Shown here: one piece after another, positions 1-64,000 of the stretch
Layout: each line of letters opens with the position of its first letter
Position numbering within the stretch: position 1 is the stretch's first letter
Assembly (NCBI GenBank): GCA_025352105.1
Contig: JANXUB010000136.1
Location: 1-64,000, forward strand
DNA length: 64,000 nucleotides
Direction: 5' to 3'
Source of the DNA: Burkholderiales bacterium
GTDB taxonomy: Bacteria; Pseudomonadota; Gammaproteobacteria; Burkholderiales; Casimicrobiaceae
Translations under genes and position numbers: made by a program
The notes under the pieces: model-generated
Seen by the model: only the letters and a program-made list of their open reading frames with translations
Databases searched by the model: none
What the model was told of the DNA's origin: nothing

Positions 1-774
1 AACGACGGACACAGTTAGCAACGCGGTCGCGGTGAATGCGGTGCCGCTGTGCAGTTCAACCAGCCCATTGAGCAGACACAGCGTGCTGAGGGTGGCCAGC
101 GCGAGTCCGCCCCAGTCCAGCGGCGCGCCGTTACGATTGGCTGCAGCGCCGCCGGGTGCGGTGATCGGCACGAATTTGTATGCCAGCCAGATCGACACCA
201 GACAAAACGGCACCACCATAAAAAAGATGGAGCGCCAACCCCATAAATCGACCAGCACGCCGCCGATGCTTGGCCCAATGGCTGGCGCCAGCACAACGCC
301 CATCCCGAAGAAACCGCTCGCCCGCCCCTGCTCCGTCGGCTCAAATGCGCGCAAAATAATGATCGCCGGAATCGGCTGTACGACACCTGCCGCCAACCCT
401 TCCATCACGCGGGCGGCGAGCACCAGACCGTATTGATTGGAAAGCCCGCCGGAGACCCCGCCGATCAGCAGCATCCACATACAGCCAAGATACGTCGCAC
501 GATAACCGTAGCGTGCCAGGAGCCACGGCGTGGTCAGCATCGACACGGTCATCGCCACCATGAAGCCCGAACTCACCCATTGCGCGCGCTCCTGCCCGAG
601 CGTGAAGTGGTGGCTCATGTCCGGGATCGCGACGTTGACAATCGTCGACGACATGATCGATGCCATCGTACCCACCATCACCGCCAGCAGCAAATACCAG
701 CGGTGCCTGGCCCCGTAGCGCGCCTGAAGCGCGGCAAGCGTGCCGGAGGGTTCTGTGGTGCTGGGCTCAGACAT
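1..774 (-). CDS. MFS drug-efflux transporter, EmrB/QacA (DHA2) type, partial at left window edge
   Basis: Open reading frame from ATG at 774 with no stop to position 1 (258 codons): MSEPSTTEPSGTLAALQARYGARHRWYLLLAVMVGTMASIMSSTIVNVAIPDMSHHF...; TMASIMSSTIVNVAIPDM and the following TM segments are typical of DHA2 permeases. Not in the supplied ORF list because it lacks a stop. Confidence 0.85.
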   Translation of the reverse strand, partial: MSEPSTTEPSGTLAALQARYGARHRWYLLLAVMVGTMASIMSSTIVNVAIPDMSHHFTLGQERAQWVSSGFMVAMTVSMLTTPWLLARYGYRATYLGCMWMLLIGGVSGGLSNQYGLVLAARVMEGLAAGVVQPIPAIIILRAFEPTEQGRASGFFGMGVVLAPAIGPSIGGVLVDLWGWRSIFFMVVPFCLVSIWLAYKFVPITAPGGAAANRNGAPLDWGGLALATLSTLCLLNGLVELHSGTAFTATALLTVSVV

Positions 775-812
775 TAAAACGAGTTTACTCGCGGTAGCTG
801 ACGCGAGGCTTT

Positions 813-880
813 TGTGGGAGCGGTTCCACCGCGAATGACATTCAGCGGTGGGCGAAATTCGCGATGAAATCGCTCCCACA
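813..880. repeat. REP/BIME-like palindromic repeat (TGTGGGAGCG...CGCTCCCACA)
   Basis: Terminal inverted repeats TGTGGGAGCG and CGCTCCCACA in the intergenic region between the MFS gene and ccmF; a related half-site ACCGCTCCCACAAAG lies at about 18117-18131. Confidence 0.7.
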
Positions 881-941
881 GAACCTAATCACCCACCCCG
901 CCTAAAATTGCGGTTTCGCTGTACCCCGGATATCGCCGCTC

Positions 942-2924
942 ATGATTCCAGAACTCGGTCACTTCGCGCTCGTGCTTGCGTTTTTTGTGTCGCTTGCAAG
1001 CGCAGGCGTCGCTGCCACCGCCAATTTGCGACGTGGTGTCGCGATGGCGGAATTCACGCGCAGCGCCACGCTCGCCCTCTTTGGCCTCGTGTTATTCGCG
1101 TTCATCTGCCTGATGATTTCGTTCACGCAGGGTGATTTCAGCGTGGTCAACGTGGCGACCAATTCGAACTCGTTGTTGCCGATGCAATATCGCGTGTCCG
1201 CGACATGGGGATCACACGAAGGTTCGATGCTGTTGTGGGTGTTGATGTTGACCGGGTGGAGCGCGGCGGTTGCGGTCTTTTCGAAGCAATTGCCGGATGT
1301 GTTGATCACGCGCGTGCTGATTGTTTTGGCGGCGATCACGGCCGTGTTTCTGGCGTTCACGCTGCTCACCTCGAACCCGTTCGAAAGGTTGATTCCCGCT
1401 GCGCCCGAAGGTCGCGACCTGAACCCGCTCTTGCAAGATCCCGGCATGATTTTTCATCCGCCGCTGCTGTACATGGGCTACGTTGGCATGTCAGTCGTGT
1501 TTGCGTTTGCCATCGCCGCGCTGTGGGGCGGGCGACTAGATTCGACGTGGGCGCGCTGGAGCCGCCCGTGGACGATTGCGGCGTGGATTTTTCTCACCTG
1601 CGGCATCGCGCTCGGCAGTTTCTGGGCGTACTACGAATTGGGCTGGGGCGGATGGTGGTTCTGGGATCCGGTGGAGAACGCGTCGTTCATGCCGTGGCTC
1701 GTGGGCACGGCGCTGATTCACTCGCTGGCCGTGACTGAGAAGCGCGGTGCGTTCAAGGCGTGGACCGTGTTGCTCGCGATCTCTGCGTTTTCGTTGTCGC
1801 TGCTCGGGACTTTCCTTGTGCGCTCAGGCGTGTTGACCAGCGTGCATGCGTTCGCGACCGATCCGAAGCGCGGTGTGTTTATTCTCGCGTTTCTCGTTGT
1901 CATCATTGGTGGTTCGTTGACGCTCTACGCGTTTCGCGCGCCGAAAGTCAACGACGGCGGGCGCTTTGGATTGCTCTCGCGCGAATCGTTTTTGCTAGGT
2001 AACAATTTGCTGCTGGTGGTGGCTGCGGGTGCGGTGTTGCTCGGCACACTTTATCCTTTGTTCGCCGATGCATTTGGCCTTGGCAAGGTATCGGTTGGCC
2101 CGCCGTATTTCGAGATCGTGTTTGTGCCGTTGATGTTGCCGCTTGTGGCTTTGATGGGCGTTGGGCCGCTCGCACGATGGAAGGACGATGAGGGAAAACT
2201 GGTGCTTCATCGCATGCTCGTTCACGCGATTGTTGCGCTCGTCGCGTTTGTGCTTTGCGCCACTTTGGCGCCGCGATTTTCACCGTTGGCCTGCGTGGGT
2301 TTTGCGTTCGCGGCGTGGCTGGCTTGCGGCATTGTCAACGGCTATCGGGATCGCCTGCGTCATGCATCCGGTATGGCAAGCACGACAGCAAAGTGGAAGC
2401 AAATTCCCATCGCATATCACGGCATGCAAATGGCGCATCTGGGTGTGGTCGCGTTCATTTTGGGCGTGACGGCGGTAAAGGCGTTTGAGCAGGAATATGA
2501 CGTGGCCCTAGCGGTCGGTGCATCGAAACCCATCGCGGGGGTTGAGGTCAAATTTCTAGGTGTGACGGACGTGACGGGACCGAACTACATCGCGAAGCGC
2601 GGCAGCTTTGAGTTGATCAAGGACGGCGCGGTGCTGCAAACGATGAACCCGGAGCGGCGCTCGTACGCATCGCAGCGCGCCACCCCCATGACCGAAGCGG
2701 CGATTGATCGAAGTCTCGCACGCGATTTATATGTGTCACTGGGTGATGAAGTGGGCAATGGTCAGTGGACGGTGCGGGTGCATTACAAGCCGCTGGTGAA
2801 CTGGATCTGGCTCGGCTGCGTGATCATGGCGCTCGGTGGGTTGCTAGGCGCGCTTGATCCACGATATCGTAGGGTGCGGAGAACGGCTAGCGTTGCTTCC
2901 TCGGCCACGGCGAACGTTCGATGA
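942..2924 (+). CDS. ccmF: Cytochrome c-type biogenesis protein CcmF (heme lyase subunit)
   Basis: 660 aa polytopic protein with WGSHEGSMLLWV and WGGWWFWDPVENASFMPWLVGTALIHS (WWD motif). Confidence 0.95.
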   Translation: MIPELGHFALVLAFFVSLASAGVAATANLRRGVAMAEFTRSATLALFGLVLFAFICLMISFTQGDFSVVNVATNSNSLLPMQYRVSATWGSHEGSMLLWVLMLTGWSAAVAVFSKQLPDVLITRVLIVLAAITAVFLAFTLLTSNPFERLIPAAPEGRDLNPLLQDPGMIFHPPLLYMGYVGMSVVFAFAIAALWGGRLDSTWARWSRPWTIAAWIFLTCGIALGSFWAYYELGWGGWWFWDPVENASFMPWLVGTALIHSLAVTEKRGAFKAWTVLLAISAFSLSLLGTFLVRSGVLTSVHAFATDPKRGVFILAFLVVIIGGSLTLYAFRAPKVNDGGRFGLLSRESFLLGNNLLLVVAAGAVLLGTLYPLFADAFGLGKVSVGPPYFEIVFVPLMLPLVALMGVGPLARWKDDEGKLVLHRMLVHAIVALVAFVLCATLAPRFSPLACVGFAFAAWLACGIVNGYRDRLRHASGMASTTAKWKQIPIAYHGMQMAHLGVVAFILGVTAVKAFEQEYDVALAVGASKPIAGVEVKFLGVTDVTGPNYIAKRGSFELIKDGAVLQTMNPERRSYASQRATPMTEAAIDRSLARDLYVSLGDEVGNGQWTVRVHYKPLVNWIWLGCVIMALGGLLGALDPRYRRVRRTASVASSATANVR

Positions 2925-2961
2925 GTTCGCGGCTCTTGCCGTTGTCGATACGCGCGGGTCT

Positions 2962-3085
2962 GCCCCCTCTCCCCTCGCGGGAGAGGGTTGGGGTGAGGGG
3001 GCGCATGGAGTCCAGCGTCCGCTTGCATCTCAGCTCATCGAACCAACCCCTCACCCTAGCCCTCTCCCGCAAGGGGAGAGGGAAC
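2962..3085. repeat. Inverted pair of CCCTCTCCC/GGGAGAGGG repeat units
   Basis: CCCCCTCTCCCCTCGCGGGAGAGGGTTGGGGTGAGGGGGCG and, inverted, CCAACCCCTCACCCTAGCCCTCTCCCGCAAGGGGAGAGGG. Confidence 0.8.
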
Positions 3086-3109
3086 TGGACAGAGCGCGTC
3101 ATCACCTTC

Positions 3110-3547
3110 ATGGCGTCTGCCATGCTTGGCATCTCGCTTGCACACGCCCAACCCAGCCCCGACCCCGCGCTCGAAGCCCGCGTCAAAGCGCTCTCCTCCG
3201 AACTCCGCTGTCTGGTTTGCCAAAACCAGACCGTTGAGGACAGCACGTCCCCGGTTGCGCGCGACATGAAAGATCAGGTTCGCGCGCAGCTGGCTGCGGG
3301 CAAGAGCGAGGCCGAGGTCAAGACCTACATGACGGATCGGTTTGGCGATTTTGTGCTGTACAACCCGCCGTTCAAGGCAACCACCGTGGTGCTCTGGGCG
3401 GGACCATTTGTGGCGCTTTTGTTGGCCGGATTTTTGCTGATTCGCCGATTGCGAAAGACCTCAACCGCGCCTGCCGCAGCCGCGCTGAGCGACGCGGATC
3501 GTGAACGGGCGCAGGCGATGTTGAACACCAAAGACGTATCGAATTAA
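3110..3547 (+). CDS. ccmH: Cytochrome c-type biogenesis protein CcmH (N-terminal thiol domain)
   Basis: ALSSELRCLVCQNQTVEDS (LRCxxCQ motif) plus C-terminal TM. The longer ORF from 2921 translates the repeat pair (PPLPSRERVGVRGR, LTLALSRKGRG), so ATG 3110 is preferred. Confidence 0.9.
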   Translation: MASAMLGISLAHAQPSPDPALEARVKALSSELRCLVCQNQTVEDSTSPVARDMKDQVRAQLAAGKSEAEVKTYMTDRFGDFVLYNPPFKATTVVLWAGPFVALLLAGFLLIRRLRKTSTAPAAAALSDADRERAQAMLNTKDVSN

Positions 3548-4815
3548 TGAATCCTTCACTTGTCTTTGTTGCGCTCCTCATCCTCATCACCGCCCTTGTG
3601 CTGTGGCTTGTGTTGCGCCCCCTCCTCAAACGCCGCGTCGAGGCGAAAACAGCGGCCGTTGACACCAACGTTCAGGCGCTGCGCATTGAGCTCACCGAGG
3701 CGCGGCGCGACCGAAAACTGGGGCTGCTATCGGAGGCTGGGCTGGTTGAGGCGGAGCGTGAACTTGAGGCACGCGTGTTGTCGGAATCCGCCGGCTCAGT
3801 CGCGTCAGTCCTAAGCGCTCCACGTTATAAAAACACCGCCATCGCATTAGGCGTTTTGCTACCCACGCTGGCAGTGCTTGGGTACGCTGCCGTCGGTATG
3901 CCCATCGCGGTGGTGCCGGAAGTCGTGCGCCCGCCGCAAGCAGCCGCCGCGCAGGATCAGCAGATGGCCGAATTGTTTAAACTGGCCGAGGAGCGCCTCG
4001 CCAAAGAGCCAAACGACGCCAAGGGCTGGATTTTGCTGGCGCGCGCAAAAGCGTCCGTTGGCATGTTCGACGGGGCGATGCACGATTATGAAAAGGCCGT
4101 CGCGCTGACGCCGAACGACAGTGAGCTGTGGTCTGATTTCGCCGATGCGGCAGCGGGCAAATCGCAGGGCAAAATGGACGGCAAGCCGCTCGAGTACATC
4201 AACAAAGCGCTCGCGCTTGATGGCAAAAACGCAAAGGCGCTGTTGTTGCGCGGCACCTACGAAATGCAGAAGAACGACTTCGCCTCGGCCGAAAAATCGT
4301 TCACATTAGCGAAGTCGCAGGTCGACCCCAAATCCGGCTTTGCACAGATCGCAGACAACGCGTTGGCGGACATAAAAACGCGTCAGGGCGGCGTGGCTGC
4401 GGGCCCCGAAAAGCGCATGGAGACCAGCGCCATCGCCGAGCCCGCCAGCGCGTCGGACGTTGTGCTCGCCAGCGTGCAGTTGCAACTCGGCGCGGAGGCG
4501 CGAAAGGCGCTGTCGGCGAATGCAGGCGCGGCGGTTTTTGTGATCGTTCGCACGTTGGGCGTTGACCGCGGCCCGCCGCTTGCCGCACGAAAAATCCCCG
4601 CCGCCGATGTCGACAAACCGATTCTGTTGACCGCAGCCGACGCCATGATCGGTGGCGCAGGACTCAAGTCCGGCACCGAGGTTTCGGTGCAGGCGCGGCT
4701 GTCGCTGACCGGGCAACCCATCGCGCAGAACGGCGATTGGCAAAGTGCAAAAACGAGCCTGAAATTGCCTGCAAAATCGGCAGCGCTGACGATTGATCAG
4801 CCTGTGACTCAGTAG
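3547..4815 (+). CDS. ccmI: CcmI/CycH-type TPR cytochrome c biogenesis protein
   Basis: N-terminal two-TM region, TPR-like WILLARAKASVGMFDGAMHDYEKAVALTPND, directly downstream of ccmH. Confidence 0.85.
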   Translation: MNPSLVFVALLILITALVLWLVLRPLLKRRVEAKTAAVDTNVQALRIELTEARRDRKLGLLSEAGLVEAERELEARVLSESAGSVASVLSAPRYKNTAIALGVLLPTLAVLGYAAVGMPIAVVPEVVRPPQAAAAQDQQMAELFKLAEERLAKEPNDAKGWILLARAKASVGMFDGAMHDYEKAVALTPNDSELWSDFADAAAGKSQGKMDGKPLEYINKALALDGKNAKALLLRGTYEMQKNDFASAEKSFTLAKSQVDPKSGFAQIADNALADIKTRQGGVAAGPEKRMETSAIAEPASASDVVLASVQLQLGAEARKALSANAGAAVFVIVRTLGVDRGPPLAARKIPAADVDKPILLTAADAMIGGAGLKSGTEVSVQARLSLTGQPIAQNGDWQSAKTSLKLPAKSAALTIDQPVTQ

Positions 4816-4825
4816 TTTTGTGCGG

Positions 4826-4943
4826 CAGCTTTTTAGGTGAAACGCTTATTTAACGTGGGCTTGATCAAATAAAGTCTGAAAGTCGACTTGGACGATATTT
4901 CGCCGGTAGGCCCTAAAGATAGGGGCTTTCAGCCAAAAGCTGA
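4826..4943. repeat. Dispersed intergenic repeat with CAGCTTTT termini, copy 1
   Basis: Begins CAGCTTTTTAGG and ends CCAAAAGCTG; internal CGTGGGCTTGATC and AAGTCGACTT shared with copies at 9198, 18706 and others. Confidence 0.5.
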
Positions 4944-6047
4944 TTAATCGTTCTTCGCTCCATCAGGCTCTGCGGCAAACGTCACCACATGATCCACTTC
5001 GGCGCGAATACCAATCCAATCGCCCAGCATGTGATCGTGATGACTTGGCACATGAGCGAGAACGATTTCGCCGGTTTTCAGGCGCAGCGTGTACAAAAAT
5101 TCGTTTCCGCGAAATGCCTTGCGAACGATCTCGGCAAGCACGGGCGAGGCGTCATCATGCACGATGTCATCGGCGCGCAGCAGCACGTCGACCTCGCCCA
5201 CCGACAAGCCCGCCAGCACCGCCGGGCTCACGTCATGCAACTCGCCCAGCGGCGTCACCACATGCTTGTGTGCGCCCGCGCCATCCTTGTCATCCGCGTG
5301 CAATTCAACGCGCGCCTTGGCGAACACGCCGTGCCCGATGAAGTCGGCAACGAATCGCGTCGCGGGGCGGTGGTACAGGCTATAGGCGTCGGCCCATTGA
5401 TGCAGCGCGCCGTGGTGCATCACGCCGATGCTGTCACCGATGGCAAACGCCTCAAGCTGATCGTGAGTGACGAGCAGCGCCGTGGCACCCGCCGCTTTCA
5501 GAATACCGCGCACCTCGTGCGCAAGTCGCTCGCGCAGATCAACGTCTAAGTTGGAAAAAGGCTCGTCGAGCAACAAGAGTTTCGGTCGCGGTGCCAGCGC
5601 GCGCGCGAGCGCTACGCGTTGTTGCTGACCGCCTGAGAGCTCGTGCGGCATGCGGCGGCGTGCGTCTCCGAGCCCCACCAGTTCAAGCACCTCGGCGACA
5701 CGAGCGCGGCGCTCTGTCGTCGGCTGATCCCAAATACCAAACGCCACATTGCGCCCCACGTCGAGATGCGGAAATAGCGCGTAGTCCTGAAAAACCATGC
5801 CGATACGCCGCGCTTCCGGTGCGGTATTTCGCCCCACCGCGCTCACGATTTCGCCCCCCAGCGTGATGCTGCCCCCGCTCACGGGCTCAAGCCCCGCGAC
5901 GGCGCGCAACAAAGTCGTTTTGCCGCAGCCGGACGGGCCGATGAGTACGCCAATTTCGCCCACCGTGAGGCCGAACGACACGTCGTTGACCGCAGGTGTG
6001 TCGCGACCCGGATACTGAACGCACAGGTGCTGAAGATCTAGAAACAT
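4944..6047 (-). CDS. ABC transporter ATP-binding protein, ferric-iron/sulfate type (FbpC-like)
   Basis: Walker A GPSGCGKTT, signature LSGGQQQRVALARAL, Walker B LLLDEPFSNLD; TOBE-like C-terminus. Confidence 0.9.
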   Translation of the reverse strand: MFLDLQHLCVQYPGRDTPAVNDVSFGLTVGEIGVLIGPSGCGKTTLLRAVAGLEPVSGGSITLGGEIVSAVGRNTAPEARRIGMVFQDYALFPHLDVGRNVAFGIWDQPTTERRARVAEVLELVGLGDARRRMPHELSGGQQQRVALARALAPRPKLLLLDEPFSNLDVDLRERLAHEVRGILKAAGATALLVTHDQLEAFAIGDSIGVMHHGALHQWADAYSLYHRPATRFVADFIGHGVFAKARVELHADDKDGAGAHKHVVTPLGELHDVSPAVLAGLSVGEVDVLLRADDIVHDDASPVLAEIVRKAFRGNEFLYTLRLKTGEIVLAHVPSHHDHMLGDWIGIRAEVDHVVTFAAEPDGAKND

Positions 6048-6139
6048 GCCGAGGATTCTAGATGCTTACAATTCTCATTTGCGGCAGCCGCAACGCCCCT
6101 GCCGCGCGTTGCCTGTCATTCACTTCACTCCCTCGCTGC

Positions 6140-7753
6140 ATGCGCCTCTCCACGCTCCCCCTGCTTCTGATCGCCACGATCGTGCTGTTGCCTGTGCTCG
6201 CGGTGCTTTCGACCGTGGTGCAGTGGAACCCGGAAAGCGCACAAATTTTGCGCGAGATGGCGGCGACCGTGCTGCCACAGTACGCTGCGACGTCGATTGC
6301 GCTGTGCGTCATGGTGGGGCTGGGTGTCGCTCTGCTCGGCTCGGCGACGGCGTGCGCGGTCACGCTATTTGACTTTCCGGGTCGCAAAACATTTGAATGG
6401 GCGCTGCTGCTGCCACTGGCGATGCCGGCCTATGTGGTGGCCTATGCCTACACCGATTTTTTGCAATACAGCGGCCCTGCACAGACCGCGCTGCGCACGG
6501 CGACCGGCGGACAGGGCCACATGCTGCCCGAGGTGAGAAGCCTCGGCGCGGCGGTGCTGGTGTTTGTTCTGACGCTGTACCCGTATGTGTATCTTCTGGC
6601 GCGCTCAGCGCTGGCTGAGCGGGCGTCGCACCTGATGGAGGCCGCGCGCATGCTGGGGGCACCGCTCGGACGACGCATTCGCGCGGTGGCCTTGCCGCTC
6701 GCGCGACCGGCCATCGCGGCGGGCGTCGCGCTCGCGCTGATGGAAACGCTGGCGGATTTCGGGGTGTCGAGCTACTTCGGCATTCAGACGTTCACAGCGG
6801 GCATTTACAAGGCGTGGCTATCGATGGACAACCGCATCGCTGCGGCGCAGCTGGCGGTGCTCCTGCTCATCGTTGTAGCGGGGCTGTTGACGATTGAACG
6901 GCGCGCGCAAAGGCAGCTCAGATTTTCTGCAAACAAAGGCGCGCGTGCCAACAGCAATGAAGCTCGCCGCGTGGTGCTTACCGGGGTTCGGCGCTTTCAG
7001 GCGCAGCTTATTTGCGGGCTGCCCGTGTTGCTGGGATTTGTGCTCCCGGTCGTTTTCATGTTGCGGCCGCTCGCGATTGGCTGGCAATCAAGCGATGCGC
7101 CGCTGCCGTGGGCAAGCTTTCTGATGTGGGCGTGGCATAGCCTGAAGCTCGGCGCGATCGCGGCGATCCTCACCGTCGGGCTCGCCCTGGCGTTAGCTTT
7201 TGCCGCGCGCAGCGCGCCTTCGCGTGCGACGCATGCGGTGCTCAACATCGCCGGGCTCGGATACGCGATTCCCGGCGCGGTCATCGTCGTTGGGCTCTTG
7301 ATCCCGGTCGGCTGGCTGCAAAACGCACGACCCGATTGGGGCGTGGGTTACTTTTTGACCGCAACCATCGCGGGCGTGCTCTGGGCGTATCTGGTGCGTT
7401 TTTGTGCAGTGGCGTTGCAGTCGGTGCAGAGCGGCTACAGCCGTATTCCCCGGAGCATGGATGAAACCGCGCAAACGCTGAGCGTAACCGGATTGAGGTT
7501 GTTCGCGCGCGTGCACTGGCCGCTGTTGAGGCGATCAACGCTGGTGGCGGCGCTTCTGGTGTTTGTCGACGTAATGAAAGAGCTACCTGGCACACTGGTG
7601 CTGCGCCCGTTCAATCACGACACCCTGGCCGTGATGGCGTATCAGCTCGCCCGCGACGAGCGACTGGGCGAAGCCGCACTGCCTTGCCTGGCACTGGTCG
7701 CAGCGGGCCTCATTCCGGTGTTTTTGCTCAGTCGGTCGCTAGGGAGACGCTGA
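6140..7753 (+). CDS. ABC transporter permease, ferric-iron type (FbpB-like, fused two-domain)
   Basis: Two BPD_transp_1-like halves with EAARMLGAPLGRRIRAVALPLARPAI and DETAQTLSVTGLRLFARVHWPLLRRS; stop codon lies inside the repeat starting at 7739. Confidence 0.9.
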   Translation: MRLSTLPLLLIATIVLLPVLAVLSTVVQWNPESAQILREMAATVLPQYAATSIALCVMVGLGVALLGSATACAVTLFDFPGRKTFEWALLLPLAMPAYVVAYAYTDFLQYSGPAQTALRTATGGQGHMLPEVRSLGAAVLVFVLTLYPYVYLLARSALAERASHLMEAARMLGAPLGRRIRAVALPLARPAIAAGVALALMETLADFGVSSYFGIQTFTAGIYKAWLSMDNRIAAAQLAVLLLIVVAGLLTIERRAQRQLRFSANKGARANSNEARRVVLTGVRRFQAQLICGLPVLLGFVLPVVFMLRPLAIGWQSSDAPLPWASFLMWAWHSLKLGAIAAILTVGLALALAFAARSAPSRATHAVLNIAGLGYAIPGAVIVVGLLIPVGWLQNARPDWGVGYFLTATIAGVLWAYLVRFCAVALQSVQSGYSRIPRSMDETAQTLSVTGLRLFARVHWPLLRRSTLVAALLVFVDVMKELPGTLVLRPFNHDTLAVMAYQLARDERLGEAALPCLALVAAGLIPVFLLSRSLGRR

Positions 7754-7904
7754 ACAAATCGCCACGCACATCGCATCCCTGTTTTGGGCGAACTACTTCG
7801 TCGAAAATACTCGCAATAGCTCGCTATTGCTGCGTTTTTCGCCTCGTATTTCATCCCAAAACAAGGCGCGCTGCGACGTGTCGCTTTATTCAGCGTCTCC
7901 CTAG
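7739..7904. mobile_element. MITE-like 166-bp palindromic element flanked by CTAG (copy 1)
   Basis: Perfect 16-bp terminal inverted repeat CTAGGGAGACGCTGAA / TTCAGCGTCTCCCTAG, extending imperfectly to TGTTTTGGG / CCCAAAACA; exact central palindrome GCAATAGC-TC-GCTATTGC. Confidence 0.7.
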
Positions 7905-7939
7905 GCGAAAGTAGGCGCTAACAGCGGCTAACCCCGGAG

Positions 7940-9001
7940 CTATTTGTAGCCCACGCGATCAAGCATTTGCTGAACCTTCACCTGATTCATGCCAATTACG
8001 GAAACCGGAATCGTCTCGCTCTTGAAACTGGCACCGCCGGTCATGGTTTGCAGCGCGGGGTTGTTGAACTTGACGGTCTTCACAACAGGCCATTCGTTGT
8101 TGCCGTTGGCAAAATAATTCTGCGCCTCGGCACTCGCCAGATATTCCAAAAATTTCACCGCATTGGCGGTGTTTTTGGCGTGCTTCGCCATGCCACCGCC
8201 GGCGATGTTTACGTGGGTGCCCCAGCTGTTCTGATTCGGAAACACAATGCCGACTTTTTCGATAGCGGCCTGATCTTCGGGGTTGCTTGAACGCAGCATG
8301 CGCGCAATGTAGTACGTGTTGCTGATGGCCACACCGCATTCTCCGGAGGCGACCGCCTTGATTTGATCGGAGTCGCCGCCCTTGGGTGCGCGCGCCATGT
8401 TGGCCACCATCCCGGCGAGCCACGTTTCAGCCGCCTTGTCGCCCAGATGTTCGGTGACCGCGCCAAACAGGCTCAGGTTGTACGGGTGCGAGCCGGAGCG
8501 CGTACACAGCTGGCCCTTGTTTTTGGCGTCGCCCAGCTCCTCGTAGGTGTCCACGTCGTCGCGCTTGATGCGCAGCTTGTTGTAAACGACCACCCGAGCA
8601 CGGGTGCTGAAACCAAACCACGGCGTGCCATCGGATCCCGCCTTCGCGCGCAGTTGCTCGGGGATTGCCGCGTCGAGCACAGGCGATTTGACCGGCGCGA
8701 ACAGGCCATCGGTTTCCGCCCGCCACAATCGAGCAGCATCGACCAACAGGATCACGTCAGCTGGCGAGGCCGAACCCTCCGCCTTGAGCCGCTGAAGGAT
8801 GCCTGCGTCGTCAGAGTCAACGCGATTGATTTTGACGCCAGTGGCCTTGGTGAACCCGCTGTAGAGCAAATCATCACCGGGATAGTGGCGCGCCGAATAA
8901 ATATTGACGACCTGATCCTGGGCGAAACTCGCCTGGATTGGGGCCAGCGCGGCGACGGCGAGCGCGAGTGTGCTGAGGAGGTGTGAGCGGTTCATTGTCA
9001 T
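7940..9001 (-). CDS. Periplasmic iron(III)-binding protein of ABC transporter (FbpA/FutA-like)
   Basis: Signal peptide then QVVNIYSARHYPGDDLLYSGFTKATGVKINRVDSDDAGILQRLKAEG...; start choice between M residues uncertain. Confidence 0.9.
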   Translation of the reverse strand: MTMNRSHLLSTLALAVAALAPIQASFAQDQVVNIYSARHYPGDDLLYSGFTKATGVKINRVDSDDAGILQRLKAEGSASPADVILLVDAARLWRAETDGLFAPVKSPVLDAAIPEQLRAKAGSDGTPWFGFSTRARVVVYNKLRIKRDDVDTYEELGDAKNKGQLCTRSGSHPYNLSLFGAVTEHLGDKAAETWLAGMVANMARAPKGGDSDQIKAVASGECGVAISNTYYIARMLRSSNPEDQAAIEKVGIVFPNQNSWGTHVNIAGGGMAKHAKNTANAVKFLEYLASAEAQNYFANGNNEWPVVKTVKFNNPALQTMTGGASFKSETIPVSVIGMNQVKVQQMLDRVGYK

Positions 9002-9197
9002 AAAAAAGCTGACTTTCATCGGGAAGGATTGCGCGATGCGCCGCCTAAAAACGGCGAAACAGCGCATTACAAAGCAACATTCTATAACAACAACGCGAAC
9101 GATTCGTATTTAGCATTCAGCGAACGTCTAGAAATCTCCCGGATCAAAGTCCTTCGTCGTGTCGACGCGAATGATTTTGAAGGCAACTCACGATTAG

Positions 9198-9312
9198 CAG
9201 CTTTTTCCTCAAACCTATTCTGCACGTGGGCTGAACTAAAAAAACACCGGAAGTCGACTAATGCCACTATTTAGCTTTTGCCCATTTCCAGTGGACGTTT
9301 TAGCAAAAGCTG
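9198..9312. repeat. Dispersed intergenic repeat with CAGCTTTT termini, copy 2
   Basis: CAGCTTTTTCC...CACGTGGGCTGAACTAAA...GAAGTCGACTAATG...TTAGCAAAAGCTG. Confidence 0.5.
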
Positions 9313-9530
9313 TACCTGCAAACGCACCAATTCAAGGCCAAATATGGGAACGCCCTCAAGTAGTGCAAACCAACCGTGTGGCGTCATTGCACCAAAAAAG
9401 CGCAAACACAGGCATCCCAAGCATTCCAGTCCGCGAAGACCTACGAAGACGACTGCCGTGAAGCTTTTCGAACGACCGCGTACGCCTGTCAGCGTTCAGG
9501 ACTACCATTACTGTCGCCGCGCCTGCTTGA

Positions 9531-9546
9531 TGGCATGTTTTCTGCA
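9531..9546 (+). promoter_or_regulatory. Candidate sigma-54 promoter upstream of glnA
   Basis: TGGCATGTTTTCTGCA: GG-N10-GC spacing as in the -24/-12 consensus; about 110 bp upstream of the glnA start, with ntrB/ntrC downstream. Confidence 0.4.
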
Positions 9547-9657
9547 TCTTGCGGTGCATCCAGCGACTAAATCGATGATTTGGTCATTGACGAATTTGCC
9601 GATACACCGACCTTAACCCATTACCCACCCCCACCTTTCAGCACCAGGAGACACTGC

Positions 9658-11070
9658 ATGGCCACAGGCGCCGACGTACTCAAAAAAATTAAAGACGAAG
9701 AGATCAAATTCGTTGACCTCCGCTTCACCGATTTCCGCGGTAAAGAGCAGCACGTTCAAGTGCCGGAAGATCATTTCGATGCGGCCAAATTCACCGAAGG
9801 CCACGCCTTCGACGGATCAAGCATCGCGGGCTGGAAAGGCATCGAAGCCTCCGACATGTTGTTGATGCCGGATCCGAATACAGCCGTAATCGATCCGTTC
9901 ATCGAAGAGACAACGCTCAACATCACCTGCGACGTGATCGAGCCGTCCACCGGCAAGGGCTACGACCGCGATCCACGCTCGCTCGCCTGGCGCGCTGAGG
10001 CGTACCTCAAAGCGAGCGGCATCGGCGATGTGGCCTATTTCGGCCCCGAGCCTGAATTCTTCATTTTTGACTCGGTTGAGTGGAAAACGGACATGTCCGG
10101 TTCGTACTCGAAGATTTATTCCGAGGAAGCCGCGTGGGAATCCGACGCCAAGCATGAAGGCGGCAACAAGGGCCATCGCCCAACGGTTAAAGGCGGCTAC
10201 TTCCCGGTGCCACCGGTCGACCAGTTGCAAGACATCCGCAACGCGATGGTGCTCGCCGCCAAAGAAATGGGCGTTCCGGTAGAAGTGTTCCACCATGAAG
10301 TAGCCAACGCTGGTCAGTGCGAAATCGGCACCCGTTTCAGCTCGCTCGTACAGCGCGCTGACTGGACGCAGCTCCTGAAATACGCTGTGTGGAACACCGC
10401 TGCGCTGTACGGCAAAACGGCGACCTTCATGCCGAAGCCTATCGTTGGCGACAACGGTTCCGGCATGCACGTTCACCAGTCGATCTGGAAAGACGGCAAA
10501 AACCTGTTCGCAGGAAATGGCTATGCGGGCCTGTCGGAAATGGCGCTCTACTACATCGGCGGCATCATCAAGCATGCACGCGCGCTGAACGCCATTACCA
10601 ACCCCGGCACCAACAGCTACAAGCGTCTGGTTCCACACTTCGAAGCCCCGGTCAAGCTCGCTTACTCGGCGCGTAACCGCTCCGCTTCGATCCGTATTCC
10701 GTACGTGCAGTCCGACAAGGCCCGCCGTATCGAAGTCCGTTTCCCGGATCCGTTGGCGAACAGCTATCTCGCCTTCTCGGCCATGCTGATGGCCGGTATG
10801 GACGGCATCCAGAACAAGATCCATCCGGGCGAGCCGTCTGACAAAAACCTCTACGACCTGTCGCCTGAGGAAGATGCCAAGATCCCGACCGTGTGCTCGT
10901 CACTCGATCAGGCGCTGGAATATCTGGACAAGGATCGCGAGTTCTTAACCCGTGGCGGCGTGTTCAGCGACGACATGATCGACGCCTACATCGCACTCAA
11001 AATGGAAGAAGTCACACGTTTCCGCGCCACGACCCATCCGATTGAGTTCGACATGTACTACAGCCTGTAA
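9658..11070 (+). CDS. glnA: Glutamine synthetase type I
   Basis: [36 protein letters not shown]..., [13 protein letters not shown] 9658 preceded by CAGGAGACACTGC. Confidence 0.97.
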
Positions 11071-11118
11071 AAAGGCCGAATCGTCCGGCGCTGAAACCTT
11101 TCGGCGCGAGATGACTCA

Positions 11119-11147
11119 TAAAAAGGCAGCTTCGGCTGCCTTTTTTA
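11119..11147 (+). terminator. Rho-independent terminator downstream of glnA
   Basis: AAAAAGGCAGC-TTCG-GCTGCCTTTTTT stem-loop with T-run. Confidence 0.85.
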
Positions 11148-11190
11148 CTTTTGTATTGCTGTAACTCTCTGTTTTGAATACACTTTATTC

Positions 11191-11733
11191 ATGAAGTCCA
11201 CAGTTTCAATCGCTCTCGCGTCGCTGACGCTTGTGTTCGCCGCCGCCGCGCAGGGTGAAATTTACAAATATGTCGACCCGGCAACGGGAGCGGTGGAGTA
11301 CACCAATCAGCCGAAGCGCGGTGCCGTACGCATGAGCACTGGCGACACGCTTTCCGAAATTGGCACCGGCAATAAAGCGGCAAAAACCAAGAATGGGGCC
11401 GCGACGACCGGCACCGCCTCAGTCAACGGCCGCACTGTTAACGCCAGCACCAACGCAAGCGCTGGCACGGCGATGGCCTCGGTCGACGCAGGTACGCAGA
11501 AAACCCGTGACGGTACGCGTCGTCAGGTGCTCGTAGATGAGCTCGCATCCGAAGAAAAGCTGCTGAACGAAGCACGCAGCAGCTTCAATGAAGGCAAGCC
11601 CTTGCCAATGGCGGACGAAGGCGTTGGCTCGCCAAAGTACATCGACCGCGTGAAGCAGCTCGAAAAAACTTTGCGCGTTCATGGCCGCAACGTCGTCGCG
11701 CTCAAGCAGGAATTGGCGAACCTCAAGCTGTAG
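11191..11733 (+). CDS. DUF4124 domain-containing secreted protein
   Basis: Signal peptide then GEIYKYVDPATGAVEYTNQPKRGA. Confidence 0.75.
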   Translation: MKSTVSIALASLTLVFAAAAQGEIYKYVDPATGAVEYTNQPKRGAVRMSTGDTLSEIGTGNKAAKTKNGAATTGTASVNGRTVNASTNASAGTAMASVDAGTQKTRDGTRRQVLVDELASEEKLLNEARSSFNEGKPLPMADEGVGSPKYIDRVKQLEKTLRVHGRNVVALKQELANLKL

Positions 11734-11866
11734 CGGCATACGCTTTAGGGAGCTATCCGAGTCGAAGCTCGCCCGCTCTGCGCAGCGATGAATCCCTGTC
11801 GTGGCACCGACTTGCCCTCGTCATCAAACGTGACGCGTGCGGCCCGCTTCTTGCTAAAACTGGTGC

Positions 11867-12973
11867 ATGCTAGAAACCGGCGGCCTCGAACTCATATCAA
11901 CAGCGGTGCTGTTGCTTGGGCGCGACCATCGCATCAGTTACGCCAATCCCGCCGCAGAAAATCTCTTTGCGCAATCCAAGCGTCAACTCATCGGCGCACG
12001 TCTGGCCGAGCTGATTCGCGACAGCGAACGACTCAGCCTCGCGCTTGATCTCGCGCTCACTTATCGCGCCAGCTACACCGAGCAGGAGCTTGAGCTTCAC
12101 CTTGCCGGAAAAAACACCAGCCACTCAAAGTTGCTCGTCAACTGCACCGCCACTTTTCTCGAAACCGAGCAGGACGATGACGCCCGTCTGGTCGTCGAAT
12201 TTCGCCACATCGATCAACAATTAAAAATCGCGCGCGAAGCAAAAATCGCCGAGCAAAATCAGGCCAACCGCGAGCTGGTCAGAAACCTCGCACATGAGAT
12301 CAAAAACCCACTCGGCGGCCTGCGCGGCGCAGCACAACTGCTTGAGGGTGAACTCTCCTCACCGCAGTTAATCGAGTACACGCAAGTCATCATCTCTGAG
12401 GCCGACCGCCTGCAAAATCTGGTCAATCGCCTGTTGATGCCGCACAAGCTGCCGCAGTATGTGCGCACCGATATTCATCACTTGCTGGATCGTGTTTTGC
12501 AACTGCTGCGAAACGAATTCGGCTCAACACACACGCTGGACGCAGACTTTGACGTGAGCCTGCCCGAGGTCCAATGTGACGGTGAACAGATCACGCAAGT
12601 GCTGTTGAACATCGCACGCAACGCTTGCCAGTCGACAGACTCCGTGACCTCGCCGCGCGTTACTTTACGCTCGCGTGTCGCCCGTCAGGTGGTGCTATCG
12701 CGCCGCCGTTATCGCATGGCGCTGGAGATTGGCGTGGTCGACAACGGCCCCGGCATTCCGGCGGACATTCGTGATCGCATTTTTTACCCCCTTTTCACCA
12801 CACGCAATGACGGCACGGGCTCCGGCCTTGGGCTGTCAATCGCACAAACGTTCGTCGCGCAACACTACGGCGCGATTGAAGTCGATAGCGAGCCGGGACA
12901 CACCGAGTTCCGGGTCATTCTGCCGTTCGATCACCCGACCGACGCAGACGCAACAGAGAGAAAATTAGTATGA
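11867..12973 (+). CDS. glnL: Nitrogen regulation sensor histidine kinase NtrB
   Basis: PAS domain, H-box LVRNLAHEIKNPLGGLRGAAQLLEGEL, GTGSGLGLSIAQTFVAQHYGAI; overlaps ntrC start. Confidence 0.93.
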   Translation: MLETGGLELISTAVLLLGRDHRISYANPAAENLFAQSKRQLIGARLAELIRDSERLSLALDLALTYRASYTEQELELHLAGKNTSHSKLLVNCTATFLETEQDDDARLVVEFRHIDQQLKIAREAKIAEQNQANRELVRNLAHEIKNPLGGLRGAAQLLEGELSSPQLIEYTQVIISEADRLQNLVNRLLMPHKLPQYVRTDIHHLLDRVLQLLRNEFGSTHTLDADFDVSLPEVQCDGEQITQVLLNIARNACQSTDSVTSPRVTLRSRVARQVVLSRRRYRMALEIGVVDNGPGIPADIRDRIFYPLFTTRNDGTGSGLGLSIAQTFVAQHYGAIEVDSEPGHTEFRVILPFDHPTDADATERKLV

Positions 12974-14538
12974 AAAACGTCTGGATTGTGGACGATGACC
13001 GCTCCATCCGCTGGGTTCTCGAAAAAGCGCTCACCCGCGAAGGCATTCCGTATCGCAGCTTTGACAATGCACGTGATGTGCAGGACGCCATCGAGAGCGA
13101 AACCCCGTCCGTGCTGGTCAGCGATGTGCGCATGCCGGGCGAATCCGGCCTGTCGTTGCTGAAGAAAATCAAGGCCGCGCACCCGCAGGTTCCGGTGATT
13201 GTGATGACGGCGTTCTCTGATCTCGACACCGCTGTGCAGGCATTTCAGGGGGGTGCATTTGAGTACCTGCCGAAGCCGTTTGACGTGGAGCAGGCGCTGG
13301 CACTTATTCGTCGTGCTGCTGCCGTTGCCGAGCCGGTTCAGGCGTCCGAAGCTCCGGCTGCGGGCGAGCGCGAAATGCTCGGCAAGGCTGCTGCGATGCA
13401 GGACGTATTCCGCGCCATTGGGCGGCTTTCGCAATCACATGTCACGGTTCTCATCACTGGCGAATCCGGCACCGGAAAAGAACTCGTCGCCCGCGCATTG
13501 CACGAACACAGTCCGCGCAAAGGCAAGCCTTTCATCGCGATCAATACGGCCGCAATTCCGAAAGATTTGCTGGAGTCCGAACTCTTCGGTCATGAACGCG
13601 GATCGTTCACCGGCGCGGCGTCAACGCGACAAGGCCGCTTCCAGCAAGCAGAAGGCGGCACGCTCTTTCTCGATGAGATTGGCGACATGCCGTCCGACCT
13701 TCAGGTGCGCTTGTTGCGCGTGTTGCAAGACGGTGAGTACTACCGCGTCGGTGGTCAGGCTCCGATGAAATCGAACGTGCGCATCATCGCTGCCACTCAT
13801 CAAAATCTCGACGAGCGCGTACGCCTCGGCATGTTCCGCGAGGACTTGTTGCATCGATTGAACGTCGTGCGTTTGCGTCTGCCGCCACTGCGCGAACGTC
13901 GCGATGACGTGCCACTTTTAATGAAACACTTTTTGACGAAGAGTGCCCAAACCCTAAGCGGCGATGTGAAGACGCTGACCCCAGCCGCGATGCTGGTACT
14001 GCAAAACTTCGCATTCCCCGGCAACGTACGGCAGCTGGAGAACGTCTGCCACTGGATCACTGTGATGGCCCCGGGCTCGTCCGTGGATGTCGAGGATTTG
14101 CCGCCTGAAGTGCGTGTTGCAGCGCCTTCGGGAAGTGCCGCCGCCATTGCCAGCTCGGCCGAATCCGCGAACGTAGCGGCACAGGCTTACGCGGTGCCGA
14201 TCGCGCCCCCCCTACCCACTCACGCTGCGCCTGCAAGCGCCACCTCGCCCGCGATCACTCATCCCGCGAGCGGCGTCCCCGTGAGCGTACAGAACAACGG
14301 CAACGGCGCAACGCACGGCGACTGGCAGCATGCGCTGTCGAGCGCGCTGGCCTCAGCGATTCAGCACGGCGAACAAGCGCCCGGTGAACGTCTGACTCGC
14401 GAATTCGAGGCGACAATGATTCGCTCCGCACTCACTCAAACCAAAGGTCGCAGGATCGAGGCGAGCGAATGGTTAGGCTGGGGGCGCAACACCCTCACCC
14501 GAAAAATTCACGAATTGGGGATGGACGGCGAGGTTTAG
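12970..14538 (+). CDS. glnG: Nitrogen regulation response regulator NtrC (sigma-54 activator)
   Basis: Receiver MKNVWIVDDDRSIRWVLEKAL, AAA+ GESGTGKELVARALHEHS, ESELFGHERGSFTGA, C-terminal Fis-type HTH; Ala/Pro-rich linker before HTH. Confidence 0.95.
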   Translation: MKNVWIVDDDRSIRWVLEKALTREGIPYRSFDNARDVQDAIESETPSVLVSDVRMPGESGLSLLKKIKAAHPQVPVIVMTAFSDLDTAVQAFQGGAFEYLPKPFDVEQALALIRRAAAVAEPVQASEAPAAGEREMLGKAAAMQDVFRAIGRLSQSHVTVLITGESGTGKELVARALHEHSPRKGKPFIAINTAAIPKDLLESELFGHERGSFTGAASTRQGRFQQAEGGTLFLDEIGDMPSDLQVRLLRVLQDGEYYRVGGQAPMKSNVRIIAATHQNLDERVRLGMFREDLLHRLNVVRLRLPPLRERRDDVPLLMKHFLTKSAQTLSGDVKTLTPAAMLVLQNFAFPGNVRQLENVCHWITVMAPGSSVDVEDLPPEVRVAAPSGSAAAIASSAESANVAAQAYAVPIAPPLPTHAAPASATSPAITHPASGVPVSVQNNGNGATHGDWQHALSSALASAIQHGEQAPGERLTREFEATMIRSALTQTKGRRIEASEWLGWGRNTLTRKIHELGMDGEV

Positions 14539-14565
14539 TTCGCCGCAAACAACCGTCGCTGACGT

Positions 14566-15945
14566 TTAACGGTTGTGTGAACCGAACGGAACGATGGGCG
14601 GTGTCGAGTGATCAATGACATGGCACTCGACCTCGCGCAACAGGCGTTGCGCCGCGAGGAATGCCTTCGTGCCAGTCGGTTTGAACATTCGGTTGGCCTT
14701 GCCGACAGCCTGGCCGACCCGCGAATACGCGGCGTTAGCGCCGACAACTACCGCGAGTTCGGGTCGATTGAGGAATACACGGCCATTCACGAGAACCACC
14801 ATCGCCGGGTTTTGCGAAGCGGCCCGCGCAGCGTTGATGGTTCTACCCACTTCGAGCAAGCGATGCTCGCGGGTGAATACACCACTAAGCGACAAGTCAA
14901 GCAAGTCAAACCAGCGACGATTGACGAGCGTGGCGAGCGCTGTGTCCGAAGCTGGAAATTCGCAGAGTACGTTCCATCCGGCCTGCCAGAAAAATTGCGC
15001 CGCCAGTCCGACGCCCAACATATGTGGCTCGCCCGGCTGGGTAGCGAGCAGCACCGAACGCGCGTCTTCGGTGGAGGCAGCCCTGGCGCGAAACGCACCG
15101 CCGAGATGGCGCGTAAGCGCTTGCAAACGGCAGACGCCGCCCGTCACCTCTATTTCGGAGCATGCTTCTTCGGACCACAACTTTCCCATGTGACGAGCGG
15201 CGGGCTCAAAGAGATCAAGACAAATTGACTCCGCAGACAAGCCCTGCGCGAGCAACGAATCAACAAAGCGCATGGCAATCTCCGGGTCGCTTTGCATGCA
15301 TCGCAATGCCAGTTCGCTCACCAGGTCGAGCGTCTCCAGCGCGGGAATGCTGATCTCGTGATCACCAGAAATCGGGGATCCGCGAAGCCGCGACAAGTCG
15401 ACCCATACCGCTGGAAACAGCGTATCTCGTGCGTACAGTCGCTCCAGCAGGTTCGACGGCGCGGATACTGAATTACTGATGCGTGCCCAATCTAATTGTT
15501 CAGGCGAATCGCTAGCGCTTTCATCATTGCCTTGATGATCCATCTGCGCCTCGCTATAGGCCAGCCGCATCTCCCAGTCGCCGAACAGTCGCACGGGAAT
15601 GCTGTGTCGGCCCAGAAGTCGCACATCGCAGTGTCGCGGATCGCTTTGAATCGCCTGCCAAAGCTTGTCTACCGCCATCGCCGGACCCTCAATCCACTGA
15701 AAAAATTGACCGTTGTCGTACACGAGCATTCCGGTGATCGACAGGCTCCGGTTACGAATTCGCGCATGCTCAAGCAATTGTCCAAGCTCGGTCGCGCCGA
15801 ACGCGATGGCCGCGCGGCTCCGATAAATGAGCGTGGCCAGAGGCGTGTCGTCGTCTGCGGCGCCAATGTCGAAGCGTTTCGATGACGAACGCGAACCCGG
15901 CCTGTCGGAGGCCGGTTGCGGCGTCGAAGCTTGCGATGGTGTCAT
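14566..15945 (-). CDS. BLUF blue-light sensor with C-terminal B12-binding/SCHIC-like domain (AppA-like architecture)
   Basis: BLUF: LATLIYRSRAAIAFGATELGQLLEHARIRNRSLSITGMLVYDNGQFFQWIEGPAMAVDKLWQAIQSDPRH; C-terminal helical domain plus LLATQPGEPHMLGVGLAAQFFWQAGWNV (ExHxxG motif). Confidence 0.8.
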   Translation of the reverse strand: MTPSQASTPQPASDRPGSRSSSKRFDIGAADDDTPLATLIYRSRAAIAFGATELGQLLEHARIRNRSLSITGMLVYDNGQFFQWIEGPAMAVDKLWQAIQSDPRHCDVRLLGRHSIPVRLFGDWEMRLAYSEAQMDHQGNDESASDSPEQLDWARISNSVSAPSNLLERLYARDTLFPAVWVDLSRLRGSPISGDHEISIPALETLDLVSELALRCMQSDPEIAMRFVDSLLAQGLSAESICLDLFEPAARHMGKLWSEEACSEIEVTGGVCRLQALTRHLGGAFRARAASTEDARSVLLATQPGEPHMLGVGLAAQFFWQAGWNVLCEFPASDTALATLVNRRWFDLLDLSLSGVFTREHRLLEVGRTINAARAASQNPAMVVLVNGRVFLNRPELAVVVGANAAYSRVGQAVGKANRMFKPTGTKAFLAAQRLLREVECHVIDHSTPPIVPFGSHNR

Positions 15946-16138
15946 TCAGTCCCCGTGATTACTGCCGTGCACCCTGCCCTTGGGTATGGTTTGCCGCTGC
16001 CGATTGGGTGCTTGCTGAAACGCGGGCATAGTGCCTATCCAATGATTGTGCAAGCGCTTACAACCCAGGCGCCAAACCAATAAATCATCGGAACGTTTTA
16101 TTTTCGTCCGATCACGCGTCAGTGTCAAACCGACGCAG

Positions 16139-16783
16139 CTACGTTCGAAACGACCAGGGGGCTGCATGCTCGCGTCGGTCGCCCTGATTGCCCAGCGTCC
16201 GGTAGTAGTCGGCAATGGCCGCGAGATCGGCGGCAACATCGCCGCTCAGCGTCATAAACGTATTGACCACGACGCGTTTTCCGGCGAAATCAAACGCGCC
16301 GAGCACGACCGGAACATCAGCGGCCAGCGCAACATAATAAAAACTTGAACGCACGAACGGCTGGTAGCTTCGCGTGCCTTCCGGCGCGACGACGAAGCGC
16401 ATCCGCGGCTCGCTCGCGAAGCGCGCCGCCATCTGATCAACGAATCCCGATGCGGAGCCGCGATTGACCGGGAAACCGCCCACCGCCCGAAAGAATCCGG
16501 CCCACGGCCCTTTGAACAAACTCTCCTTGCCCGCGAACGACAATCCTTCGCCTTCGACGGTAAGTCCGACGCACCACTTGGTCAACAGTCCAAACACAAA
16601 ATCCCAATTACTGGTGTGCGGGTACATCACGATCACGCACTTCTCGGGCATCGGGTCAGCGACCTCAATCCGCCAGCGCGCCACGCGGACGACCCAGGCC
16701 GCACACCGCGACAACGAACCATACGCTCCGGGCACACGCAACCCCGGCGCAATCTGCAAATGCGGCAGCGCTTTCCCCTCCAT
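16139..16783 (-). CDS. 1-acyl-sn-glycerol-3-phosphate acyltransferase-like (PlsC family) protein
   Basis: YPHTSNWDFVFGLLTKW (HxxxxD-type), FRAVGGFPVNRGS, FVVAPEGTRS. Confidence 0.8.
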   Translation of the reverse strand: MEGKALPHLQIAPGLRVPGAYGSLSRCAAWVVRVARWRIEVADPMPEKCVIVMYPHTSNWDFVFGLLTKWCVGLTVEGEGLSFAGKESLFKGPWAGFFRAVGGFPVNRGSASGFVDQMAARFASEPRMRFVVAPEGTRSYQPFVRSSFYYVALAADVPVVLGAFDFAGKRVVVNTFMTLSGDVAADLAAIADYYRTLGNQGDRREHAAPWSFRT

Positions 16784-16815
16784 CGATCCGGTCTTCTTCT
16801 AGGATAATTTGAGCG

Positions 16816-17433
16816 ATGTTAATGGTTCCCAAAATAGTCAGCGTGGCGGCAATTGATTCGCTGTTGCCGCAGACGCAATGCCAGCGCTGCGGCTATGCCG
16901 ATTGCCACGCCTATGCGGAGGCGATGCACGTGGGCGATGCAGAAATCAATCGCTGCCCGCCGGGCGGGGACGCGACGCGCATGGCGCTAGCCGCGCTTTT
17001 GTCGCATGAGCCGATTGGGCTCTCCGATGACGTCGACGCCTACGCGCCAGAGCATGTGGCGCTCATCGACGAAGCGGCGTGCATTGGCTGCGCGGCGTGC
17101 CTGCCGGTGTGCCCGACCGACACCATTGTGGGCGCTTCAAAGCGAATGCACACGGTCATCGCGAGCGATTGCACGGGCTGCGAGCTGTGCATCATCGCGT
17201 GTCCGGTGGATTGCATTTCACTGGAGCCCATCGCCACGCCGGCTAATCGCGTGTATGCGACGCTCGTTGAGCGTGAACCGCAAGCCAATGGGCTGCGGCA
17301 GCAGTATCAAGCGCATAAAGCGCGTTTCGCTGAACGCGCTGAGGCCAAGGCCGAAGCGCATGCACCCAAAGTTTTGCCCGATAAAAAGACTCTGCTCGCT
17401 GACATTCTGGCCAGAGCCAAGGCCAGAACGTGA
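16816..17433 (+). CDS. RnfB-like electron transport complex ferredoxin protein
   Basis: QCQRCGYADCHAYAEAM 4Fe-4S domain plus two CxxCxxCxxxC ferredoxin motifs (CIGCAACLPVCP, CTGCELCIIACP). Confidence 0.88.
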   Translation: MLMVPKIVSVAAIDSLLPQTQCQRCGYADCHAYAEAMHVGDAEINRCPPGGDATRMALAALLSHEPIGLSDDVDAYAPEHVALIDEAACIGCAACLPVCPTDTIVGASKRMHTVIASDCTGCELCIIACPVDCISLEPIATPANRVYATLVEREPQANGLRQQYQAHKARFAERAEAKAEAHAPKVLPDKKTLLADILARAKART

Positions 17434-18116
17434 ACGCTGACAAACGCCGACGCATCTTCGCAAAACTAGCCGAAGCAAACCCAGATCCAAAGACCGAGCT
17501 CGAGTACGGCAATCCGTTTCAACTCGTCATCGCGGTGCTGTGCTCTGCACAGACCACCGACAAGGCGGTGAACATCGCGACGCGCCGATTTTTCCCTACC
17601 GTGAAAACGCCCGCTGATCTGGTGGCGCTCGGCGAGGAAAAACTGATCGAGCACATCAAAACCATTGGCTTGTTTCGCAACAAAGCGAAGAATGCCGTCG
17701 CCACAGCGCGGCAACTCGTCGAGCTGCACGGAGGCGTTATTCCGCATGATCGCGCTGCGCTGGAAGCCCTGCCGGGCGTGGGCCGGAAGACCGCGAACGT
17801 GGTGCTGAACGAAGCGTTTGGCGAGCACACGTTTGCGGTCGATACGCATGTGTTTCGCGTCGCCAACCGCATGAAACTCGCCCCTGGCAAGAACGTCGAC
17901 CAAGTCGAAGCGAAGCTCATGAAATTCACGCCGCCGGAGTTTCTGAAGATCGCGCATCATCTGCTCATCTTGCATGGTCGCTACACCTGCGTGGCGCGGA
18001 ATCCGAAATGCGGCCAGTGCGTGGTGTTTGAAGATTGTGAGTTTTCCGGGAAGCGGGCGGGTGCCGCCGCCACCGCAGATTTGCCACGGTCGCCGCTTGC
18101 CGAGAAATCGCGGTAA
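17430..18116 (+). CDS. nth: Endonuclease III
   Basis: LPGVGRKTANVVLNEAFGEHTFAVDTHVFRVANR HhH-GPD and C-terminal Cys cluster CVARNPKCGQCVVFEDC. Confidence 0.95.
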   Translation: MNADKRRRIFAKLAEANPDPKTELEYGNPFQLVIAVLCSAQTTDKAVNIATRRFFPTVKTPADLVALGEEKLIEHIKTIGLFRNKAKNAVATARQLVELHGGVIPHDRAALEALPGVGRKTANVVLNEAFGEHTFAVDTHVFRVANRMKLAPGKNVDQVEAKLMKFTPPEFLKIAHHLLILHGRYTCVARNPKCGQCVVFEDCEFSGKRAGAAATADLPRSPLAEKSR

Positions 18117-18151
18117 AACCGCTCCCACAAAGCTCGCTCTCAACCAGCCCC

Positions 18152-18589
18152 ATGTTCAATCCTTCACGCGATCAGGCGCGACAATTTTTCATCGACACCT
18201 GGGCCAAGTTTCAGCGCCGAGATCCGCTGTCTCCGCTTGAAGAGAAGACCGCTGCGATCCTGACGATGCATCCGGAATATCACCGCGTTCTGCAAAACCC
18301 GGAATCGTTTGTGACGACCGACTGGCGCCCCGAAGCAGGTGACATCAATCCGTTTTTGCATCTCGGATTTCATCTGGCGATTCAGGAACAACTTGATATC
18401 GATCAACCGTTCGGGATTCGCGAAATTCATGCGCAATTGGCGGCAAAGCACGATGATGAGCATGCAGCAAAACACGAAATTTTGGAGTGTCTCGGCGAGA
18501 CGCTGTGGCAGTCGCAGCGCACAGGTCAAGCGCTCGATGGCGCGCTCTATTTGCAGCTACTGAGACAGCGACTGCCCAACCGGCAATAG
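18152..18589 (+). CDS. DUF1841 family protein
   Basis: MFNPSRDQARQFFIDTWAKFQRRDPLSPLE...NPFLHLGFHLAIQEQLDIDQPFGIR. Confidence 0.8.
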   Translation: MFNPSRDQARQFFIDTWAKFQRRDPLSPLEEKTAAILTMHPEYHRVLQNPESFVTTDWRPEAGDINPFLHLGFHLAIQEQLDIDQPFGIREIHAQLAAKHDDEHAAKHEILECLGETLWQSQRTGQALDGALYLQLLRQRLPNRQ

Positions 18590-18705
18590 GCTGCGGCGCG
18601 CGACGGAAGTGCCAGTCGCAGCATGCGCTCCGCCACTATTTTGCGGAAACGAAACGTTCACTTTTCGGCCCTAAACCGACGCGAAAGAGGTGTCGATTAA
18701 CTCAT

Positions 18706-18822
18706 CAGCTTTTTGGCAAAAAGCCTTTTCGCCATGGGGCTTATCGGGCGTTTTCAGCTCATATCGACTTATGGACTTTTTAGCGTCTAGCCCCAATATA
18801 GCGGTCGTTTCAGGCAATAGCT
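18706..18822. repeat. Dispersed intergenic repeat with CAGCTTTT termini, copy 3
   Basis: CAGCTTTTTGGC...GGGGCTTATCGGG...ATCGACTTATGG...GGCAATAGCTG. Confidence 0.45.
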
Positions 18823-19112
18823 GATCCAATTCTTTCGAGCACACACCGCGCCGAAACTCCCGAAATTCGCAACCGCTTTCTCCGACTTTTGTCGCCTGAA
18901 ACTAGCTCGATCTGACTCTTTGCGACGCCGAATTTCAGGATCAAAAACGCGATCATCGCCGCGTTGGCTTTACCGTCAACCGGCGGCGCGTGAATGCGCA
19001 GTTTCAGCGCGCCGTCATGTTCGCCCGCGAGTTCCGTCGCCTTGGCACCCGGCTGCACATAAATTGAGATTTCGACGCCGTCCTTAATTTCAACTAACCA
19101 CGCATGCGGCAT
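18810..19112 (-). CDS. DUF167 family protein (YggU-like)
   Basis: ISIYVQPGAKATELAGEHDGALKLRIHAPPVDGKANAAMIAFLILKFGVAKSQIELVSGDKSRRKRLRI. Confidence 0.88.
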   Translation of the reverse strand: MPHAWLVEIKDGVEISIYVQPGAKATELAGEHDGALKLRIHAPPVDGKANAAMIAFLILKFGVAKSQIELVSGDKSRRKRLRISGVSARCVLERIGSAIA

Positions 19113-19176
19113 GCAAAACTCTCAAAAACAACGTTGGCCGGGCGTCACCGACGCGCGGCCACAAGCGAATGACAGG

Positions 19177-22100
19177 CTAGCGCCTTCCGCGCACGTTGAC
19201 CGCCGCGGCTCGACGCGCAGCGACGGAACCCAGCAACAGCAGCATCACAAAGATTAACCACGACGGCACCGTTGGCACGATGGCTGCGATGCTGGTCACG
19301 GTGCTCGCCACGTTGTTGCTGGTGATCGGGTCTGGCGTCGTGCTGGTCGCTGTCGCCGTGATAATGGGCGCGCCATTCGGCGGGCTGACATAGCTCACCG
19401 CGCATACGATCCTTGCGCCGACCGCAAGCGGATTGGGCACGGGATCGGGTGTGCAGGTGACGGTTGCGCCCGGCGGCAGACCGGCAATGACGCAGGTTGC
19501 ATTTGCAGCAGCACTAGGGCCCGCGTTGGTACAGGTCACTGTGCCGTTCACCGTTGTGCCTGCAGGTGGGTTCGGCGGAAAGCCGGTCAGCGTAACTTGC
19601 ATGTCGGCGACAGGGTTCGGCGAGATCGCACGGGTGTCGACGTTGTTCGCGGGCACGGGGTCGGCGGTGAGCGAGCCTGCGGTGGTCGTAATGCTGAGCG
19701 CTCCGTTGCCGGGCGCAGGGAAGGTGCTCGTGCACGTAATCACAGCGCCGACGGGCAATGGATCGCTCGCGCCTGAACAGCTCTGCACCGCTCCCGCTGG
19801 CAAACCACTTAGCGAGCAAGTCGGCGTGGCGGCCGCGCTTGGGCCTCTGTTGGTACAGGTGCCGCTGACGGTGACCGGTTGCCCGGCTGTAGCTGAAGCA
19901 GGAATCGTTGTGACCGCCACCATATCCGCCAGCGGAACAACGCCCACGGACTGTTGCGCGACATTGTTACCGGGAACAGGATCGGCAGTCGAGGAGCCCG
20001 CCGTTCCGGTAACGGTCACGCCACCGCTAACCGGTGCGGTGAAGCTGACCGAGCAGACAATTGCTGAGCCGAACGCCAGCGAAGCCACCGGCTGTACCGG
20101 CACGCAAACAACGGTGGCACCTGACGGCACGCCCGCTACCGCGCAAGTTGCATTGGCGGCCGCGCTCGGGCCGTCGTTAGTGCAAGTGACAGTGCCCGTG
20201 ACAGCGTACCCAGCGTTGGGGTTAGCCGGGAAACCCGTAACGGTCGCCCGCATGTCGGCCTGCGGAACGATCTCAATTGGTTTCACATCGATGTTGTTGT
20301 TTATCACGGGATCGGCTGTGGTGGAGCCTGCCGTTGTGGTGATGTTCAACGGACCACTGGCCGGAGCGACAAATGTGCTGCTACAGACAATCGAAGTACC
20401 GATAGCTAGCGGATTGGGCGCGACGCTCGGCAGACAGGTTTGCGTTGCTCCCGCCGGTAGCCCACTCAATACGCACGTTGGTGCCGCCGCAGGACTCGGG
20501 CCGAGGTTCGTACACGTACCGGAGACGCTTACCGATTGTCCAGCTGTCACGCTACCGCCCGCAGGAACGGTGGTCACCGCGCGCATGTCAGCTTGTGGCA
20601 CAACAGCAACGGGCGTTTGTGCGGAGTTATTAGTATTGTCGGGATCGGTGGTGCTCGACGCCGCAGTCGCCACCACGGTGACAGTGCCGGTCGCGGGCGC
20701 GACGAAACTCACCTCACACGTGATTGCTGCGCCGACCGCGAGGGTCGGCAGTGGCGTAGCGGGCAAACAAACGACGGTGGCTCCCGGCGGCAAACCAGCA
20801 ACAGTGCATGTTGCATTTGCGGCGGCACTGGGGCCATTGTTGGCGCAGCTGATCGTGCCCATTACAGTGCTACCAGCGGGCGCGGTCGCCGGAATGCCCG
20901 AAATTGTTGCGACCATATCGGCCCTAGGCGATATGGTGATCAACTTCGTGTCGACGTTGTTATTGGGATTACTGTCCTGGGTCAGGCTACCGGCAACCGT
21001 ACTAACCGAAATCGTTCCGCTTGCGGGAGCGACAAACGTGGCGGTGCAAGTAATCACCCCGGAAGGCGCGGCCAATGTTGCCGGAATGGGATCGGGCGCA
21101 CAGGTCTGCGATGCACCGGGCGGCAATCCGACGAGCTTACACGTAGGCGTCGTCGCAATGCTCGGCCCGAAGTTCGTACAGGTTCCGCTCACCGTCACCG
21201 ACTGTCCGGCAATCACCGTGGCCGGAGCGGTGGTTTGCGCCTGCATGTCGGCAATTGGCACGATGCCTACCGATTGTTGCGAGGTGTTGTTCGCCGGAAC
21301 CGGGTCATTAATGCTGCTCGCGGCGGTTCCGGTGATTGTCACGTCAACGTTTCCACCCGGAGGCGCAGTGAAGCTCACATTACAGACAATACTTTGACCC
21401 ACCGGAAGCGGATTGGGAACAGGATTCGGCAAGCAAACGGAGGTTGCGCCTGTGGGCAACGAGTTGACGTTGCAAGTCGCGTCAGGTGCCGGGCTCGGGC
21501 CGTTATTAGTACAAGTCACGATGCCACTCACGGTTGATCCCGCAGGCGCAGTCGCTGGAAAGCCGGAGACCACCGCCTGCATATCGGCGAGTGGCGTTAC
21601 CGACAAAGGCTGACTGTCGACGTTGTTCGCCGGCGCTGGATCGGGGGTCGTGCTACCGACTGTGGTGGTGATGTTGAGCGTGCCCGATGCGGGTGCCGGG
21701 AACGTGCTCGAGCAGGTAACGCTCGCGCCTAGAGCCAGCGGATTTGGAATCGGGCTCGGAACGCAGCTCTGTGTTGCACCGGGCGGCAATCCGCTGAGCG
21801 CACAGCTCGGCGCGACGGCGGTACTTGGGCCAGCGTTACTGCAGGTACCACTCACTGTTACGGGTTGACCTGCGGTCGCAGTCGCTGGCACGGTGGTCAC
21901 CGCCTGCATGTCCGCTTGCGGCACAGCGGTCACAGTGGCAGACGCCGTGTTGTTTGCACTGATCGGATCAGGCGTCGTGGTGGAAGCCGTGACGGCAACA
22001 GTGACAACCCCACTGGCAGGCACAACGAAGCTCACCGCACACGAAATCGTCGCGTTAAGCGCAAGGCTCGTCACCGGCGGCGGTGGCACACAAGTCACTA

Positions 22101-24807
22101 CGGCGCCAGCAGGCAGCGCGCCGATCGCACAGCCAGCCGACGCGGCGCTACTCGGGCCGTTGTTGGTACATGTCACGGTGCCGCTGACGGTGCTGCCCGC
22201 AGGGGCTGTGGCAGGAAATCCGCTCACATTTGCCGCCATGTCGGCTTGTGGAACCACAGCGATGGGGCGCGTATTGACGTTGTTACCGGCGTTGGGATCG
22301 GCCGTTGAACTGCCCGCAGTGGTTGTGATGTTAAGCGGCCCCGACGCAGGTGCATTGAACGTACTTGTGCACGTAACCGATGAGCCGATCGCCAGCGGAT
22401 TCGGAACCGGATTTGGCAGACAGGACTGGGTTGCGCCGGGCGGCAGTCCACTGAGGCTGCAAGACGGCGCAGCCGCGCTGCTCGGGCCGTTGTTGGTACA
22501 CGTACCCGACACGGTAACAGGCTGTCCTGCCGCGACGGATGAGGGCACGGTGGTCGTCGCGGCCATGTCAGCTTGCGGCACACTGCCAACGGATTGTTGT
22601 GCCGTGTTGTTCGACGGAATGGGGTCGGCCGTTGTGCTGCCTGCCGTCCCCGTTACAGTCACTCCACCGCTCGCGGGCACGGTAAAGCTCACCGCACATA
22701 CGACGGACGCGCTCACCGCCAATGGATTGGGAGCTGGATTCGGCAAACAGTTCACGGTGGCGCCAGCGGGTACGGTGGTCACGGCACACGTTGGCGCAGC
22801 AGATGGGCTGGGTCCATTGTTGGTACACGTCACGGTGCCTGAAACCGTGCTGCCAGCCGGGGCGGTCGCTGGAAAACCGGCGACCGTCGCCTGCATATCT
22901 GCCTGCGGGATCACGGTGACCGGGGTCGTCGCGGTATTGTTCAGCGGCAACGGGTCCGGCGTCGTGCTGCTGGCAGTGGCGATGATGTTGAGCGTGCCGG
23001 TCGCAGGTGCCGTGAACGTGCTGGTGCAATTGATGCTGGCCCCAAGAGGCAGCGGGTCAGGGACAGGGCTCGGTGTACAGGTTTGCGTCGCACCGGCTGG
23101 CAAACCACTCAACGCGCACGTCGGTGCAGATGCCGCAGAAGGCCCGGCATTGGTACAAGTTCCGCTGACAGTCACGGGCTGTCCAGTCAAAGCGCTGGTT
23201 GGTGCCGAAACGCTCGCCTGCATGTCAGCCTGCGCAGGCAGCGTAAGGCGGTAGTCTTCTACTTCGCCATCCGATGCGATGCCGGTAGGCGTCAGGTCCG
23301 AGGCATTTGCCACGACGCGCAACCGCATGTAGCTCGTGGTTTGTGGCGTGTAGCCAGCTGGGATGGTCCAGCTCAAAGAAACAGAACTCGCGCCTGCCGA
23401 ACATGTTGCAATGGCTGATCGCTCATTACTGTCGAACGTGCCGTTGCCATTGAAATCGATCCAGCCAGCAACGAAGCCTGCGCCTAAACAGCTCACGTTA
23501 GAAATCGTATAGGTTGACCCCACAACCGGCGAGGGCGGCGGGACGTTTGCGTATCCCGAGCCCAGTGGCCCCGTCGTTTTCGGAAGCGCGTCCACATCAG
23601 CGCCCCCAATAGGGCCATTCGGATCGGCGTCGGGCGCCACGGTGGTGCCCAGTATCGGCGCGTTGTAACTAATGGTTCCAAGGTTCGCGGGGTTGTTAAA
23701 GTTGGTGCCTGTGACGTTGTTGTTCACCGCTGCGCTCACCTGACCACCGCTCCACACAGGCGACAACAAATGTGCGGCGATGCCGTAGCTGGCAGGAATC
23801 GCCTCGTTGTAGTCAATCTCCAGCAGCGCGCCCACAGCAACCGCAGAATTTCCGCCAGCGCGCATCAACACCCTCGCCGATGTTGCACCATCAATAAAGC
23901 CAACCAAGACGGGGCCCGACCGAATGCTCGCCGTGGCGTTGGATTCGCAGCTGGCTTGCGGCGCGGTTGGGCCGTTGAATAACACCTGAGTGACACCACC
24001 GATCACACTGCGGTTGACCGTGCTGGACGTGCCGCAAAGCGAAATTTGGTCAATCACCCGCAGCGTTCCGCCCGCGGTCAGTCGCGCGCCGACATATTCG
24101 GTGCCGCCACTGGCTTCGGCGTCAGCGAAGACAAGGCCCGGGAGCGTGATCGAAACTCCACCGAGCGTCGCGCTGCAGCTGAAGTCAAACTCGACAGTCG
24201 CCGCGCTGGCGAACAACCCGATCGACAACGTGTTGGTCGATACATTTCCCGGGTTGTCGACGCCAGCGGCGTTCTTGTTCGTTCCACCCAGATTGAAGCC
24301 GCCAATGTTGTAGAGGTCATCCAGTCCGTCGCCCTGCCAGGATCCAGGGGTGTACACCCGAAGCGATTTAACCGCCGCAGTGGATGTGGCGTTGGCAAGT
24401 TTGCAGGTTACGTCAAGGCGGTTGGCGGGCGTTGCCGGCGTGCCCAGATTGAAACCGCGAACCACACTCGTGCCGTTAAACACGTTGTCGCCGTTGTTAC
24501 CCCAGTCCACCCAGAAGATACGGCTCTTGTGCAGGCCGGAGCCGCTGGTCGCGTACTGTGCGGCAGCGCTCGCCGAAAAAAGCACTGGAAAGAGCGCGAT
24601 CACAAGCAAACCTAGCAACGGCACTCCCGAGGCCAGCACTGAGCGGGCATGCGTTTGCTCCCGATCAACTACCGGAAGGCGCGAGCACCAACGTGCGGCT
24701 GCCGCAAGAAGAGAGCCGACGGAAGCAATGAAATGGCTCGAACGGAGGAGTTTGTGGTCGGGATACGGCATGGGATAAGCGTCGCTTGGCAAACAGGGCC
24801 CGCCCAA
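19177..24807 (-). CDS. Large surface protein: CshA-like N-terminal domain, GEVEDY-like segment, 12 DUF11-like repeats, IPTL/PEP-CTERM-like C-terminal anchor
   Basis: 1876 aa; KSRIFWVDWGNNGDNVFNG, ASDGEVEDYRLTLP, 12 repeats each starting (Q/L/I/R/V)ADM, C-terminus VPTVPSWLIFVMLLLLGSVAARRAAAVNVRGRR (TM plus basic tail). Confidence 0.8.
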   Translation of the reverse strand: MGGPCLPSDAYPMPYPDHKLLRSSHFIASVGSLLAAAARWCSRLPVVDREQTHARSVLASGVPLLGLLVIALFPVLFSASAAAQYATSGSGLHKSRIFWVDWGNNGDNVFNGTSVVRGFNLGTPATPANRLDVTCKLANATSTAAVKSLRVYTPGSWQGDGLDDLYNIGGFNLGGTNKNAAGVDNPGNVSTNTLSIGLFASAATVEFDFSCSATLGGVSITLPGLVFADAEASGGTEYVGARLTAGGTLRVIDQISLCGTSSTVNRSVIGGVTQVLFNGPTAPQASCESNATASIRSGPVLVGFIDGATSARVLMRAGGNSAVAVGALLEIDYNEAIPASYGIAAHLLSPVWSGGQVSAAVNNNVTGTNFNNPANLGTISYNAPILGTTVAPDADPNGPIGGADVDALPKTTGPLGSGYANVPPPSPVVGSTYTISNVSCLGAGFVAGWIDFNGNGTFDSNERSAIATCSAGASSVSLSWTIPAGYTPQTTSYMRLRVVANASDLTPTGIASDGEVEDYRLTLPAQADMQASVSAPTSALTGQPVTVSGTCTNAGPSAASAPTCALSGLPAGATQTCTPSPVPDPLPLGASINCTSTFTAPATGTLNIIATASSTTPDPLPLNNTATTPVTVIPQADMQATVAGFPATAPAGSTVSGTVTCTNNGPSPSAAPTCAVTTVPAGATVNCLPNPAPNPLAVSASVVCAVSFTVPASGGVTVTGTAGSTTADPIPSNNTAQQSVGSVPQADMAATTTVPSSVAAGQPVTVSGTCTNNGPSSAAAPSCSLSGLPPGATQSCLPNPVPNPLAIGSSVTCTSTFNAPASGPLNITTTAGSSTADPNAGNNVNTRPIAVVPQADMAANVSGFPATAPAGSTVSGTVTCTNNGPSSAASAGCAIGALPAGAVVTCVPPPPVTSLALNATISCAVSFVVPASGVVTVAVTASTTTPDPISANNTASATVTAVPQADMQAVTTVPATATAGQPVTVSGTCSNAGPSTAVAPSCALSGLPPGATQSCVPSPIPNPLALGASVTCSSTFPAPASGTLNITTTVGSTTPDPAPANNVDSQPLSVTPLADMQAVVSGFPATAPAGSTVSGIVTCTNNGPSPAPDATCNVNSLPTGATSVCLPNPVPNPLPVGQSIVCNVSFTAPPGGNVDVTITGTAASSINDPVPANNTSQQSVGIVPIADMQAQTTAPATVIAGQSVTVSGTCTNFGPSIATTPTCKLVGLPPGASQTCAPDPIPATLAAPSGVITCTATFVAPASGTISVSTVAGSLTQDSNPNNNVDTKLITISPRADMVATISGIPATAPAGSTVMGTISCANNGPSAAANATCTVAGLPPGATVVCLPATPLPTLAVGAAITCEVSFVAPATGTVTVVATAASSTTDPDNTNNSAQTPVAVVPQADMRAVTTVPAGGSVTAGQSVSVSGTCTNLGPSPAAAPTCVLSGLPAGATQTCLPSVAPNPLAIGTSIVCSSTFVAPASGPLNITTTAGSTTADPVINNNIDVKPIEIVPQADMRATVTGFPANPNAGYAVTGTVTCTNDGPSAAANATCAVAGVPSGATVVCVPVQPVASLAFGSAIVCSVSFTAPVSGGVTVTGTAGSSTADPVPGNNVAQQSVGVVPLADMVAVTTIPASATAGQPVTVSGTCTNRGPSAAATPTCSLSGLPAGAVQSCSGASDPLPVGAVITCTSTFPAPGNGALSITTTAGSLTADPVPANNVDTRAISPNPVADMQVTLTGFPPNPPAGTTVNGTVTCTNAGPSAAANATCVIAGLPPGATVTCTPDPVPNPLAVGARIVCAVSYVSPPNGAPIITATATSTTPDPITSNNVASTVTSIAAIVPTVPSWLIFVMLLLLGSVAARRAAAVNVRGRR

Positions 24808-24964
24808 CTTGGGGCGAGGTCGAGCGCGAAGTATGTCGACGCCCCGTCACAAAACAACTATGCCGACGTCATAGCCAAAAACTCCAGACGAATCCGAAGT
24901 CACGTTGCCACAGACAAGAAAAAAAGTACGCCCGCCGAGTGGACGGCACCGGAATCGCGCGCCG

Positions 24965-25777
24965 CTATTCCTGATCTAGCAACTCGCCAAGTTCGACGCC
25001 ACGATCACGCGCCGCGCGAACGGCATCGATGAGTGCCTGTTGTACGCCGCGCTCGTTAATCACGCCGAGCGCGGCTGCCGTTGTGCCGCCCTTGGATGTC
25101 ACCCGTTCGCGCAGCACCGAAGGGCTCTCGTCTGACGCTTCCGCCAGCGCGGTCGCGCCCTTGAGCGTGGCGAGCACCAACGTGCGCGCGTCGGCCGGGT
25201 CGAATCCCACCGCCTCAGCGCCCGCCACCATGGATTCGATCCAGTGGAAAACATACGCTGGACCGCTGCCCGACACCGCAGTCACGGAATCAATCATCGC
25301 TTCGTTAGCAACGGGCACGACCTCGCCGGTCGATTGCATGAGCTTGGTCGCGGTAGCTATGTCCTCAGCAACCATGTCCGGCGGCGCGTACAAGCCCGTG
25401 ATTCCTTGCCCGATCAGGGCGGGCGTGTTGGGCATCGTGCGCACGATTCGCGCGTGACCGTTCAACCAGCGCGTGAGCGTTGAAATTCTTGTACCGGCAG
25501 CGATGCTGACAATCAGCTCGCCTTTCAGGCAGGGCCGCAGTTCAGCGCATACCTGTTTCAGCACCTGCGGTTTAACGGCGAGCACCACTGTCTCTGCGCC
25601 GTCAACGGCAGCGCGGTTCGCCGCTTCATGCACCGTCACGCCAAGCACCGCCAATTTCTCGCGCGCAGGTGCAAATGGCTCGATGATGTGGCAATCAAGC
25701 GCGGGATGTTTTTTGCGCAATCCGGCGAGCATGGCGCTCGCCATATTGCCGCCACCAACGAAACAGATTTTTTTCAC
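24965..25777 (-). CDS. proC: Pyrroline-5-carboxylate reductase
   Basis: MKKICFVGGGNMASAMLAGL...VSGSGPAYVFHWIESMVAGAEAVGF. Confidence 0.95.
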   Translation of the reverse strand: MKKICFVGGGNMASAMLAGLRKKHPALDCHIIEPFAPAREKLAVLGVTVHEAANRAAVDGAETVVLAVKPQVLKQVCAELRPCLKGELIVSIAAGTRISTLTRWLNGHARIVRTMPNTPALIGQGITGLYAPPDMVAEDIATATKLMQSTGEVVPVANEAMIDSVTAVSGSGPAYVFHWIESMVAGAEAVGFDPADARTLVLATLKGATALAEASDESPSVLRERVTSKGGTTAAALGVINERGVQQALIDAVRAARDRGVELGELLDQE

Positions 25778-25786
25778 AGCGTCCCT

Positions 25787-26497
25787 TTACTGAGCAGGCC
25801 GTGCGCCAAATAGCGCCGTACCTACACGCACCATCGTCGAGCCGCACACGACGGCGATTTCAAGATCGTCCGACATACCCATCGACAGCGTATCGAGCGT
25901 TGGCACAAGCGATTTCGCTTCAGCAAATAACTGTGCCAAAAGCGTGAATTGCGCACGCGTCGCAGGCTCACCAATATCGGGCTCAGGCATCCCCATCACA
26001 CCACGCACCCGCAAGCGCGGCAGCACATTGACGGCCTGAATCAAAGCCAGCGCAGCATCCGGCGCGCAACCGCTTTTCGACGCTTCACCGCTAATGTTTA
26101 CCTGAACGCAAACATTGAGCGGCGGCATCGCATCAGGCCGCTGCGCTGACAGTCGCTCAGCTATTTTGAGACGATCAACGGAATGAACCCAGTGCACGGT
26201 TTCCGCTACGCCACGCGTTTTGTTCGATTGCAGCGGGCCGATCAAATGCCACTCAATGTCGGGCAAGTCCGTGAGCTCAGCGATCTTCCCGTCCGCCTCT
26301 TGCACATAGTTTTCACCAAAGGCGCGTTGCCCTGCTGCGTACAGCGCACGAATTTTTTCGGTAGGCTGAATTTTGCTCACGGCCAGAAGCTCTACATCAC
26401 CCGTGGGGCGACCCGACTGACGCGTTGCCGCCTCAAGCCGCGCTCGCACTGCGGCAAGTCGCTCGTTTGCTTGCGAAGGCGCTGAACTTGCGGTCAT
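25787..26497 (-). CDS. YggS family pyridoxal-phosphate homeostasis protein
   Basis: LLAVSKIQPTEKIRALYAAGQRAFGENYVQEADGKI...WHLIGPLQSNKTR...LSMGMSDDLEIAVVCGSTMVRVGTALFG. Confidence 0.95.
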   Translation of the reverse strand: MTASSAPSQANERLAAVRARLEAATRQSGRPTGDVELLAVSKIQPTEKIRALYAAGQRAFGENYVQEADGKIAELTDLPDIEWHLIGPLQSNKTRGVAETVHWVHSVDRLKIAERLSAQRPDAMPPLNVCVQVNISGEASKSGCAPDAALALIQAVNVLPRLRVRGVMGMPEPDIGEPATRAQFTLLAQLFAEAKSLVPTLDTLSMGMSDDLEIAVVCGSTMVRVGTALFGARPAQ

Positions 26498-26611
26498 AAT
26501 GACAATGTCAATAGGATAGAACTCGGGTGAGGCCACAAGGCTCGCTTTTGAGCATGTAAAAACTATCGCAATTCGCGCACGGCGTGGATTGCGTGAGAAG
26601 GAATTATAGGG

Positions 26612-27652
26612 ATGGATATTTCGGAGCTACTGGCCTTCTCGGTGAAGAATACGGCGTCTGACCTGCATTTATCGTCAGGTCTGCCACCGATGTTGCGTGT
26701 GCATGGTGATATTCGCCGCATCAATTTGCCCGCGATGGAGCACAAGGATGTGCACAGCCTCGTCTACGACATCATGTCCGACGCGCAGCGAAAAATCTTC
26801 GAAGAGAACCTCGAGGTCGACTTCTCGTTTGAAATCCCGAACCTCGCACGCTTTCGCGTCAACGCGTTCAATCAGGAGCGTGGCGCAGCGGCCGTGTTTC
26901 GTACCATTCCTTCGCGCGTACTTTCGCTGGAAGATTTGGCGACCCCAAAAATCTTTGCTGAACTGGCATTAAAACCACGCGGCCTCGTGCTGGTAACCGG
27001 CCCAACCGGATCGGGGAAATCCACGACGCTGGCCGCGATGGTTAACCACGCAAACGAAAATTTGATGGGCCATATCCTTACCGTTGAGGATCCCATTGAA
27101 TTCGTTCACGAGAGCAAAAAATGTCTAATCAACCAGCGTGAATTGGGCGAGCAAACCTTGTCTTTCTCCAACGCGTTGCGCTCTGCGTTGCGTGAAGATC
27201 CAGACGTCATCCTGATCGGCGAGATGCGCGATCTGGAGACGATTCGTCTGGCGCTGACAGCAGCAGAAACGGGCCACTTGGTGTTCGGAACCCTGCATAC
27301 GTCATCAGCTGCGAAAACGATTGACCGTATCGTCGACGTGTTCCCTGCCGCTGAAAAAGACATGACGCGTTCGATGCTTTCCGAATCGTTGGTCGCTGTG
27401 ATTTCACAATCGCTGATCAAACGCAAGGACGGCACTGGGCGTATCGCAGCGCACGAAATCATGATCGGCAATTCAGCGATCCGCAACCTCATTCGCGAAA
27501 ACAAAATTGCCCAGATGTACTCGGTAATCCAGACCAGTCTGGGCCAAGGCATGCAGACGCTCGATCAGTGCTTGCAGGAGCTTGTGAAGCGGAATCTGAT
27601 TGCACCGGGCGAGGCCAAGCTTGCCGCGCGTCAAGGCGAAATGTTCGCGTAA
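26612..27652 (+). CDS. pilT: Type IV pilus retraction ATPase PilT
   Basis: MDISELLAFSVKNTASDLHLSSGLPPMLRVHGD..., Walker A GPTGSGKSTT, AGEAKLAAR tail. Confidence 0.95.
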   Translation: MDISELLAFSVKNTASDLHLSSGLPPMLRVHGDIRRINLPAMEHKDVHSLVYDIMSDAQRKIFEENLEVDFSFEIPNLARFRVNAFNQERGAAAVFRTIPSRVLSLEDLATPKIFAELALKPRGLVLVTGPTGSGKSTTLAAMVNHANENLMGHILTVEDPIEFVHESKKCLINQRELGEQTLSFSNALRSALREDPDVILIGEMRDLETIRLALTAAETGHLVFGTLHTSSAAKTIDRIVDVFPAAEKDMTRSMLSESLVAVISQSLIKRKDGTGRIAAHEIMIGNSAIRNLIRENKIAQMYSVIQTSLGQGMQTLDQCLQELVKRNLIAPGEAKLAARQGEMFA

Positions 27653-27678
27653 TCAGCGAAAAAGTAGAAGGAAAAATT

Positions 27679-28818
27679 ATGGAACGCGAACAAGCCACCA
27701 CTTTCATGAACTCGCTGTTGGTCATGATGGTGCAGCGCAAAGCCTCAGACCTTTTCCTGACAGCGGGCTTCGCGCCAGCGCTCAAGATTGACGGGGAAAT
27801 CACCGCTGTTTCAAAGACCGTGCTGTCGGGCATTCACACGTTGACGCTCGCCCGCTCAATCATGAACGACAAGCAGGCGGCCGAATTTGAGCGCACGAGC
27901 GAGTGCAATTTTGCAATCAATCCGCCGGGTACCGGACGCTTTCGTTGCAGCGCATTCATGCAGCAGAACAACGTCGGCATTGTGATCCGTACGATCAACA
28001 CGACGATCCCGCGTTTTGAGGAGTTGATGCTGCCGCCGATCCTGCGTGACATCGTCATGGCGAAGCGCGGCCTTGTGATTTTTGTGGGCGCGACAGGTAG
28101 CGGAAAATCAACGTCCATGGCCGCGATGATTGATCATCGCAATCGCAACTCACGCGGCCATATTATCTCCATCGAAGACCCGATCGAGTTCGTGCATGAG
28201 CATCGAAACTGCATCATCACCCAGCGTGAGATCGGCTCCGACACCGAGAACTGGGGCGTCGCGCTCCGAAACAGTTTGCGTCAGGCCCCCGACGTCATCA
28301 TCATCGGAGAAATCCGTGATCGTGACGCGATGGATCACGCGATTGCCTTTGCAGAGACCGGGCATTTGTGCCTCGCCACACTGCACGCGAACAACACGAA
28401 CCAGGCGCTGGATCGCATCATCAACTTCTTCCCGGATGAGCGACGTGCACAGCTCTTGATGGATTTGTCGCTGAACCTGCGCTCGTTCGTGTCGCAACGA
28501 TTGATCGTGAAACGTGACGGCAAAGGTCGCGTGCCAGCCGTCGAGGTGTTGCTGAACTCACCGCTGATTGCAGACATGATCTTCAAGGGCGAAGTCACCG
28601 AGATCAAGGAAATCATGAAAAAATCTAACGAGCTCGGCATGCAAACGTTTGATCAGGCGTTGTTCCAATTGCACGAGGCAGGGCATATTAGCTACGAAGA
28701 CGCGCTCCGAAACGCCGATAGCGTCAACGACGTACGACTGCGCATCAAACTCGAAGGCCATGAATCGAAGGGCCGCAATATGCTCGCCGGTCTTGAGCAT
28801 CTGGACATGATGAAGTAA
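27679..28818 (+). CDS. pilU: PilT-like ATPase PilU
   Basis: MEREQATTFMNSLLVMMVQRKASDLFLTAGFAPALKIDGE; GATGSGKSTSMAAMIDHRN; directly after pilT. Confidence 0.93.
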   Translation: MEREQATTFMNSLLVMMVQRKASDLFLTAGFAPALKIDGEITAVSKTVLSGIHTLTLARSIMNDKQAAEFERTSECNFAINPPGTGRFRCSAFMQQNNVGIVIRTINTTIPRFEELMLPPILRDIVMAKRGLVIFVGATGSGKSTSMAAMIDHRNRNSRGHIISIEDPIEFVHEHRNCIITQREIGSDTENWGVALRNSLRQAPDVIIIGEIRDRDAMDHAIAFAETGHLCLATLHANNTNQALDRIINFFPDERRAQLLMDLSLNLRSFVSQRLIVKRDGKGRVPAVEVLLNSPLIADMIFKGEVTEIKEIMKKSNELGMQTFDQALFQLHEAGHISYEDALRNADSVNDVRLRIKLEGHESKGRNMLAGLEHLDMMK

Positions 28819-29067
28819 TCACTGCAAAAGCGAAGGTGCCGGAGTCGCTTTCGCGGCGATTTTCGGCGTTTTCCGCGATTGCTGCTATGCCGCAATATTT
28901 GCGATTCGTCCGCTAAGGTAGTCTTTGCACGACTAATTCAGTGGCAGAACGATCACTCTAAAGACGTGTCAACCGCGAACTGCGACGGCACGTTTTTGCA
29001 GCGGACTTGTCCAAACACTGTAACACGCGGAAACTCGCGCAACGCAGTCTTTCAAGGAGTGATTTCA

Positions 29068-29709
29068 GTGAATCCAGTCAAGCAAATTTTCGCCATCAGC
29101 CTCGCCGCACTCGCCGTCTCCTCGGTGATGGCTCAGAGTCAGGGACAAAGCTACAACGACACCGCACAGGTGCTCTCCGCACAACCGATTTACGAGCGCA
29201 ACAGCACGCCCCGTCAGGAATGCAACAACGAAACCGTGACCACGGATCGTCGCGTTCCCTCGCAGGGCTATGTTGCGGCAGGCTACCAGCCAGCTCAAGT
29301 CGCGCCTGCGCCGCAGGTTGGTGATCGCACAATTGGCGCAGGAACGGTCATCGGTGCCATCATTGGTGGCGTCATCGGTCACCAATTCGGCGGCTCGTCT
29401 GGTGGGCGCGATGTCGGCACTGGCGTTGGGATCGCGGTCGGCGGCCTCGTTGGCAATCAGATCGACAACGCGCCCCCAAGCGCCCCCGGTTACGCAGCCC
29501 AAGCGGCAGGCCCAGCGCGCGTTGACTATGTCCCCGAAACTCGCACCGTACAACGCTGCCGCACGGTCTACGACAGCCGCGATGAAGTCACGGGCTACAA
29601 CGTAGCGTATCGCTATCAGGGCCGCGATTACACGACGCGCATGGCGTACGATCCCGGCGCCACCATGCAGGTGCAGGTGAACCTTGCTGTCGAGCCCGCG
29701 CGCCGCTAA
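29068..29709 (+). CDS. Glycine-zipper 2TM domain outer-membrane-type protein
   Basis: GTG start at 29068 preceded by AAGGAG; signal peptide VNPVKQIFAISLAALAVSSVMAQ; IGAGTVIGAIIGGVIGHQFGGSSGGRDVGTGVGIAVGGLVGNQI. Confidence 0.8.
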   Translation: MNPVKQIFAISLAALAVSSVMAQSQGQSYNDTAQVLSAQPIYERNSTPRQECNNETVTTDRRVPSQGYVAAGYQPAQVAPAPQVGDRTIGAGTVIGAIIGGVIGHQFGGSSGGRDVGTGVGIAVGGLVGNQIDNAPPSAPGYAAQAAGPARVDYVPETRTVQRCRTVYDSRDEVTGYNVAYRYQGRDYTTRMAYDPGATMQVQVNLAVEPARR

Positions 29710-29873
29710 TTTCGATTTCGAATAAAAACGATAACGCCCACGTCAGGCCTGCTGTTCACCCCTCCCCGCAGTTCCGGCAACCTCCCCCTGCCCACGCTGC
29801 AACACAGGCCACTCTGGCTACGGCGACATAGCGACGGCACGCGACGGCCTCCCCTCCCTCGCTGCCACCCTTC

Positions 29874-29907
29874 AAACGGCTGCCATTTTTGGCAGCCGTT
29901 TTTATTT
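29874..29907 (+). terminator. Rho-independent terminator
   Basis: AAACGGCTGCCATTTTTGGCAGCCGTTTTTATTT. Confidence 0.75.
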
Positions 29908-29966
29908 GCACCGCGCGCGCACCGTAAAATCGGGATAAGTATTTTTCATTGTCACAGGAGCACCTC

Positions 29967-30404
29967 ATGATTCGTCGCTATGGCGTTGGTAAACGTCTCT
30001 CCGAAATGGTCACGTACCACGGCTTTTTGTATCTCGCGGGACAGGTCGCTGCCGACCCGAGCGCGGACGTCAAGGGCCAGACCGAACAAATCCTCAAGCA
30101 GATCGATGACCTGCTCGAAGAAGGAGGCGCGACCAAGAAGAGCATTCTCACCACCACAATTTATCTCGCAGACATCAGCACGTTTGCGCAGATGAACGAG
30201 GCGTGGGACGCGTGGGTGCCCGAGGGCATGCCGCCCGCACGCGCGACGGTTGAGGCGAAGCTCGCCAAGCCGGAATACAAAGTAGAAATCATGGTCACAG
30301 CGTGCAACGGCATGAGCCAGCACACGGTCGCAGCGCCGAAGTCCACTGCGGCACATGACCACGGCCACGATCATGACCATGATCACGGCGATCACAAACA
30401 CTAA
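29967..30404 (+). CDS. RidA/YjgF family protein with His/Asp-rich C-terminal tail
   Basis: GFLYLAGQVAADPSADVKGQTEQILKQIDDLLEEGGATKKSILTTTIYLADISTFAQMNEAWDAWVPEG; tail AAHDHGHDHDHDHGDHKH. Confidence 0.88.
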   Translation: MIRRYGVGKRLSEMVTYHGFLYLAGQVAADPSADVKGQTEQILKQIDDLLEEGGATKKSILTTTIYLADISTFAQMNEAWDAWVPEGMPPARATVEAKLAKPEYKVEIMVTACNGMSQHTVAAPKSTAAHDHGHDHDHDHGDHKH

Positions 30405-30437
30405 CTTTTTAACCAAGACGAGGTAGTCAGAACCACC

Positions 30438-31712
30438 ATGCTCGACCCGATCAGAACTCAGTCAAACATTGCTCCCACCGCACACGTTCGCGAAGCCGAA
30501 ACGATGCGCGTGAGCCGAGCAACGTTTGACGAGGTGATGTTTCAGACCTACGTACCGGCGCAGTTTGTGCCGCTGCGAGCGTCAGGGTCGCGCATTTGGG
30601 ATACCGAGGGCAAGGACTATGTCGACCTCGCGGGTGGTGTGGCCGTGCTCTCGCTTGGGCATTGTCATCCGGCGTTAAACGCGGCGCTCAAGGCGCAGGC
30701 GGATCGCATGTGGCACAGCTCGAACTACATGACCAACGAGCCCGCGTTGCGCTTTGCCAAGAAGCTCACCGAAGCGACGTTTGCGGATCGCGTGTTCCCG
30801 TGTAACAGCGGAACCGAAGCAAATGAAGGTGCGCTGAAAACCGCGCGCAAGTACGCGAGCACCCGTCACGGCGATAAAAAGTTTCGCATCATCTCGACGA
30901 CCAATTCGTTTCATGGTCGTACCTGGCTCGCGGTTTCAACAGGTGGCAGCCCCAAGTACACCAAGGGCATGGGGCCGGTGCCTGCGGGCATCACGCATGT
31001 GCCTTACAACGATGTTGACGCGTTGCGCGCCGTGATGGACGACGATGTCGCCTGCATCATCCTTGAGCCCATGCAAGGCGAAGGCGGCATGTTCCCCGGC
31101 TCGGCAGCGTTTTTGGGCGCTGCACGCGAGCTTTGCGACAAGCACAAAGCGCTCCTGATTTTTGACGAAATTCAGAGCGGTGTGGGTCGTACCGGTGCTC
31201 TGTTCAGCTACATGCAAAAAGGTGTGACGCCAGATATTTTGACCAGCGCCAAAGGCATCGGAGGCGGCTTTCCGATTGGCTGTTTCATCACCACCGACGA
31301 GATTGCATCGGTCATGCAACCGGGCACTCACGGCACGACCTACGGCGGCAATCCACTGGGTGCTGCGGTCGCAGAAACCGTGCTCGATATCGTCAACAAC
31401 GAAGCCTTTTTGAAGCGCGTTCTGGTGTCAGAGCAGCGCCTGCGTGACGGATTCGCCGCCATCAACAAGCGCCACAATATCTTCAAGGATGTACGCGGCG
31501 AAGGGCTCTGGCTCGGCTGCGAACTCGTCGACAAGTACGACAATCGCGCGGGCGAATTCATGAAGGCCGGACACCGCAATCAGGTGGTGTTCCTAACGGC
31601 GGGTAACAACAACATTCTGCGCTTTGCACCGGCACTGAACATCACTGATGCAGATATCGATCACGGGTTGGAGCGCACCGAGCGCGCCATTGTTGAGGTC
31701 GTCAACGCGTAG
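30438..31712 (+). CDS. Acetylornithine/succinylornithine aminotransferase family protein
   Basis: PLP class-III: FPCNSGTEANEGALKTARKYA, LLIFDEIQSGVGRTGALF, SAKGIGGGFPIGCF. Argentate from ArgD/AstC-like order only; exact substrate not resolvable. Confidence 0.88.
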   Translation: MLDPIRTQSNIAPTAHVREAETMRVSRATFDEVMFQTYVPAQFVPLRASGSRIWDTEGKDYVDLAGGVAVLSLGHCHPALNAALKAQADRMWHSSNYMTNEPALRFAKKLTEATFADRVFPCNSGTEANEGALKTARKYASTRHGDKKFRIISTTNSFHGRTWLAVSTGGSPKYTKGMGPVPAGITHVPYNDVDALRAVMDDDVACIILEPMQGEGGMFPGSAAFLGAARELCDKHKALLIFDEIQSGVGRTGALFSYMQKGVTPDILTSAKGIGGGFPIGCFITTDEIASVMQPGTHGTTYGGNPLGAAVAETVLDIVNNEAFLKRVLVSEQRLRDGFAAINKRHNIFKDVRGEGLWLGCELVDKYDNRAGEFMKAGHRNQVVFLTAGNNNILRFAPALNITDADIDHGLERTERAIVEVVNA

Positions 31713-32053
31713 TCGCCACTCGATTTACGGGCGCGGCGCAATGCCGCGCAGGTACTAAATCGGGTCGTTATCAAATCGTTACGCAATCGAGATGTCTCGA
31801 TTTTTACGACTTTTCGGGACCGCCCAGCTGTGCTGCATGCAAGCGCGGGCACGGCTTGCCAGATATTTTTGTTATTGATAAACAGCAACCTTTGTCCGTA
31901 GCTGTTGCTGCCCCGCATGTCAGGAAATGATGACCCTGTCGACCAACGATAGAGATGTGCGTGCCGTGCTTCCGATTTAGCGATCAGACTATTTCGAATC
32001 GCGCCGGTCACCGCAATCCATTTCACTTTTGAAACTTGGCAAAGGGGCCACAT

Positions 32054-32590
32054 ATGAAAAAGTTCACACAAAAAATTGTCTTGGTCGGCGGAGCGCTTGC
32101 CACTGCAGCGCTGATCGGCGCATGCGGCAGCCTGCCCGTCGCCAACGTCGGCCAAACAGCGGGCAAGCAATACACGATCACCGTGAAAAACACATTGCCG
32201 AAGGAGCGCTTTGCCGCGATTCTGTTGGTGGGTGATGCCGACGACGGGAAAATCTGGGTCGGCAAATATGTCTCCGGCGAGGCGCACACCCAATTCACGA
32301 CGGGCAATCCCGGCCCATTGGCGGCGCAGCTCGGTGGGGATCAGGCGCAACCCGGCAAGCTCCCCGTCGGCGGCGAGATCACCTTCACATTCCGAACAAC
32401 CGCCAAGAAGGCACGGCTCACAGCGATGGTGCATCCGGACTTCACGCCAGACAACTACGTCACAGCACTTCTCGATCTCGACAAGGAAGGCGTGACCACG
32501 CTCAATCGCTTCGACATAGGCGACGACGAAAAACGCAAAACGGTGGAGCTGGTTGGCCCCGCAGGCACCGTGACGCTCCGCGCCAACTGA
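32054..32590 (+). CDS. Putative secreted lipoprotein of unknown function
   Basis: MKKFTQKIVLVGGALATAALIGACGSLP (lipobox-like IGAC); RBS-like AAAGGGG upstream. Confidence 0.65.
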   Translation: MKKFTQKIVLVGGALATAALIGACGSLPVANVGQTAGKQYTITVKNTLPKERFAAILLVGDADDGKIWVGKYVSGEAHTQFTTGNPGPLAAQLGGDQAQPGKLPVGGEITFTFRTTAKKARLTAMVHPDFTPDNYVTALLDLDKEGVTTLNRFDIGDDEKRKTVELVGPAGTVTLRAN

Positions 32591-32920
32591 TCGACGCCAC
32601 AGACGCTGCGAGCGAGCGCTGGCAACGCTTCGCAGTGTGAGCCGACACTGCGCGTGGGCGTAACGCCGGGAGCATCGGCGCCGACCATCGGCACAGGCGC
32701 TTTTGCGAAGCGGCGCAAGCACTTCGCTCTTGCAGCGTTCAACCTGCGGCGCTGGCGAGTTGGGATTCTCTCGAATTTAATCCCGCCAAACTCTTCACAG
32801 TCCATCGGGTCACTGACCCGGTGCGGGCGAATTCGCCCGAAAGAAGCGCTCAACACACCACGGTTCGTGCAACCTTGAAGCGCATCGCCTATTTAGCCCT
32901 GCAACCGAACAATCATTTTC

Positions 32921-33853
32921 ATGTCCGACATCACCATCAAGCAAGCCCGTGCCTTTCTCGCCGCCGCCGAACACAAAGTGTTCTCGCGGGCAGCGCAGAT
33001 GGTATTCATGAGCCAGCCTGCGTTTTCGCGTTGCATTCGGGAGCTTGAATCTGAGCTGGGTCAAGCAGTGTTCATCCGTACCAATCACGGCGTCAGTTTG
33101 TCGATGTTCGGGCAGACTTTTTTGCCGCATGCAGAGCAACTCGTGAAGTTCCATGACGAGATGCATTCGAAAATGACGCAGGGGACTGGAGGCGACGAAC
33201 CTGAGCTCAGGGTGTGGGGCGCGCGATCGGTTATGCACGTCGTTCTGCCCGAGCTGGTGCGCCAGCTGCGGCGCGAATTCGAACAGCCGAAACTGCAATT
33301 CGAAGACGCATCGAGCGCACGAGTGACTGAGGCGGTATTGGCGGGTCGGGCAGATTTTGGCATCTGCACGCCACCGTACTCGCAAACGCAAACGCAACCA
33401 GCGCTGCATTGCACCACCGTGCTTGAGGCCCCCCTGGGGATACTCGCGTCAGAGCATGCACGGTTGCCAGGTGTTATCAAAAGCGTCGCCGATCTGCGGC
33501 ATCTGCCGCTGATCCGGCTCGTTGATGATGCCGTGGTGAACCAGACGCTGCGCGCGCACGGCGTGCCATTCGACGCCTACTTCCAGTCGCGCACGGCATC
33601 ATGCGGAGTACCGGGTTCGTTCTCGCTAGTCCGAGACGCTCAAATGGTCATGATTGTGTCGGGTGTCGGTGCCTCGCATGCGCAGGCAGCCGACTTGCGC
33701 TTTGTGCCACTCCCCGGAATTTTGCCGACCATTCGGGTCAGTATCGTCCACCGAGCCGACCAACCGTTACTGGCCAGACACGAGGCGGTAAAGCAGCTGA
33801 TCCAGCAAAGCATTCGGGTGACGAAGTGGCATCCGAGCGTGCAATGCGTTTGA
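32921..33853 (+). CDS. LysR family transcriptional regulator
   Basis: N-terminal wHTH ITIKQARAFLAAAEHKVFSRAAQMVFMSQPAFSRCIRELESELGQAVFIR and LysR substrate-binding domain. Confidence 0.9.
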   Translation: MSDITIKQARAFLAAAEHKVFSRAAQMVFMSQPAFSRCIRELESELGQAVFIRTNHGVSLSMFGQTFLPHAEQLVKFHDEMHSKMTQGTGGDEPELRVWGARSVMHVVLPELVRQLRREFEQPKLQFEDASSARVTEAVLAGRADFGICTPPYSQTQTQPALHCTTVLEAPLGILASEHARLPGVIKSVADLRHLPLIRLVDDAVVNQTLRAHGVPFDAYFQSRTASCGVPGSFSLVRDAQMVMIVSGVGASHAQAADLRFVPLPGILPTIRVSIVHRADQPLLARHEAVKQLIQQSIRVTKWHPSVQCV

Positions 33854-34078
33854 TGTTGCAACACTCACAGACGAGAAGTTTGTAATCCAGAAAATGCAAT
33901 ACGCATTGCCAAACGAGAAACACCAATCTGGGTAAACCCCCGTCATCAATTCCAACCCGAAAAGACAATTTACCGGCTCGCTAGCAGCGGGTGTCGGCGC
34001 GCCGCCGCGATCAGTCAATACACCTGTCGCCAACGTCACGCCGCAACCAACTTTCCAGTACCTGACGGAGCGACCAGA

Positions 34079-34891
34079 TTGCACGGGAACACAGATTGCG
34101 CTTTTGGCGCTATCGAACACGTTGAAAGCCACGGCGTCACAGCCGAAACAGTCTCAGGTCAAAACGCTGCGAACCAACGACAAGCTGCCGAGAATATTTG
34201 CGGGGCACCGCCTGATATTCCCAATCTAGTTTTTCGCCCAGAGAAGGGCGGCCACGACGAACGTATCGATTGGGTCACACAAGAGATAGCGAACGTAACC
34301 GACAGCCTGTTTAGCTTTGCCAAAAGGCGGCTGCGCAATGACACGCTCGCCGACGACGCCGTGCACGACACCATCGTCGCAGCGCTCGAGGCTGTGGATC
34401 GATTCGCCGCGCAGTCCAGCGTGAAGACCTGGTTGATTGGCATTCTCAAGCATAAGATTTCCGACTGCGAGCGCCGAACGGCGCGGGAAATTCCCATGCC
34501 GATGGTGTTTGCAGATTATTCGCTGACCGATCCCATCGAATCGACTGGCTGCGGCAATGACCTTGAGCAGGTGGAAATGATTACACCCGAGCGCACATTC
34601 GAAAGCAGGCAGCTCCTGGGTATTTGCGAACGCGCGCTGGCGGAGCTGCCACCGACAATGCGAGAAGTTTTTATGTTGCGCGTCGTACACGATTTGGGGG
34701 CGGATGAAACATGTCGGGAACTGGGCATTACACCTGCAAATCTATGGGTACTCCAGCATCGGGCCCGTACGCGATTGCGCGAAGACTTGTCAGCGTACGG
34801 CATTGAGTCGTCGTCGGCAAATCACAGAGCGACTGTCGGTCGCACTGGGTCAAGCCGCTGGAAGACGGCGCAATCCTCGGTCGAAAGCTGA
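34079..34891 (+). CDS. ECF-family RNA polymerase sigma factor (start uncertain; atypical N- and C-terminal extensions)
   Basis: FAKRRLRNDTLADDAVHDTIVAALEAVDRFAAQSSVKTWLIGILKHKISDCERR (region 2) and LAELPPTMREVFMLRVVHDLGADETCRELGITPANLWVLQHRARTRLREDL (region 4). Confidence 0.8.
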   Translation: MHGNTDCAFGAIEHVESHGVTAETVSGQNAANQRQAAENICGAPPDIPNLVFRPEKGGHDERIDWVTQEIANVTDSLFSFAKRRLRNDTLADDAVHDTIVAALEAVDRFAAQSSVKTWLIGILKHKISDCERRTAREIPMPMVFADYSLTDPIESTGCGNDLEQVEMITPERTFESRQLLGICERALAELPPTMREVFMLRVVHDLGADETCRELGITPANLWVLQHRARTRLREDLSAYGIESSSANHRATVGRTGSSRWKTAQSSVES

Positions 34892-35333
34892 ACAGCTGCC
34901 TGAGCTCTGCGGGCACAAAGGCCAGCAACCGATGCTCGTCAAAAAACCGGACACCTCACCGAGACTGTCTTCATGCCGTCGCCCGCAGCCGCGCTGAGAC
35001 GTGGCGCAATGCACGGGCGGACCATGGGCTGCAAATTGAGATGCGGTTCGCGAGCTGTTGAGCAGCTATGCGGATGTGTTTGCGCGCGTTACCAAACGAG
35101 CAACATCAAAGTGGGTAAACCCCTTACTTGGATCGACGCTTGAAACGACAATCTTTTCATCGCGGTGAACGCACGGCTCGCATTGCGAGCGATCACGGAA
35201 CGACAACATCGCTTGACGCTCGTCGCGAAATGGTTTTACGCATTCCGTGTCGAGCACTTTGTAAGATTTTTAGGGTGGGCGACGACTTACCGCGTGTGGT
35301 TTAAGTATTCGTTTTTTAATAGGAAGAAACAAA

Positions 35334-36116
35334 TTGTTTAAAGGTAAAACGGCGCTCGTCACCGGCTCGACAAGTGGCATCGGACGAGGCATTGCGGAGC
35401 AGTTGGCTGCACAAGGTGCCAACGTTGTTCTCAACGGTTTTGGCGATGCCGCGCAGATCGAAGCGTTGGGCTCCAAATTGGCGGCCGACTACGGCGTCAC
35501 CGTTCGCTATGACGGGGCTGACTTGTCCCGACAGGATCAGATCGAGGCAATGATGGCGCGAGCGCTCTCCGAGTTTGCATGCATCGACATTCTGGTCAAT
35601 AACGCAGGCGTTCAGTTTGTCGCGCCAATTGATGAGTTTCCCGTGGACACCTGGAAAACGATTTTGGCAGTCAATCTCTCGGCCTCGTTCCATACGGTTC
35701 GTCTTGCGCTTCCTGCGATGAAAGCCAAGGGCTGGGGGCGCATTATCAATATCGCGTCGGCGCATGCGCTAGTGGCATCCCCGTTCAAAGGTGCGTATGT
35801 CGCCGCCAAACACGGCATTGCGGGCTTGACAAAAACGGTGGCGCTGGAAGTGGCGGCGCAGGGCATCACCATGAACGCGGTGTGCCCGGGATATGTCTGG
35901 ACACCGTTAGTCGAAAAGCAAATTCCCGATACGGCCAAGGCGCGTGGCATCACCGAGCAACAAGTCATTGACGACGTATTGCTGAAGGCGCAACCGACAA
36001 AAAAATTCGTAACGATTGAACAGGTGGCTGCACTCACTGCGTTTTTAGCGAGCGATTTGGCGGCATCAATCACGGGGGCGATTATTCCCATCGACGGCGG
36101 CTGGACTGCGCAGTAA
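35334..36116 (+). CDS. SDR family oxidoreductase, probable 3-hydroxybutyrate dehydrogenase
   Basis: MFKGKTALVTGSTSGIGRGIAEQLAAQGANVVLNGFGD...NNAGVQFVAPIDEFP...YVAAKHGIAGLTKTVALE...PGYVWTPLVEKQI; TTG start; followed by a patatin gene. Confidence 0.85.
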   Translation: MFKGKTALVTGSTSGIGRGIAEQLAAQGANVVLNGFGDAAQIEALGSKLAADYGVTVRYDGADLSRQDQIEAMMARALSEFACIDILVNNAGVQFVAPIDEFPVDTWKTILAVNLSASFHTVRLALPAMKAKGWGRIINIASAHALVASPFKGAYVAAKHGIAGLTKTVALEVAAQGITMNAVCPGYVWTPLVEKQIPDTAKARGITEQQVIDDVLLKAQPTKKFVTIEQVAALTAFLASDLAASITGAIIPIDGGWTAQ

Positions 36117-36223
36117 CGCGTTCGCGCTTTTTGCATTCTTCATTCGTCGTTCTTTGAACTGCTTTTCTGTCGCCGCCACCTTGCGGTGCGGCGCAACTTA
36201 TTCATTTCGTGAGGAGATTACAC

Positions 36224-37360
36224 ATGGCTACAAAAGATACCGCCAAGGCCATTCGGCAGAACCATCCAACTGGTCAGGTTGTGCTCGTTCTTCAAGGTGG
36301 CGGCGCGTTGGGTGCATATCAGCTGGGCGTCTACCAAGCCTTGCATGAGGCGGGCATTGAGCCAGATTGGGTGGTGGGTACGTCCATCGGTGCGATTAAT
36401 GGCGCGCTAATCGCCGGTAACCCGCCTGAGAAGCGAATGGATCGCCTGCACGAGTTTTGGGATCGCATGGAGTTGAACAAAACCAACCCATTCAGCACGG
36501 GGTTCGGGCTATTTGGAAATGCGCTGACCAACGCCAACACCACGACCTTTGGCATCCCTGGCTTTTTTTCCCCTAACCCGCTGGCACTGCTTGGGCAGAA
36601 GACCAAACTAGGCATCGAAAAGGCGTCGTACTACAGCACGCAACCGCTTCGCGATACGCTGACACACCTGGTTGACTTTGAATACCTGCAAAGTAAGACG
36701 ACCCGTTTGACTGTAGGCGCGGTCAATGCCAACACCGGTGCTATGCGCTACTTTGACAGCCGGACAGACGACTTGACGGTTGAGCACGTCATGGCGTCGG
36801 GAGCACTGCCCCCTGCCTTTCCTGCGATACGCATTGACGGTGAACCGTATTGGGACGGCGGCATCTATTCCAACACGCCCGTCGAGGTTGTTTTGGACGA
36901 CAACCCGAGGCGCGACTCGACCATCTTCACCATTCAGTTGTGGAACCCCGAAGGCCCTGAACCTGAAAGCCTCTGGGCGATCAACGAGCGGCAAAAGGAC
37001 ATTCAGTTTTCCAGTCGCGCCAATAGCCACATCGCCAAGCAGCAACAAATTCACAACCTTCGCCACATCATCCGTGAACTGGCGATGCAGATGCCTGAGA
37101 AGTTGCGCGCAAGCAAGGAAGTCAAAGCGCTGACCGCGTGGGGCTGCGGCACCACCATGCACGTGGTGCGCATGCTGGCACCGCGCATCGAAGGTGAAGA
37201 CAGCAGCAAGGACATTGATTTCACGCATCAGGGAATCACGGCGCGCTGGCAAGCGGGCTTGAATGACGCGGTGCGCGTCATTGAGGCCACCCCATGGCAT
37301 CAATCGGTTGACGCCAGAGACGGCGTGGTCATTCACAACTTCGAGCACGGTCACTCCTGA
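36224..37360 (+). CDS. Patatin-like phospholipase family protein
   Basis: VLQGGGALGAYQLGVYQALHEAGIEPDWVVGTSIGAINGALIAGN (oxyanion glycines and GTSIG), DGGIYSNTPV. Confidence 0.9.
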   Translation: MATKDTAKAIRQNHPTGQVVLVLQGGGALGAYQLGVYQALHEAGIEPDWVVGTSIGAINGALIAGNPPEKRMDRLHEFWDRMELNKTNPFSTGFGLFGNALTNANTTTFGIPGFFSPNPLALLGQKTKLGIEKASYYSTQPLRDTLTHLVDFEYLQSKTTRLTVGAVNANTGAMRYFDSRTDDLTVEHVMASGALPPAFPAIRIDGEPYWDGGIYSNTPVEVVLDDNPRRDSTIFTIQLWNPEGPEPESLWAINERQKDIQFSSRANSHIAKQQQIHNLRHIIRELAMQMPEKLRASKEVKALTAWGCGTTMHVVRMLAPRIEGEDSSKDIDFTHQGITARWQAGLNDAVRVIEATPWHQSVDARDGVVIHNFEHGHS

Positions 37361-37531
37361 ACGGAGCGGCGTTCATCGCGCCGAATGACCTGTGGGTAGG
37401 CCAACTACCTGCGCAAACGCGTCAAACGCTAAGCAAGAAAGCCACAAAAAAATTCGAGCACCGTCGCTCGAACTACCCCGAGCCGAAATTTCCGTTCGGC
37501 GTATTTTTCAATGTAACTCAATGGAATTTTT

Positions 37532-38014
37532 GTGAAAAAAACTTCTCCTCAACGAATCATCGCCACAGTGGCTGTTGCGTGTTTGGGTATGGCCAGTGTC
37601 GCCTTCGCTGGCGAGTGTCCAGCAGGCCAAGCGGGCACCAACGCGCTGGCGGGTGCGCCAACCGCGCCCGTAGGCGTTACCGAGTCAGAGATCTCATCGA
37701 TTGATCTCGCCGCCGAAAACGTAAAGCTGGACAACCGCCGCCTGCGTTTGCGCAAGATGACCATCATGCCCGGTGGCATGGTGCCCCTGCACAGTCATGC
37801 TGATCGCCCAGCGCTCATCATGGTGAACGCAGGCGAGGTGATTGAAAACAGCAGCAAATGTCTGGTGCCTATCGTTCACAAGGTTGGCGATGTGTCCAAG
37901 GAGTTTTTAGGCACGATGCACTGGTGGACCAATAAGGGCAAGGTTCCCGTAATGCTGACCATTTCCGACATTGTCAACGACAAGAAGCCTGAGACGATGA
38001 TGGAGAAAATGTAG
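37532..38014 (+). CDS. Secreted cupin domain-containing protein
   Basis: Signal peptide (GTG start) and RLRKMTIMPGGMVPLHSHADRPALIMVNAGEVIE. Confidence 0.75.
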   Translation: MKKTSPQRIIATVAVACLGMASVAFAGECPAGQAGTNALAGAPTAPVGVTESEISSIDLAAENVKLDNRRLRLRKMTIMPGGMVPLHSHADRPALIMVNAGEVIENSSKCLVPIVHKVGDVSKEFLGTMHWWTNKGKVPVMLTISDIVNDKKPETMMEKM

Positions 38015-38016
38015 GT

Positions 38017-38180
38017 CTAGTGACTCGACACGCAAATTTTGGAACAAGAAAAGTGCCGAATTTGCGTGTCAGGCTAGGCGCAAAGCACAACAATAGCGGG
38101 CTATTGTGAGCATTTGCAACGACGCATGGCGCGCAAAGGCGGTGCTTTTACGTTTCAAAATTTGCGTGGCGAGACACTAG
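38017..38180. mobile_element. MITE-like 164-bp palindromic element flanked by CTAG (copy 2)
   Basis: Left CTAGTGACTCGACACGCAAATTTTGGAAC; right end reverse complement CTAGTGTCTCGCCACGCAAATTTTGAAAC; exact central palindrome ACAATAGC-GG-GCTATTGT. Confidence 0.65.
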
Positions 38181-38204
38181 CTTTCGCAGCTTCGACTTTC
38201 ACTT

Positions 38205-38234
38205 TGACCTGACCCGGAAAACCGGGTCAGGTCA
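38205..38234. promoter_or_regulatory. Perfect 13-bp-stem hairpin upstream of yeeE-like gene
   Basis: TGACCTGACCCGG-AAAA-CCGGGTCAGGTCA; no T-run on either side. Confidence 0.5.
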
Positions 38235-38250
38235 CTGCAATATTTCTGTC

Positions 38251-39216
38251 ATGTCAATCATTCTTTTACTGTGTGGCGTAGCGTTGGTTGCCACCATGGG
38301 CTATGCCGTTCAGCGCGGTGCAACTTGCACCGTGGCCGCGATGGACGAACTACTTCGCGACAGGCGCGCAACCCGAATGCTTGCTCTGCTGGAAGCGTCG
38401 ATGTGGGTGGCGGGCGGCCTGTTGATTGGGAACGCGCTCGGCTTGATGCCACCGATGCCAGCAGGCTACGCCATAACCGTGTGGACGATCGTGGGCGCTG
38501 CCGTATTGGGGCTTGGGGCTGCGGTGAACGGCGCCTGTGTGTTTGGCGCAGTCGCCAAATTCGGCTCGGGTAACTGGGTCTACGCGGCCACGCCGATAGG
38601 CTTTTATTTTGGCTGCGTCGTTGGGCAAGCGTCACTCGCCCACATGATTCCACAAAAATTGGCCCAATCGTCATGGGCTTTTCATACGCCGCCCTGGTTG
38701 GCGTTTGCGGTGGCAACCTTGATGGCATGGCGAATCTTACGGCCACTGTGGCGCACGTGGTACGGGCCCTCGGCGCAGCAGTCGCGTACGAGCGCGCTCA
38801 TTGGAAAAGTTTGGCAACCGCACGCGGCAACGCAAGTCATTGCGATCACTTTTCTTTTCACGCTCTGGCTGTTTGGCGCGTGGGCCTACACCGACGTATT
38901 AGCCGAGTGGGCGCGCGGACGGTTCACCAATACCGCCGAGCGTGGCTTGCTGCTCGTGGCTCTTTGGGCGGGTGCCGCCCTCGGTGGGTGGACGGCAGGT
39001 CGCTTTCGCTCCCAACGCGCTGACGTAGCAGGCGTTGTACGTTGCCTGCTTGGGGGAACACTGATGGGAGCAGGAAGCGTGCTCATCCCTGGCAGCAACG
39101 ACGGTCTGATTTTGACCGGCATTCCGCTCTTGTGGCCGCACGCGTGGGTGTCGCTCGCGGTGATGTGTGTGATGATCGCGATTTACCTGATGGTTGTCGC
39201 GAAAAAAACGTCTTAA
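38251..39216 (+). CDS. YeeE/YedE family (sulfur-compound transport-type) membrane protein
   Basis: Polytopic; QRGATCTVAAMDELL and GLGAAVNGACVFGAVAKFGSGNW motifs. Confidence 0.8.
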   Translation: MSIILLLCGVALVATMGYAVQRGATCTVAAMDELLRDRRATRMLALLEASMWVAGGLLIGNALGLMPPMPAGYAITVWTIVGAAVLGLGAAVNGACVFGAVAKFGSGNWVYAATPIGFYFGCVVGQASLAHMIPQKLAQSSWAFHTPPWLAFAVATLMAWRILRPLWRTWYGPSAQQSRTSALIGKVWQPHAATQVIAITFLFTLWLFGAWAYTDVLAEWARGRFTNTAERGLLLVALWAGAALGGWTAGRFRSQRADVAGVVRCLLGGTLMGAGSVLIPGSNDGLILTGIPLLWPHAWVSLAVMCVMIAIYLMVVAKKTS

Positions 39217-39231
39217 ACGAGAGCGGTTCGG

Positions 39232-39420
39232 CTACCCCGCGTAGTGCTTCCAGGCATTGACGCTCTGTCTAATGAAATTTGCCTGCTCCTCAAAACGGAT
39301 GCAGTAATCGCAAATTTTCAGGTGCGCTGACAGCGCTATCTGCTCAGTAGTGGTCAAGTCGCGGTCCTGCCGCGCGGAAATGAGGGCCGCCGCTTTGCGG
39401 CAGGAGTCAGCGCTATTCAT
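39232..39420 (-). CDS. Anti-sigma factor, small zinc-finger (zf-HC2) protein
   Basis: MNSADSCRKAAALISARQDRDLTTTEQIALSAHLKICDYCIRFEEQ: C...HxxxCxxC arrangement; 4-nt overlap with the sigma gene. Confidence 0.8.
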   Translation of the reverse strand: MNSADSCRKAAALISARQDRDLTTTEQIALSAHLKICDYCIRFEEQANFIRQSVNAWKHYAG

Positions 39421-39992
39421 CGGGCAATAGCCGCTTCATCCGCGCAAAACCACCGCAGCGACAAACACTCACGCAGACGCAATCGGGCTCGATGCAGTAG
39501 CACCCACACATTGGCAGAAGAAATCTGCAGGGCCTCGCAGATTTCACTGGTGTCAAATTCCATCCATTCTCGCATCAGGAAAACCCGTCCCATCGTTGGC
39601 GGCATCTCAGCAATACAGACATTCATGACTTCCAAAAACTGTTTAGCACTTAGGCTTTGCTCCGGATTCAGCCATTCCGGAGAGTCACGGAAATGCCCAT
39701 CACTGGCAAAAAGACTGTCTTCCAATTCTGCGTCTTCATCGCCATCAACGGATCGTGCAATTTCGTTTTTGTTTGCACGGATACAGTCGATTATTTTGTA
39801 TTTGAGGATGCCGACCAACCACGTGGTCAAACTGGATTTACCGCCGAAGCTTTCCGGCTTTTCGAGGGCTGCTAGCAGCGTTTCAGCGACCGCATCTTCA
39901 GCCCACACATCATTTCGCAACTGAAGTCGCGCAAAACGCATCAAATAGGGTCGCGAGCTTGCCACATCGCTTGAAAAGGCGCGGTAATCCAT
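39417..39992 (-). CDS. ECF-family RNA polymerase sigma factor
   Basis: MDYRAFSSDVASSRPYLMRFARLQLRNDVWAEDAVAETLLAALEKPESFGGKSSLTTWLVGILKYKIIDCIR...LREWMEFDTSEICEALQISSANVWVLLHRARLRLRECL. Confidence 0.88.
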   Translation of the reverse strand: MDYRAFSSDVASSRPYLMRFARLQLRNDVWAEDAVAETLLAALEKPESFGGKSSLTTWLVGILKYKIIDCIRANKNEIARSVDGDEDAELEDSLFASDGHFRDSPEWLNPEQSLSAKQFLEVMNVCIAEMPPTMGRVFLMREWMEFDTSEICEALQISSANVWVLLHRARLRLRECLSLRWFCADEAAIAR

Positions 39993-40234
39993 CAACAGCT
40001 TCAACCTAAATCGCGTTGTGCGTGAGTTGCAAACAACTGCCAATGTTATCAAGGACTTAACAAGTTGGCTGTACGTTCAGATTGGTCCACGCGCCCCATT
40101 GGCCCTGAGCCGCGTGCGCGCCTTCGCAGGACTGTCCTGCGACCGAACAAACACAAGACCATCGAGCGCTTTGTTGAAGTCCGCGGCGACGTTAAATGTG
40201 GCAAATCGGCCCAGCAGTTCAATGTAGTGCTTGA

Positions 40235-41107
40235 TCAGCATGGGCAAACCAGAGTCTTCAGAGCGCTCTCGTTCGTACGCAATAGCCCCAGGATTTCGCG
40301 GATAACCAGATCGGGTCGCTCCCAAAGCACGAAATGGTTTTCGTCCGGCAAGTGAATCACTTTAACAAAGGATTTCGGGGCCATTGATTCGACGACGTCA
40401 GGCGTGCGAGGATCGACGAGACGATCTTTGCCACCCTGCATCATTGCAAAAGGCACACGAAGCCGGCTCCATTCCAGATGCATGCGCCCAAGCTCAATAG
40501 ACAGCCCGAGCATCTCTTCATTTGCCAACAGCATTGATCGGGGCATAAAACTCTGCACGACACGCCAGCTGGCAACGGAGTTGTACCAACGAGGTGCCTC
40601 CAAAGACGCCGCGAGTGAACCTGCTATCGATAGCGCGGCACTGATCTTGTCTGCGTGATTGAGCGCCATCCAACCAGCCAGTGCCCCGCCCAGCGAATGG
40701 CCAACGACCAACGCCTTTTGTCCTCGCGGGATTAGCTCAGCGAACAGTCTGGCTTGAGCCCTTAAATCGGCCATAACTCGCCCAGCTTCAGAGCCGCCAA
40801 ATCCTGGTCGATCAACCGCAATTAATTTGGAAAATATTCTCAGCTCGGGCGCAGCCAGATAGTGCGTCCAGGCCTTCCAGTCGCCGGGTGAGCCATGAAT
40901 GAACATGAGCCAAGGCCTGGGCGGGTATCCGTCCGACGCGGGGGTCACCTCTGCCGTCTGAATGCGGAACGCACCGACAATGCGGGTACTCAGAACCGGC
41001 TTGATATCCCCGGAAAAAAGTGATTCAACATCGCCCCGCGGATAGACCGGATTCCACAGCTTTTCGAAGCGTTCACGCGTCGAATGAATGGCGCGGGTCA
41101 ATGGCAT
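40235..41107 (-). CDS. Alpha/beta hydrolase
   Basis: MFIHGSPGDWKAW (HG motif), VVGHSLGGALAGWMALNHADK (nucleophile elbow GHSLGG), catalytic His in LPDENHFVLWERPDLV. Confidence 0.88.
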   Translation of the reverse strand: MPLTRAIHSTRERFEKLWNPVYPRGDVESLFSGDIKPVLSTRIVGAFRIQTAEVTPASDGYPPRPWLMFIHGSPGDWKAWTHYLAAPELRIFSKLIAVDRPGFGGSEAGRVMADLRAQARLFAELIPRGQKALVVGHSLGGALAGWMALNHADKISAALSIAGSLAASLEAPRWYNSVASWRVVQSFMPRSMLLANEEMLGLSIELGRMHLEWSRLRVPFAMMQGGKDRLVDPRTPDVVESMAPKSFVKVIHLPDENHFVLWERPDLVIREILGLLRTNESALKTLVCPC

Positions 41108-41156
41108 TGGGTGAATGCAGCGCCGAGTCGACAGCGCTCACGCCGGGCCGCCCAAA

Positions 41157-41642
41157 CTATTTTGCAAAAAAACGGGAAATCAAGGGCAACCAGGCGTCGC
41201 GTCGAAGCCACAGGAGCAGCGCGCAACAAATCCATACGCCGCACGCGAGAAAGAACAGCTCTCCTCCGTCGCTGCTGCCATCGCCGTTACGAACAGCAAT
41301 GCCCAGCGGCGTAAACAAGTGAAAGAAAATTGCGCCGCTGATCACTGCCAGCCCGAGCAGCGATCCCAGCACCTGAATCAAGCGCTGCCGGGCGACGAAC
41401 GCGCCGACAATCAGAAGCGCGGATGCCACGAGCTCTGCCGAGCCGACCACCTTGGCCGAAAAGATTCCACCGGGCGCAAAGACACCGGGGAATCCCAGAG
41501 ACGCAGCCCAAGGATCCAGCTTGCCCTCGAAGATGTAGACCGTCTCCGGCGAGCCGGTGAACTTGAAGAAGAGCGATTGAATGAACACGAAGGCGACGAA
41601 ACCGGTGAGGAGCCAGTGCCCATGCTTTTTGATTGCGTCCAT
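41157..41642 (-). CDS. DoxX-like membrane protein
   Basis: Four-TM protein: GFVAFVFIQSLFFKFTGSPETVYIF...FSAKVVGSAELVASALLIVGAFVARQRLIQVLGSLLGLAVISGAIFFHLFTPLG. Confidence 0.75.
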   Translation of the reverse strand: MDAIKKHGHWLLTGFVAFVFIQSLFFKFTGSPETVYIFEGKLDPWAASLGFPGVFAPGGIFSAKVVGSAELVASALLIVGAFVARQRLIQVLGSLLGLAVISGAIFFHLFTPLGIAVRNGDGSSDGGELFFLACGVWICCALLLWLRRDAWLPLISRFFAK

Positions 41643-41684
41643 CTTGGCTGTCTTTACGAAGATAATGTGTTTGAAAAGTGAAGG

Positions 41685-42149
41685 CTATTTGGCAATCAGG
41701 GCCGGAAATTTGCTATCTGCCAGTCTGTTGAAGCCCTGAACGTCCTTCTTCCACTCCTGCTGAATGTCAGCGTCGTAGTTCAGATAGAGCTTGCCGTCCT
41801 GCACCGTAAACTGCTCTGGATCAACCTTGACCAGGTTGCCGTTCGCGACGCCGTAAGCGCAGTAGCCGCCATACTGAGGCGCGTACTTCCCGGGGTTGCC
41901 ACGAAACAAGTCCAAGTTGCCTTGATTTGAAAACCTCCACTTCGCGTCTTTCCATTCAAAGACAAAGCTGTCGCTACCTTTGACTGGCTTCATCTGAGTG
42001 AAGTAGGCAACTGTGTCGTAACCGTTAATTGCCGTGTCTGTGCGCGAAGCAAAAAATGAGGCGTTCGTGAGGGTGTTGATCGCTGGAGCAGCGGAGGCGT
42101 GAGCTGTAAACATGACTATCGATGCAATGAAAACAGTACGGGCGAACAT
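41685..42149 (-). CDS. Secreted YHS domain-containing protein
   Basis: Signal peptide; INGYDTVAYFTQMKPVKGSDSFVFEWKDAKWRFSNQGNLDLFRGNPGKYAPQYGGYCAYGVA. Confidence 0.85.
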   Translation of the reverse strand: MFARTVFIASIVMFTAHASAAPAINTLTNASFFASRTDTAINGYDTVAYFTQMKPVKGSDSFVFEWKDAKWRFSNQGNLDLFRGNPGKYAPQYGGYCAYGVANGNLVKVDPEQFTVQDGKLYLNYDADIQQEWKKDVQGFNRLADSKFPALIAK

Positions 42150-42179
42150 GATTTGCAGAAATAGTGTTGATGAGCTTTA

Positions 42180-42206
42180 GACGATGAGCGTGCTGTTTTC
42201 CTTACA
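42180..42206 (-). promoter_or_regulatory. Candidate ECF promoter (TGTAAGGA-N15-CGTC) for YHS-DoxX-hydrolase-sigma genes
   Basis: Minus strand TGTAAGGA AAACAGCACGCTCAT CGTC, about 30 nt upstream of the YHS-gene ATG. Confidence 0.55.
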
Positions 42207-42260
42207 GCAGAAGCGTTTGCAACGTATCGAAATTGCGTTGGTTTTGGCGACGACACGCTA

Positions 42261-43370
42261 CTAAAACCAACGTTCGCCACGAGCAACGTCCTCGCGGAAT
42301 CGACGCCAAAGCACTAGCGGGGACGTCGTTGGAACGCCGTTCGCCGTGTTTTCCTTACCGATGGTGAATGCGAGCGACCATTGCTTAAACATTGCATGGT
42401 AGCCGACCAACAACGGCGTGTCGGGATGATAAATATGCGCGCTCTCAGCTGATACGCCGTTGAGCTCCATGACCTGAAGCCCCCGTCCTTCGCGAAAGTG
42501 ATTGACTGTCGGCGCTCGGAGATCGATGCGGCAAAATGAATACCCAGGCACCGCGTCCAAGAGTCGCGTCATCGCGCGCAGAAGCTCAGGCGTCGCGTGT
42601 CTATTTCCATCGAGGAAAACACTGCCGCGACTATGCGCTCCGATCTCGACCAGTTGAACGATAGACCCGCTATCCGGAATAGCGTGCAATTCATCGGCCC
42701 ATCGTTTGAACAGCATGGCTGAAATCAGCTTTGCTCTGGCGTCCCTCATGATGAGTTCGTGCAAAGTGCTAGCGCCGTCACCGACGACCCCTGGAAACGT
42801 CTTGTGCACGATCGACAGAATTTGCGGTGCTTTCGCTGCGGCGCTTCGCGCAACGAACACACCAAACTCCTCGCCATCAACGTAGCGTTGTACGACCACA
42901 TCGCCAGAGAATCTGGTCAGGTAGCTTTGTGCCGCATCGATATCTCTGGCGACCAACACACCTCGTCCCCTTTGGCCAACATCCGGCTTCAGCACGACGG
43001 GTAGGCCGACCTGCTCGACGAAGTCGAGCAGGCTCCGAATGCGATCACGGACCCGGCCCGTAGCGATCAGCACGAACGTGGCTACCAAATCTGGCGCGTT
43101 TGCTTGCAATGGATTCAGTGTGACGTGCTTGCGCTCGCCCGCCATGCCACCGTCGCCCAAAATTGGGTTGACGGCGGTGAAAGCCATCGGACTTCGGTGC
43201 TTGACTCCAAGCCAGCCGATCCACGCCACGATAGGCACGTAGTAAATCCACCAGGGCCAAAACTCCCAACGTTTTGCGCGGCCAAGCGCAATCGCCAGTT
43301 TCTCGCGAGGCTTTAGGTAGGCACTGGCATCGTCAGCGGCTGATTGCCACGGAAATCTGGCAGGACGCAT
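42261..43370 (-). CDS. ATP-grasp domain-containing protein
   Basis: VEQVGLPVVLKPDVGQRGRGVLVARDIDAAQSYLTRFSGDVVVQRYVDGEEFGVFVAR ... DLRAPTVNHFREGRGLQVMELNGVSAE. Confidence 0.8.
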   Translation of the reverse strand: MRPARFPWQSAADDASAYLKPREKLAIALGRAKRWEFWPWWIYYVPIVAWIGWLGVKHRSPMAFTAVNPILGDGGMAGERKHVTLNPLQANAPDLVATFVLIATGRVRDRIRSLLDFVEQVGLPVVLKPDVGQRGRGVLVARDIDAAQSYLTRFSGDVVVQRYVDGEEFGVFVARSAAAKAPQILSIVHKTFPGVVGDGASTLHELIMRDARAKLISAMLFKRWADELHAIPDSGSIVQLVEIGAHSRGSVFLDGNRHATPELLRAMTRLLDAVPGYSFCRIDLRAPTVNHFREGRGLQVMELNGVSAESAHIYHPDTPLLVGYHAMFKQWSLAFTIGKENTANGVPTTSPLVLWRRFREDVARGERWF

Positions 43371-43377
43371 CGTATTT

Positions 43378-43953
43378 TTACGCACCGATTGAATCCTGCT
43401 TACAGCGTTTGTCCTGCAGCCGATCATTGGCGACAGTCGCTGGTGCGCGCCCGAAATTCACCCCGAAACTTTTACCGTGTGCCGTGGCTAGCGCCTCCAA
43501 TAACGCAAAGTGATGAACGGTGTGACTCGCCAAAAAAATTAATTCGCGTGCAATTGTCGATTGGGTCGTAAGTTCTGTTTGTCCCGCGTGGCCAATGAGA
43601 AAACGAACATTTACATCTCGATCAAGCAGCGGCGCGATACTGCTACGAAGACTTTGCAAACTTGTCTGCAGAACACGCAGACGCCTTTGCGCAACGGCGC
43701 AATCGCGCTCCAGGCGGTGATCTCGAGCGCGAGCATCGTAATCAACAAGCGGCAATTGAGTGGCGCAATCGTTGGCGCGTAACGCAGGCAGCAGCGCTTC
43801 GTAGTGTTCTATGACGTGACGTAGATGCGGGCCAACGATGTCGGAATAGCTGCCCAGGCCCAGCGCGCTGAACCGGTCGGCGACTTCGTACGCCCGATCA
43901 AGCAGACTCATCGTGTACTCCAAAATCGCGTTCGACAAACTGCCAGAAATCAT
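43378..43953 (-). CDS. DinB-like four-helix protein
   Basis: YSDIVGPHLRHVIEHYEALLPAL...ARELIFLASHTVHHFALLEALATAHG: conserved His triad pattern; ATGA overlap with the upstream gene. Confidence 0.7.
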   Translation of the reverse strand: MISGSLSNAILEYTMSLLDRAYEVADRFSALGLGSYSDIVGPHLRHVIEHYEALLPALRANDCATQLPLVDYDARARDHRLERDCAVAQRRLRVLQTSLQSLRSSIAPLLDRDVNVRFLIGHAGQTELTTQSTIARELIFLASHTVHHFALLEALATAHGKSFGVNFGRAPATVANDRLQDKRCKQDSIGA

Positions 43954-44408
43954 GATTGCAAGACGCTGGCCTGGGTTCGCGATAGCAAAGCAGCGTACCC
44001 GGTGCAAAACAGAACATTGGGTACGACGCCTGGGGCTAGCGTCAACAGAAGGTGCTGAGTGTGAACCAGCGTATGCACAACAAGTAGCGTGCCATACGTA
44101 AACAGCAATCCGCCAAGGACAGCTCTCAGCGCGGCTACGCCGCTGCTGCGCTGTCCAAACAGGCGGCGCATCACGTACGTCCCGAAATAGGTGAGAAACG
44201 CGCTGGCACACCAGTGCGCACCTCCGATGCGCAAAGCCTGTATCGGCCCCTCGGACCAATTGGCCCATGTCGCCCACGCGCCGTATGCGGCAGCCCCAAG
44301 AACGGCACCGAACCAGGAGTCAGCTAACCGCCGGATCCGTTGGAGCATCGTCCTGCGCGCAGATCGAGGGGTCAGTAAATAAATTGAAACAGGAAGAGCC
44401 ACGTTCAA
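43950..44408 (-). CDS. Small polytopic membrane protein (start uncertain: TTG 44408 or ATG 44348)
   Basis: 152-aa ORF with four predicted hydrophobic stretches; stop overlaps the DinB-like start. Confidence 0.6.
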   Translation of the reverse strand: MNVALPVSIYLLTPRSARRTMLQRIRRLADSWFGAVLGAAAYGAWATWANWSEGPIQALRIGGAHWCASAFLTYFGTYVMRRLFGQRSSGVAALRAVLGGLLFTYGTLLVVHTLVHTQHLLLTLAPGVVPNVLFCTGYAALLSRTQASVLQS

Positions 44409-44439
44409 ATTCGGCGTACGTCAATGCACATTGACGTTG

Positions 44440-44465
44440 GTCGGATTGCCAGCCGATTCCTTACG
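44440..44465 (-). promoter_or_regulatory. Candidate ECF promoter (CGTAAGGA-N14-CGAC) for membrane protein-DinB-ATP-grasp genes
   Basis: Minus strand CGTAAGGA ATCGGCTGGCAATC CGAC, about 30-90 nt upstream of the candidate starts. Confidence 0.55.
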
Positions 44466-44539
44466 TCGTCGGCGAGACGTGCGCACGTGGCTGCGATCGT
44501 CTCCGATACGAAAAATTTGCCGTCCGGGCCCTCATGATT

Positions 44540-44565
44540 TGTAAGGATTTTCGGGCTTGGACGAC
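44540..44565 (+). promoter_or_regulatory. Candidate ECF promoter (TGTAAGGA-N14-CGAC) upstream of Met-rich gene 1
   Basis: TGTAAGGA TTTTCGGGCTTGGA CGACAAAG, 52 nt upstream of ATG 44618. Confidence 0.6.
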
Positions 44566-44617
44566 AAAGCTTTATCAGACACAAGCACTCTCCGCAAACT
44601 CAACACAGGATCAAACA

Positions 44618-44935
44618 ATGAAGTCTTTTAAACCGATACTTCTCGCTGCCGCATTGCTCGGCTCCGTCGGCGCGGCTGCGCCCGCAGCCGCACAATTTGG
44701 CGGTTCGTACGACAGTGAAAGCTGGAACCTGTACTACATGCAGTCGCTGCGTCCGTCCGCGGCCAAGATGGCCGCAACAGACAAGAAGAAGGTCATGGAC
44801 ATGGAGATGTCCATCCAGAAGATGCGAGCTGATCACACCATGACGATGATCAAGATGGACGCTGATCACAAAATGGCTATGGCCAAAATGCGCCGTGAAC
44901 TCCAGGAATTTATTGTCGGCAAGGGCGCGTTTTAG
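44618..44935 (+). CDS. Small secreted methionine-rich protein, tandem paralog 1
   Basis: MKSFKPILLAAALLGSVGAAAPAAAQFGG...KKKVMDMEMSIQKMRADHTMTMIKMDADHKMAMAKMRRELQEFIVGKGAF; signal peptide and about 12 Met in about 80 mature residues. Confidence 0.85.
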   Translation: MKSFKPILLAAALLGSVGAAAPAAAQFGGSYDSESWNLYYMQSLRPSAAKMAATDKKKVMDMEMSIQKMRADHTMTMIKMDADHKMAMAKMRRELQEFIVGKGAF

Positions 44936-44956
44936 CAAACGGCATTTTGCTGCTTT

Positions 44957-44982
44957 TGTAAGGAACGCAGACGTGCAGCGAC
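44957..44982 (+). promoter_or_regulatory. Candidate ECF promoter (TGTAAGGA-N14-CGAC) upstream of Met-rich gene 2
   Basis: TGTAAGGA ACGCAGACGTGCAG CGACAAAG; both boxes and spacing identical to the site at 44540. Confidence 0.6.
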
Positions 44983-45087
44983 AAAGTATCAGCGAGCGAG
45001 GGAACGACACGAACTGTAAGCGTGTTGCCGTCGCCCATTATGTCAAGAGGCAATTGCCTTTTTTGGTTAACACTTAGGGGATATGAA

Positions 45088-45405
45088 ATGAAACACTTCA
45101 AGCAAGCTCTGGCAGCAATCGTTTTGGCCGGAACTGTTGGCAGCGCCGCGCCAGCATTCGCTTACAACGACGCGCTCTACGGTAGCGATCAGTGGTCTCG
45201 CGAGTACATGGTTAACGTGCGCCCAATGGTTGCAAAGATGCCTATGGCCGACAAAAAGAAGGTCATGGACATGGAAATGGCGATCATGAAAATGGAAGCC
45301 GACCACAGCATGACCATGATGAAAATGGATGTCGATCACAAAATGGCTATGGCAAAAATGCGCCGTGAACTCGAAGAGTTCATCATCGGCAAAGGCGCGT
45401 TCTAG
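45088..45405 (+). CDS. Small secreted methionine-rich protein, tandem paralog 2
   Basis: MKHFKQALAAIVLAGTVGSAAPAFAYND...MPMADKKKVMDMEMAIMKMEADHSMTMMKMDVDHKMAMAKMRRELEEFIIGKGAF; about 16 Met in about 80 mature residues; same length as paralog 1. Confidence 0.85.
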   Translation: MKHFKQALAAIVLAGTVGSAAPAFAYNDALYGSDQWSREYMVNVRPMVAKMPMADKKKVMDMEMAIMKMEADHSMTMMKMDVDHKMAMAKMRRELEEFIIGKGAF

Positions 45406-45457
45406 TTCGCTGCATTTCTTAGCAGTCGACGCGTGGGCACGCGATGCCCACGCGCTT

Positions 45458-46042
45458 CTAGACTTTGATTTTGGGCACTCGCCCCATCAAATAAAACTCA
45501 TCGTTTGGCCGCATGCTACTCATGTTGGCGAGGCGATTGCTCATTCCGAAGAATGCGGTGATTGAGCCGACGTCCCAGATGTCGTCGTCAGTAAATCCGA
45601 GCGCTCGCAGCACCACAAAATCAGCTTCGTTGATTTCATTGGAGTGTAGACAGACTTTCAATGCGAAATCGAGCATCGCACGCTGTTTTTCAGTGATCTC
45701 GGCCTTGCGATGATTGATGGCAACCTGATCTGCGATACGCGGATTCTTTGTGTAGATGCGCAGGATTGCACCGTGCGCCACAACGCAATAAACGCAGTCG
45801 TTCGCACCGCTCGTCGTCACCACAATCATCTCGCGCTCGGCCTTGTTTAGCGCGGGTGTCTCCTTGAGCATCAGCGCATCGTGATACGCGAAAAAGGCGC
45901 GGCATTCTTCGGGCCGGTGCGCCAGCGTGAGAAATACATTGGGGATGAAACCAGCTTTCTGCTGCACTTCGAGCATGCGCGTACGAAGGTCTTCTGGAAT
46001 GTCGGACAACTCAGGCACGGGGAAGCGAGAGATCTCATCCAT
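45458..46042 (-). CDS. Carboxymuconolactone decarboxylase/AhpD-like peroxidase-related protein
   Basis: AEREMIVVTTSGANDCVYCVVAHGAILR (CxxC...H AhpD motif). Confidence 0.88.
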   Translation of the reverse strand: MDEISRFPVPELSDIPEDLRTRMLEVQQKAGFIPNVFLTLAHRPEECRAFFAYHDALMLKETPALNKAEREMIVVTTSGANDCVYCVVAHGAILRIYTKNPRIADQVAINHRKAEITEKQRAMLDFALKVCLHSNEINEADFVVLRALGFTDDDIWDVGSITAFFGMSNRLANMSSMRPNDEFYLMGRVPKIKV

Positions 46043-46050
46043 GGCGTCGC

Positions 46051-46323
46051 TCAGGCCGCCGGCGGAACGTAGCCGCTCGCGGTTTCGCCGCCGCCGGTGA
46101 AGAAGTATTTATCCATCTGCTCGGCAAGATATTTACGCGCTTTGGGATCGGCCAGGCCCAGTCGATTTTCGTTGATGAGCATGGTCTGATGCTTGAGCCA
46201 CGCGGCCCACGCCTCCTTGCTCACATTCTCATAAATGCGTTTGCCAAGATCGCCGGGATATGGCGCGAAATCGAGGCCTTCGGCTTCTTTGCCAAGTTTG
46301 ATGCATTGAACTGTGCGTGCCAT
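46051..46323 (-). CDS. yggX: YggX family oxidative damage/Fe(II) trafficking protein
   Basis: [55 protein letters not shown]. Confidence 0.95.
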
Positions 46324-46335
46324 ATTTTTCTCTCT

Positions 46336-47715
46336 CTAAATTTGCTTGACGTAGACCTGTGAAGCCCGCTCAAAGTTATAGAGCGCCTGCTTCTTCTCAG
46401 GTAGATCAGTGACCGTCGCGGGCGTAAATCCGCGCTCCAGAAACCATGCCGCGGTGCGCGTCGTGAGCACGAACAGCGTGTTGATGCCCTGCTCTTTCGC
46501 GGCTTTCTCAATCGCTTTCATGAGCCGTTCGCCATAACCTTCGCGGCGGTAGTCGGGATTCACCGCGAGGCACGCCAGCTCGGCTTTGCCAGCCTCGGGA
46601 AACGGATACAGCGCAGCGCAGCCGATGATCTGCCCATCGTGCTCTGCTAGATAAAAACGCTCCACCTCGCGCTCGATGAGCGCACGCGGACGCGCGACCA
46701 GTACGCCCTGCCGCTCCAGTGGCTCGATGATCGAGAGCAACGCGCCGACGTCTTCGATGGTGGCTGGACGCAAATTGTCGAGACTATCAACCGAAATCAT
46801 GGTGCCGATACCGTCGCGGGTGAACAATTCCTGCAGAATCGCGCCATCGGACTTGCGGCCGATCAAATGGGCACGTCCGACGCCCTTCTGGCAGGCGCGC
46901 ACGGCTGCCGACAGGAAGAACTGAACGTCCGACGCCTGCGGCGCTTTGCTGGCGATGGCGGACGCCTCGCGCGTGTACAGCGTGGACATCACGGAGCCAT
47001 CGGCTTCGAGTACGCCCGGTGTGTCAAGCAAAAAAATCAGTTTGGACGCTTTGAGCGCAATCGCAGTCTGCGTCGCGACCTCTTCTACCGTCAGGTTGAA
47101 TGTGTCGCCCGAGGTCGAATAGCCGAGCGTCGACATCAACACGATGTCCCCGTCTTTCAGGCAATCGTTGATCGCCTGGGCGTCAATGCGGCGCACCTCA
47201 CCGCTGTATTTCATGTCGACGCCATCAACCACGCCAATCGGTTTGGCAACGATGAAATTTCCGCCGGTGACACGGTTGTGAACCGGTGCGACAGACGCCG
47301 TGCGTGGAGCCATCGACAGCGCAGCTTCGATGCGGGCGCGAGCACGAGCGCTGGCTCCGATCACGCTGCCGAGCTGTGACTCGTCGGTGATGCGTATGCC
47401 TTTGTGATAGCGGCTCTCCATGCCGCGCTGCTCAAGCAGTTTCTCAACCTGCGGTCGCGCGCCGTGCACCAGCACGAGCCGGATGCCAAGGCTCGCCAGC
47501 AAATTCAAATCAGCGATGAAGTTGGGGAACGTGTCGTCCGCGACGACCTCGCCGCCGAAACATACGACGAACGTCTTGCCACGAAACGCGTGGATATATG
47601 GCGCGGACCCGCGAAACGACGGCACAAACGCGGAGAGTTCGGTGCTGGGGTGCGCGGCGGCGTGGGTGGGCGACACGGGCGAGGCGGAAATGGGGGAAAC
47701 AGGGTCAGGAGGCAT
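46336..47715 (-). CDS. argA: Amino-acid N-acetyltransferase (N-acetylglutamate synthase)
   Basis: Amino-acid kinase-like domain plus GNAT domain; FVPSFRGSAPYIHAFRGKTFVVCFGGE, GCAALYPFPEAGKAELACLAVNPDYRREGYGERLM. Confidence 0.93.
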   Translation of the reverse strand: MPPDPVSPISASPVSPTHAAAHPSTELSAFVPSFRGSAPYIHAFRGKTFVVCFGGEVVADDTFPNFIADLNLLASLGIRLVLVHGARPQVEKLLEQRGMESRYHKGIRITDESQLGSVIGASARARARIEAALSMAPRTASVAPVHNRVTGGNFIVAKPIGVVDGVDMKYSGEVRRIDAQAINDCLKDGDIVLMSTLGYSTSGDTFNLTVEEVATQTAIALKASKLIFLLDTPGVLEADGSVMSTLYTREASAIASKAPQASDVQFFLSAAVRACQKGVGRAHLIGRKSDGAILQELFTRDGIGTMISVDSLDNLRPATIEDVGALLSIIEPLERQGVLVARPRALIEREVERFYLAEHDGQIIGCAALYPFPEAGKAELACLAVNPDYRREGYGERLMKAIEKAAKEQGINTLFVLTTRTAAWFLERGFTPATVTDLPEKKQALYNFERASQVYVKQI

Positions 47716-47804
47716 AAACCGGATTCTATCGGCGCATTCTCCCGGTCATCGCACGGGCTGCGCTGGTGTGTAAAAAATCAGCCGAATCGCGCTACATTCG
47801 TGCC

Positions 47805-48305
47805 ATGTGGCGATTTTTGATCCGGTTACTGCAACTTCCGCTGGCGCTCATTCTGATGTTCTACGAGTGGGGCTGGCAGAGCCTTGCTCACGTTTTTGAC
47901 TTTCTCGCCAAGCTGCCGCTGTGGCGCGCGATGGAGGACGGCATCCGCCGCCTGCCGCCGTGGGCGGCGCTTGTGTTGTTTGTATTGCCCAGCGCCGCGC
48001 TGCTACCGGTCAAACTCGGTGCGCTCTGGCTCATTGCGCAGGGTCATGAGATCGCTGGCGTGGTCGTCATCCTCGTCGCGAAAATTGTCGGTACGGCAGT
48101 GGTCGCCCGGCTTTTCTCGCTGACGCAGCCAGCGCTGTTGCGCCTTCGCTGGTTTGCCGCGTTTTATCGCTGGCTGATTCCGTGGAAAGACGCGTGGCTC
48201 AACGCGATACGCGCCAGTTGGCCATGGCGCGTGGGACGCGTGATGAAGTTTCGCGCGAAAAGGGCGGTGACGGCGGCGTACCGACGCGTATTTCCGGCGA
48301 GGTAG
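47805..48305 (+). CDS. Conserved membrane protein of unknown function
   Basis: ATG 47805; MWRFLIRLLQLPLALILMFYEWGWQSLAHVFDFLAKLPLWRAMEDGIRRLPPWAAL... Confidence 0.75.
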   Translation: MWRFLIRLLQLPLALILMFYEWGWQSLAHVFDFLAKLPLWRAMEDGIRRLPPWAALVLFVLPSAALLPVKLGALWLIAQGHEIAGVVVILVAKIVGTAVVARLFSLTQPALLRLRWFAAFYRWLIPWKDAWLNAIRASWPWRVGRVMKFRAKRAVTAAYRRVFPAR

Positions 48306-48329
48306 CACTCGCTCCCTAAAATCGGGAGC

Positions 48330-50561
48330 ATGTCGTCCAAGCTCCTCGAAAATTTAAACGAACCGCAACTCACAGCGGTTACCCTTCCCCACACGTCCGC
48401 GCTCATCCTCGCCGGTGCCGGTTCCGGCAAAACGCGGGTGCTGACTACCCGCATCGCATGGCTCTTGTCCACCGGACAGGTCAGCGCATCTGGCGTTCTG
48501 GCAGTGACCTTCACCAACAAAGCCGCGAAAGAAATGGTGCTGCGGCTCTCGTCGATGGTGCCAGTGAACGTGCGCGCCATGTGGATTGGCACTTTTCACG
48601 GATTGTGCAACCGCTTTCTGCGCATGCACTGGCGCGAAGCCAATCTGCCGCAGAGCTTCACCATCATGGATACGCAGGATCAGTTGTCGCTGATCAAGCG
48701 AATCCTGAAGGCGAACAACATTGACGACGAGAAGTTTCCGCCGAAGCAATTGATGTGGTTTATCTCCAGCGCGAAGGAAGAAGGTCTGCGCCCAAACGCA
48801 GTGGAAGCGTTTGATGACTATTCGCGCAAGCAGGTTGAGCTGTATCAACTCTACGAGGCAACCTGCCAGCGTGAAGGCGTCGTCGATTTTTCGGAACTGC
48901 TGCTCCGTTCATACGAAGTGCTCGCGAAGTTTGAAGCGCTGCGTGAGCATTACAACGCTCGCTTTCGTCACATACTCGTTGACGAGTTTCAGGATACCAA
49001 CACGCTCCAATACAAATGGCTGCGGCTCCTCGCGGGCCCCAATACAGCGGTGCTGGCCGTGGGCGACGACGATCAGTCGATCTACGCATTTCGCGGCGCA
49101 AAAGTCGCCAACATGCAGCGCTTTGAGCATGATTTTTCGCCGGCAAAAATCATCAAGCTTGAGCAAAATTACCGCAGTCACGGCAGCATTCTTGACGCCG
49201 CCAACGCGCTGATCCGCAACAACAACGGTCGTCTTGGCAAAGAGCTGTGGACCGATCAGGGCCACGGCGAGCCGATTCGCGTTTTTCAGGGCTATAGCGA
49301 CGGCGAGGAAGCGGCGCACATCATAGACACCATCAAGAACGCGATGAATGATGGCGTGCCGCTCGATGAGATTGCGATTTTGTATCGCTCGAACGCGCAG
49401 TCGCGAATGTTTGAGCACGGGCTGTTTAACGCGCGCATTCCGTATCGTGTTTATGGCGGTTTGCGCTTTTTTGAGCGTGCCGAGATCAAGCATGCGATGG
49501 CGTATTTGCGGCTCGTGAACAATCCGGACGATGACAATGCGTTCTTGCGCGTGGTGAATTTTCCGCCGCGCGGCATCGGCGCGAAATCGATTGAAAATTT
49601 GCAGCAGGTTTCCGCGAGCACGGGCGTGACGTTGTGGCAAGCCGCGTGCGGCGGTGGCGCGGGTAGCCGCGCGCAGGTCGCGATGGCTCAATTCATCGGT
49701 TTGATTGAAGGCATGAGGATCGGCACCAAGGGCCAGCCGTTGCCCGAGATCGTGCGGCACCTGCTCGATGCCAGCACGCTGAGGGCGCACTACACCGCTG
49801 ACAAAGACGGTCAGGAGCGCATTGAAAACCTGGACGAGCTCATCAATGCGGCTGATACTTTCTTACGGGAAACCGGCGGCGTCGTTCAGGTCGAAAATCT
49901 CGACGGCACGATGTCCGACAGCGATGACCCGATGAGCGCATTTCTGGCGCATGCGTCGCTCGAATCGGGCGACACGCAGGCGCTCGAAGGCCGCACCGCG
50001 ATTCAGATGATGACCGTGCATTCAGCGAAAGGGCTGGAGTTCGATTATGTGTTTATCACCGGGCTGGAGGAAGGCCTGTTCCCGCACGACAATTCGCTGA
50101 AAAATGATGACGGCGGGCTGGAGGAAGAGCGTCGCCTGATGTACGTTGCGATTACGCGTGCGAGAAAGCGCCTGCACTTGACCTACGCGCAGATGCGCAT
50201 GCTGCACGGGCAAACGCGCTACAACGTGCCGTCACGTTTTCTCGACGAAGTGCCGCCGGAATTGCTCAAATGGTTGTCGGCAAAACCGAGAAACTTACTC
50301 GCGATGGAGCCGAATGAGCCGTTCTCCAACAACGGCAATTTCGGCAATCCGAATGTGTCGGCGTTTGCGGCATCCATTGGCAGCCAGACGCGGAATGATT
50401 CCGGCTTCCGCATTGGCCAGCAGGTGTCGCACGCGAAATTTGGACAGGGCGTGATCATCAACGCCGACGGATCGGGCAAAAACATTCAGGTTGAAGTGAA
50501 TTTCACCGATCACGGCATCAAGCGGCTGGCGCTGGAATATGCGAAGTTGACGGCGGTTTAG
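48330..50561 (+). CDS. uvrD: UvrD/PcrA-type ATP-dependent DNA helicase
   Basis: LNEPQLTAVTLPHTSALILAGAGSGKTRVLTTRIAWLL; VDEFQDTNTLQYKWLRLL; VGDDDQSIYAFRGA; MTVHSAKGLEFDYVFITGLEEGLFPH. Confidence 0.95.
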   Translation: MSSKLLENLNEPQLTAVTLPHTSALILAGAGSGKTRVLTTRIAWLLSTGQVSASGVLAVTFTNKAAKEMVLRLSSMVPVNVRAMWIGTFHGLCNRFLRMHWREANLPQSFTIMDTQDQLSLIKRILKANNIDDEKFPPKQLMWFISSAKEEGLRPNAVEAFDDYSRKQVELYQLYEATCQREGVVDFSELLLRSYEVLAKFEALREHYNARFRHILVDEFQDTNTLQYKWLRLLAGPNTAVLAVGDDDQSIYAFRGAKVANMQRFEHDFSPAKIIKLEQNYRSHGSILDAANALIRNNNGRLGKELWTDQGHGEPIRVFQGYSDGEEAAHIIDTIKNAMNDGVPLDEIAILYRSNAQSRMFEHGLFNARIPYRVYGGLRFFERAEIKHAMAYLRLVNNPDDDNAFLRVVNFPPRGIGAKSIENLQQVSASTGVTLWQAACGGGAGSRAQVAMAQFIGLIEGMRIGTKGQPLPEIVRHLLDASTLRAHYTADKDGQERIENLDELINAADTFLRETGGVVQVENLDGTMSDSDDPMSAFLAHASLESGDTQALEGRTAIQMMTVHSAKGLEFDYVFITGLEEGLFPHDNSLKNDDGGLEEERRLMYVAITRARKRLHLTYAQMRMLHGQTRYNVPSRFLDEVPPELLKWLSAKPRNLLAMEPNEPFSNNGNFGNPNVSAFAASIGSQTRNDSGFRIGQQVSHAKFGQGVIINADGSGKNIQVEVNFTDHGIKRLALEYAKLTAV

Positions 50562-50591
50562 CGTTCCTGAAACGCTGACATTAACGGGCAG

Positions 50592-51353
50592 CTACATGAC
50601 GCACGCCAAAGTCGCAGCCGCAACCGGATTTCCGCGTGCGTCTTCGGCGATGACATGCAGCAAACTTGACCCGCGACGCACTTCGCGGGGGACGCGGACC
50701 GTGGTGGTGAACGCACCCGACGCGTCGGCGGTGAGCGTGCCGTGAGCACGCACTACCGCGTCATGCTTGAGTGTTTCGCCTTTGTTCTCGCCGGCTTTTA
50801 CGGCTGTGACGAGGCCGTTTTCGGTCACGGCGTAGCGGAGACGAAGCGCCGGGTTTGCGTCGACCAATTTGCCGCTAAGCAGCAGGCCATCAGCCTGCCA
50901 CTGCGAGGCCAAACTGAATTTCGCCGATGACGGTACCGCTGAAGCCGAACCGCCACCGCGTGTCCAGCTGCGATCATCCTTACCGTTAACAAATACCTGC
51001 GGCGTATAGACGCCCGACGCGCCGCCGCTTCGTGCTAGCGTGGTTTGCCGTTGGGAAAATGCTGGCTGCGCGAATGCGTCTTTCCAGCCGATGTAATCCC
51101 AATAATCGACGTGAAATGCGAGCGGAATGACGTTTTTATCTTTCGCCCCACGCGTTTGCGCGACGGTTTGCGACAGCCATTGATCTGCAGGCGGGCAAGA
51201 GTTGCAGCCTTCCGATGTGTAGAGCTCGATAATCGTGGGAACGGCGGCTGAGCTGACCGTGGTGCAGGATTCGTTAGCTGCATTGGCCACCGACGCGGCC
51301 CCCAGCAGAGTAAGGGTGATGGACAGCACAGCGGGTTGCAAACGATTGATCAT
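50592..51353 (-). CDS. DUF1223 domain-containing secreted protein
   Basis: Signal peptide; IIELYTSEGCNSCPPADQWLSQ (CxxC), FHVDYWDYIGWKDAFA, YTPQVFVNGKDD. Confidence 0.85.
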   Translation of the reverse strand: MINRLQPAVLSITLTLLGAASVANAANESCTTVSSAAVPTIIELYTSEGCNSCPPADQWLSQTVAQTRGAKDKNVIPLAFHVDYWDYIGWKDAFAQPAFSQRQTTLARSGGASGVYTPQVFVNGKDDRSWTRGGGSASAVPSSAKFSLASQWQADGLLLSGKLVDANPALRLRYAVTENGLVTAVKAGENKGETLKHDAVVRAHGTLTADASGAFTTTVRVPREVRRGSSLLHVIAEDARGNPVAAATLACVM

Positions 51354-51548
51354 GACGACGCTCCTGAAGACGATTGTTTGGCATTGTCGCGCGTGAAGTG
51401 AAAGCCTTACACCGAGGCATGCGTGCACAGCTATGGGAGTTGCGTCAGGTGAGGCGCGTTGTCGCCCAAAGAAAAATTGCGTCTTGAGGCGGTGTGTTGC
51501 GAAATAAATGGCAGATCATGTCAGTTGCGAAGACTGGTTTTTTACTGT

Positions 51549-51645
51549 CAGCTTTTTCATTAATCGACCAACGTGTCGGGGGTAGCAGCCAATTTAGACA
51601 AAAGTCGAGTAGGTAACTTTTCAGCTTGCAGCCCCTAATCAGCGT
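51549..51645. repeat. Dispersed intergenic repeat related to CAGCTTTT family, copy 4 (diverged)
   Basis: CAGCTTTTTCATTAATC...AAAAGTCGAGTAGG...CAGCCCCTAA. Confidence 0.3.
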
Positions 51646-51719
51646 GGAATACAGAGAAAAGCTATATCTGACGACTCGTAAAATTTGTAACGCTACGTTG
51701 AGGCAGGCGAATCACTCCG

Positions 51720-52520
51720 CTAGCACCCTCCGCCACCGCCACAACCGCCTCCACAGCTGCTACCACCGCCGTCGCTGCCGCTACCGCTACCGCTACCGCT
51801 GCTGCCGCTCCCACAGCCGCTGCTACCGTCGCTCGATCCGTCGCCCCAGGTGGCGTCGCCCTTTGAACTCGGGCTGCTGTCGGTGCCACGGCTACTGCCG
51901 CCGCCGTCGCCGCTGGAGCTTGTTTCCGACATTGCGGTGTAGCGCTTTTGCAGGTCAGCGAGCGCATCGGGTGAGTACAGGCTGCCGCCGGGAATACCGA
52001 GTTGCTGATCGAGCGAAAAAAGATCGTGGCCCGACAGCGCCGTCGCGCCAGCGACACCCGCCAATCCCGCCACGCCGAGCGCCGCGCCCGCGCCCATCCC
52101 CTACGTCCGTGCGAGGCCGTCGCGTTTGGCTTTTTCGTCGCCATGGGTCGGCGCATGATGCAGAAATTTACCGAACGCCTGTTGGCAAAAATCGGCGTAC
52201 TGCTGGGTCAGCAAGATGAACTCATGCCACGCCGTGTCGACCGCGACGCTTGGCATACCGAAATTCGCGCGCCGATGCTCGTTGATCATGCGAAACCAGG
52301 TGCGCAGCCCTTCGAGCACCATGGTGGTCTGTTCGTGCGACAAGTGCGGGTACGCCTGCTCCAACTTGAAGCGCAAGACGCGCGGAAACGGATATTGCTC
52401 GATGAACAGCCGACGCGCTTCGCGTTCGCGCTTGCCTCTGCGAATGCGGTAAATCACCCAAGCGATGAAGGCAACGATGAGCATGAAAAAGACAAGCACG
52501 GGGTTCATGGCAATCTCCAT
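51720..52520 (-). pseudogene. Gly/Ser/Cys-rich membrane protein interrupted by an in-frame TAG
   Basis: ORFs 52520-52101 and 52097-51720 are in the same frame, separated only by TAG GGG; N-terminal TM, WHEFILLTQQYADFCQQAFGKFLHHAP, then LDQQLGIPGGSLYSPD and a (SG)n/CGGGC tail. Confidence 0.6.
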
Positions 52521-52644
52521 CTGTGATGCGCAGGACGAGCTCGCTGGCAGGTCGCGCGTACGTAATGAAATACGTATTCCGATTTAAAAGCGCGCCAACC
52601 GCATAATTGTCGCAATTATTCCATTACATAAAGGAGATAGCGCA

Positions 52645-53391
52645 ATGAACGCAATTGATCTGAAGGGCCGTGTCGCGGTGATTACGGGCGGGGCGCGCGG
52701 CATTGGCTACGCGGTTGCGGAGCGCTTTATTGCGAGCGGCGCGAAGGTGGCAATCTGGGACATCGATCCCGCAACGACCCAGGCGGCTGCCGGAAAATTG
52801 GGCGCTGGCACGCTGGCTATCGTCGTCGATTTGACGCAAGAAGGTGCCGTCACTGCCGCGACCCAGAGCACGCTGGAGGCATTCAGTCAGATCGACATTC
52901 TGGTCAACAGTGCGGGCATTACGGGACCTAATTTGAAGACTTGGGAATACACGCCCGCCGACTTCCGCAAGGTGATTGACGTCGATCTCGTCGCGCCGTA
53001 CCTTGTGTGCCGGAGCGTCGTGCCGCACATGATCAAGGCCGCCTACGGACGTATTGTGAATATTGCGAGCGTGGCGGGCAAAGAGGGCAATCCCAACGCG
53101 CCCGCATACAGCGCGGCAAAGGCCGGGTTGATTGGCCTGACCAAGTCGCTCGGCAAGGAATTGGCGACGACGGGCGTCGCCTGCAACTGCATCACACCCG
53201 CCGCTGCACAGACCGAAATGTTCAGCCAAATGTCGGCAGAACACATCAACTACATGAAGTCAAAAATTCCAATGAACCGCTTTGTACTGGTCGAGGAAAT
53301 CGCAGCGATGATCGCGTGGCTCTCGTCCGAGGAATGCTCGTTCACCACGGGCGGCGTGTTTGATATTTCGGGCGGCCGGGCGACGTACTGA
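52645..53391 (+). CDS. SDR family oxidoreductase (FabG-like)
   Basis: VAVITGGARGIGYAVAERFIASGAKVAIWDID...NSAGITGPN...YSAAKAGLIGLTKSLGKE. Confidence 0.9.
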   Translation: MNAIDLKGRVAVITGGARGIGYAVAERFIASGAKVAIWDIDPATTQAAAGKLGAGTLAIVVDLTQEGAVTAATQSTLEAFSQIDILVNSAGITGPNLKTWEYTPADFRKVIDVDLVAPYLVCRSVVPHMIKAAYGRIVNIASVAGKEGNPNAPAYSAAKAGLIGLTKSLGKELATTGVACNCITPAAAQTEMFSQMSAEHINYMKSKIPMNRFVLVEEIAAMIAWLSSEECSFTTGGVFDISGGRATY

Positions 53392-53546
53392 GGAAACGCT
53401 GAATAAATCGCCACCCCGTCGAAGGACGGGGCCTACGCCCGACGCAAGTGGTTGATTTTGTTGAGAGCCCGCCCCGGCGGAGGCCGGAGGCGTGGACACC
53501 GGGCATCAAAGGTATGGAGAGAAAATGCATTGATTCGGCGTCTCCT
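53391..53546. repeat. Repeat with AGGA(G/A)ACGCTGAAT-type inverted ends, copy 3
   Basis: AGGAAACGCTGAATAAATCGCC at left, ATTCGGCGTCTCCT at right; related to the 7739 element ends. Confidence 0.5.
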
Positions 53547-53571
53547 TGACGTCACTACGTTTGCAGGCGCA

Positions 53572-54537
53572 CTAATCAACCTTCGCGCCAGAAGCCTTAA
53601 CCACCTTCGCCCACTTGTCAATTTCAGCCTTGATGTGGGCCGCAAACTGCTCCGGCGTGTTGCCCACCGCGTCGGCCCCTTGACCGGCAAGGCGATCTTT
53701 CATTTCGGGCGTCTGCAACGCTTTGGCGACGGTTTGCGACAGTTTGTCAATGATCTCTTTCGGCGTTCCGGCGGGTGCCAGAACGCCAAACCACGAACTC
53801 GCCTCAAAGCCCGCGACACCCGACTCACCGATGGTCGGTACATTTGGCAAAGCGGGCGAGCGCTTGCTGCTGGTCACCGCGATCGCCTTCAGCTTTCCGC
53901 CCTTGATCTGCGGCATCACTGATGGTGCGTTGTCAAACATCACGTTGACCTGACCGCTCATCACGTCGGGCAGCGCCGCCGACGAACCCTTGTACGGCAC
54001 GTGTGTCATCTGCACGCCCGCGAGCTGCTTGAATAACTCGCCCGATAGGTGAATCGACGTGCCGTTTCCGCTCGAAGCGAAGGTCACTGCATCAGGTGAC
54101 TTCTTCGCGGCATCGATCAAGTCTTTCACGCTGTTGACGGGGTAGTTGGGTGCCGCAACCAGCACGTTCGGAACGCCAGCCACCAGCGACACAGGCGAAA
54201 AATCCTTGACCGCGTCGTAGGGCATTTTGGGATACAGCGTCACGTTGATCGCATGCGTTCCGACAGTGCCCATGAGGAGCGTGTAACCATCCGGCGCGGA
54301 CTTGGCCACGTAGTCCGACCCAATATTTCCACCCGCACCCGCTTTGTTATCGACGATCACTGGCTGGCCCAGTGCTTTCTGCAAGTCGGCCGCAACCGCG
54401 CGCGCCAGGATGTCGGTCGTGCCACCCGGCGGGAACGGCACCACCATTTTGATGGGCTTGTTCGGGTACTGCGCGTAGGCCGAAATCGCAATGCTCGAGA
54501 GCGCCAATGCCAGCCATTTATTTGCAACGTGTTTCAT
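53572..54537 (-). CDS. Tripartite tricarboxylate transporter (Bug family) substrate-binding protein
   Basis: AYAQYPNKPIKMVVPFPPGGTTDILARAVAADLQKALGQPVIVDNKAGAGGNIGSDYVAKSAPDGYTLLMG. Confidence 0.95.
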   Translation of the reverse strand: MKHVANKWLALALSSIAISAYAQYPNKPIKMVVPFPPGGTTDILARAVAADLQKALGQPVIVDNKAGAGGNIGSDYVAKSAPDGYTLLMGTVGTHAINVTLYPKMPYDAVKDFSPVSLVAGVPNVLVAAPNYPVNSVKDLIDAAKKSPDAVTFASSGNGTSIHLSGELFKQLAGVQMTHVPYKGSSAALPDVMSGQVNVMFDNAPSVMPQIKGGKLKAIAVTSSKRSPALPNVPTIGESGVAGFEASSWFGVLAPAGTPKEIIDKLSQTVAKALQTPEMKDRLAGQGADAVGNTPEQFAAHIKAEIDKWAKVVKASGAKVD

Positions 54538-54564
54538 GTGCTTCCTCCTCGGAAAATTTTCAAG

Positions 54565-56742
54565 CTAGTTTCTGCGTGCGCTCTGCACACCCTTCACCTG
54601 CGTCACCTGCACCAACGCACCGCGTAACTGATCGATACTTCTCACCTCAGCCGTGAATTTCATTTTCGCCATGAAATCGCGCGACAAAGTGTTCACAGCC
54701 GTGACGTTAATTTTCTCTCGCGCCAGCACGTCCGAAATGTCGCGCAGCAAGCCCTGACGATCACTCGCGATCACCTCGATCTGCACGCTGAACACCTCAT
54801 TTTGCGCCGCTTCGCCCCAATCGGCGGTGATGATGCGGCCCGGCTCCTGCGCCATCATGCGGATGACGTTGCTGCAATCATGGCGGTGAATGGTGATGCC
54901 TTTGAGCCGTGTGACAAACCCCACAATAGGGTCCGGTGGCACCGGTTTGCAGCACTTGGCGAGCCCCGTCATCAGCTTGTCAACACCCACCACCAGAATG
55001 CCGCCGCTGCCCGATTTCGCCTTGCTTCGGCTGGTGTGTACTTCTCGCGCTTGTGGGTCGGGCGTGGCCTCGAGCAGGCCGGCCGCTTTTCGAATCGAAA
55101 GATCGAGTTCGCGCGTGTTTAGTTCGGCGCGACCGACTGCACCAAACAAATCATCGGTCGACTTGAAGCCTGCTTCCTGCGCGAGTTTGTCGAGACTCAG
55201 CGCAGTCTGTCCATGCCGCTGCAAATCTTTTTCAACAACCGCGCGGCCATGCGACAACGTTTCTTGCGAGTCGAGCGCATTGAACCACTGCCGTACTTTG
55301 CCGCGCGAACGGCTGCTGTGCAAATAGCCGTTGTCCGGGTTCAACCAGTCGCGCGACGGGCCGCCTTCTTTGACGGTGATGATGTCAACGCGCTGCCCAT
55401 TTTTAAGCGGCGTCGTCAGCGGCACCATCATGCCATCCACCTTCGCACCGCGACAGCGATGGCCGAGCCCCGAATGCACGGCGTAGGCAAAGTCAATTGG
55501 CGTCGAATCCTTCGGCAGATCAATGATCTTGCCCTGCGGCGTCAACACAAAAATAGTCTCTTCAAATAACGACGATTTGAATCCCGCCAGCAATTCTCCG
55601 GGCGAGCTGACCTCCTTGCCCCACGACAACACCTGCCGCAAGCTTGCGATCTTCGCCGCGAAACTGGCGTCGCGTGCAGCCTGTCCGCCCTCTTTGTAGT
55701 TCCAGTGCGCTGCGACACCGAACTCGCTCGACTGATGCATGTCCTGGGTGCGAATCTGCACCTCAAGCGCGCGATTATGCGGACCAATCACGCTCGTGTG
55801 CAGCGAGCGATAGTTGTTCGCTTTGGGCTTCGCGATGTAGTCGTCAAACTCGCCAGGCACCGGCTGAAACATGCTGTGCACGATGCCGAGCGTCGCGTAA
55901 CAGTCCTTCATCTCAGGCACGATCACGCGCAGCGCGCGGATGTCGTAGAGCTCTTCAATGGCGCAGCGCTTGCGTTTTAATTTGTCGTAAATTGAATAGA
56001 TATGCTTCGAGCGACCGCTGATTTCGCCCGTGATTCCGGCCCTCTCAAGCGCGTCGCGCAACACCGCTTTCGTCGTGTCAATATAGGCTTCGCGCTCGAT
56101 GCGAGTTTCGTCGAGGAAGCGCGAAATGCTGTGATATTGCGCAGGCTCCAACAGGCGAAGCGACAAGTCCTCCAGCTCCCACTTAATCTGCCATACGCCG
56201 AGACGATTGGCCAGCGGCGCGAACACGTCCATCACCTCTCGCGCTTCGGCTTGGGCGCTGTCATTTCGGCGCGCTTCGGTGGACAGCGCCGCGCTGCGCA
56301 ATGACACCAATCGCTCGGCGAGCTTGATCAAAACGACGCGCACGTCGTCCACCATTGCCAGCAACATTTTGCGCAAAGCTTCAGTTTGTTGCGCCTGCTC
56401 TGCGGCCAATGCATGCGTCGTCGGTGCGGCAGACGACTTTGATAGCCCCTGCATGGTCGCCATTCGGTGCACGCCAGAAAACAGATTCGTGATCTCAGGG
56501 CCGAACGCTTCCAGCACCGCCGCTTCAGTCTCGGCGTCAGCGGGCAACACCGTGAGTTGGGCCGCGATCACGCAATCCTCATCAAGGCGAAGTTTTTGCA
56601 GCAACTCACCTGACGCTGCGCCGCGCAACGCCGCCGCGTGGCCCGCGCGCGCCTCGATCCACGCCAGCGCGTCGGCAGGCCGCTCGACCGGTGCGGCGGG
56701 CGGCGCAGGACTTGCGCGTTTGGTTACAGCGGTGTGAGGCAT
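54565..56742 (-). CDS. relA: RelA-type (p)ppGpp synthetase
   Basis: Synthetase domain with GRSKHIYSIYDKLKRK and PGEFDDYIAKPKANNYRSLHTSV, TGS and ACT domains; HD hydrolase motif appears degenerate. Confidence 0.9.
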   Translation of the reverse strand: MPHTAVTKRASPAPPAAPVERPADALAWIEARAGHAAALRGAASGELLQKLRLDEDCVIAAQLTVLPADAETEAAVLEAFGPEITNLFSGVHRMATMQGLSKSSAAPTTHALAAEQAQQTEALRKMLLAMVDDVRVVLIKLAERLVSLRSAALSTEARRNDSAQAEAREVMDVFAPLANRLGVWQIKWELEDLSLRLLEPAQYHSISRFLDETRIEREAYIDTTKAVLRDALERAGITGEISGRSKHIYSIYDKLKRKRCAIEELYDIRALRVIVPEMKDCYATLGIVHSMFQPVPGEFDDYIAKPKANNYRSLHTSVIGPHNRALEVQIRTQDMHQSSEFGVAAHWNYKEGGQAARDASFAAKIASLRQVLSWGKEVSSPGELLAGFKSSLFEETIFVLTPQGKIIDLPKDSTPIDFAYAVHSGLGHRCRGAKVDGMMVPLTTPLKNGQRVDIITVKEGGPSRDWLNPDNGYLHSSRSRGKVRQWFNALDSQETLSHGRAVVEKDLQRHGQTALSLDKLAQEAGFKSTDDLFGAVGRAELNTRELDLSIRKAAGLLEATPDPQAREVHTSRSKAKSGSGGILVVGVDKLMTGLAKCCKPVPPDPIVGFVTRLKGITIHRHDCSNVIRMMAQEPGRIITADWGEAAQNEVFSVQIEVIASDRQGLLRDISDVLAREKINVTAVNTLSRDFMAKMKFTAEVRSIDQLRGALVQVTQVKGVQSARRN

Positions 56743-56775
56743 GCCGAAATTATCGCGGAGATGGGCGATCCCGCG

Positions 56776-57552
56776 CTACGCGGCATCCCGGTCAGCGTCG
56801 ATCCACACAAAAGCCGCCATGCGCCCCGTCAAGGGGCTTCGGCGATGCGAGAAAAATAGTTCAGGTTGATCGAACGTGCAATAGTCACCGCCAGCAACCG
56901 CGTGGATGCCCATCGCCGCGAGCCGCAACCGGGCAATCGCATACATGTCGCAAAGAAACTTTCCGGGCGTTGAGCGCGGGGAAAAATGAGCGGCGGCGCG
57001 CGTGTCGTGCTTGATGAAAGCGTCGCGAACATCCTCGCCCACTTCGAACGCTTTTGGCCCAATGCAGGGCCCCATCCATGCCACTATTTCACTCAGATCT
57101 GTGCCCATCTCGGTTACGGTGTTCTCCAGTACGCCGCCTGAAAGGCCACGCCACCCGGCATGCGCCGCGCCCACCGCCGAACCATCGCGCGCGGCGAACA
57201 ACACCGGCATGCAATCGGCAATCTTGATCCCGCAAACGAGGCCCAGCGTATGGCTCACGATGGCGTCGCCAGTGATCGTAGTTGCGCCCAGAGGTGCATT
57301 TACTGGCAACGATTCTGCGTGACGCACGTCGACGCCGTGGACTTGATAAACCCAACGAATGGCTTCTACTTGTACGCCCATCGCGGCGGCGACGAGCGTC
57401 TCGTTTTCGGCGACGGACGAGCGATCATCTTTTGTCGCGTAACCGAGATTTAATTCGTCGTAGGGCGCAAGGCTGACTCCCCCCCGGCGAGTGGTCACGG
57501 CGGCTTTAACGGTAGGCGGCGCAGACCAGTCAGGTTGAACGAGCTGAACCAT
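56776..57552 (-). CDS. pgeF: YfiH/PgeF family polyphenol oxidase (laccase-domain) protein
   Basis: VKAAVTTRRGGVSLAPYDELNLGYATKDD...HAGWRGLSGGVLENTV; MVQLVQPDW start preferred over the ORF that reads repeat sequence. Confidence 0.88.
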   Translation of the reverse strand: MVQLVQPDWSAPPTVKAAVTTRRGGVSLAPYDELNLGYATKDDRSSVAENETLVAAAMGVQVEAIRWVYQVHGVDVRHAESLPVNAPLGATTITGDAIVSHTLGLVCGIKIADCMPVLFAARDGSAVGAAHAGWRGLSGGVLENTVTEMGTDLSEIVAWMGPCIGPKAFEVGEDVRDAFIKHDTRAAAHFSPRSTPGKFLCDMYAIARLRLAAMGIHAVAGGDYCTFDQPELFFSHRRSPLTGRMAAFVWIDADRDAA

Positions 57553-57559
57553 AAACGAC

Positions 57560-57687
57560 AAGGCTGAGTTAATTGCCACCCCGGCGGAGGCCGGGGCCCA
57601 CGTCAGGAGTAAGACGTTGATGTTGCTGAGGGCGTGGATACCGGCCTCCGCCGGTATGGCAAACAATAGTTTTAATCAGCGTCTCCT
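57560..57687. repeat. Repeat with CTGA..TTAA/AATCAGCGTCTCCTT ends and internal CCGGCGGAGGCCGG inverted repeats, copy 4
   Basis: Left AAGGCTGAGTTAATTGCCACCCCGGCGGAGGCCGGGGCCCAC; right GTGGATACCGGCCTCCGCCGGTATGG...AATCAGCGTCTCCTT. Confidence 0.55.
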
Positions 57688-57696
57688 TAACCCGTT

Positions 57697-58695
57697 CTAA
57701 TCACGCACATAAATAAATTCATTGCCGTCTTCCTCGAAATCGTCATCGAAATCGTCTTCCTCCGGCAAGTTGTCACGCTCAGCGCGCAAGCCCTTCAGCA
57801 GGTTTTTCATGTCCATCGCCATCGGCGCGACGAAGCGCTTTTTCTCGCCCGTAAACGGATGCACCACGGTCAAGCGCCACGCGTGAAGCGCCTGCCGACC
57901 GAACATCACGTCACCGCGCTTGCCGTAGGTCGCGTCGCCCACCAGCGGACGCTGCTGGCTCGACAAGTGAACGCGAATCTGATGTGTTCGACCAGTTTCC
58001 AGCTTGCACTCCAGCAGCGTGTAGTGCCGCCCCTTGAGCGCCGGACCGCCGAACGCCTCGCGCACTTTGTAATGGGTTATCGCCGTCTTGCCGCCGAACA
58101 CCACCACTGCCTGGCGCGTGCGATCTTTCGGATGGCGACCAATCATGTTCTCGATCGTGCCACCCTTTTTCACCTCACCATGCACCAGCGCCACGTACTC
58201 TCTTGCGGCGCTATGCGACTGAAGCTGGCGCACCAGATGGGTCTGCGCCAACGCGGTTTTGGCCACCATCATCACGCCGCTCGTATCCTTGTCGAGCCGA
58301 TGCACGATGCCCGCGCGCGCCACGTTCGCGAGCTGCGGGGCATGGTGCAAGAGCGCGTTCAGCAGCGTGCCTTCGCGATTGCCTGCACCGGGGTGCACAA
58401 CAAGCCCCGGCGGCTTGTTGATCACCAGCAAATGCTCGTCCTCGAAGATCACGCTGATCGGGATGTCCTCGGCCAGCGCTTCGGTCTGAATTTCTGGTTC
58501 CGGCAGGTTGGCGATGAGGATTTCGCCGCCGTCGAGCTTCGTCTTCCCGGGCAACACCTCTCCGTCGACCTTGACGTGGCCCTCTTCGAGCCATGCCTTC
58601 AACCGACTGCGTGAATGCTCGGGAAAAAGCTGCGCCAGCGCGCCGTCCAGCCGCGTGCCTGCCAATGAGAACGGAATCGTGATTTCCTGAGTCAT
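57697..58695 (-). CDS. rluD: 23S rRNA pseudouridine synthase RluD
   Basis: S4 domain then VHRLDKDTSGVMMVAKTALAQTHLVRQLQSH; adjacent to pgeF and bamD. Confidence 0.93.
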   Translation of the reverse strand: MTQEITIPFSLAGTRLDGALAQLFPEHSRSRLKAWLEEGHVKVDGEVLPGKTKLDGGEILIANLPEPEIQTEALAEDIPISVIFEDEHLLVINKPPGLVVHPGAGNREGTLLNALLHHAPQLANVARAGIVHRLDKDTSGVMMVAKTALAQTHLVRQLQSHSAAREYVALVHGEVKKGGTIENMIGRHPKDRTRQAVVVFGGKTAITHYKVREAFGGPALKGRHYTLLECKLETGRTHQIRVHLSSQQRPLVGDATYGKRGDVMFGRQALHAWRLTVVHPFTGEKKRFVAPMAMDMKNLLKGLRAERDNLPEEDDFDDDFEEDGNEFIYVRD

Positions 58696-58803
58696 AGGAT
58701 CATCCGTACGGTCATAGCGGCATTGCCACTAGCGCCGCGTCCATTTCTGACACCTATAATCCAGTTTGTGTTCGATGTTTCGATGTGATCCTCAGGAAAA
58801 GCC

Positions 58804-59604
58804 ATGCGCCTAGCCGCTAAAGTACAAAGTCTTGTTTTCATGCTCCTGGCGAGCGTGCTGTTTTCTGGTTGCGGCACGATGAGTGGCATGTTCGGCAAAA
58901 CCGAAGACCCGCAAAAGCAGAGCGTAGAGGCATTGTATAAGCGTGCGAAAGAGGCGCTGTCTGCGGGCAACTACGCGGAATCTGTAAAGCTGTACGAAAC
59001 GCTTGAATCCCGCTTCCCGTATGGCGTGCAGTCGCAACAGGCGATCATCGACACCGCTTACGCCCAATACAAACTTGGCGAGCGTGCACAGGCAATTGCA
59101 GCCGCCGACCGCTTCATCAAGCTCTACCCGAACCACGAAAACGTCGACTACGCCTACTACATCAAGGGCTTGTCCAACTTCATTGAAGACTTGGGCCTGC
59201 TCTCGTTCATCGCTACGCAAGACTTGTCGGAGCGCGACCAGAAGTCCGCCCGCGAGGCGTACACCACGTTCAAAACCCTGGTCGACAAATTCCCGCAGAG
59301 CAAGTACACCGGTGATGCACGCCTGCGCCTGCGCTATCTCGTTAACGCGCTGTCACAGAACGAGGCGCACATCGCACGCTACTACTTCAATCGCGGCGCC
59401 TATCAGGCCGCAATCAACCGCGCCCAGAGCTGCATCACGAACTTCCCCAACACCCCCGCCAACGAAGAAGCGCTGCGCATCATGGTTCAGAGCTACCAAG
59501 CGATGGGCAACACCCAGGTAGCCGCCGACACCGAGCGCGTTTATCGCTCGACGTACAACCGCACGGCGGTTGATTCCGGCTCGGCCTGGTGGAAGTTCTG
59601 GTAG
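58804..59604 (+). CDS. bamD: Outer membrane protein assembly factor BamD (ComL)
   Basis: Lipobox LFSGC; LYKRAKEALSAGNYAESVKLYETLESRFPYGVQSQQAIIDTAYAQYKLGE. Confidence 0.95.
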   Translation: MRLAAKVQSLVFMLLASVLFSGCGTMSGMFGKTEDPQKQSVEALYKRAKEALSAGNYAESVKLYETLESRFPYGVQSQQAIIDTAYAQYKLGERAQAIAAADRFIKLYPNHENVDYAYYIKGLSNFIEDLGLLSFIATQDLSERDQKSAREAYTTFKTLVDKFPQSKYTGDARLRLRYLVNALSQNEAHIARYYFNRGAYQAAINRAQSCITNFPNTPANEEALRIMVQSYQAMGNTQVAADTERVYRSTYNRTAVDSGSAWWKFW

Positions 59605-59606
59605 GT

Positions 59607-59716
59607 CAGCTTTTCGTCGAAAGCCCCGCTGTACTGGGGCTAGCACGATTAAACTGCAACAGTTGACTTTTAGCCGAAAACGCTTCTAGCCCAAAGGCTA
59701 CGAGCTTTTTAGTGCC
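59607..59716. repeat. Dispersed intergenic repeat related to CAGCTTTT family, copy 5 (diverged)
   Basis: CAGCTTTTCGTCGAAAGCCCC...GGGGCTAGC...AGTTGACTTTTAGCC. Confidence 0.35.
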
Positions 59717-59930
59717 AAGTCGTTGCATTAGACGACCTCTATTCAGCCGATTCCAAACCGTTTTTTCGCCATGCTCGTTGCGTGTTAAAAAACGTCGCGA
59801 CATGGACGCGCGCTCTCGTAAACGACATCGGCGGCAGGCTGGCACGCAGAATCCTGCCGTAGCCTCTCGTCACCAGCCGGTCACCACAAATCGCGAGCAC
59901 GCAACGAGGGTCAAATGCGGTCATCAAATG

Positions 59931-60022
59931 GGATCAGACATCATCCAATCGGTAAGACACGATTTATTGATCGAGCAGGCTCAAAATTTTCGCACGTTCA
60001 ATTTAAGTCTGTCTGACGCCAT
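59931..60022. repeat. GTCAGAC/GTCTGAC-ended repeat, copy 1
   Basis: GGATCAGAC...ATTTATTGATCGAGCAGGCTCAAAATTTTCGCACGTTCAATTTAAGTCTGTCTGACGCCAT; matches the copy at 62986. Confidence 0.5.
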
Positions 60023-60030
60023 GGTTTTCG

Positions 60031-60189
60031 CTAAATTTTGCCCATCACCAACAAAATGACGAGAACGAGGACGACGAGGCCGAGGCCACCGCTGGGACCG
60101 TAACCCCAGCTTCTGCTATGGCCCCAGCTCGGCAGCGCGCCAACCAGCAAGAGAACGAGAATGATGAGAAGAATGGTGCTGATGCTCAT
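60031..60189 (-). CDS. DUF3309-like small membrane protein
   Basis: 52-aa translation MSISTILLIILVLLLVGALPSWGHSRSWGYGPSGGLGLVVLVLVILLVMGKI; absent from supplied ORF list because of length. Confidence 0.8.
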   Translation of the reverse strand: MSISTILLIILVLLLVGALPSWGHSRSWGYGPSGGLGLVVLVLVILLVMGKI

Positions 60190-60218
60190 GATTGGATCCT
60201 GGATATTTGTTGGGAGGT

Positions 60219-60527
60219 TTACTGTTTTGGCGCGGGTGGCGTGATGATCACCGTGGTGCCATCACCTGACTTGCCGGGCTCGCCTTTTACGCCGTCGTTA
60301 CCGGGCATGCCGGGCGCTCCTGTGCTGCCTGTGCTACCCGTACTACCCGTACTACCCGTGCTGCCGGTGTTACCCGTGTTGCCCGGCGCGCCCTGTGGGC
60401 CTGCTGGACCCGGCACTACCACTGTCGGGCCGGGGACGGTGACGACGGTTGGCGCTGGGCGATCACACGCGGCGAGCGTTAAGGTGAGTGCTGCAAGCGC
60501 GACGGTGGTGACGATGGAATGCTTCAT
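60219..60527 (-). CDS. Collagen-like (Gly-X-Y) repeat lipoprotein
   Basis: MKHSIVTTVALAALTLTLAACDRP lipobox; GPAGPQGAPGNTGNTGSTGSTGSTGSTGSTGAPGMPGNDGVKGEPGKSGDG. Confidence 0.75.
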   Translation of the reverse strand: MKHSIVTTVALAALTLTLAACDRPAPTVVTVPGPTVVVPGPAGPQGAPGNTGNTGSTGSTGSTGSTGSTGAPGMPGNDGVKGEPGKSGDGTTVIITPPAPKQ

Positions 60528-60603
60528 AAGGTGTCCTTAAAATTTATCGGTAAAGTGTGATGAACGACCGGAATGTCGTCATCGAAAAAATGGTGGAGAA
60601 AGA

Positions 60604-61109
60604 TCACTGCGCCAATGACAAATCAGTCAGCGTGTCATGCTCACCCATGCCGATGGATTTGCTGGCAACGATTGATGCGGCCATTGCAAACATACGCACC
60701 ATTTTGCTGTGCGGCGCGTCCCAATATTCAGCGCTGTTGGGCACAAATTTCAGCAGCGCGATGTTGCTGGAGTCTTTGCCTTCGGGAAACCATGGCCGCG
60801 CAAACGGCGTCCACAATTCATCAATGCGACCTTGTTCTGCGTGAACTTCGCCGCGACCTGAAATCGATACATATATTGATTTGTCCGTGTCAGTGAACGC
60901 GAGGTTGACAGTGCGCAGATGCTCGATTTTTTCGAACCAAGATCGGCGAAAAACCAAATGGCACTCAGGCTGTCCATCTCGAGCGGCGACATGGGGTGAC
61001 TGACCAACGCGTCATCGTCATCAAGGGTTGTCATCATTGCAACCGACATGCCTTCAATCAGCCTGCTGAGCTGAGTCAATTCTGCGCTGCTTTGCGGGTC
61101 GATTTTCAT
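60604..61109 (-). pseudogene. General stress/pyridoxamine 5'-phosphate oxidase-like protein with a -1 nt frameshift in an A6 run
   Basis: 5' part MKIDPQSSAELTQLSRLIEGMSVAMMTTLDDDDALVSHPMSPLEMDSLSAIWFFADLGSKK joins across frames to IEHLRTVNLAFTDTDKSIYVSISGRGEV...; restored by one extra A at 60927-60932. Confidence 0.7.
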
Positions 61110-61549
61110 ATAACCATCCTTTGATGGATAAACCTCTATGCTCGCCGCGTAACCCAAGTAGCACTATCGGTGACCGCCGTATTCGCCTGTGGGTGCTGTC
61201 CTACATCGAGGCGATTGCCGCGCCAAAACCGTTTGCTGTATCCGTCGCGATCAGTGGCGTAGCCATTGCGTGCGGCGGTCTCCAATCCTGCGCAAGGATC
61301 AACGCGCGAATAATGTGCGCGCAAATAATGCGTTCAGACACGTTTTATTGCAATTTAATCGTGTCTGAAACCATGGTTCCCCAACGTAGCCGCGTGGCTT
61401 CATGAAGCGAATCATTCGCCGCTATTCCCGCAGAACATGGGAAGCGGGTTTTAATCGTTGTGCCGCGAGTCCCCGTCCACAGCACCAATTTTGCGTGGCA
61501 AGGCTTAAATCAGAAACTCACATGATTACTGTTTGGCTATGCACAAGGG

Positions 61550-62839
61550 TCAATTGAAAAAAGACTGACCTCGGTTCAACCGAAATGACATTTGTGCGCA
61601 AGCACCACCATACGCCAAATCGCCGCTTTGAGTGGCGGTCGCACTACGTCCAATATAGCCAATGCCAAACTGCACGGTTTGAGCCCCAAGAGGTGTCGTT
61701 ACGTCGAAGCTGACCGAGCCGCTGTTGGTATTTACTGTGTCAGTATTGCTAACCGAAATAGAGGGGGAGCAAAACGACGTTGCGTAGGAGGTCAGTCCCA
61801 GCCCGTTCACGATCACATGGCCAATTTTGCAGGGTAGTTGCGCTGGGAGCATACCGGTCTGGCATGCGGGTGTCGCTGCAATTGACGCAAAGTTAAAGGT
61901 TGAATGGAGGCGATTCAATTGAAATGTCATTTGCGCGCAAGCACCACCGTACGCCAAATCGCCGCTTTGAGTGGTGGTCGCACTACGTCCGATATAGCCA
62001 ATGCCAAACTGCACGGTTTGAGCACCTAGAGGCGTCGTCACGTCGAAGCTAACCGAACCGCTGTTGGTTCGTTCGGTATCAGTGTTGGTAACCGAAATAG
62101 AGGGCGAGCAAAACGACGTTCCGTAGGAAGTCAGTCCAAGCCCATTCACGATCACATTGCCGATTTTGCAGGGCATCTGCGATGGAAGCATGCCGTTTTG
62201 ACATGTGGGTGTAGTCACGAGCACAACGCTTGACGCAGGCGTTGCGGATGCCGCGCAAAACACTACTCCCTCGCCTACATATCCGGCGGCAATACTCGCC
62301 TGATAAGTCGCAGCGCTTGCAGTGTATCGGTGGTTCGACGTTCGTTGCCCACTGCCTGATCGAAACCCACGGTAAATAGGAGTCGAGTTTGCTGCGCAGC
62401 CGCCGCCGACTGCACGGGTCACAGCGAAGTCGTAGCCTTCAAAACTAAATCCGGGAGGCGGCGCGGCAACAAGGCGTTCACAATCGATCCCTTTAACACC
62501 GTAGAAATGTGATCGGGTGAACGGATTATCAACGGCGATGTAGAAGCGACAAATCGACGAGGTTCCTGCGGGCGCGGCCAACGCGCTGGCCGCCGAAAAG
62601 CTCATTCCAGTCCGCATAAACGACGCTGTTGCATCCAGCGAAGCTTGCTCAGTTGCGCGACCGGTTAAAAAATGTGCGTCAAGCGCCTCGTTGTAGTACT
62701 CAATTACAGTCTGCGCGAAAGCGACCGGTGCGAAAAAACTGCATGCGAACAGCGCAGCTGCAAGTAGCCGTGGACTCGTTAGCCGAGCACTGTGGCAACG
62801 GGCTACAAAACTAAACAGAGGCCGAAAGCAACTCGTCAT
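61550..62839 (-). CDS. Secreted DUF5648-like protein with two tandem C-terminal repeats
   Basis: Signal peptide; VIEYYNEALDAHFLT...YRGFRSGSGQRTSNHRYTAS; duplicated block CQ(N/T)GMLP(S/A)Q(M/L)PCKIG(N/H)VIVNGLGLTSY.TSFCSPSISV.NTDT.... Confidence 0.7.
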   Translation of the reverse strand: MTSCFRPLFSFVARCHSARLTSPRLLAAALFACSFFAPVAFAQTVIEYYNEALDAHFLTGRATEQASLDATASFMRTGMSFSAASALAAPAGTSSICRFYIAVDNPFTRSHFYGVKGIDCERLVAAPPPGFSFEGYDFAVTRAVGGGCAANSTPIYRGFRSGSGQRTSNHRYTASAATYQASIAAGYVGEGVVFCAASATPASSVVLVTTPTCQNGMLPSQMPCKIGNVIVNGLGLTSYGTSFCSPSISVTNTDTERTNSGSVSFDVTTPLGAQTVQFGIGYIGRSATTTQSGDLAYGGACAQMTFQLNRLHSTFNFASIAATPACQTGMLPAQLPCKIGHVIVNGLGLTSYATSFCSPSISVSNTDTVNTNSGSVSFDVTTPLGAQTVQFGIGYIGRSATATQSGDLAYGGACAQMSFRLNRGQSFFN

Positions 62840-62985
62840 AAAAAATCCTTGGAGCACAGCGCATGCGTTCATGCGGTGCGGTTCAGCATAGCAGTTCAAC
62901 TTTTACCCTCAACACTCCGATGATTCTGATCGTGTACTTTGCTTGTGAGCTCCGCCGAAACAACGGCCCGCATTTCATTGACAAT

Positions 62986-63054
62986 GGGTCAGACGGTTTA
63001 TTGACCGAGTGAGCTCCAGATTTAGCGCATTCTCAACTTAATGGCGTCTGACGC
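62986..63054. repeat. GTCAGAC/GTCTGAC-ended repeat, copy 2
   Basis: GGGTCAGACGGTTTATTGACCGAGTGAGCTCCAGATTTAGCGCATTCTCAACTTAATGGCGTCTGACGC. Confidence 0.5.
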
Positions 63055-63703
63055 TATTGTTTCTACAGGCATCGCTTACGCAGACGAGCTGTACTACTGC
63101 CCTGCGATTTTGGCTGCGCTCGGACGACGAGAGACTGCGCTGTCGGTTCATGAACGCGAACGGTATACCTCGGCGCTCGACCTCCTGTGAAGCACGATCT
63201 GCTGCCCACTTGCCGATGAAAACGACAACTCGCGGCGCAAGGTTATCTAGCCAGCGGCCAAAGTGGTTCTGAAGACAGCTATTCACACTGTTGATTCCTG
63301 GCCTCGCGTCTCTTCCGGTACGGCAACGAACCACGTTGAAATAAGCGATGTCTTCGAGCGACAGGCCGCATTCAGCAAGTGGGAAGTAGTTGCCGTGAAC
63401 GGGCCACTGGGGGATGAAAGTCTGAAGCACTGTGTGGAGTTCTTGGTACTTGACTTCGTTCGGCGTATCTCTCAGGCCCCGGAGTGCGGCTGTGTACGGT
63501 CTGTTCTGGCGTTCGAGAGTTTTGGGTGTTGCAGGGTTCTGCCCGACGAGAGCGACACGACGCTTCCAGTAGTTCTCACCGAAGTAGCCTGGCTGAGGTA
63601 TGTTCTCATCGGCATCTCGCAGTATGTTGCTGTCCGTGGCACGGGAGCATGCGGCGCAAGAGATGACTTTGACGAACTCGGCATACCAGCTAATGGTGGA
63701 CAT
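63038..63703 (-). CDS. Uracil-DNA glycosylase-superfamily-like protein
   Basis: RRVALVGQNPATPKTLERQNRPYTAALRGLRD...AYFNVVRCRTGRDARPG...LDNLAPRVVVFIGKWAAD; last codons overlap the 62986 repeat. Confidence 0.55.
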   Translation of the reverse strand: MSTISWYAEFVKVISCAACSRATDSNILRDADENIPQPGYFGENYWKRRVALVGQNPATPKTLERQNRPYTAALRGLRDTPNEVKYQELHTVLQTFIPQWPVHGNYFPLAECGLSLEDIAYFNVVRCRTGRDARPGINSVNSCLQNHFGRWLDNLAPRVVVFIGKWAADRASQEVERRGIPFAFMNRQRSLSSSERSQNRRAVVQLVCVSDACRNNSVRRH

Positions 63704-63708
63704 GCAAT

Positions 63709-63786
63709 GCCTAACGTAGAGCTAACCAGGGCCGACGCGGCAGGGTAGCGAGGCGGTTGCGGCTCCGCCTGAATTACATTTTAGGC
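63709..63786 (-). other. attC-like integron cassette recombination site
   Basis: Minus strand GCCTAAAA-TGTAATTCAGG...CCTGGTTAG-CTCTAC-GTTAGGC: R''/R' pair, L''/L' pair with one extra base; sits between a stop (63797) and the next start (63703). Confidence 0.5.
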
Positions 63787-63796
63787 GTCACTGTCT

Positions 63797-64000
63797 CTAC
63801 CGCAGCGCAAGAAATTCAGTGAGGCGATGAACATCGTCCACGGTGCTTAGCCTTACCGTCCACTCGCCCCGCTTGTTTTCGTTTGTGCTGTCGAACAGTC
63901 GCCGCAAGGCGCTGAGATCGTACTTCAGCTCCCGGATCGCCGGCGAACGAAGGTAGAAGAGCAGTGACTCGACGTTGACGATGAAAGCGAAGTGTTGCTG
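63797..64000 (-). CDS. C-terminal fragment of a protein of unknown function, truncated by right window edge
   Basis: Open frame to window end: ...QQHFAFIVNVESLLFYLRSPAIRELKYDLSALRRLFDSTNENKRGEWTVRLSTVDDVHRLTEFLALR-stop. Confidence 0.5.
   Translation of the reverse strand, partial: QQHFAFIVNVESLLFYLRSPAIRELKYDLSALRRLFDSTNENKRGEWTVRLSTVDDVHRLTEFLALR

Follow-up and report, generated by a model that had tools for sequence, protein, structure and literature searches.

A tandem pair of methionine-rich proteins with ECF-type promoters, a candidate methionine sink restricted to one Burkholderiales genus

The stretch of DNA analysed here (the window) comprises 64,000 nucleotides of a 4.5-Mb draft genome that is 92.6% complete (G000). 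On its plus strand lie two adjacent ORFs, at 44618..44935 (copy 1) and 45088..45405 (copy 2), encoding proteins of 105 aa each that are 65% identical to one another. Both proteins carry a predicted signal peptide of 25 residues with AxA at its end, judged by eye, and the mature parts have 80 aa each. Methionine accounts for 12 residues (15.0%) of the mature part in copy 1 and for 16 (20.0%) in copy 2, and neither 105-aa protein contains a cysteine. Longer ORF starts (133 and 127 aa) were rejected: the copy 1 version overlaps its own -35 box, and homologues align from the 105-aa starts.

Each gene is preceded by an ECF-type promoter, TGTAAGGA-N14-CGACAAAG, at 44540..44569 (+) for copy 1 and at 44957..44986 (+) for copy 2, the latter beginning 22 nt past the copy 1 stop codon. 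Both matches are exact, and the draft genome holds no further exact match (reversed control: 0). The copies have different 14-nt spacers and different leaders, of 48 nt and 101 nt, so that only the two promoter boxes are identical. An earlier note on this DNA had claimed two adjacent 105-aa ORFs with signal peptides and Met-rich, Cys-free mature parts, each behind an identical box pair; the ORFs, their composition and the genome-wide count bear this out.

The Neisseria sigma-E promoter has the -35 GTMAGBWTT, a spacer of 12–13 nt and the -10 CGTCTAAH (PMC2893595). Read in the same way, the copy 1 promoter is GTAAGGATT-N12-CGACAAAG and the copy 2 promoter is GTAAGGAAC-N12-CGACAAAG. With its 12-nt spacer, the copy 1 -35 GTAAGGATT is a full fit to GTMAGBWTT, and the copy 2 -35 departs from it at the last two bases. 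The -10 CGACAAAG shows two or three departures from CGTCTAAH in both copies. A literature search for TGTAAGGA together with an ECF sigma factor found nothing.

Allowing up to three mismatches, the window contained five matches to the motif where 0.37 were expected; in 100 shuffles the count always stayed below five. All five sites of the 64-kb window, of the form NGTAAGG-N14-16-CGWC, lie within 9.2 kb, each upstream of genes. A further site of this class, probably a divergent promoter (44436..44465, minus strand), reads CGTAAGGA-N14-CGACCAAC; it has three mismatches and identical spacing and faces a run of minus-strand genes. The run begins with a predicted small membrane protein without a Pfam match (43950..44408, -). 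It also includes an uncharacterised ORF that is DinB-like by eye only, with no Pfam or NCBIfam match (43378..44001, -), and an ATP-grasp ligase-like protein with RimK above the Pfam cut-off and a weak cyanophycin synthetase-like match (42261..43427, -).

The promoter of the YHS operon (42177..42206, -) reads TGTAAGGA-N15-CGTCTAA and begins 57 nt upstream of the ATG. Taken as GTAAGGAAA-N13-CGTCTAAA, its -10 CGTCTAAA agrees with CGTCTAAH at every position, with a spacer of 13, and its -35 departs from GTMAGBWTT at the last two bases. It precedes the gene of an exported YHS-domain protein (41685..42149, -; NF041384, E 3e-46, above cut-off), which is adjoined by that of a DoxX-like membrane protein (41157..41642, -; a weak DoxX_2 match below cut-off). 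An alpha/beta hydrolase lies at 40235..41107 (-). The remaining site (51382..51411, -), TGTAAGG-N15-CGACAATG, has two mismatches to the motif and ends 28 nt before the ATG of a probable regulon member, an exported DUF1223 protein with a CxxC motif (50592..51353, -; PF06764, E 2.7e-50). The same motif was found upstream of the DUF1223 orthologue in the sister genome G017.

On the minus strand, the YHS, DoxX-like and hydrolase genes are followed by the genes of an ECF sigma factor, P0003 (39417..39992, -; TIGR02943/PRK12520, above the NCBIfam cut-offs), and of a zinc-type (ZAS) anti-sigma factor of 62 aa (39232..39420, -), with an ATGA overlap between the two. The Met-rich pair is about 5 kb away. 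The anti-sigma factor, a small protein encoded downstream of the sigma gene, has the motif C7-X25-H33-X3-C37-X2-C40, which agrees with the ZAS pattern C-X23-26-H-X3-C-X2-C and has the same spacing as Neisseria NMB2145/MseR. Judged from sequence, this neighbouring pair is a candidate regulator that probably reads the Met-rich promoters of the window. Orthologues of P0003 with 69–75% identity occur in seven sister genomes. No close homologue of a P0003-type sigma factor was found in G016 and G017, though both carry TGTAAGG-N15-CGAC sites, and P0003 may therefore be the wrong reader of the boxes. Directly upstream of the P0003 gene there is no site of this class; the site lies only ahead of the YHS gene. 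The window holds a second ECF sigma gene of the same family at 34280-34891 (+), 5 kb away and 42% identical to P0003 in its product. Beside the ECF/ZAS pair, an exported cupin protein and a YeeE/YedE sulfur transporter are encoded at 37532-39216 (+), and no promoter of this class was seen upstream of them.

In sister genomes, boxes like those of the window precede the genes of a TVP38-FAD oxidoreductase (5 genomes), ArsS (4) and DUF1223 (G017), so the promoter class is genus-wide. Those ahead of the TVP38/TMEM64-FAD oxidoreductase fusion read TGTAAGG-N15/16-CGACAAAGCGC (loci L143, L144, L129, L132 and L133), and similar boxes lie ahead of the ArsS radical SAM genes. The fusion consists of VTT and Pyr_redox and is nearest to FAD-containing oxidoreductases and MerA. 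The boxes at these two gene types suggest an ECF regulon for which we found no description. We discarded a TGTAAGGA...CGTCC string within the sigma genes of sisters: it is coding sequence (CKE...TSS) and not a promoter.

A protein search found the Met-rich gene in 6 of 64 genomes of the bacterial family, all six within one Burkholderiales genus (n=17 genomes). GTDB contigs gave one match, in a Burkholderiales MAG. Profile searches of genomes from the order (n=399) and the class (n=369) yielded no member beyond that genus; weak order-level matches (E 0.003–0.007) were unrelated proteins. There were zero matches in Pfam, NCBIfam, the PDB (by sequence) and plasmids. By these searches, the pair belongs to a previously undescribed, genus-restricted protein family.

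The genes are real, given orthologues in five other genomes and a dN/dS of ~0.06 (dN 0.06, dS about 1.0) in the mature part of copy 2 compared with its syntenic G017 orthologue. By this estimate, the family evolves under strong purifying selection. In the tree, the split between copy 1 and copy 2 predates the divergence of G005. Eight Met/His positions are invariant across the family (M60, M62, M64, M69, H73, M77, H84 and M91), and the remaining Met positions are variable, with 10–16 Met per protein. The last five of the eight share one face of an ideal helix, with a face preference that is not significant (p 0.065). An AlphaFold2 model from three sequences predicted three helices (pLDDT 78, pTM 0.64); a fold search of the PDB with this model gave no match at E below 1.

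Neither Met-rich protein matches the MXKDX/MrpX family HMM (TIGR02953) in NCBIfam. Profile comparison of the two families with hhalign gave a probability of 10.8% across 8 columns, all of them within the signal peptide. The earlier note had suggested a distinct family and a profile search against MrpX and wider genomes. This search revealed no homology to a known family and members within one genus only, and because no homology to MxKDx/MrpX was found, we also count the family as distinct. Of the 399 order genomes, 46 encode TIGR02953 peptides. The window genome gave no match, and the sampled genus members gave a single weak one, in G015. An ECF16 promoter lies ahead of 5 of about 25 readable MxKDx cases (L166, L169, L172, L175 and L177). 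The likeness to MrpX is in regulation and, probably, in function; there is none in sequence. For the bufferin family DUF2282, there was likewise no Pfam match, and the Met-rich proteins have no Cys.

Upstream of the Met-rich orthologue in G005, G008, G009 and G010 lies TGTAAC-N16/17-CGAA. The Brucella BcrS ECF16 consensus is (T/C)GTAAC-N17-CGAA (PMC8315932), and the Caulobacter SigF promoter is GTAACC-N16-CGAA (PMC3511200). In Brucella, bcrXQP (a Met-rich peptide and MsrQP) is under ECF16 sigma control, is induced by HOCl and gives HOCl resistance (PMC8315932). NrsF (PF06532) is present in 7 of the 17 genus genomes, and the window genome, a 92.6% complete draft, had 0 matches. Of the seven NrsF-positive genomes, six (G005, G006, G007, G008, G010 and G019) carry the ECF16 motif ahead of sigF-nrsF; in G009 it was not seen there. 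The Met-rich gene of G010 is divergent from sigF-nrsF, with the motif pair about 32 bp apart, and in G005 and G019 a bufferin operon (DUF2282, MNIO, DUF2063, DoxX) is divergent from sigF-nrsF. In G006, the divergent gene encodes a secreted protein without a Pfam match (L084:4328-4789, -) and is followed by a DUF2063 gene; its product has W(S/G)GQY repeats resembling the N-terminus of the Met-rich family.

The ECF16 motif also lies 88–180 nt upstream of msrP in G005, G007, G008 and G010. This corresponds to four of the six NrsF-positive genomes having msrP, versus 0 of 10 NrsF-negative genomes (Fisher p 0.008). By motif, the ECF16 promoter is common to the Met-rich orthologue and msrP in G005, G008 and G010. 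The pattern alone showed no genome-wide enrichment over the reversed control; its evidential weight comes from its location upstream of the named genes. Going by the promoter motif shared with sigF-nrsF and msrP, the Met-rich protein in this genus belongs, together with MsrP, to the SigF regulon, like MrpX and BcrX elsewhere. Ahead of the G017 orthologue, neither class of promoter is clearly recognisable. The earlier description of the window promoters as ECF-like is supported. At L101 (G010) and L103 (G008), TIGR02943-type sigma genes have the ECF16-like motif TGTAAC-N17-CGAA upstream, a hint of cross-talk between these ECF classes.

As the earlier note had stated, no msrP lies in the window. 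The genome search that it had called for located msrP on another contig (G000:C123:1776-2729), and neither promoter class was found upstream of this gene or of msrP in G017. A second, weak msrP-like match (C52) fell below the family cut-off and was dismissed as a gene of molybdopterin-oxidoreductase type. The two msrA genes of the window genome have no motif sites nearby. The N-terminus of one of the two MsrA proteins (L015:1318-2025) resembles a signal peptide, and the genome may therefore have a periplasmic MsrA in addition to MsrP. In Azospira suillum, the Met-rich peptide MrpX and its reductase YedY1 are reportedly under one ECF regulon. By motif, the idea of an MrpX-like regulon holds for the sisters, in which the orthologue, sigF-nrsF and msrP share the ECF16 promoter, but not for the window genome, where neither promoter class precedes msrP and the draft lacks NrsF. 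The direct sigma/MrpX/MsrP parallel is thus with the sisters rather than with the window genome.

We consider it somewhat probable that these duplicated, genus-restricted Met/His-rich proteins, predicted to be exported and helical, act as an ECF-induced methionine sink under envelope or redox stress and are recycled by MsrP. Envelope or redox stress (HOCl-like oxidants) would inactivate the anti-sigma factor, and the freed ECF sigma would transcribe the Met-rich genes from their own promoters. Once exported, the proteins would present many exposed Met thioethers, which would be oxidised and so spare essential envelope proteins. MsrP would reduce the sulfoxides and recycle the sink, possibly along with an exported, periplasmic MsrA (C104). 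In the sister arrangement, the sigma factor would be SigF/NrsF (ECF16), with msrP within the regulon. In the window genome, NrsF is missing from the draft, and the promoters of the Met-rich genes resemble those of Neisseria sigma-E and are probably read by the ECF/ZAS pair. The YHS-DoxX-hydrolase operon, the ATP-grasp operon and DUF1223 would belong to this regulon alongside them. Counting against this reading are the lack of either promoter class at msrP in the window genome and in G017, the failure to find a P0003-type sigma factor in G016 and G017, the missing site directly ahead of the P0003 gene and the want of a clear promoter at the G017 orthologue. Eight invariant Met/His positions are also more than a pure sink would need, and SigF regulons respond to metals too and include copper-binding bufferins.

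Bufferins in SigF regulons and the conserved, fixed Met/His make copper binding the main rival. The proteins could be periplasmic Cu(I)/Ag(I) buffers whose conserved Met/His bind metal and whose induction is by a copper-responsive ECF factor, as with bufferins, which chelate copper (PMC12452194). The bufferin operon in the G005 SigF regulon and the invariant positions, five of them on one ideal-helix face, agree with this. We nevertheless regard a copper buffer as rather unlikely: the sister regulon contains msrP, total Met (10–16) and many Met positions vary, the helix-face preference is not significant, and no copper gene was seen among the neighbours of the pair.

An improbable alternative is that the Met is structural, in small helical envelope-stress chaperones or oligomers with a Spy/CpxP-like role, whose Met-rich surface would bind unfolded proteins. 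Such a role would leave the msrP link unexplained, and neither a Spy/LTXXQ Pfam match nor a fold match at E below 1 was found. The three predicted helices would suit it, but in a model built on three sequences; the fixed Met/His/Leu pattern and the strong purifying selection would suit it as well. That the identical boxes reflect chance or are a by-product of recent tandem duplication is very improbable. The genes are indeed tandem paralogues, but with merely 65% identity and a split that predates the G005 divergence by the tree. Motif-like strings do occur in coding DNA (e.g. CKELQITSS in sister sigma genes), yet there are only two exact matches genome-wide, their spacers and leaders differ, and the same box class lies ahead of conserved operons (TVP38-FAD oxidoreductase, ArsS, DUF1223) in sisters.

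Returning to the methionine sink, the proteins share small size, export (predicted here), Met-rich and Cys-free composition and ECF control with MrpX of Azospira suillum and BcrX of Brucella (MXKDX family, TIGR02953). MrpX and BcrX belong to SigF/NrsF regulons with MsrP-MsrQ, and the sister orthologues, by motif, share the ECF16 class with sigF-nrsF and msrP. In contrast to MrpX/BcrX, the Met-rich family has no sequence homology to them and no MxKDx repeats, and msrP is unlinked; the window genome moreover uses a different ECF class and has two copies with separate promoters.

Neisseria sigma-E controls msrAB, and its Haemophilus relative RpoE2 does so as well, along with a doxX operon, in response to HOCl (PMC7907618). 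The window resembles Neisseria sigma-E/MseR and Haemophilus RpoE2/HrsE in the ZAS Cys/His spacing, which is the same, in much of the promoter boxes and in the theme of oxidative stress at the envelope. In the Neisseria operon, doxX comes first and the sigma and anti-sigma genes come last; the window likewise has a same-strand DoxX-like gene before the sigma gene. Unlike those regulons, the window cluster has no msrAB, DUF692 or DUF2282, and contains YHS, hydrolase, ATP-grasp, DUF1223 and Met-rich genes. Bufferins (DUF2282 BufA and MNIO BufB; copper-chelating RiPPs under SigF) are likewise small exported products and in G005 belong to the same SigF regulon. However, they contain Cys and are MNIO-modified, whereas the Met-rich family has neither Cys nor an MNIO partner.

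It is possible, and we propose it with reserve, that Met-rich periplasmic antioxidant peptides evolved independently a second time, and that this second family joined a SigF/MsrP regulon in a genus nearly without MxKDx. In one lineage, both copies would have left the control of SigF/NrsF, the membrane-bound ECF16 system, for that of a cytoplasmic ECF system of the zinc-thiol (ZAS) type, with the sensor swapped and the effector kept. If true, Met-rich sink peptides arise repeatedly, not once, and would have to be found by composition and ECF promoter rather than by sequence homology. The sister genomes would provide a ready comparison of one effector under two sensors, membrane-bound NrsF versus cytoplasmic ZAS. 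Moreover, the question of copper versus oxidant in SigF regulons, which include bufferins and MsrP, would become testable with one small protein.
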